A stretch of DNA of 38,746 nt from Deltaproteobacteria bacterium (GCA_026388535.1 JAPLJP010000133.1:45688-84433), one strand, 5' to 3'; counted from the first letter of the stretch, positions 1-38,746 are shown. The notes: generated by a model from the sequence alone, not told the origin. Made by a program: numbers and translations.

Positions 1-330
1 AGATTGATTTTCAATGATAGTTTTGTTCCATTTTACTTTTCCGAAAGCGGTTATTCTTTGATGCAGATTCTCTAATGTTAAATCCATCTTAATAATTGTA
101 TCCACGGGCAAAAGAATATTGCCCTGAATTTTAGCGCCTGACATAGAAATATCCTTGCTGTAGTTATAGATAATTTTTTTAGAGAGATTTTTTATTTCGG
201 AGACGACAGTTATGATAATCTCGTGCTCCTCCTTAAGCCGGTCAGCCCTTCTTTTTTCGTTTTCATTCAGCGGGGCCGCCCCCCTTTTTTCGTCATCCTT
301 AACCAGTTTCATCCTCTCTCTTTCTTTCAT
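1..330 (-). CDS. PilZ domain protein, C-terminus cut by window edge
   Basis: Reading the minus strand from ATG at 330 gives an uninterrupted frame of 110 codons that runs off the window start, so the C-terminal part is missing. It contains an RRADR motif (the RxxxR of PilZ) about 30 residues in, and later DISMSGAKI, which fits the D/NxSxxG second motif. PilZ domains bind cyclic di-GMP, so this is probably a c-di-GMP receptor. The start is supported by GGAG five bases upstream of the ATG; a second in-frame ATG lies at 312, also preceded by a purine-rich stretch. The neighbouring HD-GYP protein on the same strand would degrade c-di-GMP, so the two may share a signalling theme. The exact output function is unknown. 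Confidence 0.75.
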   Translation of the reverse strand, partial: MKERERMKLVKDDEKRGAAPLNENEKRRADRLKEEHEIIITVVSEIKNLSKKIIYNYSKDISMSGAKIQGNILLPVDTIIKMDLTLENLHQRITAFGKVKWNKTIIENQS

Positions 331-512
331 AAAGCTCCATCTCTCTTTCTTTCTTTTACTTTGGAATTTTCGCTTTTCAGTCCTTACTTCCAAGCGCTCC
401 AAACCATGAAATTATAATAATTAACAACGGCTGATTCTTAATTTTCAATTCTATGTTGCCGTGATATTTCCCATTTTTTAAAAAAGGGTTCAAAGAAACT
501 AACATCAATATC

Positions 513-1427
513 TCAGTAAAGCTGATAGCCTTTTCCCCGAAACAATTTCAGGCAGGCATCAGCGACAGCAGAATCATAAAGAATTCCTTTATTTCCCTCG
601 ATCTCTTCAAGAGCGGCCTCAATTCCCAGAGCAGGACGATATGGACGGTTGGAAGCCATGGATTCAACGACATCGGAAACAGCCAGAATACGGGCCTCCA
701 TAAGAATCTCGTCCCCTTTCAAATTTTTGGGATATCCGGAACCATCCATCCTTTCATGATGCTGGTGAACAATTTGTGCCAGCGGCCAGGGGGATTCCAC
801 TTCCTTCAACATCTCGTATCCGCTGCAGGAGTGTTCTTTCATCAAGGAAAATTCCAGTTCTGTCAGCTTTGTCGGTTTGGCTAATATTTCCAAGGGTATG
901 GATAATTTCCCGATATCATGAAGGGAACCGGCCATGCGCACACCATCCATTTTTTCTTGAGCTAATCCCATCTCCGCGGCAATGGCGCAGGCCAGATTTG
1001 CGGAGCGAAGCTGGTGGCCGACCTTATATGGCTCCCTGGCCTCTACGGCGGAAACCATGACCTGGATAGTAGCGCCGACAGCATTCTTGAGGCTGTCAAT
1101 TGTATGTTGAAGCTCATGATCCGACCGTTTGCGCTTGGATCTAGCTTCTGCGGCTTCTAATTCTCTGGCTATAGCAGGACCGAGACGAGATAAATTATTC
1201 TTTGCTACATAATCTCTGGCGCCTAAACGCATACATTCTACGATCACGTCTTCGCCGGCAGTTCCGGACACAATGATGAGAGGAATATCCGCACGTGATT
1301 CGTTTATTAATGCAATGGCTGAGGGGACATTAAAATTTGGCATTTTATAATCGCAAAGAATTATGTCCCATTGCTTTTCCCGGAGGGCTTTTTTCATTGT
1401 GGTGGAGTCGTCCACCCATTCGTACAC
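513..1427 (-). CDS. HD-GYP response regulator with truncated receiver domain (possible pseudogene)
   Basis: The 304-residue product has most of a receiver domain (putative phosphoacceptor D26 in CDYKMP, then IVSGT and a conserved Lys in VAKNN) followed by an HD-GYP phosphodiesterase domain with HDIGK and HHERMDGSGYP. The family hydrolyses cyclic di-GMP. The receiver begins too late: the first beta strand and acidic pocket, normally about 30 residues earlier, are absent. Upstream in-frame codons (to about 1505) stay open but do not encode them and contain no ATG. The only available start is GTG at 1427, with no convincing ribosome binding site. The gene has therefore probably lost its 5' end. 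Homology across the remainder is good, so a shortened functional protein cannot be excluded. Confidence 0.8.
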   Translation of the reverse strand: MYEWVDDSTTMKKALREKQWDIILCDYKMPNFNVPSAIALINESRADIPLIIVSGTAGEDVIVECMRLGARDYVAKNNLSRLGPAIARELEAAEARSKRKRSDHELQHTIDSLKNAVGATIQVMVSAVEAREPYKVGHQLRSANLACAIAAEMGLAQEKMDGVRMAGSLHDIGKLSIPLEILAKPTKLTELEFSLMKEHSCSGYEMLKEVESPWPLAQIVHQHHERMDGSGYPKNLKGDEILMEARILAVSDVVESMASNRPYRPALGIEAALEEIEGNKGILYDSAVADACLKLFRGKGYQLY

Positions 1428-1508
1428 CGGATTAGAAAATAAGCAATAAAAAGTGAAGGCAATAGCGATTATTGTCCCTCGAACTACTGGTTTTGTCAGT
1501 CGTCCGAC

Positions 1509-1679
1509 TTATTTTTTCGCTACGGAAAATAAAATCAAACCTATCCCTAATATGATCAGTGTTATAGGACAGGGAAGCGGAAGCCCTAGAGGATTCGGCT
1601 TATTCAGAATCATTAATGTGGAATCTGCAATAAGAAGAAGTCCGGATACAATGAAGCATATTTTTGATATTTTTAACAT
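1509..1679 (-). CDS. Small two-helix membrane protein, 56 aa, unknown function
   Basis: An ATG at 1679 preceded by AGAGAGG at good spacing opens a 56-codon frame ending in TAA at 1509-1511. The product is strongly hydrophobic: a first segment at about residues 7-25 and a second at about 38-53, separated by a Pro-rich turn (KPNPLGLPLPCP), and a short basic tail ending AKK. This composition suggests a two-pass inner membrane protein or a small signal-anchored protein. I do not recognise the family. It sits directly upstream of, and in the same direction as, the truncated HD-GYP gene, about 80 bases away. A longer open frame on the opposite strand (1453-1698) is its shadow and has no ribosome binding site. 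Confidence 0.55.
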   Translation of the reverse strand: MLKISKICFIVSGLLLIADSTLMILNKPNPLGLPLPCPITLIILGIGLILFSVAKK

Positions 1680-1809
1680 AAATACCTCTCTGTCATGAAT
1701 TTTGCTTGGTACTATTATCTTCTCATTTATACAGCTTTGCCTTTTGCCGCCGAATCGTGGTGGGCGGCAGTATAGGTATATTGCTCTTTTGTGTCAACCA
1801 CGAATATTA

Positions 1810-1910
1810 TACCCCAAAGCAAGCAGTGGGGTATAATATCCTCCGCTTTGCGGGATAATTCGATCTGCAAGCTTCAGCGCACTTTGTTTCTAAAGATTGG
1901 GTCTCATTAC
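1810..1910 (+). repeat. Family C intergenic repeat, copy 1
   Basis: The copy starts with a small hairpin (ATACCCC...GGGGTAT around 1810-1834), then GGGATAATTC at 1852-1861, then a segment beginning GCAAGCTTCAG and ending GGGTCTCATTA. The same order of words recurs near 19967-20124 and 20632-20728. It lies in the 419-base space between the small membrane protein and the ABC permease; I see no gene in the rest of that space. A GC-rich inverted repeat at about 1743-1767 may be a further fragment of repetitive sequence. Confidence 0.55.
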
Positions 1911-2098
1911 AACTTACCAATTTCCACACATTTCATTATGGAAATTCGAGTTTTACCAAGGAAATATAGGCCGAAAAAAGCGGATGGTATGCTCCAAAGC
2001 TTACTTTGAAGTCATGCCCTTAATCACCCTTGAAGTCCTGCATACTAGTTGAGATTGGTTTAACCTTGAGATATATCCAATATAAATGTCTTAGTATA

Positions 2099-2863
2099 TC
2101 ACTTCATCCTGCTGAACAAGACGCTTCCCAGCAAAAACATAATTACGGCAAAGAAAAAGATGATGCCGAAGTCGATATAAAAAGGAAAAGCGTTCACATG
2201 GAGCAGAGCGCCGCGAACGCCGTCCACTGCGTAAGTCAATGGATTGAGTTTGACCAGGCTCTGCAGCCACAAGGGCAGTTTGTTATCCACCGGGAAAAGA
2301 GCGCCGGAGAGAAAGAAAAGAGGGAAGACAACAAATGTCGAAACGACCTGAAAGCCTTCCAGGCTCTCCAGCATCGAGCCGATAGCCAACCCCATAGAAA
2401 CAAGCGCGATTGATGTTATCAGCAGAAATAATAATGCCAGCGGGATTCCCCAGGGATTGACGGAAGGAAACAAAAACGAGAAAATAAAAAGGATAAGAAT
2501 CTGCAAAGTAACATCCGTGCAACCGCCTAGCACTTTGCCCATAAAAATACTGATACGCGATACCGGCGCCACCAGCACCGCCTTGAGCACATCCAGCTTC
2601 CGGTCCCAGACAATATAAAGTCCGAAAAATACAGAGCCGAAAAGCACCGACATGGTCAGTATGCCTGGGTAAATGTAATCCCGGTAATTGATATCACTGA
2701 TACTGATACTGGCTCCCACACCACTGCCGAAGAGGAACAGCCACATCAGCGGCTGAACGACGCTGGAGACGATTCTGCTTTTTTCTCTCCTGAACACTAT
2801 AAACTCGCGCCACCATAAGGCGTAAATTCCCATCAGTTCTTTTTGCAGACGATTATTGTTCAT
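2099..2863 (-). CDS. ABC-2 type transporter permease
   Basis: The product is about 254 residues with six hydrophobic segments and the overall form of ABC-2 permeases of the DrrB/NodJ type (RREKSRIVSSVVQPLMW near the N-terminus, then FFLSGALFPVD and LNPLTYAVDGVRG near the C-terminus). It would form the membrane channel for the ATPase encoded immediately upstream. I place the start at ATG 2863 because AGGGGA lies about eight bases before it and the ATPase stop codon lies one base before it; an earlier in-frame start at 2902 would overlap the ATPase by 38 bases. Substrates of this family include lipids, polysaccharides and drugs; nothing here fixes the substrate. Confidence 0.9.
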   Translation of the reverse strand: MNNNRLQKELMGIYALWWREFIVFRREKSRIVSSVVQPLMWLFLFGSGVGASISISDINYRDYIYPGILTMSVLFGSVFFGLYIVWDRKLDVLKAVLVAPVSRISIFMGKVLGGCTDVTLQILILFIFSFLFPSVNPWGIPLALLFLLITSIALVSMGLAIGSMLESLEGFQVVSTFVVFPLFFLSGALFPVDNKLPLWLQSLVKLNPLTYAVDGVRGALLHVNAFPFYIDFGIIFFFAVIMFLLGSVLFSRMK

Positions 2864-2864
2864 C

Positions 2865-3842
2865 TTATTTTCCCCTCTGGCGGTAACGCGCCACGGAGTC
2901 AACCCAACTTCCGGAGTCTTCCGGTGAATCTTCCCGGATATCGTGACCGGTCAGTTTGATAAAGACATCATTAAGTGTCGGCACTCTTGTTTCCACACAT
3001 TCCACATGAGGAATTATGGAAAGCAATTCCGGCAGGTGGAGATGGGCATCCTTCATGGTTATCTCCACAGCGTCTTCATTTAGTTTCACGTCCGTTACAT
3101 AAGGCAGGGCTTGTATCTTTTGCAGGGGTGGTTCTTTGGCCCGAATAACGACCAGATCGCCGCCCAGGGATTGTTTGAGGTTATCCGGAGCATCCAGCGC
3201 CATAATTTGTCCCTGGTCAATAATACCCACTCTATCGCACACCTGCTCCGCCTCTTCCATATAATGAGTGGTCAGGACAACTGTGGTCTGCTCTTTTTGC
3301 GCCATTTTTTTGATATAGTCCCAGGTGCGGGCGCGCGTTTGCGGATCAAGCCCGAGTGTCGGCTCGTCTAGAAAGAGCACCGCCGGCTGATGCAGAAGGC
3401 CGCGCGCCAGTTCCAGTCTGCGGCGCATTCCGCCGGAATAAGTGCGGGTTATATCTTTACTGCGATCCCGGAGATCCACAAGCTCCAGCATTTCCGCTAT
3501 TCTTTTTTCCCGCTGTCGGGCAGGCATGCCATAGAGGCGGGCATGAAGTTCAAGATTTTCATAACCGGTAAGAACCGTATCGAGCGTCGGGTCCTGAAAA
3601 ACGATACCCACCTGACGCCGGACTGCGTCCGGATTTTTTACGACATCAAAACCGGCCAATGTGGCGCGGCCCGAAGTCGGCCGGATAATCGTACAGAGCA
3701 TCCCGATGGTTGTGGTCTTACCCGCGCCGTTAGGGCCCAGTAGGCCGAATATCTCGCCTTTCTCGATATTCAAATCGATGCCCCGCACAGCCTGAATCTT
3801 GCCGAAGGTTTTAGTGAGAGCTTTAATCTCGATGATTGACAT
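2865..3842 (-). CDS. ABC transporter ATP-binding protein, DrrA/NodI type
   Basis: This 325-residue ATPase has a Walker A (GPNGAGKTTT, about residue 37), a Q-loop region (IVFQDP), the signature SGGMRRR, Walker B (LFLDEPTLGLDP), and a switch His in LTTHYMEEA. The C-terminal 90 residues form the extension usual in DrrA-type exporters of antibiotics and polyketides. Its stop codon is one base from the permease start, so the two are translationally linked, and the SnoaL-like gene ends seven bases upstream of its start. The unit is transcribed away from the ketosynthase operon and shares its intergenic space, so it might serve the same pathway, which is an inference. Confidence 0.93.
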   Translation of the reverse strand: MSIIEIKALTKTFGKIQAVRGIDLNIEKGEIFGLLGPNGAGKTTTIGMLCTIIRPTSGRATLAGFDVVKNPDAVRRQVGIVFQDPTLDTVLTGYENLELHARLYGMPARQREKRIAEMLELVDLRDRSKDITRTYSGGMRRRLELARGLLHQPAVLFLDEPTLGLDPQTRARTWDYIKKMAQKEQTTVVLTTHYMEEAEQVCDRVGIIDQGQIMALDAPDNLKQSLGGDLVVIRAKEPPLQKIQALPYVTDVKLNEDAVEITMKDAHLHLPELLSIIPHVECVETRVPTLNDVFIKLTGHDIREDSPEDSGSWVDSVARYRQRGK

Positions 3843-3849
3843 AAAATTT

Positions 3850-4248
3850 CTATTTCTTTTGAGATTGTTTTTCTTTTATTTTTCTTAATAGATTTGCCGT
3901 ATCAAAATATACCTCATTGCGGACAATTTTATCATTTAATATTTCAACTATATCCAAGCCATATTCAACAACCGTGTCATTATTAACAGGAAGGGACACC
4001 TTCCATTTCAATGTAAAACCTTTTTCTGTCGGAAATATTTCAATCTGCTCATATTTCCAGTCGGGATAAGGAATTAGAAATTTTCTAAAATAGGCTAATA
4101 TTTTTTCATGACCCGTCAGACCTTTAGGGATGAAAGGATCTGAATAAAATGCGTCCTCAGAATAAAATGATATTAGCAATTCCGGCCTGTTACCAGTCCA
4201 GGCAGGCAACCATTGATTGCAAAAATTATTTGCTTTTTCTAATTCCAT
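3850..4248 (-). CDS. SnoaL-like / NTF2-fold protein
   Basis: The product is about 132 residues, the usual size for a single NTF2-like domain. It has the pattern of SnoaL-like proteins: an N-terminal helix, FYSEDAFYSDPF, GHEKILAYFRKF, and a C-terminal sheet. Members include polyketide cyclases, steroid isomerases and many proteins of unknown function. ATG 4248 is chosen because AAGGAG lies six bases before it; the GTG at 4266 would put that binding site inside the coding region. It is first of a three-gene minus-strand unit with the ABC transporter. A ring-forming role in polyketide tailoring is possible but not shown by the sequence. Confidence 0.75.
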   Translation of the reverse strand: MELEKANNFCNQWLPAWTGNRPELLISFYSEDAFYSDPFIPKGLTGHEKILAYFRKFLIPYPDWKYEQIEIFPTEKGFTLKWKVSLPVNNDTVVEYGLDIVEILNDKIVRNEVYFDTANLLRKIKEKQSQKK

Positions 4249-4400
4249 GATTTTCTCCTTTTTCACGATGGGACTATGACGGGATTATATGAATAATGAT
4301 TCCGGGTGTCAAAGTAATATTGACTACCAAAGCGTGGGCAATGTTGATGTATGCCGTCTGTGCAAGTTGTGCTAAGAATTGACCTGCCGGCAATATTTGT

Positions 4401-4429
4401 TTGACTTTTAACTGGCACCAAATTAAGTT
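4401..4429 (+). promoter_or_regulatory. Weak candidate promoter upstream of the ketosynthase operon
   Basis: TTGACT at 4401-4406 resembles a -35 box and is followed after 17 bases by TAAGTT, a poor -10 match. An alternative -10 (TATAAA near 4451) lacks a clear -35. The 277 bases between the divergent SnoaL-like gene and the ketosynthase must contain promoters for both directions; this is the best match I can see on the plus strand. Confidence 0.2.
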
Positions 4430-4469
4430 TTAGAAAATCTGGTGAAATTGTATAAAATAATATTTTTAG

Positions 4470-4503
4470 ATTGCCACGGTCACTGTCGTGACCTCGCAAT
4501 GAC
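4470..4503 (-). repeat. Family B repeat, short copy
   Basis: GATTGCCACG, a small inverted core GTCACTGTCGTGAC, and CTCGCAATGACA together give a short TGTCATTGCGAG...GCAATC element read on the minus strand. It lies just before the ketosynthase. The open frame continues upstream through it, which would add a spurious N-terminal extension to that protein if the first ATG were used. Confidence 0.6.
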
Positions 4504-4525
4504 AAATTATGACAGGTGTTTTGAT

Positions 4526-5770
4526 TTGAAAAAACGTATTGTAATTACAGGATTGGGAACATTAAACGCCATCGCCAATAACGTGCCGGATTTCGCGCGC
4601 GCGCTCAAGGAAGGCGTATGCGGCATAGAGCCGATTGACCTCTTTGACACAGCCGGTTTCCGCTCTCAAACGGGCGGCCAGATCAAAAATTTTATTCCCC
4701 GTGATTATATTCCCCGAAATTTCTCCATGAAGAGAATGTCGCGGGCGGATATGCTCTCTTTTGCCGCGACACTAGAGGCTCTTCGCGACTCCGGGCTTTA
4801 CCCTCTGTCGGAAGAATTAAAAGAAGAAATGGGCGTGGTCATCGGCGGCGGCGCCGGAGGACTTTTGGAAGCGGAAGAATTCTACGATGATTTATTAAAA
4901 AATATTGGCAAGAACGCGAAGTTTTCCAAACTCTCCGCATTATTTTGCGCTTCTTCCGCTGATCGCATTGCCTCCGCTTTTGGGTTCACAGGACCGAAGT
5001 CAACTTTTATGACCGCCTGTTCCGGAGGCGCTACAGCGCTGGGCTACGCGCGGGATTTGATTCTCAACGGCCATGCGTCCATCATGCTTGCCGGCGGCGT
5101 GGAACCTATGTGCCGGATTACCTATGCCGCCTTTAACGCGTTGAAGTCCGTTGATCCTGAGACTTGTCGGCCTTTTGATAAAAACCGCGCCGGACTTTCG
5201 CTTGGCGAAGCCGCGGCAATAATGGTTCTGGAGGAACTGGATTCCGCACTGGGCAGAGGGGCAAAAATTTATGGTGAGGTTTTGGGCTATGGCATTACTT
5301 GTGATTCTTTCCATATGACCGCCCCCGATGAACAAGCTTCCGGCGCTGTTCGCTCCATGCAAGCAGCGTTAAAGGACAGCGGCCTTTCCGTAAAAGATAT
5401 CGATTACATCAACGCGCACGGCACGGCCACACCGGTCAATGATGTTATGGAAACAAAAGCAATCAAGGAAGTGTTCGGCAAGCGCGCTTATTCGATTCCG
5501 GTGAGTTCAACCAAATCCATGCACGCGCACACGCTGGGGGCCGCGGGCGCCCTGGAAGGCATTGTGTCCGTGCTGGCATTGCAGCATGGTTTTATACCGC
5601 CGACTATCAATTATCAGGAAAGCGATCCGCAGTGTGATCTGGATTACGTTACCTCTGGTTCAAGAAAAGCGAATCTGCGTGCCGTTCTTTCCAACTCCTT
5701 TGCCTTCGGGGGCAACAACACTACGGTAATTTTCGGCAAGTATTCCGAAAGGGGCGCGGTCAATGAATAA
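4526..5770 (+). CDS. Beta-ketoacyl synthase, FabF-like, active (KS1)
   Basis: From TTG 4526 the product is 414 residues, the normal FabF length, and starts KKRIVITGLG as the family does. Catalytic Cys165 (TACSGG), His298 (NAHGT), Lys330 (STKS) and His335 (HTLGAAG) are all visible, so it should catalyse decarboxylative Claisen condensation on ACP-bound substrates. The open frame extends to an ATG at 4442, but that extension is translated repeat sequence, so I prefer TTG, with AGG nine bases upstream. It overlaps the next gene by eight bases. The pair has the KS/chain-length-factor arrangement of type II polyketide and aryl polyene systems. It opens the plus-strand cluster. Confidence 0.9.
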   Translation: MKKRIVITGLGTLNAIANNVPDFARALKEGVCGIEPIDLFDTAGFRSQTGGQIKNFIPRDYIPRNFSMKRMSRADMLSFAATLEALRDSGLYPLSEELKEEMGVVIGGGAGGLLEAEEFYDDLLKNIGKNAKFSKLSALFCASSADRIASAFGFTGPKSTFMTACSGGATALGYARDLILNGHASIMLAGGVEPMCRITYAAFNALKSVDPETCRPFDKNRAGLSLGEAAAIMVLEELDSALGRGAKIYGEVLGYGITCDSFHMTAPDEQASGAVRSMQAALKDSGLSVKDIDYINAHGTATPVNDVMETKAIKEVFGKRAYSIPVSSTKSMHAHTLGAAGALEGIVSVLALQHGFIPPTINYQESDPQCDLDYVTSGSRKANLRAVLSNSFAFGGNNTTVIFGKYSERGAVNE

Positions 5771-7004
5771 AGAACAGCAAAAAGATAGCGCCCAGCGCGT
5801 GGTTGTAACCGGTATCGGTATGGTAACTCCTCTGGGAATAGGCAGGGAAGAATTCGGTCGGCGGCTTTTTTCCGGCGAAACCGCCATTGCGGAAATAAAA
5901 ACATTTGATACCAGTACCTTTGGCTCGCATCTGGGAGCGGAAGTTACCAATTTCAATCCGCGTGATTTTATTTCCGTGAAAAACATGCGGCGGATGGACA
6001 AAACATCTCTTATGACGGCGGCCTCGGCTCGTATGGCCCTGGATGACGCAGGGATACAAATTACACAAGAAAACCGTGATCGCGTCGGCATTATTCTTGG
6101 CACCGCATTCGGCGCGACGGATGTAACTGCCCAGGTTGCAGGAACACTGCTTACGGAAGGCCCCTCGTCCGTCAACCCGATATTGGTTCCCAACATCGTT
6201 ATGAACGCTCCCGCGGGCCATACTTCCATTGAGTTGGGATTTCGCGGCGTCAACACAACGGTGACTCATTTCGCTGTTTCTGCCGAAAACGCGATTGCTT
6301 ATGCCGCGGCAGAAATAAGGCGCGGCACCGCTGATTTTATTCTCGCCGGCGGAGTGGACATTTTATCCAAATTTTATTATGAATCTCTGACAAAATTTCA
6401 CGCCCTTTCTCCGCAGAATGGGGGGCCGGAAGCTTGCCGCCCCTTTGACAAAGACCGCAATGGAACAGTAGTCGGAGAAGGCTGCGGAATAATTTGTCTG
6501 GAGAGCATGGAATCGGCCAAAGCTAGAGGGCGCAAACCATATTGCGAAATTAAAGGCATCGGCATGGGATCATCACCCACAACACCGACCGGCTGGCCGC
6601 AAAATTCAGACGGTATTAAACGGACATTGGGCCGCGCGCTGAAAAACGCGGGTAGTTCTATAAACGATATTCAGGCTATTTTTGCGGCGGCGAACGGCGG
6701 CAGGATTCTCGATGCCGTGGAGGCAGACGCTTACGCCGAAATATTTGCCGATTCAAAAAATAAAACGTTAATCACTGCGCTCAAAGGCGCCACAGGAGAA
6801 AGTTTTTCCGGCGGCGGCATCAGAGCTTGCGCTTTGGCACTGTCTATGGAAAAAAATATGTTGCCGCCTGCGATGGGCTTGACAAATCCTCTGAGACCAC
6901 TTGAATTTGTCATTGGAGATAAAAAAGAGATAGAAATCAATAATATTGCTCTCGCCGGTATTTCTTTCGGCGGGACTTACGCATATCTGATTTTCGGCAA
7001 ATGA
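5763..7004 (+). CDS. Degenerate ketosynthase / chain-length-factor-like (CLF1)
   Basis: This 413-residue protein has the full thiolase-fold ketosynthase layout (VVVTGIGMVTPLG at the start, CRPFDKDRNGTVVGEG in the middle, GISFGGTYAYLIFGK at the end). The active site is lost: the Cys position aligns with Ala171 (THFAVS), the first His falls in AANGG, and the second His is Glu in TGESFSGGG. Such proteins act as the beta partner of KS/CLF heterodimers and help set chain length. It overlaps KS1 by eight bases, which fits an obligate heterodimer. CLFs of actinobacterial type II PKS usually have Gln at the Cys position, so Ala here marks a different lineage. Confidence 0.88.
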   Translation: MNKEQQKDSAQRVVVTGIGMVTPLGIGREEFGRRLFSGETAIAEIKTFDTSTFGSHLGAEVTNFNPRDFISVKNMRRMDKTSLMTAASARMALDDAGIQITQENRDRVGIILGTAFGATDVTAQVAGTLLTEGPSSVNPILVPNIVMNAPAGHTSIELGFRGVNTTVTHFAVSAENAIAYAAAEIRRGTADFILAGGVDILSKFYYESLTKFHALSPQNGGPEACRPFDKDRNGTVVGEGCGIICLESMESAKARGRKPYCEIKGIGMGSSPTTPTGWPQNSDGIKRTLGRALKNAGSSINDIQAIFAAANGGRILDAVEADAYAEIFADSKNKTLITALKGATGESFSGGGIRACALALSMEKNMLPPAMGLTNPLRPLEFVIGDKKEIEINNIALAGISFGGTYAYLIFGK

Positions 7005-7126
7005 TACCATCTCGCTTTCTGCGGCTAACTTTGTTGGCATCGTCGTCGGCTTCCTCAACGTATTGTCATATACGCCTCGTTGCCTCCTCCTTGCCGCCGC
7101 GTTATCCTTTGAAATCGAAATGGTAT
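7004..7126 (+). repeat. Family A repeat, copy 1 (123 bp, 16-bp imperfect inverted ends)
   Basis: The left end ATACCATCTCGCTTTC and the reverse complement of the right end, ATACCATTTCGATTTC, match at 14 of 16 positions. The interior holds GGCTAACTTTGTTGGC and a central CGTAT...ATACG stem, so the whole element can fold as a long stem-loop. The left end overlaps the last base of the preceding stop codon. It separates CLF1 from the radical SAM gene. Confidence 0.8.
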
Positions 7127-7200
7127 AAACTTTTGTCGCACCCCCCAAATGGGAAACATATTTTTTATTGGCGGAAATCATAAAATATTGTAAACAGCGC

Positions 7201-7219
7201 AAGGCTTCAGAAAAGCCTT
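7201..7219 (+). other. Short hairpin before radical SAM gene
   Basis: AAGGCTT at 7201-7207 pairs with AAGCCTT at 7213-7219 across a five-base loop. No U-run follows on the plus strand, so it is not a good intrinsic terminator. It may influence the leader of the radical SAM mRNA. Confidence 0.35.
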
Positions 7220-7248
7220 TAACAAATTAATTGATTGAAAGAAGAAGC

Positions 7249-8478
7249 ATGAAATTTAAATTGATTTATCCGAAGTGGGAAAAGCTAGACAGGCAAACGC
7301 CGTTTATCTTGCCGCCGCATGGGCCGGTGGTTTTTGCCGCCGCACTGCCTGATTATGTGGATGTGAAATTTATTGATGAAAACATACAGGAGATTGACTT
7401 TGATCAGGCGGCGGATTTTATCGGCATTTCCGTAATGCTGACCGCTCAAATAAAACGCGGTTGGGAAATAGCCGATAAATTCCGCGAAAAAGGAATCAAG
7501 GTTATATTCGGCGGAATCGCCACAATGCTGCACGCTGAAGAAACTCAAGAACATGCCGACTGCGTTTTTCTGGGTGAGGCCGAAGGCCGGATGGAACAGG
7601 TATTCACGGATTTTAAAAACGGCAAACTACAAAAGGTTTATAACTATATGCAGGATTTCCCGGCCATTGAAAATGTCGGGACGGCAAGGCGCGGTATTTT
7701 AAACCGCGCAATGTATAATTACCGAGGCGTGCAGATGGTCGATCTGGTGCACGCGTCGCGCGGCTGCCGCTTCAACTGCTATCCGTGCGCTGTGAGATTT
7801 CTGGGTGGCAGAAGTTTCCGTCCCCGACCCTTTGATAAAGTAGTCGCGGAAATGGCCAGCATTGACAACAACAGGCTTTTCATCGTTGATAATTCTCTGG
7901 CTCAGGACAAACAATGGGAAATGGATTTGTTCAGGGAAATGATTCCTTTGAAAAAGAAGTGGTGCTGTCACCCCATAGAAGATGACGACAAGGTGCTGGA
8001 TCTGGCCGCGCAGGCCGGCGCGTGGTTTGTGTATCAGGCGATTTTCGATTCTTCTGATTTCATCCGCGACCGTATCAAACGCTATCACGATTACGGCATT
8101 GCCGTGGAAGGCAGTATTCTTCTCGGGCTTGATTATCACACTGAAGATTACATTAAAAAGCTGGTTGATTTTCTGCTGGAGGTTGATCTGGATATGGCGG
8201 AATTCACCGTGCTCACCCCTTTTCCGCACACCCGCACGTTTGACGATTTGCATAACGAGAAAAGAATATTCACTTATGATTGGAATAATTACACTTGCGG
8301 AAAAGTTGTTTTTCAGCCTAAATTATTGACCCCGGAAGAATTGCAGTCACTTTATTATTACGCTTGGGATAAATTTTATGAGGAAGAGCCGCAAAATTAT
8401 AAAATGTTCAAGATGCTAAAAAAAGTAATGGATAAAGAAAGGGCGGATGGAACATATAAGCCGCGCGTGCGCAAGTGA
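7249..8478 (+). CDS. Radical SAM protein with N-terminal B12-binding-like domain
   Basis: The product is about 409 residues. Residues 1-140 form a Rossmann-like region of the B12-binding type, and C173, C177 and C180 form the CxxxCxxC motif that binds the [4Fe-4S] cluster and SAM. The C-terminal half continues as a TIM-barrel-like radical SAM domain. The start at ATG 7249 is preceded by a purine-rich AAAGAAGAAG; TTG 7231 is also in frame. The family includes methyltransferases and ring-rearranging enzymes, so a methylation or carbon-skeleton change on the polyketide product is plausible. I cannot see the substrate. It lies alone between two family A repeats, directly after the KS/CLF pair. 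Confidence 0.85.
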   Translation: MKFKLIYPKWEKLDRQTPFILPPHGPVVFAAALPDYVDVKFIDENIQEIDFDQAADFIGISVMLTAQIKRGWEIADKFREKGIKVIFGGIATMLHAEETQEHADCVFLGEAEGRMEQVFTDFKNGKLQKVYNYMQDFPAIENVGTARRGILNRAMYNYRGVQMVDLVHASRGCRFNCYPCAVRFLGGRSFRPRPFDKVVAEMASIDNNRLFIVDNSLAQDKQWEMDLFREMIPLKKKWCCHPIEDDDKVLDLAAQAGAWFVYQAIFDSSDFIRDRIKRYHDYGIAVEGSILLGLDYHTEDYIKKLVDFLLEVDLDMAEFTVLTPFPHTRTFDDLHNEKRIFTYDWNNYTCGKVVFQPKLLTPEELQSLYYYAWDKFYEEEPQNYKMFKMLKKVMDKERADGTYKPRVRK

Positions 8479-8601
8479 TACCAAGCTGCATCCTTTGGCT
8501 AACTTTGTTGGCTGCGTCTTCGGCTTCCTCAACGTATTTTCATCTACGCCTGCGGAGCCTCCTCCTGGCCGCCGCGTTATCCTTTGAATGCGACTTAGTA
8601 T
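8478..8601 (+). repeat. Family A repeat, copy 2 (124 bp)
   Basis: Left end ATACCAAGCTGCATCC; reverse complement of the right end ATACTAAGTCGCATTC (12 of 16 match). The interior is closely similar to copy 1, including GGCTAACTTTGTTGGC. The outer arm differs from copy 1, yet both of its arms changed together, so pairing is kept. The left base overlaps the TGA of the radical SAM gene. The right end (TAGTATAAG) lies about 35 bases before the lyase start. Confidence 0.8.
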
Positions 8602-8634
8602 AAGATAAAAAACGGGAAAGGAGATGTTAACCCG

Positions 8635-10188
8635 ATGAAAAAAAACAATAACAAGGCCGCCGTGATTATCGACGGCAGTAATGTCAGTTTCAATGATATT
8701 ATCGCCGTAGCGCGATACGGCGTTCCCGTGCAGATAAGCAAAGCCGGCAAGTTTGTAAAGATGATGGAGAAAACGCAGAAAATTCTGATGGATTCCATGC
8801 GCCGGGGAGTTCCCGTTTATGGCGTGACAACCGGTTACGGCAAATCCTGCGGCAAAAGAATGCCGTTGGATATAGCTCTGAAAAACGGCGTCAACATTTT
8901 TACTTTTCACGGCTGCGGCACGGGAGAGCCCATTGGCATTGAAGAAACAAGGGCGGCAATGTTGTGCCGCATTATTTGTCTGGCGCGAGGTTATTCCGGC
9001 GTGTCCGTAGCTCTTCTCCAAAAAATGGCCGATTTCCTGAATTACGGTATAACACCGGTAGTTCCCTGCGAAGGTTCTGTCGGCGCATCCGGCGATCTGA
9101 CGCCGATGTCCTACATTGGAGCGTGCCTAATGGGCGAACGCGAAGTTATTTATCAGGGCGAAACAATGCCCGCCGCAAAGGCTTTGAAAAAAACGGGAAT
9201 CAAGCCATACCATTATTTGCCCAAAGAGCCCCTGGCAATGGTTAACGGCACAACCACAATGACGGGCATAGCCGTTATAGCCGTCGAGAGAGCCTGGCGA
9301 ATTTTATCCGCCGCGATTTCCGCCACGGCGCTTTCCATTCATGCCCTCAAGGGAAACGCCCGGCATTATCATCCGGTAATATCGGAGGCCAAGCCCTTCC
9401 CCGGTCAGACATTTGTCGCCGCTCAGATTATTAATCTATTAAAAACCAAAGTATCGACGCGCCAACTGGAAGATGACAATCTTGAGTCTCTTCAGGATCC
9501 CTACTCTCTGCGCTGCGCTCCGCAGGTGGCTGGTGTTTTATATGACGGACTGGACTGGATAAAGAAATGGGTGGAGATTGAAGCCAACAGCTCCAACGAT
9601 AATCCAATTTTCGATCCCGCTACAGGCGAGGTGCTTATGGGCGGCAATTTTTACGGCGGGCATATCGCTTTTGCCATGGACGGACTTAAGGCCGCGCTGG
9701 CTTCCGTTGCCGATATGTGCGACCGCCAGATAATGCTTCTTGTTAATCCCAATTTAAACAGAGGACTCCCCGGCGATCTGGTAAGAAAATCCAATAAGGA
9801 AAAGGGATTGCGTCATGGCTTTAAAGCTATGTCCATCTCGTCTTCCGCTCTGACGGCTGAAGCCCTGAAGGCCACCATGCCGGCGGCTTCCTTTTCGCGC
9901 TCCACCGAATCCCATAATCAGGACAAGGTTAGTATGGGAACAATCGCGGCGCGCGACGCCGAAAGGGTATGCACACTGACGGAACGGGTTGTGGCTATCC
10001 ATATTCTGGCGGCGGCTCAAGCCTGCGACATAAGAAACAATACCGGCACTAGGCCGCTTCTGGCCAATCTAATGAAAAGCATCCGGAAAGTCTCCGCGCC
10101 GGTGGTGGACGACAGGGCGATGGATAAAGACATTGAAAATGTTTGCGAAGCAATTAAATACTCCGATTTTTTTGGAATTAAACAATGA
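8635..10188 (+). CDS. Aromatic amino acid ammonia-lyase, MIO type (HAL/PAL/TAL family)
   Basis: The 517-residue protein carries the Ala151-Ser152-Gly153 triad (GSVGASGDLTP) that cyclises to the MIO electrophile, a Tyr62 active-site loop (VYGVTTGYG), and the C-terminal HNQDKVSMGT block. The substrate-selecting doublet aligns with Phe91-His92, whereas HAL enzymes have Ser-His, bacterial TALs His-Leu and PALs Phe-Leu at these positions. The enzyme should remove ammonia from an aromatic amino acid. In a ketosynthase cluster the likely product is cinnamate or 4-coumarate as polyene starter, as in flexirubin pathways. No urocanase or other hut gene is nearby. AAAGGAG lies 11 bases before the ATG, a rather long spacing. 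The stop overlaps the thioesterase start. Confidence 0.92.
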   Translation: MKKNNNKAAVIIDGSNVSFNDIIAVARYGVPVQISKAGKFVKMMEKTQKILMDSMRRGVPVYGVTTGYGKSCGKRMPLDIALKNGVNIFTFHGCGTGEPIGIEETRAAMLCRIICLARGYSGVSVALLQKMADFLNYGITPVVPCEGSVGASGDLTPMSYIGACLMGEREVIYQGETMPAAKALKKTGIKPYHYLPKEPLAMVNGTTTMTGIAVIAVERAWRILSAAISATALSIHALKGNARHYHPVISEAKPFPGQTFVAAQIINLLKTKVSTRQLEDDNLESLQDPYSLRCAPQVAGVLYDGLDWIKKWVEIEANSSNDNPIFDPATGEVLMGGNFYGGHIAFAMDGLKAALASVADMCDRQIMLLVNPNLNRGLPGDLVRKSNKEKGLRHGFKAMSISSSALTAEALKATMPAASFSRSTESHNQDKVSMGTIAARDAERVCTLTERVVAIHILAAAQACDIRNNTGTRPLLANLMKSIRKVSAPVVDDRAMDKDIENVCEAIKYSDFFGIKQ

Positions 10189-10601
10189 AAGAAAAACAAA
10201 AAAGTTTTGAAGTAAAAATACGTGTGCCGTTTTTTGATCTCGATCCCATGCAAATAGTCTGGCACGCTAACTATTTAAACTATTTTGAAATTGCGCGGGC
10301 GGCGCTTTTCGAAAATAACGGCATTGATCTTTACTCCTTTTATGAAAAGCAGCAGTTAATCTTTCCCATTATCAAAACTTCGACCAAGCATATTCTCCCC
10401 TTGCGTCACCGTGATGAAATTATCTGCAAGGCGACGCTAGTTGATGCGTATATTAAATTGGTCGTTGATTTTGAAATCAGAAAAATACAAGACGGCAAGG
10501 TCTGCGCCCGCGGCCGCACAGAACAGGTAACAGTGAAAGTTCCGGAAATGGAAACTATATTCAGCATTCCTGAAGAAATTCGCCTCGCTTTTGGTTTCTG
10601 A
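10185..10601 (+). CDS. Hotdog-fold thioesterase, 4HBT/YbgC type
   Basis: The 138-residue product has the 4-hydroxybenzoyl-CoA thioesterase layout: FFDLDPMQIVWHANYLNYFE near the N-terminus, with the putative catalytic Asp at 18 or 20, and a central helix and C-terminal sheet of normal length. It should hydrolyse acyl-CoA or acyl-ACP thioesters. It overlaps the lyase by four bases (ATGA) and is followed by the DAK2/DegV gene after one base, so the three form a tightly coupled unit. It may release the finished chain or an aromatic acid; the substrate is inferred from context only. Confidence 0.88.
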   Translation: MKEKQKSFEVKIRVPFFDLDPMQIVWHANYLNYFEIARAALFENNGIDLYSFYEKQQLIFPIIKTSTKHILPLRHRDEIICKATLVDAYIKLVVDFEIRKIQDGKVCARGRTEQVTVKVPEMETIFSIPEEIRLAFGF

Positions 10602-10602
10602 A

Positions 10603-12312
10603 ATGGAAGAAGCTTTGCAAAAATCTTTTATAGCCGGGTTGGAACGCCTTGCCGCCCGCGCGGATTTGCTTGATTCCATCAATGTATTTCCGGTAGCCGA
10701 TGGAGACACAGGAAGAAATCTTTCCATCAGCCTTACTCCGCTGCGCAATTTGAACCAGCCTAAAGAAAAGATTATTCATCAGCTTCTTTTATCGGCACGC
10801 GGTAATTCAGGCAATATCGCCTCGCAATTTTTTTTCGCTTTTTGCGCCGCGGATAGCGTCTCTGATCTGGCCCAACGCGCCAGGGAAGGCACAGCGAAGG
10901 CATGGCAAGCGCTGAGCAATCCCCGTCCCGGCACAATGCTGAGTGTCTTTGACGCTCTTGTTGATGTTCTGCCGCAGGAAATAACTCCTGATAGACAAAC
11001 AGTGGATACAATTATCGGCCGTCTGGAAAAATCCGTTCATGAAACTTATGAACAACTCCCCCGGTTGAAAGAAGCCGGTGTTGTTGATGCGGGCGCTCTG
11101 GGCATGTATATTTTTTTCGAAGGATTCTTTTACGAGCTCGCCGGCATTCCTGATGATTGCCGTCCGGTTACGGAAACATTTAAAAATCGTCTGCGGATAT
11201 CGCCCTCATTTCAGGAAAACACGGAATCGGGCTATTGTGTTGATTTTGTCGTCAAAGCTCCCAATTATTCCCCCGATGAATTAAAGATAATCACTAGCAT
11301 GCAGGAAGAGGTTATTATCATCCCCGAAGGTGATTTTTACAAAATCCATCTGCACACTCAGGACAAGGATAAGGTCCGGTCTCAAATTACTGGATTGGGC
11401 AATGTGGTTAACTGGGAAGATGACAACCTGGCTTCTCAAGTCAAAGAATTCATGCATTCAAAGGACGGCCAGACTTTGCACATAATGACCGATGCCGCCG
11501 GTTCCTTGACAATAAAGGACGCCAAAATTTATGGTTTCACGCTTCTGAACAGCTATCTGACCATCGGCGAAAAATGCCTGCCGGAAACTTATTTTCATTC
11601 TGAGGAACTCTATAGCGCGATGAGCAAGGGAGCAAAAGTATCCACATCACAGGCTTCCGTTTATGAAAGACATCAGTTTTACGAAAGCGTTCTGGAGAGG
11701 TTTGAAAAAGTTTTATATCTCTGCGTCGGCTCAGTATTTACCGGCAATTATCAGGGAGCGCTCCAGTGGAAAAAAGAGCATGATAAACAAGACAGGCTTT
11801 TGATAATTGACACCGGCGCGGCGTCGGGCAGATTAGGAACTATCGCGCTGGCGACGGCTCGTTTTATGACCGAAACAAACGATATGAAAAAAACCTTCGC
11901 TTTCGCCAAGAAAGCAGTGCTTGCGTGTGAGGAATATGTGTTCCTCGATAAACTGCAATACTTAGCCGCTGGCGGCCGTCTTTCCAAAACCAGTGCTTTT
12001 TTCGGTGATATGCTGAACATGAAACCGGTAATATCTCCCCAGCCGGAAGGAGCAAAGAAAGTCGGTGTAGTCAGGAATCAGGAAGATCAGTTGAAAATGG
12101 CATTGGCAAAACTTGCCGCTTCGCTTACAAATGATTCTCGTGCGCTGATCATGCTGGAATATTCTGACAACAAAAAATGGGTGAATGGCACTGTTAAAAA
12201 AATACTGGAGGAACGCTATCCGCAGGCAGAAATTATTCTCCAACCCTTGTCGCTGACTTCCGGCGCGCATATGGGGCCGGGGACGTGGGGGGTAGCTTTC
12301 CTACCGGGGTAA
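10603..12312 (+). CDS. Fused DAK2 (FakA-like) and DegV (FakB-like) protein
   Basis: The product is about 569 residues. The first 190 form a DhaL/DAK2 kinase domain with the Mg-binding DGDTG and the ARGNSGNI loop. Residues about 205-280 match the middle domain of FakA (GYCVDFVV, HLHTQDKDKV). From about residue 290 a DegV lipid-binding domain follows (MTDAAGSL, STSQAS). In Firmicutes FakA and FakB are separate and together phosphorylate fatty acids; here kinase and carrier are on one chain. A fatty-acid or aryl-polyenoic-acid kinase role is therefore a good inference. It starts one base after the thioesterase stop; that enzyme would provide the free acid. TTG 10591 is an alternative start. Confidence 0.85.
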   Translation: MEEALQKSFIAGLERLAARADLLDSINVFPVADGDTGRNLSISLTPLRNLNQPKEKIIHQLLLSARGNSGNIASQFFFAFCAADSVSDLAQRAREGTAKAWQALSNPRPGTMLSVFDALVDVLPQEITPDRQTVDTIIGRLEKSVHETYEQLPRLKEAGVVDAGALGMYIFFEGFFYELAGIPDDCRPVTETFKNRLRISPSFQENTESGYCVDFVVKAPNYSPDELKIITSMQEEVIIIPEGDFYKIHLHTQDKDKVRSQITGLGNVVNWEDDNLASQVKEFMHSKDGQTLHIMTDAAGSLTIKDAKIYGFTLLNSYLTIGEKCLPETYFHSEELYSAMSKGAKVSTSQASVYERHQFYESVLERFEKVLYLCVGSVFTGNYQGALQWKKEHDKQDRLLIIDTGAASGRLGTIALATARFMTETNDMKKTFAFAKKAVLACEEYVFLDKLQYLAAGGRLSKTSAFFGDMLNMKPVISPQPEGAKKVGVVRNQEDQLKMALAKLAASLTNDSRALIMLEYSDNKKWVNGTVKKILEERYPQAEIILQPLSLTSGAHMGPGTWGVAFLPG

Positions 12313-12479
12313 TACCAAGCCGCATGTAATTTACCAACTTGCAGATGGTAAATTACCGGTAAGGAAGAAACTATGTTTGCTGTGCGCTTCCCTTACGGGA
12401 TGCGCATCCGGTCTTCAGCTAACTTTGTTGGCTGTGTCGCGCGCCTTGCATCTGGAGTTTTTTACGAAGCCGTTAGTAT
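12312..12479 (+). repeat. Family A repeat, copy 3 (divergent, with insertion in left arm)
   Basis: Left end ATACCAAGCCGCATG overlaps the last A of the TAA stop; right end ...GTTAGTAT. The core GCTAACTTTGTTGGCTG is kept, but about 90 bases are inserted in the left arm. The insert contains a perfect 10-bp inverted repeat (GTAATTTACC 12326-12335 with GGTAAATTAC 12347-12356) and a second hairpin near 12384-12410. The open frame at 12373-12564 is only repeat sequence. Confidence 0.6.
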
Positions 12480-12480
12480 G

Positions 12481-12556
12481 TTGTCATTGCGAGCATCCTC
12501 ACAGGAGGCGTGGCAATCTTATAATCAAGATTTCTCGCTTCGCTTCGAAATGACAA
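12481..12556 (+). repeat. Family B repeat (TTGTCATT...AATGACAA)
   Basis: The element begins TTGTCATTGCGAG, contains GGAGGCGTGGCAATCTT, and ends CGCTTCGAAATGACAA, giving inverted ends of TTGTCATT. It follows family A copy 3 directly. A close relative lies at 25230-25303. Together with copy 3 of family A it accounts for most of the 336 bases between the DAK2/DegV gene and the next one. Confidence 0.75.
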
Positions 12557-12648
12557 CGGTTTAACAATTTCACTTTTTGTGCTATTTGTGTTTCCCGATT
12601 TATACAAACCGTATAATCATTGTTGAGCATAAAAACAGAGGTAATTAG

Positions 12649-13122
12649 ATGAGTAAACCCCTTAATGAGTTTGGTGGATGGTTAATTTTCTGTAGGCTTT
12701 GTGTCATATTAATTTTTATTTTTATAATCAAAGATGTGGTGCTAACTTTTATTGTACTCGTGGCTAACCCGTTCATGCATGTTACAAACATAAGCACGCA
12801 AGATACTGTTTCTGCTTGGATAGGTGTCTTCGCGGATGGAATTTTGATTTTCATTCAGATTCAAATTCTCAAAATATTGAAAACTCGCGCTCCTATTATT
12901 CCCACTCAGATTTCAAGGTTATTCATCGCTTGGTCAGTAATAATCATTGCCATGTTTGGGATTACTTTGGTTATGAATTATTTCAACATGTTGCCCAGTT
13001 CATTCAACGACAAATTTAATATTAGAATTTTAGCGGGCTTAAGTATGCCGCTTTCATGGCTGGCATACTATCGCTGGTCGAAAAGAGTAAATGCTTACTA
13101 TGGTGCCAACGCTTTTGAATAA
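12649..13122 (+). CDS. Four-helix membrane protein, DUF2569-like
   Basis: The 157-residue product has four hydrophobic segments (about 10-40, 57-78, 88-112, 127-143). It begins KPLNEFGGWLIF and ends LAYYRWSKRVNAYYG, which resembles the start and the SKRV ending of DUF2569 proteins, a family of unknown function. The ATG is preceded by AGAGG at seven bases. Base composition is more AT-rich than that of the biosynthetic neighbours, and its 3' end overlaps the glycosyltransferase start, so they are probably co-translated. It may have been acquired separately. The family call is tentative. Confidence 0.65.
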   Translation: MSKPLNEFGGWLIFCRLCVILIFIFIIKDVVLTFIVLVANPFMHVTNISTQDTVSAWIGVFADGILIFIQIQILKILKTRAPIIPTQISRLFIAWSVIIIAMFGITLVMNYFNMLPSSFNDKFNIRILAGLSMPLSWLAYYRWSKRVNAYYGANAFE

Positions 13123-13819
13123 AAAAAATCGTTTTGCTTTTATCATTCCCGTTTACAATCATACAGCGACTGTGGCGCAGGTTGTCAAGGATGCGCAGGC
13201 CGTGGGCTTTCCCATCTTTGTTGTTGACGACGGCTCAACGGACAACACTTTCGATCAGATAAAAGAAATATCCGGCATTCAAATCCTGCGGCATCCGCAA
13301 AATCAGGGAAAGGGAGCGGCCATCTTAACCGGCTTTGCTGCGGCCGCTGCTGTAGCCGATTGGGCGATTACCATTGACGCCGACGGACAGCATTATCCCC
13401 AAGACGCGCAAAAACTCATCAAGGCTCTTCCGAAAAAAATCCGGCCGATTGTCGTGGGGGCTAGAGCCGGCATGGAAGGAGAGCATGTCCCCTGGACAAG
13501 CAGTTTCGGGCGAAAGTTTTCCAACTTCTGGGTGCGGATTTCCGGCGGCCCCGCTATTTCTGATTCTCAGAGCGGCATGCGTATCTATCCTCTACCCGAG
13601 TCGCTTAATTTAAAAACCAAAACGCGGCGTTTCCAGTTTGAAGTGGAAATTTTAGTGCAGGCCACCAGAGACGGCATACCGGTTATTGAAGCTCCGGTGC
13701 GTGTCCACTACAATCCTGAAGGCGGAAGAATTTCTCATTTTCGCCCCTTTGTGGATTTTCTGCGCAACTCCTCAACCTTCACCCGTTTAATTTTCACCCG
13801 GATATTTCCACCAAAATAA
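13091..13819 (+). CDS. Family 2 glycosyltransferase
   Basis: The product is about 242 residues with a GT-A fold: FIIPVYNH at the start, VVDDGSTDNT (about residues 45-53), and the metal-binding DADGQH (about 96-101), then SDSQSGMRIY. It most resembles dolichol-phosphate-mannose-synthase-like GT2 enzymes, but has no C-terminal membrane segments. It should transfer a sugar from a nucleotide sugar to a lipid or aromatic acceptor. Aryl polyene clusters often encode a GT2 together with an acyltransferase, and an LpxL-like gene follows here. ATG 13091 and 13100 are both possible; both overlap the preceding membrane-protein gene. Confidence 0.85.
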   Translation: MLTMVPTLLNKKNRFAFIIPVYNHTATVAQVVKDAQAVGFPIFVVDDGSTDNTFDQIKEISGIQILRHPQNQGKGAAILTGFAAAAAVADWAITIDADGQHYPQDAQKLIKALPKKIRPIVVGARAGMEGEHVPWTSSFGRKFSNFWVRISGGPAISDSQSGMRIYPLPESLNLKTKTRRFQFEVEILVQATRDGIPVIEAPVRVHYNPEGGRISHFRPFVDFLRNSSTFTRLIFTRIFPPK

Positions 13820-13849
13820 ATGTTACTCCGTTAACATGACAATGGAGTT

Positions 13850-13872
13850 TTCCCGCCCCTGGTGGGCGGGAA
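13850..13872 (+). other. Strong GC hairpin after glycosyltransferase
   Basis: TTCCCGCCC (13850-13858) and GGGCGGGAA (13864-13872) form a perfect nine-base-pair stem with a five-base loop, 30 bases after the glycosyltransferase stop. The downstream sequence is TTAAAGG, not a U-run, so intrinsic termination is doubtful; it may stabilise the mRNA 3' end or be a repeat. Confidence 0.45.
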
Positions 13873-13940
13873 TTAAAGGTAGTGGGACCTGATAAAAATG
13901 GTTTCACCCTCCTTTTAATTTCCTCCCCTCGAGGGAGAAA

Positions 13941-13998
13941 AGATTACCACGACGTAACCTAAAGGTCATCATGACCTGAGAGGCGTCTCGCAATGACA
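13941..13998 (-). repeat. Family B repeat, degenerate copy
   Basis: AGATTACCACG at the left and CTCGCAATGACA at the right frame a 58-base element with an inner inverted repeat AGGTCATCATGACCT. Read on the minus strand it starts TGTCATTGCGAG, as in the other copies. It lies within the 493 bases between the glycosyltransferase and the exporter; apart from this, the hairpin at 13850 and family A copy 4, I see nothing coding there. Confidence 0.55.
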
Positions 13999-14097
13999 AA
14001 TGAGGATTGCGACACCTTTTTCCTTAAGGCTTTTTGTCTTGCCAGCACTATGGAAATATGTTTTACAAAAACATTATTCTGATGTAAAAATTCCATA

Positions 14098-14302
14098 ATA
14101 CCATTCCGCTTTCAAAGGATAACGAGGCGGCAAGGAGGAGGCGACGAGGCGTATGTGATCTACGCCATTATGGCGCAGATCATCGGTAAGGAAATTATCT
14201 TTTTTTACTGTGCCCCCTTCGGGTGGCACTCCCGTATTTACATACGTTGAGGAAACCGACGACGCAGCCAACAAAGTTAGCCAAAGGACGCGCGGATGGT
14301 AT
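14098..14302 (-). repeat. Family A repeat, copy 4, inverted, with about 80 extra bases at the apex
   Basis: ATACCAT at 14098-14104 and ATGGTAT at 14296-14302 form the ends; in the minus-strand reading the interior order equals copy 1 (GGCTAACTTTGTTGGCTG, CCTCAACGTATG, ATACGCCTCG, CCTCCTCCTTGCCGCC). Between the two halves of the apical CGTAT/ATACG stem lie about 80 extra bases with their own inverted repeats (GATC-CGCC...GGCG-GATC; GTGCC...GGCAC). The element ends ten bases before the exporter start codon. Confidence 0.75.
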
Positions 14303-14312
14303 AAAGGTTTGT

Positions 14313-17300
14313 ATGTCCTTACGTAAATATCAAATTAGATGGTCCATTGTTTTAATCGTTACCCTGATTGTAGCGGCGCTTTTTTTCTGGGAATCCAAAA
14401 ACCTGAAAATTGAAACGGATATTCTGGAATCAATGCCGCACAACGATCCGGTGCTAGCCGACGCGCGCCTTATTATCAGCCATCTGCCCATTCAGGATAA
14501 AGTATTTATTGACCTTGAACAGACAAACCCTGATCGTGACAGACTAATCAATACGTCGGTAGCCCTTTCGGACAAACTCAGCAAAAGCGGCCTTTTCACC
14601 AAAGTCGGCATCGGGGATGACGCAAATATCTTTCCCGAACTCATCGCGCATGTAAACGATAACCTACCATTTCTACTTGGTGCTTCCGATCTGGAGAAAA
14701 AAATCCAACCGCTTCTAACACCGGAAAAAATCAGAGAAGCAATGTCCCAAAACCGTCAGGCGCTGGAGCAGCTCGAAGGAATCGGCCGCAGTGAAATGAT
14801 CGCCAAGGATCCGCTGGGATTCTCTGGCATTATTCTGAGGCAAATGTCCGCCCTGCTTCCCGCCAACAAGGTTCAATTTTATCAGGGGCAGCTGATTTCC
14901 GAAGATGGCAAACACGCTCTGATCATCGCCAGAATCAAAGGATCGGGAACCGATACATCAACCGCGGCCAAAATCGAAAAGCTTCTTGACGACTGCCGCA
15001 ACGAACTGGCAGCAAAAACGGACTCCAACAATAAATATATACTGACATCTGTCGGCGCTTATCGCGCGGCTCTGGATAATGAAACCATCGCCAAGCGCGA
15101 CACCCGGCTGGCCATAATTTTAACGACACTGGGCATCGCTTTGTTGCTTATTTTTTCTTTCCCCCGTCCGCTCATCGGCCTGCTGGCGCTTCTGCCTTCG
15201 ACAGTGGGAGCTATTGCCGCCTTGTTTGTTTGTTCTTTTTTGTTTAGATCTATGTCGATACTGGCTGTTGGTTTCGGCGGCGCCATTATGGCCTTTACCG
15301 TTGATCTGGGAATTACTTATCTGCTTTTTCTGGATCAGCCCTATACTACCTATGGTAAGCAGGTGGCACGGGAGGTTTGGTCGGCGGAACTTCTAGCGGT
15401 GTTGACAACCCTCGGCGCGTTTCTCTTATTGCTGATCAGCGATTTTAAAATCCTGGCGGAAATCGGCGTTTTTTCCGCGCTCGGAGTTGCCTTTGCCCTT
15501 CTTTTTGTTCATACTGTTTTCCCGAAAATATTTCCGGCCATGCCGCCGGCGGCAAAACGAAGCAACCCTCTGCTCTTCAATGCGATTAAAAAAATAGCCG
15601 CTCCGGCAAAGTGGAAATTAATTGCCGCGATCGTCTTTGGCCTGATCATGCTGTTTTTCGCCAAGCCTGTGTTTAATGTCGATCTCAATGCTATGAATTC
15701 CATGAGCGAAAATACGATAAACGCTGACAAAAAAATGCAAAGTGTCTGGGGCAATCTTTCCGGCAAGTGCTATGTTCTTCTGGAAGCTCCGACTCTTGCT
15801 CAACTGCAGAAAAAAAATGATCAGTTAATGGACTGGCTCTCCAATGATGTGCGGCAGGAAAATCTCTCTTCAGTATTTCTGCCTTCCGTCTTGTTTCCGT
15901 CTCAGGATACAGCCCAAAGCAATTTCACGGTCTGGCACGATTTCTGGAATAAAGAGCGAGTGGCGGCTTTGAAGCGCGACTTGAATGCGGCAGCAAAAGA
16001 AAACGGCTTCGCGCCCAATGCTTTTGAACCCTTCTGGAAAATCATTAATCAGGAAAATCCCGGAACCTTCGAAATTCCGCAAAAGTATTTTGAAATGCTG
16101 GGAATTGTCAAAAGTTCCGAGGGCTTCACGCAACTAAGCCTGCTTACCGCCGGAAAAAATTACAACGCGGAAAATTTCTTTGAGCGGATTTCCCAAAGCG
16201 GCCTAGCCAAAATATTTGACGGGGATTTGTTCAACAAAAGGCTGAGCGATTTCCTGAAAAATATTTTTCTGGAAATCGCTCTCATCACCAGCATCGGCCT
16301 GGTGTTGGTGATTTTTTTATTTTATCTCGATTGGCAATTATCGCTTATCGCCCTGGCACCGATTGCCTTCGCGCTTTTAGCCACTCTGGGCACGCTGAAA
16401 ATTATCGGCCATCCGTTGGATATTCCCGGCATTATGCTGTGGATTGTCATTATGGGCATGGGCATTGATTATACGGTTTATTATATCTGCACGTATCAGC
16501 GCTACTATGACGAGGAACATCCGGCAATGGATACAATCAAGATGGCCATGTTTCTGGCGGCATTTACCACATTAATCGGTTTCGGCGTGCTGGCCTTTGC
16601 CAGTCACGCGCTCTTGCGCAGTATCGGAATAGTTTCTTTTTTAGGAATCGGTTATTCTTTAATCGGAGCATATTTTATCCTGCCGGTTTTGATGAAAAAG
16701 ATATTCAGCTCCGTTCAATATCCCACAGGTTCATTTATGGTTGGTTCCCAAGAACATCTGCGCCGGACGGTGGCGCGCTACCGGCATCTGCCGACCTATC
16801 CGCGCGTTTTCGCCAGAATGAAAATGATGATTGATCCGATGTTTAAAGAATTGGATAAGTATGTAAAAAATCCTCGCCGGATTATTGATATCGGTTGCGG
16901 CTACGGAGTTCCCGCTACCTGGCTTCTGGAAATTTATCCACAGGCTGAAGTTTACGGTCTGGAGCCGGATGAAGAACGTGTGCTTATTGCTTCGCGCGCC
17001 ATCGGCAATAGCGGCCGAGCAGAAGTAGGACGAGCGCCTGATTTGCCCAAAGTTGACGCCGCCGTTGATTACGTCCTTATGCTGGATATGCTGCATTTGA
17101 TTAACGATAAAGAAGTGCAGATTGTTTTTCAACGGATTTATGAAAAACTGGAGACAGGTGGAACATTGCTTGTCAGGGCAACAATTCCTTCAGACAAAAT
17201 AAATCCTTGGAAGCGCTGGATAGAAACAGCCAGATTAAAAATCACTAAGGCGCCAAACAGATTCCGCTCTGAATTGGAAATTGTTGATTTCATGAAAAGA

Positions 17301-17378
17301 GCAAAATTTAATGTCCAAGTCTTTTCCTCAGATTTCAAAGGAACTGAGGAAAAGTGGTTTGTAGGGAAGAAGCGTTAG
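14313..17378 (+). CDS. MMPL/RND exporter fused to a class I SAM-dependent methyltransferase
   Basis: The product is about 1021 residues. Residues 1-820 have the two-repeat RND/MMPL layout: one helix, a large periplasmic loop, five helices, a second set with GMGIDYTVYY in the fourth helix of repeat two, and a final helix ending LPVLMKKIF. Residues from about 850 form a methyltransferase with the SAM-binding IDIGCGYG (about 857-864), an acidic VYGLEPDEER strand end, and VLMLDMLHL. In aryl polyene and flexirubin clusters a stand-alone MMPL protein exports the product. Here the membrane pump and a cytosolic methyltransferase share a chain, so methylation may be coupled to export. ATG 14313 has AAAGG six bases upstream; the earlier frame start at 14223 is repeat sequence. 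Confidence 0.88.
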   Translation: MSLRKYQIRWSIVLIVTLIVAALFFWESKNLKIETDILESMPHNDPVLADARLIISHLPIQDKVFIDLEQTNPDRDRLINTSVALSDKLSKSGLFTKVGIGDDANIFPELIAHVNDNLPFLLGASDLEKKIQPLLTPEKIREAMSQNRQALEQLEGIGRSEMIAKDPLGFSGIILRQMSALLPANKVQFYQGQLISEDGKHALIIARIKGSGTDTSTAAKIEKLLDDCRNELAAKTDSNNKYILTSVGAYRAALDNETIAKRDTRLAIILTTLGIALLLIFSFPRPLIGLLALLPSTVGAIAALFVCSFLFRSMSILAVGFGGAIMAFTVDLGITYLLFLDQPYTTYGKQVAREVWSAELLAVLTTLGAFLLLLISDFKILAEIGVFSALGVAFALLFVHTVFPKIFPAMPPAAKRSNPLLFNAIKKIAAPAKWKLIAAIVFGLIMLFFAKPVFNVDLNAMNSMSENTINADKKMQSVWGNLSGKCYVLLEAPTLAQLQKKNDQLMDWLSNDVRQENLSSVFLPSVLFPSQDTAQSNFTVWHDFWNKERVAALKRDLNAAAKENGFAPNAFEPFWKIINQENPGTFEIPQKYFEMLGIVKSSEGFTQLSLLTAGKNYNAENFFERISQSGLAKIFDGDLFNKRLSDFLKNIFLEIALITSIGLVLVIFLFYLDWQLSLIALAPIAFALLATLGTLKIIGHPLDIPGIMLWIVIMGMGIDYTVYYICTYQRYYDEEHPAMDTIKMAMFLAAFTTLIGFGVLAFASHALLRSIGIVSFLGIGYSLIGAYFILPVLMKKIFSSVQYPTGSFMVGSQEHLRRTVARYRHLPTYPRVFARMKMMIDPMFKELDKYVKNPRRIIDIGCGYGVPATWLLEIYPQAEVYGLEPDEERVLIASRAIGNSGRAEVGRAPDLPKVDAAVDYVLMLDMLHLINDKEVQIVFQRIYEKLETGGTLLVRATIPSDKINPWKRWIETARLKITKAPNRFRSELEIVDFMKRAKFNVQVFSSDFKGTEEKWFVGKKR

Positions 17379-17423
17379 CCCGGCGAATGCCGGGAGAAAT
17401 GGTTTGTGGGAAAGAGGCTTTAA
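17355..17423 (+). repeat. 45-bp duplication of the exporter 3' end, with inner hairpin
   Basis: TGGTTTGTAGGGAAGAAGCG-TAG-type sequence at 17355-17378 recurs 45 bases later at 17400-17423 as TGGTTTGTGGGAAAGAGG...TAA, in the same frame and with a stop at the same place. Between them lies a palindrome CCCGGC-GAAT-GCCGGG (17379-17394). The second stop overlaps the acyltransferase ATG as TAATG, the usual coupled arrangement, so the first TAG looks like the newer stop. Confidence 0.65.
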
Positions 17424-18301
17424 TGAAAAAACTACCTTATAAAATATTACTTTATCTTTCCCGCAGGCTGGGGTTGTGGTTTTTCCGCATCTTTTCCTGG
17501 TTCATTGCGACCGGATATTTTTTTCTTTTCCGCACGCGCGTAGCGGAAAGCCTGAAATTTTATCGGGCGCTTTCCCCCGAGCACGGATTTCTCTATCATC
17601 TCTGGTGCGCGTGGAAGCAGTATCATAAATTTACCGATGTCTATATCCACCGTTTCATCCGCCTTGACGAAGAAGATATCGAATATGTCAAAGAAGGCTG
17701 GGAATATCTGGAAGAGGCGGTGCAAAAAAAGACGGGCGCGATTTTGCTGATGTCGCACATCGGCAACTGGGAACTGGCCGCGCAGACGCTCAACCGTAAA
17801 GGACTGCCGATTATGCTTTACCTGGGTGCCAAGCATAAAGAACAGATTGAGCATGTTCAAAAACAGTTTCTGGCGACAAGTGGCGTCCGGGTGGTGGTAA
17901 CCACTGAGGATGAAAAATCTCCTTTCGCTTTAATTGAGGGAATCAATTTCCTGCGCGAAGGCGGCATTGTCTCCATGACGGGCGACCGTCTCTGGGGTGA
18001 ACAGAGTTATGTTACTGTGAATTTTCTGGGACATGAAGTAAATCTTCCGGATACGCCGCATTTATTCGCTCTGATGACGGGAGCGCCGCTGATGACTTTT
18101 TTTGTATATCAGGAGGCTGTCGGAAAATATCATATAAAAGTCTCCCGTGGACGTAAGGTTTTATCCGCTACACGCGCGGATAGAAAAAAAGCTGTGCAGG
18201 AATCGGCACAGGACTACGCCGTGGACCTGGCAGCGTTTGCCCACAAGCATCCTTTCGAGTGGCATCATTTCGAGCCCTTCCTAGGTAAAAAAATCAATTA
18301 G
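17423..18301 (+). CDS. LpxL/HtrB-like lysophospholipid acyltransferase
   Basis: The product is about 292 residues, the normal size. It has an N-terminal hydrophobic anchor (residues 16-36) and the catalytic HxxxxE motif as H112-I-G-N-W-E117 (MSHIGNWELAA), then LREGGIVSMTGDR, typical of the family. These enzymes transfer acyl groups from acyl-ACP to lipid acceptors at the inner membrane. In aryl polyene and flexirubin clusters such a protein attaches the polyene chain to a lipid. ATG 17423 has GAGG five bases upstream and overlaps the second, duplicated stop of the exporter reading frame. The longer frame start at 17354 lies inside the exporter gene. Confidence 0.9.
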   Translation: MKKLPYKILLYLSRRLGLWFFRIFSWFIATGYFFLFRTRVAESLKFYRALSPEHGFLYHLWCAWKQYHKFTDVYIHRFIRLDEEDIEYVKEGWEYLEEAVQKKTGAILLMSHIGNWELAAQTLNRKGLPIMLYLGAKHKEQIEHVQKQFLATSGVRVVVTTEDEKSPFALIEGINFLREGGIVSMTGDRLWGEQSYVTVNFLGHEVNLPDTPHLFALMTGAPLMTFFVYQEAVGKYHIKVSRGRKVLSATRADRKKAVQESAQDYAVDLAAFAHKHPFEWHHFEPFLGKKIN

Positions 18302-18326
18302 AATAAATAGTAACGACGAATCATTA

Positions 18327-18355
18327 TTTCCTTTGAGCTTTGCGATTTTTAGTAT
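18327..18355 (+). repeat. Remnant of a family A right end
   Basis: TTTCCTTTGA...TGCGATTTTTAGTAT resembles the last 25-30 bases of family A copy 2 (TATCCTTTGAATGCGACTTAGTAT). No left end is visible. It lies in the 102-base space before the first HTH-like gene. Confidence 0.4.
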
Positions 18356-18363
18356 AAGAAATA
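18348..18363 (+). promoter_or_regulatory. Conserved 16-base box upstream of HTH-like gene 1
   Basis: TTTAGTATAAGAAATA here is identical to the box at 20148-20163, and both lie 40 bases before a paralogous HTH-like gene. GTATAAG could serve as a -10 element, but no good -35 lies at 17 bases. It may be a repeat end, a promoter, or a binding site for the HTH-like proteins. Confidence 0.4.
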
Positions 18364-18403
18364 TTGCCAAATGAGTGGAATAACTAATCGGCAGGAATTA
18401 TAA

Positions 18404-18808
18404 ATGAAAGTAAACGAAGTTCCGCAGGATAACACCCTTGAGTATTATGAAGGTATTAAGCGGGCCTGTTATGCAGTGAATGATGAAGGTAAATACGTCA
18501 TTGTGCCCAGCAACGGCTGGGAAGCGGAAGAATTTATCAATAGCATAGCCGTCAATGAATTGGCTGTTAATCTGGAAAAAACCAGACAAGCGGTGCTGGC
18601 TGGGGAAAAAAGTCCTCTTGCTTATCACATGGAGCGTCGGCAGATGATACCGGATATTCTGGGCAAGACAGCGGGCATTGCCGCGTTACGGGTTAAACGC
18701 CACTTGCGTCCGAAAATTTTTGCCAAGCTCAAAAATTCATTGTTGGAGCGTTATGCGCAAGCTCTCGCGATCAAAATAGAAGAATTAAAAACCGTGCCTA
18801 ATAATTAA
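18404..18808 (+). CDS. Small HTH-like protein, first copy of BtrH-associated pair
   Basis: The 134-residue product starts MKVNEVPQD. Its C-terminal 55 residues resemble a modified XRE-type helix-turn-helix: LGKTAGIAALRVKRHLRP is the presumed turn region and LLERYAQALAIKIEELKTV matches the last helices of that fold. The N-terminal 80 residues are not recognised and may bind a ligand or partner (GWEAEEFIN, VLAGEKSPLAYHME). A close paralogue follows at 20204, and each copy is followed by a BtrH-like gene. GGCAGGAATTATAA precedes the ATG, giving AGGA at seven bases. A regulator or an adaptor of the BtrH-like protein are both possible. Confidence 0.75.
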   Translation: MKVNEVPQDNTLEYYEGIKRACYAVNDEGKYVIVPSNGWEAEEFINSIAVNELAVNLEKTRQAVLAGEKSPLAYHMERRQMIPDILGKTAGIAALRVKRHLRPKIFAKLKNSLLERYAQALAIKIEELKTVPNN

Positions 18809-18822
18809 ACAAGGATAATTTA

Positions 18823-19857
18823 TTGACTACTACAGAAATAACATCCGGTGGAAAACTTTTTTTACATCACCACGCCGCTCATTGCGAAAGCGGCGTCACC
18901 TCGGCTTTGTTCAGAGATAAGGGATTGGAAATCAGCGAACCGATGATTTTCGGCATCGGCAGCGGCATATTTTTCGGCCATCTGCCGTTTGTCCATTGGG
19001 TCGGCCTGCCCATCAGCACTTACCGGTCGCAACCGGGAGCAATTTTCCGCAAGGCAGCCAAAAGACTGGGCGGAAAGTTTGTCACGCAGCATTTTCGCAA
19101 CGCGAAGAAGGGCATGGACGAATTGCGCCGTGTGCTCAAAACCGGACAAATTGTCGGACTGACAACCAACATCTACTGGCTTTCTTATTTCCCCCAGCGT
19201 TTTCGTTTTCAATTCAACGGCCACAACATTATCGTCCTGCGTGAAATCGAAAACGGTTTCCGCGTGAGTGATCCCGTTCTGGAAAAGCCGATGGATTGCT
19301 TAACGGAAGATCTGATCAGGGCACGTTTCGCGCGGGGCCCGCTGGAGCCGCACGGCTTCATGTACTATCCCGTATCCGTTAATCTCAATCCTGATTTACG
19401 CAGAGCCTGTATCAAAGGAATGCTCGATACCTGTAATATGATGCTTAGAATTCCTCTGCCGATTTTCGGTATCCGCGGCATTCGCTTTCTGGCAAAAAGA
19501 ATTATAAAAAGCGAAAAGACTTATGGATTTGAAAACGCCTGCCGGCAGCTGGGAAATATCGTCCGCATGCAGGAGGAAGTCGGCACGGGCGGCGCGGGAT
19601 TCCGCTATATGTACGCCGCCTTTTTACAGGAAGCCGCCGAACTTTTCGGGTCCTCCGAACTAAACGAGTTATCTCAGGAGATGACGGCCGTCGGCGATAT
19701 CTGGCGTGAATTTGCCGTGGTTTCCGCGCGCATTATCAAGAAAAGAGTCAAACAGGAAGAAACTTTTGCCAAAGCGGGAGGTTTGATGCTGATTTGCGCC
19801 GGGCGGGAAGAAGAACTTTTTAAAACTCTGCGTGATGTAGCCGGCAAGCTGATATAA
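18823..19857 (+). CDS. BtrH-like protein, first copy
   Basis: The 344-residue product begins with a BtrH N-terminal-like domain: AHCESGVTSALF with Cys21 and adjacent His20, then ISEPMIFGIGSGIFFGHLPF. In butirosin biosynthesis BtrH transfers an acyl chain from an ACP to an aminoglycoside; the fold is a papain-like cysteine enzyme. The C-terminal half (from about 180) is mostly helical and carries the conserved EEVGTGGAGFRYMYAAFLQEA. TTG 18823 is the start: AAGGA lies eight bases upstream, and the length agrees with the second copy. It lies 14 bases after the HTH-like gene. A role in moving an ACP-bound polyene or amino-acyl group is inferred. Confidence 0.82.
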   Translation: MTTTEITSGGKLFLHHHAAHCESGVTSALFRDKGLEISEPMIFGIGSGIFFGHLPFVHWVGLPISTYRSQPGAIFRKAAKRLGGKFVTQHFRNAKKGMDELRRVLKTGQIVGLTTNIYWLSYFPQRFRFQFNGHNIIVLREIENGFRVSDPVLEKPMDCLTEDLIRARFARGPLEPHGFMYYPVSVNLNPDLRRACIKGMLDTCNMMLRIPLPIFGIRGIRFLAKRIIKSEKTYGFENACRQLGNIVRMQEEVGTGGAGFRYMYAAFLQEAAELFGSSELNELSQEMTAVGDIWREFAVVSARIIKKRVKQEETFAKAGGLMLICAGREEELFKTLRDVAGKLI

Positions 19858-19966
19858 TGAAGTTATTAATATTTTCTGCGTCAGTTTTTGTCCGTTTCTT
19901 GTTATAAACAATCACGGGTATGACTTTTAAAGCGCAATTTGGGTATGTTTTGCATTACATCCTGTT

Positions 19967-20124
19967 CCGCTTCGGGAATACCATGGATATCTTCGATATC
20001 CTCCGCCTATAGCGGGATAATTCAACTAGCAGATATTACTGCACTACATTTGTAATATCTGAGTTTCATTAATTAGACCTGCAAACTTCAGAGCACTGCG
20101 TTTCTGAAATATGGGTCTTGTTAA
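19967..20124 (+). repeat. Family C repeat, copy 2
   Basis: Inverted words (TTCCGCTTCGGGAA near 19967; GATATCTTCGATATC near 19986-20000) precede GGGATAATTC at 20014-20023. A second half contains GCAAACTTCAGAGCACTGCGTTTCTGAAAT and GGGTCTTGTT. An inserted AGATATTAC...GTAATATCT inverted repeat separates the halves. It fills most of the 346 bases between the first BtrH-like gene and the second HTH-like gene. Confidence 0.6.
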
Positions 20125-20147
20125 AAAATTCTTTTCGCATTATTAAA

Positions 20148-20163
20148 TTTAGTATAAGAAATA
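20148..20163 (+). promoter_or_regulatory. Conserved 16-base box upstream of HTH-like gene 2
   Basis: TTTAGTATAAGAAATA is identical to 18348-18363, while the flanks (TTCGCATTATTAAA before, CATTATAAAGAT after) differ. The distance to the start codon is 40 bases in both cases. The identity in otherwise unlike surroundings suggests selection or a shared recent origin. Confidence 0.4.
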
Positions 20164-20203
20164 CATTATAAAGATAAATAACCACATTTGGCAGGAGTTA
20201 ACC

Positions 20204-20623
20204 ATGAAGGTAAACGAAGTACCTCAGGATGACGTCCCAGATTATACAGAGGGGTGGCTAAAAAAAGGGAATTACGCCCTCGATGATGAGGGGAAATATG
20301 TCATGGTCCCCAGCAAGGGATGGGAGGTAGATGAGCTGACAAACAGGTTGGCTTTCAATGAATATGAAGCCAAAGTTGAAGAAACAAGAAAGGCAGTGTT
20401 AGCCGGCCAGAAAAGTCCTCTTGCTTATTATATGGAGCTTAGACAGATGATACCGAAATTTCTGGGAAAAACAGCTGGTATTGCCGCATTCCGGGTCAAG
20501 AGGCATTTGCGTCCGGAAATATTTGCCAAACTCAAAGAGTCTGTTCTGGACAGTTACGCGAAAGCCCTCGAGGTCACGAGGGAAGAATTGAAAACTGTAC
20601 CTCGTAATAACAACCCAACGTAG
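20204..20623 (+). CDS. Small HTH-like protein, second copy
   Basis: This 139-residue paralogue shares MKVNEVPQD, VLAGQKSPLAYYME, RQMIP, LGKTAGIAAFRVKRHLRP and the EELKTVP ending with the copy at 18404; divergence is concentrated in residues 10-60. The same presumed helix-turn-helix occupies the C-terminus. GGCAGGAGTTAACC precedes the ATG, a good binding site. It is separated from its BtrH-like partner by a family C repeat of about 90 bases, unlike the first module, where the gap is 14 bases. The surface differences suggest each copy pairs with its own BtrH-like protein or site. Confidence 0.75.
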   Translation: MKVNEVPQDDVPDYTEGWLKKGNYALDDEGKYVMVPSKGWEVDELTNRLAFNEYEAKVEETRKAVLAGQKSPLAYYMELRQMIPKFLGKTAGIAAFRVKRHLRPEIFAKLKESVLDSYAKALEVTREELKTVPRNNNPT

Positions 20624-20631
20624 CTTCGCTC

Positions 20632-20728
20632 GTGGGATAATTATACTCTTCCGCTAAGCTCCGCATGCGGGATAATTCGACCGGCAAGTTTCAGCGTACT
20701 TTGTTTTTGAAACTTGGGTCTCATTAGA
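20632..20728 (+). repeat. Family C repeat, copy 3
   Basis: GGGATAATTC at 20669-20678 is followed by a perfect inverted repeat CAAGTTTCA (20685-20693) and TGAAACTTG (20708-20716), then GGGTCTCATTAG. Copies 1 and 2 keep the same order but with weaker stems. It lies between the second HTH-like gene and the second BtrH-like gene and ends about 17 bases before the latter's start. Confidence 0.65.
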
Positions 20729-20744
20729 AAGGTAATTACCATTT

Positions 20745-21781
20745 ATGATGACAGAAACTTTAGCCAACGGCAAAACTTATATTCATCGCACGTCCGCGCA
20801 CTGTGAGACGGGAGTCACTTCCGCCTTGTTTCTCGATAAGGGTATTGAAATTTCCGAACCGATGATTTTCGGCATCGGCAGCGGCATTTTTTTCGGTCAT
20901 CTGCCGTTTATCAAATGGACCGGGCTGCCGATCAGTACTTTTAGAACTCTGCCGGGAACGGTTTTCAGCAAGGTATCTAAAAGACTGGGAGCAAAGGTTG
21001 TCAGAAAACGTTTTCGCAATCCGCAAAAAGGCATGGATGAACTGCGCCGTGTCATTCGGACCGGGCAGATTGTCGCGGTCACAACCAACGTCTACTGGCT
21101 TTCCTATTTTCCCAGACGCTATCGCTTTAATTTCAGCGGCCACAACCTCATCGTTTTGTATGAAACTGAAAATGGTTTCCGGGTGAGCGACCCGGGTTTA
21201 CTTGAATACACGAATGATTGTTCGGCGCACGATATGGAAAGGGCGCGTTTCGCTCGCGGACCGATGGAAGCGCGTGGTTTGATGTACTACCCTTTATCCG
21301 TCGATCCCAACCCCGACATCAGGAAGGCCTGCATCACGGGCATGCAGGATTCCTGCAAGCAGATGCTCAAAATTCCCATTCCGCTCTTCGGCGTTAAGGG
21401 AATACGCTATCTGGCAAAAAAAATTGTAAAATGGCCGGAGAAACTGGGCTATGTTGAAGCCTGCCGGCAGTTGGCTCATCTCGTGCGTTTCCAGGAAGAA
21501 ATGGGCACGGGCGGCGCGGGTTTCCGCTATATTTTCGCAGCATTTCTGCAGGAATCTTCCGAATTATTCGAGTCTCCCGAACTAAACGAATTATCCAATG
21601 AGATGACTTCCATCGGCGATATCTGGCGTGAATTTGCCTTGGTCTCCTCGCGCATCATCAAACAGAGAAAAACAAAATCCGAAGAGACATTCGACAAAGT
21701 CGGCGGATTGATGATGATTTGCGCGGGCAGGGAAGAACAGCTTTTCAAGAATCTGCTTGATGTTATTGGTAAACTGAAATC

Positions 21782-21785
<4 letters not shown>
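20745..21785 (+). CDS. BtrH-like protein, second copy
   Basis: The 346-residue product is collinear with the copy at 18823: Cys20 in AHCETGVTSALF, ISEPMIFGIGSGIFFGHLPF, LDELRRV-like middle, and EEMGTGGAGFRYIFAAFLQES near residue 260. Conservation is highest around the Cys and in the C-terminal helical block, so both copies are probably active. The stop overlaps the ABC ATPase start by four bases (ATGA), which ties this copy to the export genes. AAAGG lies about a dozen bases before the ATG. The substrate is unknown; acyl transfer from the nearby ACP to an acceptor is the family-based guess. Confidence 0.82.
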
Positions 21786-22525
<740 letters not shown>

Positions 22526-22636
22526 AGCACAAAAGGATTCTTCTTTGCATAACTTGATTGGCCGCGTCATGCTTTGGATAATCCATTTGTGAATTTACCG
22601 AAATGAATTAAATTTTTAAATACAGGTGAATATAAC

Positions 22637-23758
22637 TTGATAAAAAAGCAACTGAAGGAAATCGTCAAAAAAGAAATGCTGATCATGCTTCGCGACAAGC
22701 AGACGATCCTGCTTCTTTTTCTCATGCCGCTGGCCCTGATTTTTTTCATGACTCTGGCGTATAAGGGGGTCTATGCGGACAAAATATATGAAAAGAAAAT
22801 TACGACGGTTATTGAAAACGAATGCAAATCGCCCAAGGCGAACCTGCTTGAGCAAAAAATACATTCGAATAAGATGATTACACGAATAGAGCTGCCTTCC
22901 GGTTTTGATAAAGACCGTGTTTTTGAACAGGGCAAAGCGCAGGTACTTATTGTAATCCCCAAAGGGTTTGAGGAAGGAACACGACCTGTGGAACTTTATT
23001 TTGATCCAGTATTCGATACGGGTTACAAGATAGCCGTCCGTTCGCTGATGACCAGCCTGACGGTGGAAGTCGTCATGGGCATCGAAAACATTGATGCCGT
23101 GGTTGCCGGTATGATCACGGAAAAAACAAAGAAAGAGATGGCTGTTCCCAGTCCTCTTCAGATGGCGGTGCCGGCTTACGCGATATTCGCGATGTTTTTT
23201 ATCGCGATTCCCATGTCCATCGGCTTTCTGAAAGAAAAAAATGACGGTACTTTGCAGCGTCTTTTTACATATTCGGTCAGCCCCAGCGTCATTGCCCTGG
23301 GGAAAATCATTCCTTATTATGTCATCAATATTATCCAGTTTGCCTTAATGCTGTTTGTCGGCGTTTTTATCGCACCCTACGTTATCGGTACACCTTTTCA
23401 AATGGGCACCCATGTCTGGCATTTAATCCCTGTTACTCTGATCGTGGCGGCCGCGACAACCGGTTTCGGGGTGCTGATCGCGACGCTGGCTAAAACGCTC
23501 GAGCAGACGTCAACGCTGGCAGCGACGGGTGCCATATTGATGGGCGTGCTGGGCGGTATCATGGTGCCTCACTTTGTCATGTCACGTGCGATGCAAAAAC
23601 TGGCGATGATATCGCCGATATACTGGGCGCATCAGTCTTATCTGGATGTTTTTCTGCGTGACGCTGATTTTAAAATAATACTGCCGAAACTGGCCATTCT
23701 GTTTTTTTTCGCACTGGCTTGTTTCTTAATAGCGGGAAGGAGAGTTAAATGGATGTGA
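22637..23758 (+). CDS. ABC-2 type permease (ABC2_membrane_3 form)
   Basis: The 373-residue protein has one N-terminal helix (about 22-40), an extracytoplasmic domain of about 130 residues, and five helices from about residue 175 to the end, the typical form of YhaP/YbhR-like permeases. FLKEKNDGTLQRLFTYSVS is the usual cytosolic coupling stretch. TTG 22637 is the start, supported by AGGTG eight bases upstream. The last ten bases overlap the ACP start, so export and carrier protein are co-translated, which favours a pathway-specific exporter. Confidence 0.88.
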   Translation: MIKKQLKEIVKKEMLIMLRDKQTILLLFLMPLALIFFMTLAYKGVYADKIYEKKITTVIENECKSPKANLLEQKIHSNKMITRIELPSGFDKDRVFEQGKAQVLIVIPKGFEEGTRPVELYFDPVFDTGYKIAVRSLMTSLTVEVVMGIENIDAVVAGMITEKTKKEMAVPSPLQMAVPAYAIFAMFFIAIPMSIGFLKEKNDGTLQRLFTYSVSPSVIALGKIIPYYVINIIQFALMLFVGVFIAPYVIGTPFQMGTHVWHLIPVTLIVAAATTGFGVLIATLAKTLEQTSTLAATGAILMGVLGGIMVPHFVMSRAMQKLAMISPIYWAHQSYLDVFLRDADFKIILPKLAILFFFALACFLIAGRRVKWM

Positions 23759-24060
23759 GTCAGAAGTTGAAGGAGTTAAACGTATCATCAAAGGATGAAT
23801 TGATTTTCAAACTCAAGGAATTGATCATCAGGGCATGTGAAATTACGGATGTCAGACCGGAGGATGTGCCCACGGATGTCCCCTTTATCGGCGGTCCGGG
23901 ACCGCTGATACTGGACAGCCTCGACGCCATGGAGATCGCCATGGAAATAAGATATGAGTTCGGCGTGGAATTAAAAAACGCCTCGACGGCGGCCAAGGCG
24001 ATGCGGTCATTCGACTCGCTGGCCGATTTTATCATCGAAGCGCCAAAGGTTAAAAGATGA
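23749..24060 (+). CDS. Acyl carrier protein
   Basis: The 103-residue product has the phosphopantetheine attachment motif LDSLDAMEI with Ser57, followed by EIRYEFGVEL, as in ACPs. It is slightly longer than FabC-type ACPs (about 80 residues), having about 20 extra N-terminal residues. It would carry the growing chain for the flanking ketosynthases. It overlaps the permease by ten bases and the next ketosynthase by four. It is the only ACP in the window, so it probably serves both KS/CLF pairs. Confidence 0.9.
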   Translation: MDVSQKLKELNVSSKDELIFKLKELIIRACEITDVRPEDVPTDVPFIGGPGPLILDSLDAMEIAMEIRYEFGVELKNASTAAKAMRSFDSLADFIIEAPKVKR

Positions 24061-25217
24061 GTCAGTCAGACATTTACATGCGCGGCTGGGGTGCGGTAAC
24101 GTCACTGGGCTGGAGCGCTCCCGATTCGGCATGTAATTTAATCGCGGGAAAAGCTCCACCGGCAACACCAGGGCTATCCTCGCATTTAATCAACCGTGAA
24201 TATAAGGCCTTTGAAGTTTCTTATTCCGGCAATCCTTTGGATAAAGCGATGGCAATGCTGGATAGCGCTCTTGAAGAAGCTTTTGCAAAGGCTGAACTAT
24301 CCGCGGAAGAAATTGCCGAATCCAGCGTGCTTGTGGGAACAACGGGCGGTCTCTTTATCCGTAACGAATATGAATTTACCGAGGCCGTGCGTAAAAATCC
24401 CGGCAAAGAATCACCGGCTATTTCGTGCCGCAACCGCGGCCCCGGGGAGGTCGCCGATTTAATCGTTAATAAATATGGCATCAAGGGGCTGTCGCTAACT
24501 TTCAGTATGGCCTGCGTTTCGAGTTCGCATGCCTTGGTTGTCGCTGCCGATCTTCTAAAACAGAAAAAAATCCGCCGTGCAATAGTTGTCGGTTTTGAAC
24601 CGCTTTTGAACATGACCTTGCACGGATTCGCCAGCCTGCTCCTTTTTGATTACGACCAATGCCGCCCGTTTTGCGCGACCCGTGCCGGAATGCAAATCGG
24701 CGAAGCCGCCGCCGTTGTTATTCTGGACGCGGATGAATCATCTTCCTCAAAATATAAATTTGCCGGCGGCTATCAGTACAACGATATAAAAAGTATGACT
24801 TCGGCGGGCATTGATGGTGTAACTGTCAGCGAGGTTGTCGGGCAAACATTAACATCCGCGCGTATATCTGCCGGCGATGTTGTGGCAATTAAGGCCCACG
24901 GCACAGGCACAAGGGATAACGATCTTTCCGAGGGAAGAGGTCTGGTCAAACTTTTTGGAGAAAAACTTCCTCCGGTGGTTTCCCTCAAAGGAGCTATCGG
25001 CCACACTCTGGGAGCGGCGGGAGCCGTGGAAACAGCCGTATGGCTTTCCTGCTGTAAAGAAGGATTTATTCCGCGCAGTTTCGGTTTTACGGAAATCGAT
25101 CCCGAAATCGGTTTCGCGCCCTCACAAAAAAATATTGAAGCGCGCGACGGCGCTTATTTGTTTACTTTTTTCGGTTTCGGCGGAACATGCTCGAGTTATT
25201 TGATTATCAAAGAGTGA
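24057..25217 (+). CDS. Beta-ketoacyl synthase, active, short form (KS2)
   Basis: This 386-residue ketosynthase is about 25 residues shorter than FabF but keeps the active site: Cys153 (MACVSSS), His281 (KAHGTGT), Lys311 and His316 (GAIGHTLGAAGA). The start overlaps the ACP stop as ATGA. Sequence outside the active site is quite different from KS1, so it is not a recent duplicate. It is followed, after a family B repeat, by a degenerate ketosynthase, so a second KS/CLF-like pair seems to exist. It may do an initiation or specialised extension step. Confidence 0.88.
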   Translation: MSQSDIYMRGWGAVTSLGWSAPDSACNLIAGKAPPATPGLSSHLINREYKAFEVSYSGNPLDKAMAMLDSALEEAFAKAELSAEEIAESSVLVGTTGGLFIRNEYEFTEAVRKNPGKESPAISCRNRGPGEVADLIVNKYGIKGLSLTFSMACVSSSHALVVAADLLKQKKIRRAIVVGFEPLLNMTLHGFASLLLFDYDQCRPFCATRAGMQIGEAAAVVILDADESSSSKYKFAGGYQYNDIKSMTSAGIDGVTVSEVVGQTLTSARISAGDVVAIKAHGTGTRDNDLSEGRGLVKLFGEKLPPVVSLKGAIGHTLGAAGAVETAVWLSCCKEGFIPRSFGFTEIDPEIGFAPSQKNIEARDGAYLFTFFGFGGTCSSYLIIKE

Positions 25218-25229
25218 TTAAATATTAAA

Positions 25230-25303
25230 TGTCATTGCGAGTCCCGACTTGTCGGGACGTGGCAATCTTAAAAAAAGATTTCTCGCTTCGCTTCGAAATG
25301 ACA
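25230..25303 (+). repeat. Family B repeat (TGTCATT...AATGACA)
   Basis: The element begins TGTCATTGCGAG, has an inner perfect hairpin GTCCCGAC-TT-GTCGGGAC (25241-25258), GTGGCAATCTT, and ends TCGCTTCGAAATGACA. It shares about the last 45 bases with the copy at 12481-12556 but carries a different inner hairpin. It lies between KS2 and the degenerate ketosynthase. Confidence 0.75.
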
Positions 25304-25346
25304 CTAAAGTAAATTCCGACAAATATGTACAGAAATTAAAAGGCGT

Positions 25347-26360
25347 ATGAAAAAAACAAACCAAAAGAAATTTAATACAGCCATGCCGGTTATTGCCGCA
25401 AGCTATATCGGCCCGGCGCTGACTATCAATAGCGACGCGCTTTGGGAAGAAGACAAATTGCCGCTGAATACCGACGGACTGGTCAACGAAGTCATGGGAC
25501 AGCCGATGCGTCGCGCCGGAAGATTTATCAAGATGGTCTGCTGCGGAGGTCTGTCCTGTCTGCAAAAGGTATCGCTCGATTATTTGAAAGGGAAAAAAAC
25601 CGGCATATTTCTGTCAACGGGATTAGGAAACGTTGATGAAATAATGCCCTTTATTACCCAGGTATTCAAGCATGGCGGCGGATTCCCCAGCCCCAATCAA
25701 TTTGCCAATTCGGTAAGCAATGCCGCCGCGTTTGTTCTGGCGCGGATTTGTGAAGTTACTGGAACTGTTCTGACTATCTCTCAGGAAGAGTTATCATTCG
25801 AGTCGGCTTTATGGCTCGCGCAAAGTTATCTGGAAAGCGACGAAATAGAACTGGCGCTGGTCGGCGGCTGTGATATTTTCACTCCCACTGTTGAGGAATA
25901 CCGCGAACGAGTTAATCTAACGCCGGACAACTCCCGTGCGATAGTTATGGGCGAAAGCAGTTCCTGGCTTTTGCTTGGCAAGAGCGAAGGAGAAAAAATA
26001 GGAGACATTCTGGCGGTTGATTTCGGCAACAAATTAATTGCGTCGGAAGAATTCTCCAAAAGCGAAAATATTTTAAGCCGAAGCGAAAAACTTATTTCAG
26101 CTTCATTTTCCAAGGAAAGCGCCGGACGGATAAAAAACCGTTTTCTTCTGCCGGGTTTCCGCGTGAATAAAATTAATGCTGAATTCTGGAAACAAAAAGG
26201 ATGGAAAATTGACGATTACCTGCCTTTCTGCGGCATTCACTCAACGGCTGCGGCATTCGGCATAGCGCGCGCCCTGCGGGAAAAATCATCTTCTCTTTTT
26301 GTGCATTATAACTGTCACGCTTCGGGCAAACAAGTTCTTGTCCTCGCGTCAACAGAATAA
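25347..26360 (+). CDS. Degenerate ketosynthase-like protein (CLF2), 337 aa
   Basis: The product is related to the N-terminal thiolase-fold half of ketosynthases, but shorter than usual (337 residues). FPSPNQFANSVSNAAAF and LALVGGCDIFTPT place it in the family. The catalytic Cys position aligns with Glu148 (ISQEELS), and no NAHGT or GHTLGAAG block is seen; the end reads IHSTAAAFGIARAL and YNCHASGKQVLVL instead. It is probably non-catalytic and may pair with KS2 as CLF1 does with KS1. Similar short ketosynthase-like proteins occur in aryl polyene clusters. A weak binding site precedes ATG 25347. Confidence 0.75.
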   Translation: MKKTNQKKFNTAMPVIAASYIGPALTINSDALWEEDKLPLNTDGLVNEVMGQPMRRAGRFIKMVCCGGLSCLQKVSLDYLKGKKTGIFLSTGLGNVDEIMPFITQVFKHGGGFPSPNQFANSVSNAAAFVLARICEVTGTVLTISQEELSFESALWLAQSYLESDEIELALVGGCDIFTPTVEEYRERVNLTPDNSRAIVMGESSSWLLLGKSEGEKIGDILAVDFGNKLIASEEFSKSENILSRSEKLISASFSKESAGRIKNRFLLPGFRVNKINAEFWKQKGWKIDDYLPFCGIHSTAAAFGIARALREKSSSLFVHYNCHASGKQVLVLASTE

Positions 26361-26370
26361 ATCTAATGAT

Positions 26371-26498
26371 CTGTCATTCCGTGTCCTCCGCTGGCGGAGG
26401 TGTCACGCAGTGACGGAGGTGGATATTTTGGAAAATGTTTCCCTTATAGTCCGAAGCGGCTTCCACCCCCATAATCCCCCGCCAGCGGGGGACACACA
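26371..26498. repeat. Nested palindromic repeat (outer arms 20 bp)
   Basis: GTGTCCTCCGCTGGCGGAGG at 26381-26400 is itself palindromic and is matched by the inverted CCCCCGCCAGCGGGGGACAC at 26476-26495 (17 of 20). Inside lie GTCACGCAGTGAC, GAGGTGGATATTTTGGAAAA and CTTCCACCCCC, which can also pair. The left flank begins TGTCATTCC as in family B. It fills the 161 bases between CLF2 and the second radical SAM gene. Confidence 0.7.
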
Positions 26499-26521
26499 CA
26501 TGGGAAAAGAGTATTAAAATA

Positions 26522-27973
26522 ATGGTTCTCTCTCAACAAAAAAAACGAATCGTCCTCGTTCATCCGCGTGGGTTCAACTGGTTCCCCGGAAAGCACGATA
26601 TCACTGATATCGCCAACCGGATGGTGCCGCAGGGTCTGCTTTCCATTGCCGCCTATTTGGTACAGAAAGGACATGATGTTTTCGTTTACGACTGCCTCGG
26701 ACCGGATGCTTCTTTTGATCTGCAAAAACAGGCCGAGGCGATTTTAGCTTTTCAACCACAGATTGTCGGCTTCTCAGCGACAACATCGTCGTTCCCTGAC
26801 ACCGCATGTCTTGCGCAAATAATAAAGGAGCAATCTTCTCACACGATAACAGTGTGCGGAGGAGTTCATGTCTCCGCTCTGGATGGAATACTTTTGCGGA
26901 ATTATCCAGCTTTTGATTTTATGGTTGCCGGAGAAGGCGAAGAAACAATGTCCGAACTTGCCTCCGGTCCTGACCCCGCTGAAATCAAAGGATTAATCTG
27001 GCGCCACCAGGAAGAAGTAATTACCAACGAGCCGCGTCCTAAAATACCGGATTTGGATTTTCTGCCATTTCCCGCCTATGAAAAACTTAAAGGGTTTCCC
27101 CGCGACTATCACCTGCCTTTATTCAGTTACATCAATACTCCCGGCGCGACAATGATTACTTCGCGCGGATGTATGTATCAATGCTCCTATTGCGACCGTT
27201 CAGTCTTTAAAAAAGGTTTCCGCTATAATTCCGCCGCTTACATTTATGAGCACATGAAATACTTGCGGGATAAATTCGGCGTTCGGCATATCAACATTTA
27301 TGATGATTTATTCACCGCCAACCGCCGGCGGATAGTCGAACTTTGCGAAAAACTATGCCGTTGTCCTCTGGGAATTAATTTCAACTGCGCCGTGCGCGTG
27401 GGCTACACTGATGATGATTTACTGAAGATGCTTAAAAGTGCCGGATGTCTTATGGTTTCGCTGGGTATTGAGTCGGCCGATCCGGAAATGCTCTCAAGGC
27501 ATAAATCAGGCGTATCGCTTGATGAAATGCGCGATACTATACAGCGAATTCAAAAGGCTGGCTTGCGCGCCAAAGGACTTTTTATGATGGGCCTGCCGGG
27601 AGAGACGGAAGAGTCAATTAAGCGTACATCAGATTTTATTATTTCGCTTGGCCTGGACGATATGAACATGTCCAAATTCACACCCTTCCCCGGTGCGCCG
27701 CTTTGGGCAACCATTCACGAAGAAGGAACTTTTAAAGAAGACTGGCAATTGATGAACTGCCTGAATTTTGTTTTTGTGCCCAAAGGAATTGATTCCAAAG
27801 AAAGACTCGATCAGCTTTACAACGAGCACGTAAAACGTTTTTATTCCGACAAAGCATGGCGCGAAAAATTTCGCAAACGCATCTGGCAGCATCGCAAAAG
27901 CCTTATGTATTTACTGCGCCATCTGCCATCTTTCTGGTCAGCAAAAAATCAGTTCGAACCCAAAAGCAATTAA
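26522..27973 (+). CDS. B12-binding-type radical SAM protein
   Basis: The 483-residue protein has an N-terminal B12-binding-like domain (residues 10-145; QIVGFSATTSS, CGGVHVSA, VAGEGEETM) and a radical SAM domain with C217, C221 and C224 (SRGCMYQCSYC), then GIESADPEML and LPGETEES. This is the standard form of class B radical SAM methyltransferases and of HpnJ/BchE-like enzymes. It is only distantly like the radical SAM protein at 7249. It closes the co-directional cluster, so a tailoring step on the product is likely, but it could be an unrelated neighbour. The binding site before ATG 26522 is weak. Confidence 0.88.
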   Translation: MVLSQQKKRIVLVHPRGFNWFPGKHDITDIANRMVPQGLLSIAAYLVQKGHDVFVYDCLGPDASFDLQKQAEAILAFQPQIVGFSATTSSFPDTACLAQIIKEQSSHTITVCGGVHVSALDGILLRNYPAFDFMVAGEGEETMSELASGPDPAEIKGLIWRHQEEVITNEPRPKIPDLDFLPFPAYEKLKGFPRDYHLPLFSYINTPGATMITSRGCMYQCSYCDRSVFKKGFRYNSAAYIYEHMKYLRDKFGVRHINIYDDLFTANRRRIVELCEKLCRCPLGINFNCAVRVGYTDDDLLKMLKSAGCLMVSLGIESADPEMLSRHKSGVSLDEMRDTIQRIQKAGLRAKGLFMMGLPGETEESIKRTSDFIISLGLDDMNMSKFTPFPGAPLWATIHEEGTFKEDWQLMNCLNFVFVPKGIDSKERLDQLYNEHVKRFYSDKAWREKFRKRIWQHRKSLMYLLRHLPSFWSAKNQFEPKSN

Positions 27974-27975
27974 GC

Positions 27976-28033
27976 TGTCATTCCGAGGCATCCTTCGGAT
28001 AAACTGAAGGTCACCCGTGCCGTATGGCAATCT
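27976..28033 (+). repeat. Family B repeat, partial
   Basis: TGTCATTCCGAGGCATCC starts just after the stop of the radical SAM gene, followed by an imperfect inverted core and ATGGCAATCTTTC. The right inverted end is absent. It lies about 60 bases before the tRNA. Confidence 0.55.
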
Positions 28034-28093
28034 TTCTTCCAATTGACAGGTTTGTGAAAGAATGTTAAATCGCGACAACTTCTATAAACGGTT

Positions 28094-28170
28094 GCCCCTG
28101 TAGCTCAGTAGGATAGAGCGACAGATTCCTAATCTGTGGGCCGCGTGTTCGACTCACGCCAGGGGCACCA
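28094..28170 (+). tRNA. tRNA-Arg (anticodon CCT), CCA encoded
   Basis: A full cloverleaf can be drawn: acceptor GCCCCTG with CAGGGGC, D-stem GCTC/GAGC, anticodon stem ACAGA/TCTGT with loop TTCCTAA (anticodon CCT, reading AGG), T-stem GCGTG/CACGC with loop TTCGACT, discriminator A and encoded CCA at 28168-28170. The biosynthetic cluster ends just before it, and tRNA genes are common insertion points, but I found no matching duplicated 3' end elsewhere in the window and no integrase. About 160 bases after the tRNA show no feature. Confidence 0.95.
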
Positions 28171-28331
28171 ATTATATAAAATTACCTCTAAGTTCCATGT
28201 TTTTCACCTTTGTCAATTATTTTCCCGGAATATTTTCTCTTGAAGGCTGCCTCTTTTGAGACATCCGTACCTGCAGTATGCCGTAGATTTAGATGGCAAT
28301 GTTAATCGCTCTATTGTAGAAAAATAGCATT

Positions 28332-28673
28332 ATGAATATTAAGACCAAGAAAAAGAGCAAGGTATGGGTTGTGTATATCCTGAGTTGTTCCGACGATAGT
28401 CTATACACGGGCATGACTAATAACATCGGGAAACGTTTTGCCGCCCATAATCAGGGAAAGGCCGCAAAATATACCCACTCCCGAAGGCCGGTAAAATTAC
28501 TGACGACAAGCGCGAAAATGGAAAGAAGCGACGCGATGCGTCTGGAAATCAAAATTAAAAAACTGCCAAAAACAAAGAAAATCTCTGCATTAGAAAAATA
28601 TGCCGGAAGGCGTGGGCAAATGATGAAAGTAGATATCGAATTGCGACGGCGCAAAAGGTGCGCCTCGCAATGA
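28332..28673 (+). CDS. GIY-YIG domain protein (UPF0213 type)
   Basis: The 113-residue product has VYILSCSDDSLYTGMTNNIGKR, the GIY-YIG motif, followed by HNQGKAAKYTHSRRP, as in the small stand-alone YhbQ/UPF0213 proteins, whose nuclease-like role is poorly defined. The core domain ends near residue 90. The tail (RRRKRCASQ) is read from sequence that ends CTCGCAATGACA, a family B end, so the native stop may have been displaced by repeat insertion. The frame overlaps slightly with the early alternative starts of the next gene. Confidence 0.85.
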   Translation: MNIKTKKKSKVWVVYILSCSDDSLYTGMTNNIGKRFAAHNQGKAAKYTHSRRPVKLLTTSAKMERSDAMRLEIKIKKLPKTKKISALEKYAGRRGQMMKVDIELRRRKRCASQ

Positions 28674-28684
28674 CAGAGGGTGTT

Positions 28685-29809
28685 ATGAAAAACTTAATCT
28701 GTCAGAAATGTCCCAACGGTTGTAATCTCGCCCTCGAATGGGAAAACGCGGAAAATGTTTTTATTGCCGGCAATAAATGCGCCAGCGGCATTGTTTATGC
28801 GGCGCGTGTAATAAGCAAAGATAATAAGACTCGTATTCACGCCAGAGAAGAAACTCCTTTATTCAGCAGGGAAACTTTGAAAGCAGTCGCCGGACTATGG
28901 CAGGTGCGCCTGAAAAAACTACATCACAATATCCCGGTTCAGGGGAGTCCGGAGCGCTCGGTTTTTCGTGTTGTTCTGGAAGATAATAGCGGTAAGTTTT
29001 TTCTGCTGGAGCAAATCCTTCCGAAATCCCTTGAACACAAAAGGCAGATTGCCACGACTCTTGATTTCTTAGCGAAAAATAATCTCGCGCGCATTCAACC
29101 GTATATGGCAGATCAAAAGGGCGAGTTTATCAGAAAACACAAAAATAATTTCTGGCAAATTATTCCTTTTGTGCGAGGGGTCACGCTTGACCGCGAAAAA
29201 TACATGTATGAAAAATGGCGCGCCCCCGCACTGGCAGATTTTCTCGTCGAATTGCGCCGGAAATCAGGATATCTGCCTTTTCTTGATTCTTGCAAGGTGT
29301 TCTCGCTTAAAGATTATGTGTATAAATTAATCCGCGAAATTAATCTTTACAACAAAGATATCAAGGATGAGATTAAAGATATCGCCTTTTTCCTGGAAAA
29401 AGATTTTATGCCCGCGTACGAAAAACTGCCTGTGGCTTTTTGTCACGGTGATTATCATCCGATGAATATTATCTGGTCGGCCGATGATATTAAATGCGTG
29501 ATTGACTGGGAATTTTCAGGCTTCAAAAGTGAACTCTATGACGCGGCAAACTTAATAGGCTGTGTCGGTGTTGAAGATCCCCAAAGTCTCACGGGCGAGC
29601 TTGTCAACAGTTTTATCGCCAATATGAACAAGGCCGGATTTATCTCCAAAACAAGCTGGAAGTATATGGTGGAATTTATCGTCGCTCTTCGCTTCGCGTG
29701 GCTTTCCGAGTGGCTGCGCCGCAAAGATTCGGAAATGATATATCTCGAAATGGATTATATGCGGCTATTGATTGACAATAAAAATAGTTTACAAAAAATA
29801 TGGCTGTGA
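28685..29809 (+). CDS. DUF1667-like Cys domain fused to an APH-type phosphotransferase
   Basis: The product is about 374 residues. The first 45 hold C6, C9, C13 and C32 (ICQKCPNGC...GNKCASG), the pattern of DUF1667, a small metal-binding domain usually found beside glycerol-3-phosphate dehydrogenase-type oxidoreductases. From about residue 55 an aminoglycoside/choline phosphotransferase fold follows, with H254-G-D in FCHGDYHPMNI and D274 in IDWEFSG, the catalytic and Mg-binding residues. The small-molecule kinase substrate is unknown. The start is ATG 28685, with AGAGGG about six bases upstream. It follows the GIY-YIG gene by 11 bases. The fusion is unfamiliar to me. Confidence 0.8.
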   Translation: MKNLICQKCPNGCNLALEWENAENVFIAGNKCASGIVYAARVISKDNKTRIHAREETPLFSRETLKAVAGLWQVRLKKLHHNIPVQGSPERSVFRVVLEDNSGKFFLLEQILPKSLEHKRQIATTLDFLAKNNLARIQPYMADQKGEFIRKHKNNFWQIIPFVRGVTLDREKYMYEKWRAPALADFLVELRRKSGYLPFLDSCKVFSLKDYVYKLIREINLYNKDIKDEIKDIAFFLEKDFMPAYEKLPVAFCHGDYHPMNIIWSADDIKCVIDWEFSGFKSELYDAANLIGCVGVEDPQSLTGELVNSFIANMNKAGFISKTSWKYMVEFIVALRFAWLSEWLRRKDSEMIYLEMDYMRLLIDNKNSLQKIWL

Positions 29810-29914
29810 TAAAAAGTGGTGTGACATTTTAATGTTATCGGATAATTACGGAATTCTCTTTGAAGTGTAACCTAAAATATATCTACTGAAAATTACAGAT
29901 AAGAGGTAATGTTA

Positions 29915-30379
29915 ATGGATACTAAAGCGATGGAGATGATGTTTGAAAATTTAAAACCCATCTATGAAAAAATGATACCCTTTAATAAATATCTAGGTAT
30001 TAAAATAGACTCTATTTCTACCAATGGCGTTGTCGTCAGAATTGATATGAGGGACGATCTGATCGGTAATTTTGCAAAAAATATTTTGCACGGCGGTGTA
30101 ATATCAACAATCCTGGATTTTACCGGTGGTGTAATAGCGCATATCCATGAGTTAAACGAGATGAAGAATGCCTCTATGGATAAACTGGCAAAACGTCTCG
30201 CCAACACGGGAACTATTGACATGCGGATAGATTATATACGTCCCGGAAAGGGCTCTTATTTTCTGGCCACAGGGCATATTTTAAGATTGGGACAAAGAGT
30301 CGCGGTGACACGCACTGAACTTGTCAACGATGAAGGCGTCTTGATAGCCGTTGGCACCAGCACATACATAGTCGGATAG
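29915..30379 (+). CDS. PaaI-type hotdog thioesterase
   Basis: The product is about 154 residues. It shows the PaaI/YigI-like layout: YLGIKIDSIS, then LHGGVISTILDFTGGV with the HGG motif that shapes the acyl-CoA site, and IDYIRPGKGSYFLATG. These enzymes hydrolyse acyl-CoA thioesters in the cytoplasm. ATG 29915 is chosen because AGAGG lies eight bases before it; ATG 29909 would have only two bases of spacing. A 105-base gap separates it from the kinase fusion. It differs from the YbgC-type thioesterase at 10185 and is probably not part of the cluster. Confidence 0.85.
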   Translation: MDTKAMEMMFENLKPIYEKMIPFNKYLGIKIDSISTNGVVVRIDMRDDLIGNFAKNILHGGVISTILDFTGGVIAHIHELNEMKNASMDKLAKRLANTGTIDMRIDYIRPGKGSYFLATGHILRLGQRVAVTRTELVNDEGVLIAVGTSTYIVG

Positions 30380-30415
30380 AAAAAAGGGAGGGGCATCAGA
30401 GACTAGGAAGATTGT

Positions 30416-31336
30416 ATGCATATTGAGTGTCCACATTGCCATTTTGAGTACAATTCAGATGATATCGCGCATACGCTGAAAAATGGTCATTTTAAATGCC
30501 CTGTTTGCGGGAAAAAGTTTCCTTCTCCTTTGACCGAGCATAAGAAAAATTCCTCGGTTTCTCTCTTCAGTAAATATTTCGTGCCTGTATTCATTATTCT
30601 GGGAATTGTGGTTGCTTTTACCGCCATCCATTTCCTTACTTCAAAGGAAAAAACATCGCCAGTAACACAAGCAGTAGCTCCGGCAATAACACCGTCCGGT
30701 TCCAGTCCGTCTCTTGCCCCGGCAATTTCGCCACCTGCTCCCTCCGAGCCACAAACAACCCCGCCGACGCCGCAGACCCCGGACAAAATGAAGATTGTAA
30801 AAATAATTGCTGCTATGTATCATGTAAGTCACTCCTATACCAAGGAAGGAGGATTCGTCTGTCTGGACATGGCCGACGACGTATGGAATCAAATGAAAAA
30901 ATACGGTATTGAGGCGAAGATAATGGGTGGAAACATCCAGGAAAATATCACCACATGGAACTATCGCCAGCTTGCGCTGGAAAGCAATCACGCCTGGGTG
31001 GTAGCCAAGCTGGGTCCAACGGAGAAAGTCGCCATCGAAACCACAGCGGGCACCGTTATCACGCCTGAAATGGAAAATGCTTCCGTATATTTTAAGGGCA
31101 TTGAATTCGATAATCCGGATCAAATCAAAAGATTTGAACGCCTTCGGATAAAAATGAATGAGGTATGCCGGGATGCGAATAACTTAGTCAAAGACTGGAA
31201 TGAAAACGTCGCTGGAAAACAACATAAATCCGAAGAAACTATCGCCAAGCAGTCCCGGATAGAACAGAGAGAACAGGATTGTAAAAACACCTTCAAAGAA
31301 CTGGAAGAATTCAAATCGCGGGCAATTTTTTACTAG
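30416..31336 (+). CDS. Zinc-ribbon membrane protein with transglutaminase-like domain
   Basis: The 306-residue protein starts with an MJ0042-type zinc ribbon (C5, C8, C28, C31), then one membrane helix (about 55-75), a Pro/Ser-rich linker (82-122), and a C-terminal domain. In that domain FVCLDMADDVW (C149), NHAWV (H192) and AIETT (E208) have the order of a papain/transglutaminase-like catalytic set. A helical, charged tail follows (225-300). It is probably anchored in the inner membrane with the ribbon in the cytosol and the other domain outside. Its role is unknown. It lies 36 bases after the thioesterase and ends before a strong terminator. Confidence 0.75.
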   Translation: MHIECPHCHFEYNSDDIAHTLKNGHFKCPVCGKKFPSPLTEHKKNSSVSLFSKYFVPVFIILGIVVAFTAIHFLTSKEKTSPVTQAVAPAITPSGSSPSLAPAISPPAPSEPQTTPPTPQTPDKMKIVKIIAAMYHVSHSYTKEGGFVCLDMADDVWNQMKKYGIEAKIMGGNIQENITTWNYRQLALESNHAWVVAKLGPTEKVAIETTAGTVITPEMENASVYFKGIEFDNPDQIKRFERLRIKMNEVCRDANNLVKDWNENVAGKQHKSEETIAKQSRIEQREQDCKNTFKELEEFKSRAIFY

Positions 31337-31417
31337 AGGCAGCTATGATTCTCTGGGAATTCCTTGACGGTTAACTAGTACCCGGAATCAATAAAAAACG
31401 CCGTGTCTGTTCAGGCG

Positions 31418-31453
31418 GGCCTTCCCTTCTCTGACGGGAAGGCCTTCATTTTT
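31418..31453 (+). terminator. Rho-independent terminator
   Basis: GGCCTTCCC (31418-31426) pairs perfectly with GGGAAGGCC (31436-31444) across a nine-base loop and is followed by TTCATTTTT. It ends the plus-strand run that finishes with the zinc-ribbon gene. It lies between convergent genes and may also limit read-through from the minus-strand CoA-transferase gene, although the minus-strand side lacks a U-run. Confidence 0.88.
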
Positions 31454-31488
31454 CCCGGGCATGTACGATGGCATTTACAATATAAATA

Positions 31489-33348
31489 TTAATCTTTTTC
31501 CTTCAAATCCGATAAAGGAGTGAAGGGAATGGTTAATTCATAGATGCCCCTGGACAAAACAGTCCGGACAGGAAACGGCGCCTTCTCAAAAACTTTCAGC
31601 ATTGCTTTATTGGTAGACAGAACGTCGGCGGTGAATCCCTGAATGCCCTCCTCGCGGGCAGTGCGAATCAACAATTCAAAAAGATACGAAGCTATACCCT
31701 TGCCCTGATATTCTTCGTCAACAATAAACGCCGTGTCGGCAAAGCCGTCCTGTTTCATCCGGGCGTAACGCGCCTCGGCGATTATTTTCTCGGTGCCGGA
31801 AACTTCGATAATGCCTACAATAGACATGACCAAATGATAATTAACATTAACATATTCCTGCATTTTTTTATGAGGCATTGTCTTTATGGAAGTGAAGTAT
31901 CGGGAATAGACCGCCTGATCTGAGAATCGATAAAATAAGAGGCGCATCAAATCTTCATCGGACGGTTTGATTGGCCGGAAACAAACTTTCAGACCGTCTT
32001 TAAATTCATGGGTGCAGCATACTTTAGATGGATAAAGGGATCCTGATTCGGGGAAATAAATCTGGTCGGCGTAAATCAATTTTGCTTCTTTGGCCTGTCT
32101 GACGAGCTCGGCCCGATCATCGGGATGCGCGATGTCAATTAGCGATTGTGCGCGCTCCCGCATTGTCTTTCCCATGAGATAAGCCACGCCATATTCTGTC
32201 ACGACCAAATCCATTGATTCACGATTGGTAAACTGAAAAGGCATATTATCGACAGACAAGACAATATTTGGAATGCCTTTGCGGTTACGGCTGGGAAGAC
32301 CGAAAATTGTCCGGCCTTTTTTCGATAGCGCTGCGCCCATAAAAAGTTCCTGCACGTTTCCCGGACCTGCATTCATATTCCCCTTGCCGGTATGCAGAGC
32401 AACATTCCCCGTCAGATCAATTTTTCTTGCTGGCAGAATGGCTATCATCCGGTCATTGCTTCCGATCACTTTCGGATCGGTAATCACGTCTTCCGGCTGA
32501 AATTCGATAAGAGGATTGTTATCCAGCCACTTCATCATTTTTTCACTGCCCAGCAGATAAGAAGCGGAACTCTTGCCGCGAAAAACGCTCTTGCGCCGAT
32601 TAGTTACAGCGCCGCTCTTTACAATGTCCATCAGAGCATCGGTAAAAAAAGGCGAATGAACTCCCAGATGTTTTTTTGTGGCCAGTTGCACTGCCAAGGC
32701 TTCGTAGAGAGGTCCTATTCCGAGAGATATACAGCTTCCGTCTTCAATTACATTTGCTATATTAGCGGCAATTTTCAGGAAAATATCTTCCAACGGCCAC
32801 CGGGGTATATAAAGCGGGGATTCAGTCGATTCGACAAAATAGTTGAATTCATCCATATGCACCAGGGTATCCCCCATGATGCGGGGAGCGTGAGCATTCA
32901 CCTCACCTACAACAAGATTTGCAGCCTCCATGGCCTGCCTTTCCACATCTACCCCTAACAGGCAGGCGTAACCGTTTTCATCCGGCGGTGAAATTTGAAT
33001 GAAGGTCACGTCAATATGGATCGCCCCCGATTTGAATAGACCGGGTATTCGTGAAAATCTGCTGGGAATAAGATCAACTCTGCCCGCACTGACAGCCTCA
33101 GAAGCAATCCAGCCGGAGAAAAATGTCTTTAATCGAAATTTCCGCGAATACCTTTCATCAATAGGGATTGTATCCCCGAGACTCACCAACTGAATCAATT
33201 CCAAATCCTGTAGATTAGTTTCATCCGACGCCATCAGATGTTTAACCAGAGTCCGCGGTTCCGCCATTCCCGTACCGAGGAAAATTGTCATGCCCGGCTC
33301 GATTTTAGAAAGAACTTCTTCCGGCGAAACGACTTTATACTTCCACAT
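31489..33348 (-). CDS. Acetyl-CoA hydrolase/transferase family protein fused to GNAT acetyltransferase
   Basis: The 619-residue protein has an acetyl-CoA hydrolase/4-hydroxybutyrate CoA-transferase module in residues 1-430 (MTIFLGTGMAEP; GKGNMNAGPGNVQELFMGAA; TEYGVAYLMGKTMRERA) and a GNAT acetyltransferase domain in about 445-600 (DTAFIVDEEYQGKGIASYLFELLIRTA, the acetyl-CoA loop). The first module exchanges or hydrolyses CoA thioesters; the second could acetylate a lysine or small molecule. The pairing is known in deltaproteobacteria. AGGGTG lies eight bases before the ATG. It is monocistronic, with a perfect palindrome about 70 bases upstream. Confidence 0.9.
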   Translation of the reverse strand: MWKYKVVSPEEVLSKIEPGMTIFLGTGMAEPRTLVKHLMASDETNLQDLELIQLVSLGDTIPIDERYSRKFRLKTFFSGWIASEAVSAGRVDLIPSRFSRIPGLFKSGAIHIDVTFIQISPPDENGYACLLGVDVERQAMEAANLVVGEVNAHAPRIMGDTLVHMDEFNYFVESTESPLYIPRWPLEDIFLKIAANIANVIEDGSCISLGIGPLYEALAVQLATKKHLGVHSPFFTDALMDIVKSGAVTNRRKSVFRGKSSASYLLGSEKMMKWLDNNPLIEFQPEDVITDPKVIGSNDRMIAILPARKIDLTGNVALHTGKGNMNAGPGNVQELFMGAALSKKGRTIFGLPSRNRKGIPNIVLSVDNMPFQFTNRESMDLVVTEYGVAYLMGKTMRERAQSLIDIAHPDDRAELVRQAKEAKLIYADQIYFPESGSLYPSKVCCTHEFKDGLKVCFRPIKPSDEDLMRLLFYRFSDQAVYSRYFTSIKTMPHKKMQEYVNVNYHLVMSIVGIIEVSGTEKIIAEARYARMKQDGFADTAFIVDEEYQGKGIASYLFELLIRTAREEGIQGFTADVLSTNKAMLKVFEKAPFPVRTVLSRGIYELTIPFTPLSDLKEKD

Positions 33349-33417
33349 AAATTTTCACCCTTTTTTATCTCTATGGTCTGTACGTTAAAGTTTAATGCCG
33401 TTATGTAATACGTCATC

Positions 33418-33436
33418 GCGTCAAAGGTTTTGACGC
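33418..33436. promoter_or_regulatory. Perfect inverted repeat, candidate operator
   Basis: GCGTCAAA (33418-33425), GGT, TTTGACGC (33429-33436): eight-base perfect arms about 70 bases upstream of the CoA-transferase start. The size and place fit a homodimeric repressor site. I do not recognise the regulator. The rest of the 290-base space before the barrel protein shows nothing else. Confidence 0.45.
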
Positions 33437-33701
33437 AAGATATGAAATCACCCAAAATTAACCGATACCACTGTGCTTTCCGATAACTATGATTATATGG
33501 AGACGATTTCCGCGTGTCAAGAAAATTAAGCCTCCTAAAATATAAGGTGTGGTGTCGATATTTTTCTTTTTTTACTTTGCACCTGTCGGAAATTACTGTA
33601 TAAAGCGTCACCCAAAACATATATGAGAGGTTTAGAATATCACTTTCTTATCACGCCCCTTTTTTAGTTTAACTTCCATTTTATTATGTCTGCTGATTAT
33701 A

Positions 33702-34472
33702 ATGCCGAAGGTTGCCTTTGCGGTAAACTTTTATGACGGCGCGCGTGCAAAGCAGGGCATCTACTTTCTTACATATTCTTCTATTTACACCGCTGACGAA
33801 ACTACCGATAAAAACGGAAACACTAGCAAAAAAGATTTTGGACTTTTTAACGCTCAGGAATTGCTCCGTCTTTGCTATTACTCGCCTGATTTTGTCGCAA
33901 CCGCACTTATCCCCGCTGGATACATGGATATCCACTCTCTGAATCAGGATTCGTCAGGTCTGGGTGATATCAACCTCGGCGCCGGTTATTTTCTGCCGAT
34001 CAAACAGGTTGATATCCTGCCGATGCTATTCGTGGAATTTCCAACGGGAGTTTACAATTCTTCTAAAGCCGCCAATATCGGCTCGAATCAGTATGACATC
34101 AAGCCCATGATTTTTCTTCACAAAACCTTAGGCGATTTCAGTATTGATGCCGCCGCAAAATATTCCTTCCGGTTGAAAAACAACACTACCGATGTTCTGC
34201 CGGGAGATGAGTTATATCTGCAGTGCCTTTTGGGATACAACCTGACAGACAAATTTAAATTAGGACCTTCGATAAACTGGATGATCAGCAAAGATAAAGA
34301 GCAACACGGAGTAACTGTGAGCAACAGCGCCAGAGAAACACTTTCCGCGGGCGTCGATGTTTATTACCGCTTTTCATGGCTCAGCGTCACTTTTACTTAT
34401 CTTTACGACGTGTACACTGAAAACTCGCCTAAGGGACATTTATTCCAACTCAAAACCGTTTACCGCTTTTAG
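33702..34472 (+). CDS. Outer-membrane barrel protein, phenol MetA-pathway (PF13557) type; start uncertain
   Basis: The 256-residue product is rich in alternating beta strands and ends in YRF, the C-terminal aromatic signal of outer-membrane barrels. The pattern (DINLGAGYFLPIKQ, MLFVEFPTGVY) resembles the SphA/phenol-degradation transporter family. ATG 33702 gives MPKVAFAVNF, which would be only the last part of a signal peptide. The same frame is open back to 33636 and encodes a charged start and hydrophobic core (SILLCLLII) that would complete it, but contains no ATG, GTG or TTG. AGAGG lies eight bases before ATC 33639. The true start may be non-canonical, or the start codon may have been lost. 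Confidence 0.75.
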   Translation: MPKVAFAVNFYDGARAKQGIYFLTYSSIYTADETTDKNGNTSKKDFGLFNAQELLRLCYYSPDFVATALIPAGYMDIHSLNQDSSGLGDINLGAGYFLPIKQVDILPMLFVEFPTGVYNSSKAANIGSNQYDIKPMIFLHKTLGDFSIDAAAKYSFRLKNNTTDVLPGDELYLQCLLGYNLTDKFKLGPSINWMISKDKEQHGVTVSNSARETLSAGVDVYYRFSWLSVTFTYLYDVYTENSPKGHLFQLKTVYRF

Positions 34473-34530
34473 TCATTTCCATTCAATAGATAGATCGGGA
34501 AAAAAAGCTGTTTTTTGTAACCGGTTTAAA

Positions 34531-35244
34531 CTATCGGCATTCGGTGCAAACTGTCAGTTCGCTTAAAGGAACTCCGGTTTTCTTGCTGATGAATTTTAAT
34601 TGATCCGCGGGAGCGAAATATTTGCCGCATTTATCGCAGGTCTGCATCTTGAAGGTACGTCCCCAGATTTTACGTTTGTCTTCAGTCGAGGTCATTTCAA
34701 TATGGCCGGTGGGGCAAACATAGACGCACGCGCCGCAACCGATACAGACGTCCGATTTTTCATTATACGGAGTACCTACTGTTTTATGAGAACCGCGGGA
34801 AAAAAGGCCGATGGCACTCACGCCGACAACTTCTTCACAAACTCTTACGCAGGAGCGGCATAAAATACATTTGCCTTTATCCGTGTCGGCGACAAACCGC
34901 GCCTGCGGCTCAACGCAGAGTTCCTTGGCCAGCTTCTGCAGAACTTCGGATTCGGGACAGCGCGCCAGCAGTAATTCCATAACCAGGCGGCGGACATTTT
35001 GCACCCGTTCACTTTTCGTGTCCACAATCAGGCCTTCTTCCACAGCATAAAGACAGGATGTAACTATCCTGGTTCGACTTCCTTTTTTAATTTCCACCAC
35101 GCAAAGTCTGCAGGCGCCGGAACGCGATACGGCCTCATGCGCACAAAGAGTGGGAATCGAAATACCCGCGCCGCGAATCACTTCCAAAAGCATCGTGTCT
35201 TCCGGCGCCGCTATATTTTTTCCGTCAACAGTCAAATTTACCAT
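34531..35244 (-). CDS. NuoG/HoxU-like iron-sulfur subunit (short)
   Basis: The 237-residue protein has an N-terminal [2Fe-2S] domain (C34, C45, C48, C64), two [4Fe-4S] motifs (GKCILCRSCVRVC and DVCIGCGACVYVC), and a C-terminal Cys pair set (CDKCGKYF...CTEC) that may bind another metal. The His-Cys3 cluster motif of NuoG is not seen: the corresponding stretch reads ARCPESEV...ELCVEP. It lacks the molybdopterin or H-cluster parts of FdhA/HndD. It would pass electrons between the NuoF-like subunit and a partner. It starts 15 bases after the NuoF-like gene with AGGA upstream. Confidence 0.88.
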   Translation of the reverse strand: MVNLTVDGKNIAAPEDTMLLEVIRGAGISIPTLCAHEAVSRSGACRLCVVEIKKGSRTRIVTSCLYAVEEGLIVDTKSERVQNVRRLVMELLLARCPESEVLQKLAKELCVEPQARFVADTDKGKCILCRSCVRVCEEVVGVSAIGLFSRGSHKTVGTPYNEKSDVCIGCGACVYVCPTGHIEMTSTEDKRKIWGRTFKMQTCDKCGKYFAPADQLKFISKKTGVPLSELTVCTECR

Positions 35245-35258
35245 GATTTATCCTACCT

Positions 35259-37106
35259 CTACTTCACGTTGATTGCGTCAAATTTGCAGCTTTCGATACA
35301 CGCGCCGCAACGAGTGCATTTGTTATTATCAATTGTATGAGCCTTCTTCTTTTCGCCGCTGGTCGCCTGCGTGGGACAGACCTTAATACACATGCCGCAG
35401 CCGGTGCATTTTTCCGGATCGATGCTGTAGGTAATGAGCGCCTTGCAGACACCCGCCGGACAGCGGTGATCTTTGATGTGTGCTTCGTACTCATCACGAA
35501 AATATTTAAGCGTGCTGAGCACTGGATTGGGAGCGCTGCCACCCAGAGCGCACAGAGAACCGTCCGCGACACCCCGCGATATTTTTTCCAGAAGATCCAC
35601 GTCGCCTTCCTGGCCTTTGCCAGCGCAGATGTCTTCGAGAATTTCTCTCATGCGGCGGACACCTTCACGGCAGGGAACGCATTTGCCGCAGGATTCCTCC
35701 TGCAAAAAGGCGAGGAAATATTTAGCCACATCAACCATACAGGAACGGTCATCCATGACGATCATACCGCCGGAACCCATCATGGAGCCGACTTCATAGA
35801 GTTTATCGAAATCAACCGGCAAATCAAGCAGGCTCTCGGGAATACAGCCGCCCGATGGTCCGCCAGTCTGCACGGCTTTGAACTTTCGGCCTTTGGGAAT
35901 GCCTCCGCCTATGTCATAGATGATTTCGCGCAGTTTCATTCCCATGGGAACTTCTACAAGCCCAGTGTTATTTATCTTTCCCACGAGCGAGAATATCTTG
36001 GTGCCCTTGCTCTTTTCCGTGCCGATGGAGGCGTACCAATCAGATCCTTTATTGATTATCCAGGGAACATTGGCCCATGTTTCCACATTGTTGAGCACGG
36101 TGGGTTTGTCCCAGAGACCTTTTTCCACGGCGTGAACATATTTGGCGCGCGGTTCGCCGGCGCGTCCTTCGATGGAGGCAAAAAGCGCCGAGGATTCGCC
36201 GCAGACAAAAGCTCCGCCGCCCTTATTAATGGAAATATCAAAACTGAATTTGCTTCCCAGAATATTTTTCCCCAGAAGGCCCGCTTCTCTGGCGCTCTCA
36301 ATTGCCATAGTCAGGTGAACAACCGCCAGAGGATATTCGTTGCGCACATAAATATATCCGTGTGAAGCTCCGATAGCGTAGGCGCCGATAATCATACCCT
36401 CGACGATACTGTGAGGATTGCCCTCCATAAGACTGCGATCCATATAGGCTCCCGGATCTCCCTCATCACCGTTGGCAATGATGTATTTTGGCGAGCCGTG
36501 CGCCTTGCGGCAGCCTTCCCATTTCGTACCGGCCATAAATCCGCCGCCGCCGCGTCCGCGAAGAGCGGCTTTTTTGACTTCATCAATAATCCCCTCGGGA
36601 CTCATTTCACTCAAGGTTTTGGCCAGAGCTGTATAGCCGCCGATGGCCAGATATGATTCAATCTGCGTGGGATCTATAATTCCGTTGGAGCCGAAAACCA
36701 GACGTTTCTGTTTTTTGTAGAAGGGAACGTCCTCTTCTTTCATCACCGTTTCGGATGTTATCGGATCGCGATAGAGAAGTTTTTCGATAACTTCGCCCTG
36801 CATAACTGTCTTGGTCACGATATCAGCGACATCCTTTTCTTTGACCTGCTGATAAAAAATCTTCTGCGGATGAACAACGACCAAAGGACCTTTTTCACAA
36901 AAACCGAAACAACCGGTCGCCCGGACTTCCACATTGATATTTTGTTTGGAAATTTCCGTCTCCAGAGCATCCTTGACTTTTATACAGCCGTAACCGCGAC
37001 AGCCGGTACCGGCACAGATTGTTACCAGTTGTTTGTTCGGGTCATAGTTCTTTTTCAGGTCGTCTTGAACCTGGCGCAAGGCCTGTGCGTTGGGTATTTT
37101 TATCAT
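35259..37106 (-). CDS. nuoF: NuoF/HndC-like NAD(P)H-binding flavoprotein subunit
   Basis: The 615-residue protein has an N-terminal thioredoxin-like [2Fe-2S] domain ([11 protein letters not shown]...CFGFC), the NADH/FMN core with [13 protein letters not shown] and [14 protein letters not shown], a [4Fe-4S] site in [12 protein letters not shown], and two C-terminal ferredoxin clusters ([12 protein letters not shown] and [11 protein letters not shown]). This is the form found in electron-bifurcating hydrogenases and NADH-linked formate or ferredoxin enzymes rather than in respiratory complex I. It overlaps the NuoE-like gene by four bases. The operon has Por genes upstream, so ferredoxin reduced by PorAB may be its partner. 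Confidence 0.93.
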
Positions 37107-37591
37107 GATTGCTGCGCCCCCTCTTCTTTGAACTTGCCGATAATTTTATCAACCTTGTTCATCGTCATCTGGCCGTGATATTCAGTATCAATGACCACCA
37201 CGGGACCAAGCGCACAAGCGCCGACACAGTTGACGGTTTCCAGAGAAAATTTATTATCGGGAGTCGTCTCGCCCGGCTTGATGCAGAGAGTGCGCTCCAT
37301 TTTATCCTGAATTGACGCCGCGCCGCGCACGTGACAGGCTGTTCCCATGCAGATTTTAACTATATGCTCGCCGCGCGGTTTCAGACTGAAGGCGTTGTAA
37401 AAAGTGGCGACTTCGTAAACTCGGCTGAACGGAATGCCCAGAGATTTTCCCGCGGCTTTCAGCGCGTCTTTGGGAAGATAATTAAATGTTCCCTGAATAT
37501 CCTGCAACACGGCAATCAGCGCGCTTTTATCGCGGCCGTGTTTCTTAACGATTGTCTTGGTTGTTGCTGCAATGCTGCTCGTTTTCGTCAT
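37103..37591 (-). CDS. nuoE: NuoE/HndA-like [2Fe-2S] subunit
   Basis: The 162-residue product has the thioredoxin-like [2Fe-2S] fold with [10 protein letters not shown] and [11 protein letters not shown], giving the four cluster cysteines, and the N-terminal helical part ([17 protein letters not shown]) usual for NuoE. It forms the electron-transfer arm with the NuoF-like protein. The stop overlaps the NuoF-like start as ATGA. An 83-base space separates it from porB; co-transcription is likely but not certain. Confidence 0.93.
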
Positions 37592-37674
37592 GCTTTTTTC
37601 ACCTCAGTATTCTTTTAAGCTTCTCTCTTGCCCCGTTAGAAATAATGCTCCTTTGGAATTTCTAATTGGGTTTA

Positions 37675-38625
37675 CTAATTTCCCGTCTTGAGAAATTTCG
37701 CTTTTTCCGTCAGTTTCTTAAATTCAGTTGTTACTTTTTCCTGAATCTTTTCGATTTCTTCGGCGCTCAGGTGGCGGAAACGTCCCTGTCCCTTGAAATA
37801 ATCTTTAATCGGTTTTAGTTTTTTCGGCATATCCGGCGAAAGACGATAATGTCCGTTTTCCACTTCATAAAGAGGGAACACTCCCGTTTCGACGGCCAGA
37901 CGTCCCATGGAAACCGCCATGTGCGAAGGACAACGCCAGCCGGTCGGGCATACTGAAAAACAGTGAATATAGGAAGGTCCTTTGATGCTCTTGGCCTTTT
38001 CGATCTTACGGATAAAATCCAGCGGATAACTGGGGCAGGCGGTTGCTACATAGGGTATAGCATGGGCAACCAATATTTCCGGCATGTTCTTTTTCCATGT
38101 TTTTTGCCCGGAGCTTACTTTGCCCGCCGGCGCGGTAGTAGTGGAAGCGCCCATCGGCGTGCCGCTGGAGCGCTGAATGCCGGTGTTCATATAGGCTTCG
38201 TTATCAAAGCAAACGTAAATCATATCATGACCGCGTTCCATTGCGCCGGAAAGAGCCTGAAACCCGATGTCCATGGTGGCGCCGTCGCCACCCATGCCGA
38301 CAACCTTTATATAGCGGTCGTCAATCTTGCCTTTCTTGCGCAGCGCTTTGAGGCCCGCTTCAATGCCGGAAGCGACTGACGCCGCATTTTCAAAGGCGAC
38401 ATGAATCCAGGGCACTTCCCACGCGGTGGTGGGAAACATACTGGAAATAATTTCCATACAGCCGGTCGCGGAGGCGATTACGGTATTGTCACCCAGAGCC
38501 TTTGCCATGAGCCGCACGGCCAGTACCTCGGCGCAACCGGAGCAGGCGCGGTGGCCGGGAGATAACAATTCTTTTTTATTAATCAGCCGCGGAGCAAATA
38601 AATCAAAATTTTCTACGATACTCAT
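37675..38625 (-). CDS. porB: 2-oxoacid (pyruvate-type):ferredoxin oxidoreductase, beta subunit
   Basis: The product is about 316 residues. It has GHRACSGCAE (cluster-binding C28 and C31), the TPP-binding GMGGDGATMDIGFQAL and CFDNEAYMNTGIQRSSGTP, and a late CPTGWRCP with further cluster cysteines. It binds TPP and an iron-sulfur cluster and, with PorA, oxidatively decarboxylates a 2-oxoacid to acyl-CoA while reducing ferredoxin. ATG 38625 overlaps the PorA stop (TAATG), and GAGAG lies upstream. The TPTGAST region fits pyruvate enzymes, but a branched-chain oxoacid substrate cannot be ruled out. Confidence 0.92.
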   Translation of the reverse strand: MSIVENFDLFAPRLINKKELLSPGHRACSGCAEVLAVRLMAKALGDNTVIASATGCMEIISSMFPTTAWEVPWIHVAFENAASVASGIEAGLKALRKKGKIDDRYIKVVGMGGDGATMDIGFQALSGAMERGHDMIYVCFDNEAYMNTGIQRSSGTPMGASTTTAPAGKVSSGQKTWKKNMPEILVAHAIPYVATACPSYPLDFIRKIEKAKSIKGPSYIHCFSVCPTGWRCPSHMAVSMGRLAVETGVFPLYEVENGHYRLSPDMPKKLKPIKDYFKGQGRFRHLSAEEIEKIQEKVTTEFKKLTEKAKFLKTGN

Positions 38626-38746
38626 TATTCTCTCACTCCCCAAAATTCATAGGTGTCTGCTAGCTTGTTAGTCGTATCCGCCAGAACCTTTTCGAACATG
38701 CCGGTAAAATCGTTCACGGGAACGTCACGCCCACCCAGACCGTAAA
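38625..38746 (-). CDS. porA: 2-oxoacid:ferredoxin oxidoreductase alpha subunit, C-terminal fragment
   Basis: The last 40 codons of a minus-strand frame enter from the window end: YGLGGRDVPV, FEKVLADT and a final FWGVRE before TAA at 38625-38627. The GLGGRDV motif is characteristic of the C-terminus of PorA-type subunits. The TAA overlaps the porB start as TAATG, which ties the two subunits together. The remainder lies outside the window. Confidence 0.85.
   Translation of the reverse strand, partial: YGLGGRDVPVNDFTGMFEKVLADTTNKLADTYEFWGVRE

Follow-up and report, generated by a model that had tools for sequence, protein, structure and literature searches.

The window analysed here is a stretch of 38,746 nucleotides from a deltaproteobacterial genome assembly (GCA_026388535.1, JAPLJP010000133.1:45688-84433). 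Its host is an anaerobic, Smithella-like member of the Desulfobacterota, and the nearest named genomes are those of Smithella and other Syntrophaceae. A two-gene unit lies in tandem at positions 18404-21785, in two copies, with all four open reading frames on the + strand and in the same order. This is the duplicated module of an HTH-like small protein and a BtrH-like protein described in the original prediction, whose coordinates proved exact. Both small proteins score above the curated cut-off of the NCBIfam family DarG_fam (NF053536), and both BtrH-like proteins above that of DarH_acyl (NF053550); we refer to them as DarG and DarH. Neither small protein reaches the 170 bits required for the flexirubin DarG equivalog NF053545; they score 125.2 and 119.4 bits. 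The features of the module are given below.

17354..18301, + strand: LpxL-like acyltransferase (Pfam Lip_A_acyltrans), the upstream module boundary, retained in the deletion of genome G261
18331..18363, + strand: promoter-like element of DarG copy 1, CTTT...TTTAGTATAAGAAATA, repeated at copy 2 and matching a family-wide consensus
18404..18808, + strand: DarG copy 1, 134 aa, 142 bits to NF053536 (cut-off 70), type 1 by tree
18823..19857, + strand: DarH copy 1 (type 1), 344 aa, TTG start, 405.5 bits to NF053550 (cut-off 300), Cys21/His134/Asp150
20131..20163, + strand: promoter-like element of DarG copy 2, placed by repeat alignment, exact core and family-wide pattern
20204..20623, + strand: DarG copy 2, 139 aa, 133.7 bits to NF053536, type 2 by tree, model pLDDT 89
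20745..21785, + strand: DarH copy 2 (type 2), 346 aa, 392.9 bits to NF053550, Cys20/His133/Asp149
21782..22525, + strand: ABC transporter ATPase (Pfam ABC_tran), order conserved
22637..23758, + strand: ABC-2 type permease (Pfam ABC2_membrane_3), order conserved
23749..24060, + strand: acyl carrier protein (Pfam PP-binding), pI 4.7
24057..25217, + strand: beta-ketoacyl-ACP synthase in the darJ position (Pfam ketoacyl-synt), Azoarcus order
25347..26360, + strand: KS-like protein in the darK position (weak Ketoacyl-synt_2 match), order conserved

The likeness between the copies is far above chance, with 67% identity across 135 aa for DarG (E 6e-67) and 68% across 342 aa for DarH. The DNA repeats are in register at a spacing of 1.8-1.9 kb and include the 33-nt upstream element. 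The small proteins keep their ends and differ at residues 10-60, as had been predicted: identity is 100% over residues 1-9, 49% over residues 10-60 and 76% over residues 61-132. The Cys motif and GTGGAGFRY block that had been named for the BtrH-like proteins are likewise kept, and both copies carry HCE(S/T)G and GTGGAGFRY. With a dS between copies of 1.9 and 1.1 and a dN/dS of approximately 0.1-0.2, the duplication is old and purifying selection acts on both copies. A recent duplication is ruled out by the high dS and by paralogue types that are common to several genera. Short repeats ending GGGATAATT are present in the gaps flanking DarG copy 2 (window 20622-20677 and about 20010), and perhaps belong to an interspersed repeat family.

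The element upstream of DarG has the consensus AAATTTnCTTTGCGCnnTGTTAAATTTAGTATAAGAA, drawn from an alignment of 43 copies, and precedes DarG of every type. In a scan of the window's genome, exact matches to its 16-nt core are confined to the two DarG copies. Across 51 genomes the spaced pattern gives 33 matches, 31 of them upstream of DarG, one in the deletion scar of G261 and one elsewhere; the reversed-pattern control gives one. Other cluster genes lack the element; the one exception is a weak match ahead of the ammonia-lyase gene in the window. It is non-palindromic and looks like a spaced -35/-10 pair, and its form and place suggest that it is a promoter.

DarG_fam and DarH_acyl take their names from flexirubin/dialkylresorcinol (dar) operons. 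The dar operon for arcuflavin in Azoarcus sp. BH72 was described in 2014, and its pigment was predicted to be a polyene-resorcinol ester (PMC3949708). From the pair onwards, the window genes follow the order of that operon (darD, E, F, I, C, J, K), and DarG and DarH are darD and darE by position (PMC3949708). The genes called darG and darH in the Azoarcus paper are a PHD/PilT pair, unrelated to DarG_fam and DarH_acyl (PMC3949708). The order common to the window and the dar operon is small protein, BtrH-like protein, ABC ATPase, permease, acyl carrier protein, KS and KS-like protein, and the carrier protein at 23749..24060 is probably the acyl donor for DarH. Compared with known dar operons, the window has two tandem pairs rather than one, no darA or darB in front, and a promoter-like element for each pair. 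In most phyla DarG follows directly behind darB within the operon, without room for a promoter of its own. Upstream of the pairs in the window are genes for the LpxL-like acyltransferase, an MMPL-methyltransferase ORF, a GT2, an aromatic ammonia-lyase and two FabF-like proteins.

DarH comprises the Pfam domains BtrH_N and DUF4872, and its model has a papain-like fold with a helical C-terminal half (pLDDT 88 in the linked-chain model described below). The closest folds are those of CtaG (Z 24.5), AziU3 (Z 24.4) and CcbD (Z 21.5), the last of which has also been solved with its own carrier-protein domain. DarH shares one fold over approximately 300 residues with BtrH, CcbD and CtaG, which are carrier-protein-dependent papain-fold acyltransferases, and with AziU3, but is only 9-15% identical to them. 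The Cys-His-Asp triad is invariant in 19 diverse sequences, both window copies included, and corresponds to C11, H128 and D144 of CtaG, which according to PDB titles have been mutated there. On these sequence and model comparisons the activity of DarH is likely to be acyl transfer. The original prediction had proposed a possibly new acyl-transfer system; acyl transfer stands as likely, whereas novelty is ruled out since both families are named in NCBIfam and the Azoarcus operon was published in 2014 (PMC3949708). The chemistry of BtrH, CcbD, CtaG and AziU3 concerns N-acyl or aziridine products, whereas an O-acyl (ester) product would be expected for DarH. DarH is accompanied by DarG, and AziU3 likewise has a small partner, AziU2.

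The DarG model (pLDDT 89) contains an XRE-type HTH at residues ~66-134, in agreement with the predicted HTH-like character of the small protein. This domain matches SinR, P22 c2 and DdrO at Z ~9 over 61-66 residues, and also superposes (Z ~9) on the HTH parts of the enzymes HEPD, MPnS and HppE. AziU2 is absent among the fold matches listed. Unlike XRE/Cro-type HTH domains in general, DarG also has a VPQD motif, an N-terminal beta hairpin and a 26-residue helix. A Pfam search of the window proteins assigns it to no HTH family, and it is found almost only beside DarH. When sequences of solved structures were compared with the DarG profile, a weak match to 4mud (E 0.036) was the sole return, and a plasmid search for DarG found none. 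The HTH half is basic, with a computed pI above 10, and V-K/R-R-H in the recognition-helix region is conserved over six phyla.

DarG and DarH occur together almost without exception. Above cut-off they are found in an identical 19 of 247 genomes of the phylum and in an identical 40 of 51 genomes of the family, and in the public genome collection DarH adjoins DarG at 76 of 78 DarG loci. The two exceptions are followed by opposite-strand genes (L217) and by a dnaA-like gene (L244), the second of which is possibly an assembly join. Divergent DarH-like proteins, below cut-off, are found without DarG. The co-occurrence search bears out the suggestion that the two are dedicated partners. A small gene without its BtrH-like neighbour is a rarity, so that the refuting outcome named in the original prediction, a small gene that mostly lacks BtrH, did not arise, and the pair has been duplicated and lost together. 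We modelled the pair from locus L173. Its type 2 DarG shares 90% identity with window copy 2, and its DarG and DarH genes lie in the same reading frame, separated by one stop codon. With that stop read as Gly, the linked chain has a pTM of 0.83, which is no proof of a complex because the two proteins are joined by a short tether and pTM is not an interface score. The model suggests that DarG and DarH form a complex.

Smithellaceae genomes contain one to three DarG-DarH pairs, which belong to three paralogue types. In the trees of both proteins one set of 13 pairs groups as type 2 and one set of 14 as type 3, while type 1 is not resolved as a single clade in the DarG tree. Such congruence would also be expected from operon co-inheritance alone. 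Combinations per genome include 1, 2, 1+2, 1+3, 2+3 and 1+2+3, always with DarG before DarH; the window genome has 1+2. The pairs are inherited and lost as units. Types 1 and 2 are separated by fixed differences at 10 DarH and 4 DarG positions, and 5 of the 10 in DarH are at most 8 residues from the triad, a window of ±8 that was chosen post hoc. In genome G261 (L333:10947-13483) the stretch that starts behind the promoter-like element and runs to the KS genes has gone, and the scar reads acyltransferase, promoter-like element, radical-SAM gene. This is a natural deletion of the whole DarGH-ABC-ACP-KS module. In trees of the ABC transporter one clade occurs solely with single type 1 pairs; single type 1 pairs are present in both transporter clades, and we claim no link between transporter lineage and pair type. 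Genome G264 has a small open frame (L132:9724-9960) just upstream of an intact type 2 pair; it matches DarG weakly and is perhaps a decayed pair.

A full-length darB-family gene is present at a separate locus in 19 of the 51 family genomes. In the window genome (L256:7440-8059, contig C91) the start of a radical-SAM gene is fused to the C-terminal part of darB. This single-contig locus is a deletion remnant, which could reflect either a real loss or an error in the MAG. A search of the same genome for darA, with one query and no positive control, found no match. Given the darB remnant and the lack of a darA match, the ancestral resorcinol acceptor is probably not made in this genome. Of the 39 genomes with pairs and rpoB, 29 have type 1, and 18 of these also have darB; the 10 without type 1 all lack it (Fisher p 6e-4). 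Placed on the rpoB tree the comparison reduces to approximately three independent contrasts (median p 0.5), which are too few, so that the link between type 1 and darB is suggestive only.

The neighbours of darB fall into two exclusive sets. Among 66 loci that hold darB, darA is present at 36, always without an adjacent radical-SAM gene; at 27 others an orthologous B12-type radical-SAM gene is adjacent and darA is absent from the same stretch. The remaining three comprise two near contig ends and the remnant of the window genome. Comparison of these neighbourhoods suggests that the radical-SAM enzyme may replace the aromatase DarA in anaerobes, and the exclusivity hints at an oxygen-independent route to dialkylresorcinols. 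Radical-SAM genes beside darB are seen at L257:9878-12362, L258-L262, L264-L275, L135, L137, L139-L141, L144, L216, L236 and L249.

We consider it moderately probable that the module works as an acyltransferase of two subunits in an aryl-polyene/dar-type pathway, and that the paralogue pairs differ in acceptor or chain. The family scores, strict pairing and tree agreement all point this way, as do the CtaG/AziU3/CcbD fold, the invariant triad, the linked-chain pTM, the operon order shared with Azoarcus and the fixed differences near the triad (5 of 10). Counted against it are the failure to find darA, the broken darB, and the private promoter at an HTH gene, which fits autoregulation. What the substrates are, that the two proteins form a physical complex, what DarG does and that the pairs have specialised on different acceptors are all inferred. 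DarH, with its papain fold and Cys-His-Asp triad, would load an acyl chain, most likely aryl-polyenoyl, from the acyl carrier protein of the cluster as a Cys thioester. It would then pass the chain to a hydroxyl group, that of dialkylresorcinol in the ancestral pathway, after which the ABC transporter would move the product. DarG would be an obligate partner of DarH whose XRE-type HTH serves as a protein-binding module rather than a regulator, and its task may be to stabilise DarH or to dock the carrier protein. In the Smithellaceae the pair and its own promoter would have been duplicated early to give types 1, 2 and 3. These may have diverged partly around the DarH active site, so that the acceptor or the acyl chain probably differs from pair to pair.

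Other readings of the same observations differ mainly in the role of DarG and in what the second pair is for. DarG could be an XRE-type DNA-binding autoregulator that controls the pair to which it belongs, DarH or the DarH product acting as co-effector, with an operator at each copy; this would suit the structural match to SinR and P22 c2 (Z ~9), the basic HTH half and the private element, found almost exclusively upstream of DarG copies. That element, however, is non-palindromic and resembles a spaced -35/-10, no Pfam HTH family is matched, and the close HTH counterparts within HEPD, MPnS and HppE belong to enzymes. Conservation of V-K/R-R-H over six phyla is also unlike typical operator-specific helices. 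Because DarG lies operon-internal behind darB in most phyla, we lean towards a partner subunit rather than the sensing regulator that the original prediction had offered beside an adaptor. We keep autoregulation as a quite unlikely possibility on account of the private element at the Smithellaceae copies. The elements enter again into the proposal that the second pair is a dosage or regulatory duplicate, with the same substrates and with expression that differs through separate promoters. Fixed differences between types 1 and 2 at so few positions (4 in DarG, 10 in DarH) would agree with this, but the types are deep and ancient and stay distinct over several genera, pairs 1, 2 and 3 each occur alone or without the others in some genomes, and the fixed differences cluster partly near the triad. 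We judge a dosage duplicate to be unlikely.

The identity of the acceptor is a separate matter. It is quite possible, if short of probable, that the modules here acylate a non-resorcinol compound such as a glycolipid, glycerol or an outer-membrane lipid, the resorcinol branch having been lost; this is compatible with the two-subunit acyltransferase. The absent darA match and broken darB of the window genome agree with such a loss, as does the lack of darB in all 10 family genomes that have pairs but no type 1, and the genes preceding the pairs encode a glycosyltransferase, an LpxL-like acyltransferase and an MMPL exporter. Against this, the type 1 pair and whole operon are intact in the window, the tree-aware type 1/darB contrasts are too few, and the darB deletion comes from one MAG contig. 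A rather doubtful extension of the two-subunit acyltransferase is a multi-paralogue kit. Each pair would then have a promoter to itself and a specificity of its own for acceptor or acyl chain; type 1 would act on a resorcinol from an anaerobic darB pathway (with a B12-type radical-SAM enzyme in place of DarA), and types 2 and 3 would have taken on new acceptors after the loss of darB.

The families DarG_fam and DarH_acyl and the dar operon are already known, and the multi-paralogue form is new. New here are the strict co-occurrence of DarG and DarH, the three paralogue types, the private element and the predicted folds of both proteins. The families have names but no mechanism, and in the dar literature that we found the polyene-joining enzyme is not assigned via DarG/DarH. 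Natural variants with one, two or three pairs, the G261 deletion and the loss of darB make partner specificity and acceptor choice testable.

Several further genes were noted in the window and at another locus. The MMPL-methyltransferase frame (window 14223-17378) is a single ORF that joins an MMPL-type exporter to a C-terminal methyltransferase domain. On either side of the polyene and pair genes lies a gene for a B12-binding radical-SAM protein (window 7231-8478 and 26522-27973), and the second of these proteins has sub-cut-off scores with HpnJ, BchE and a ladderane-associated family. At L006:9919-19288 a divergent upstream cluster encodes OleA-D-like proteins (KSIII, alpha/beta hydrolase, AMP-ligase and 3beta-HSD-like), together with two amine-oxidase/desaturase-like flavoproteins, a FabA-like dehydratase and reductases.
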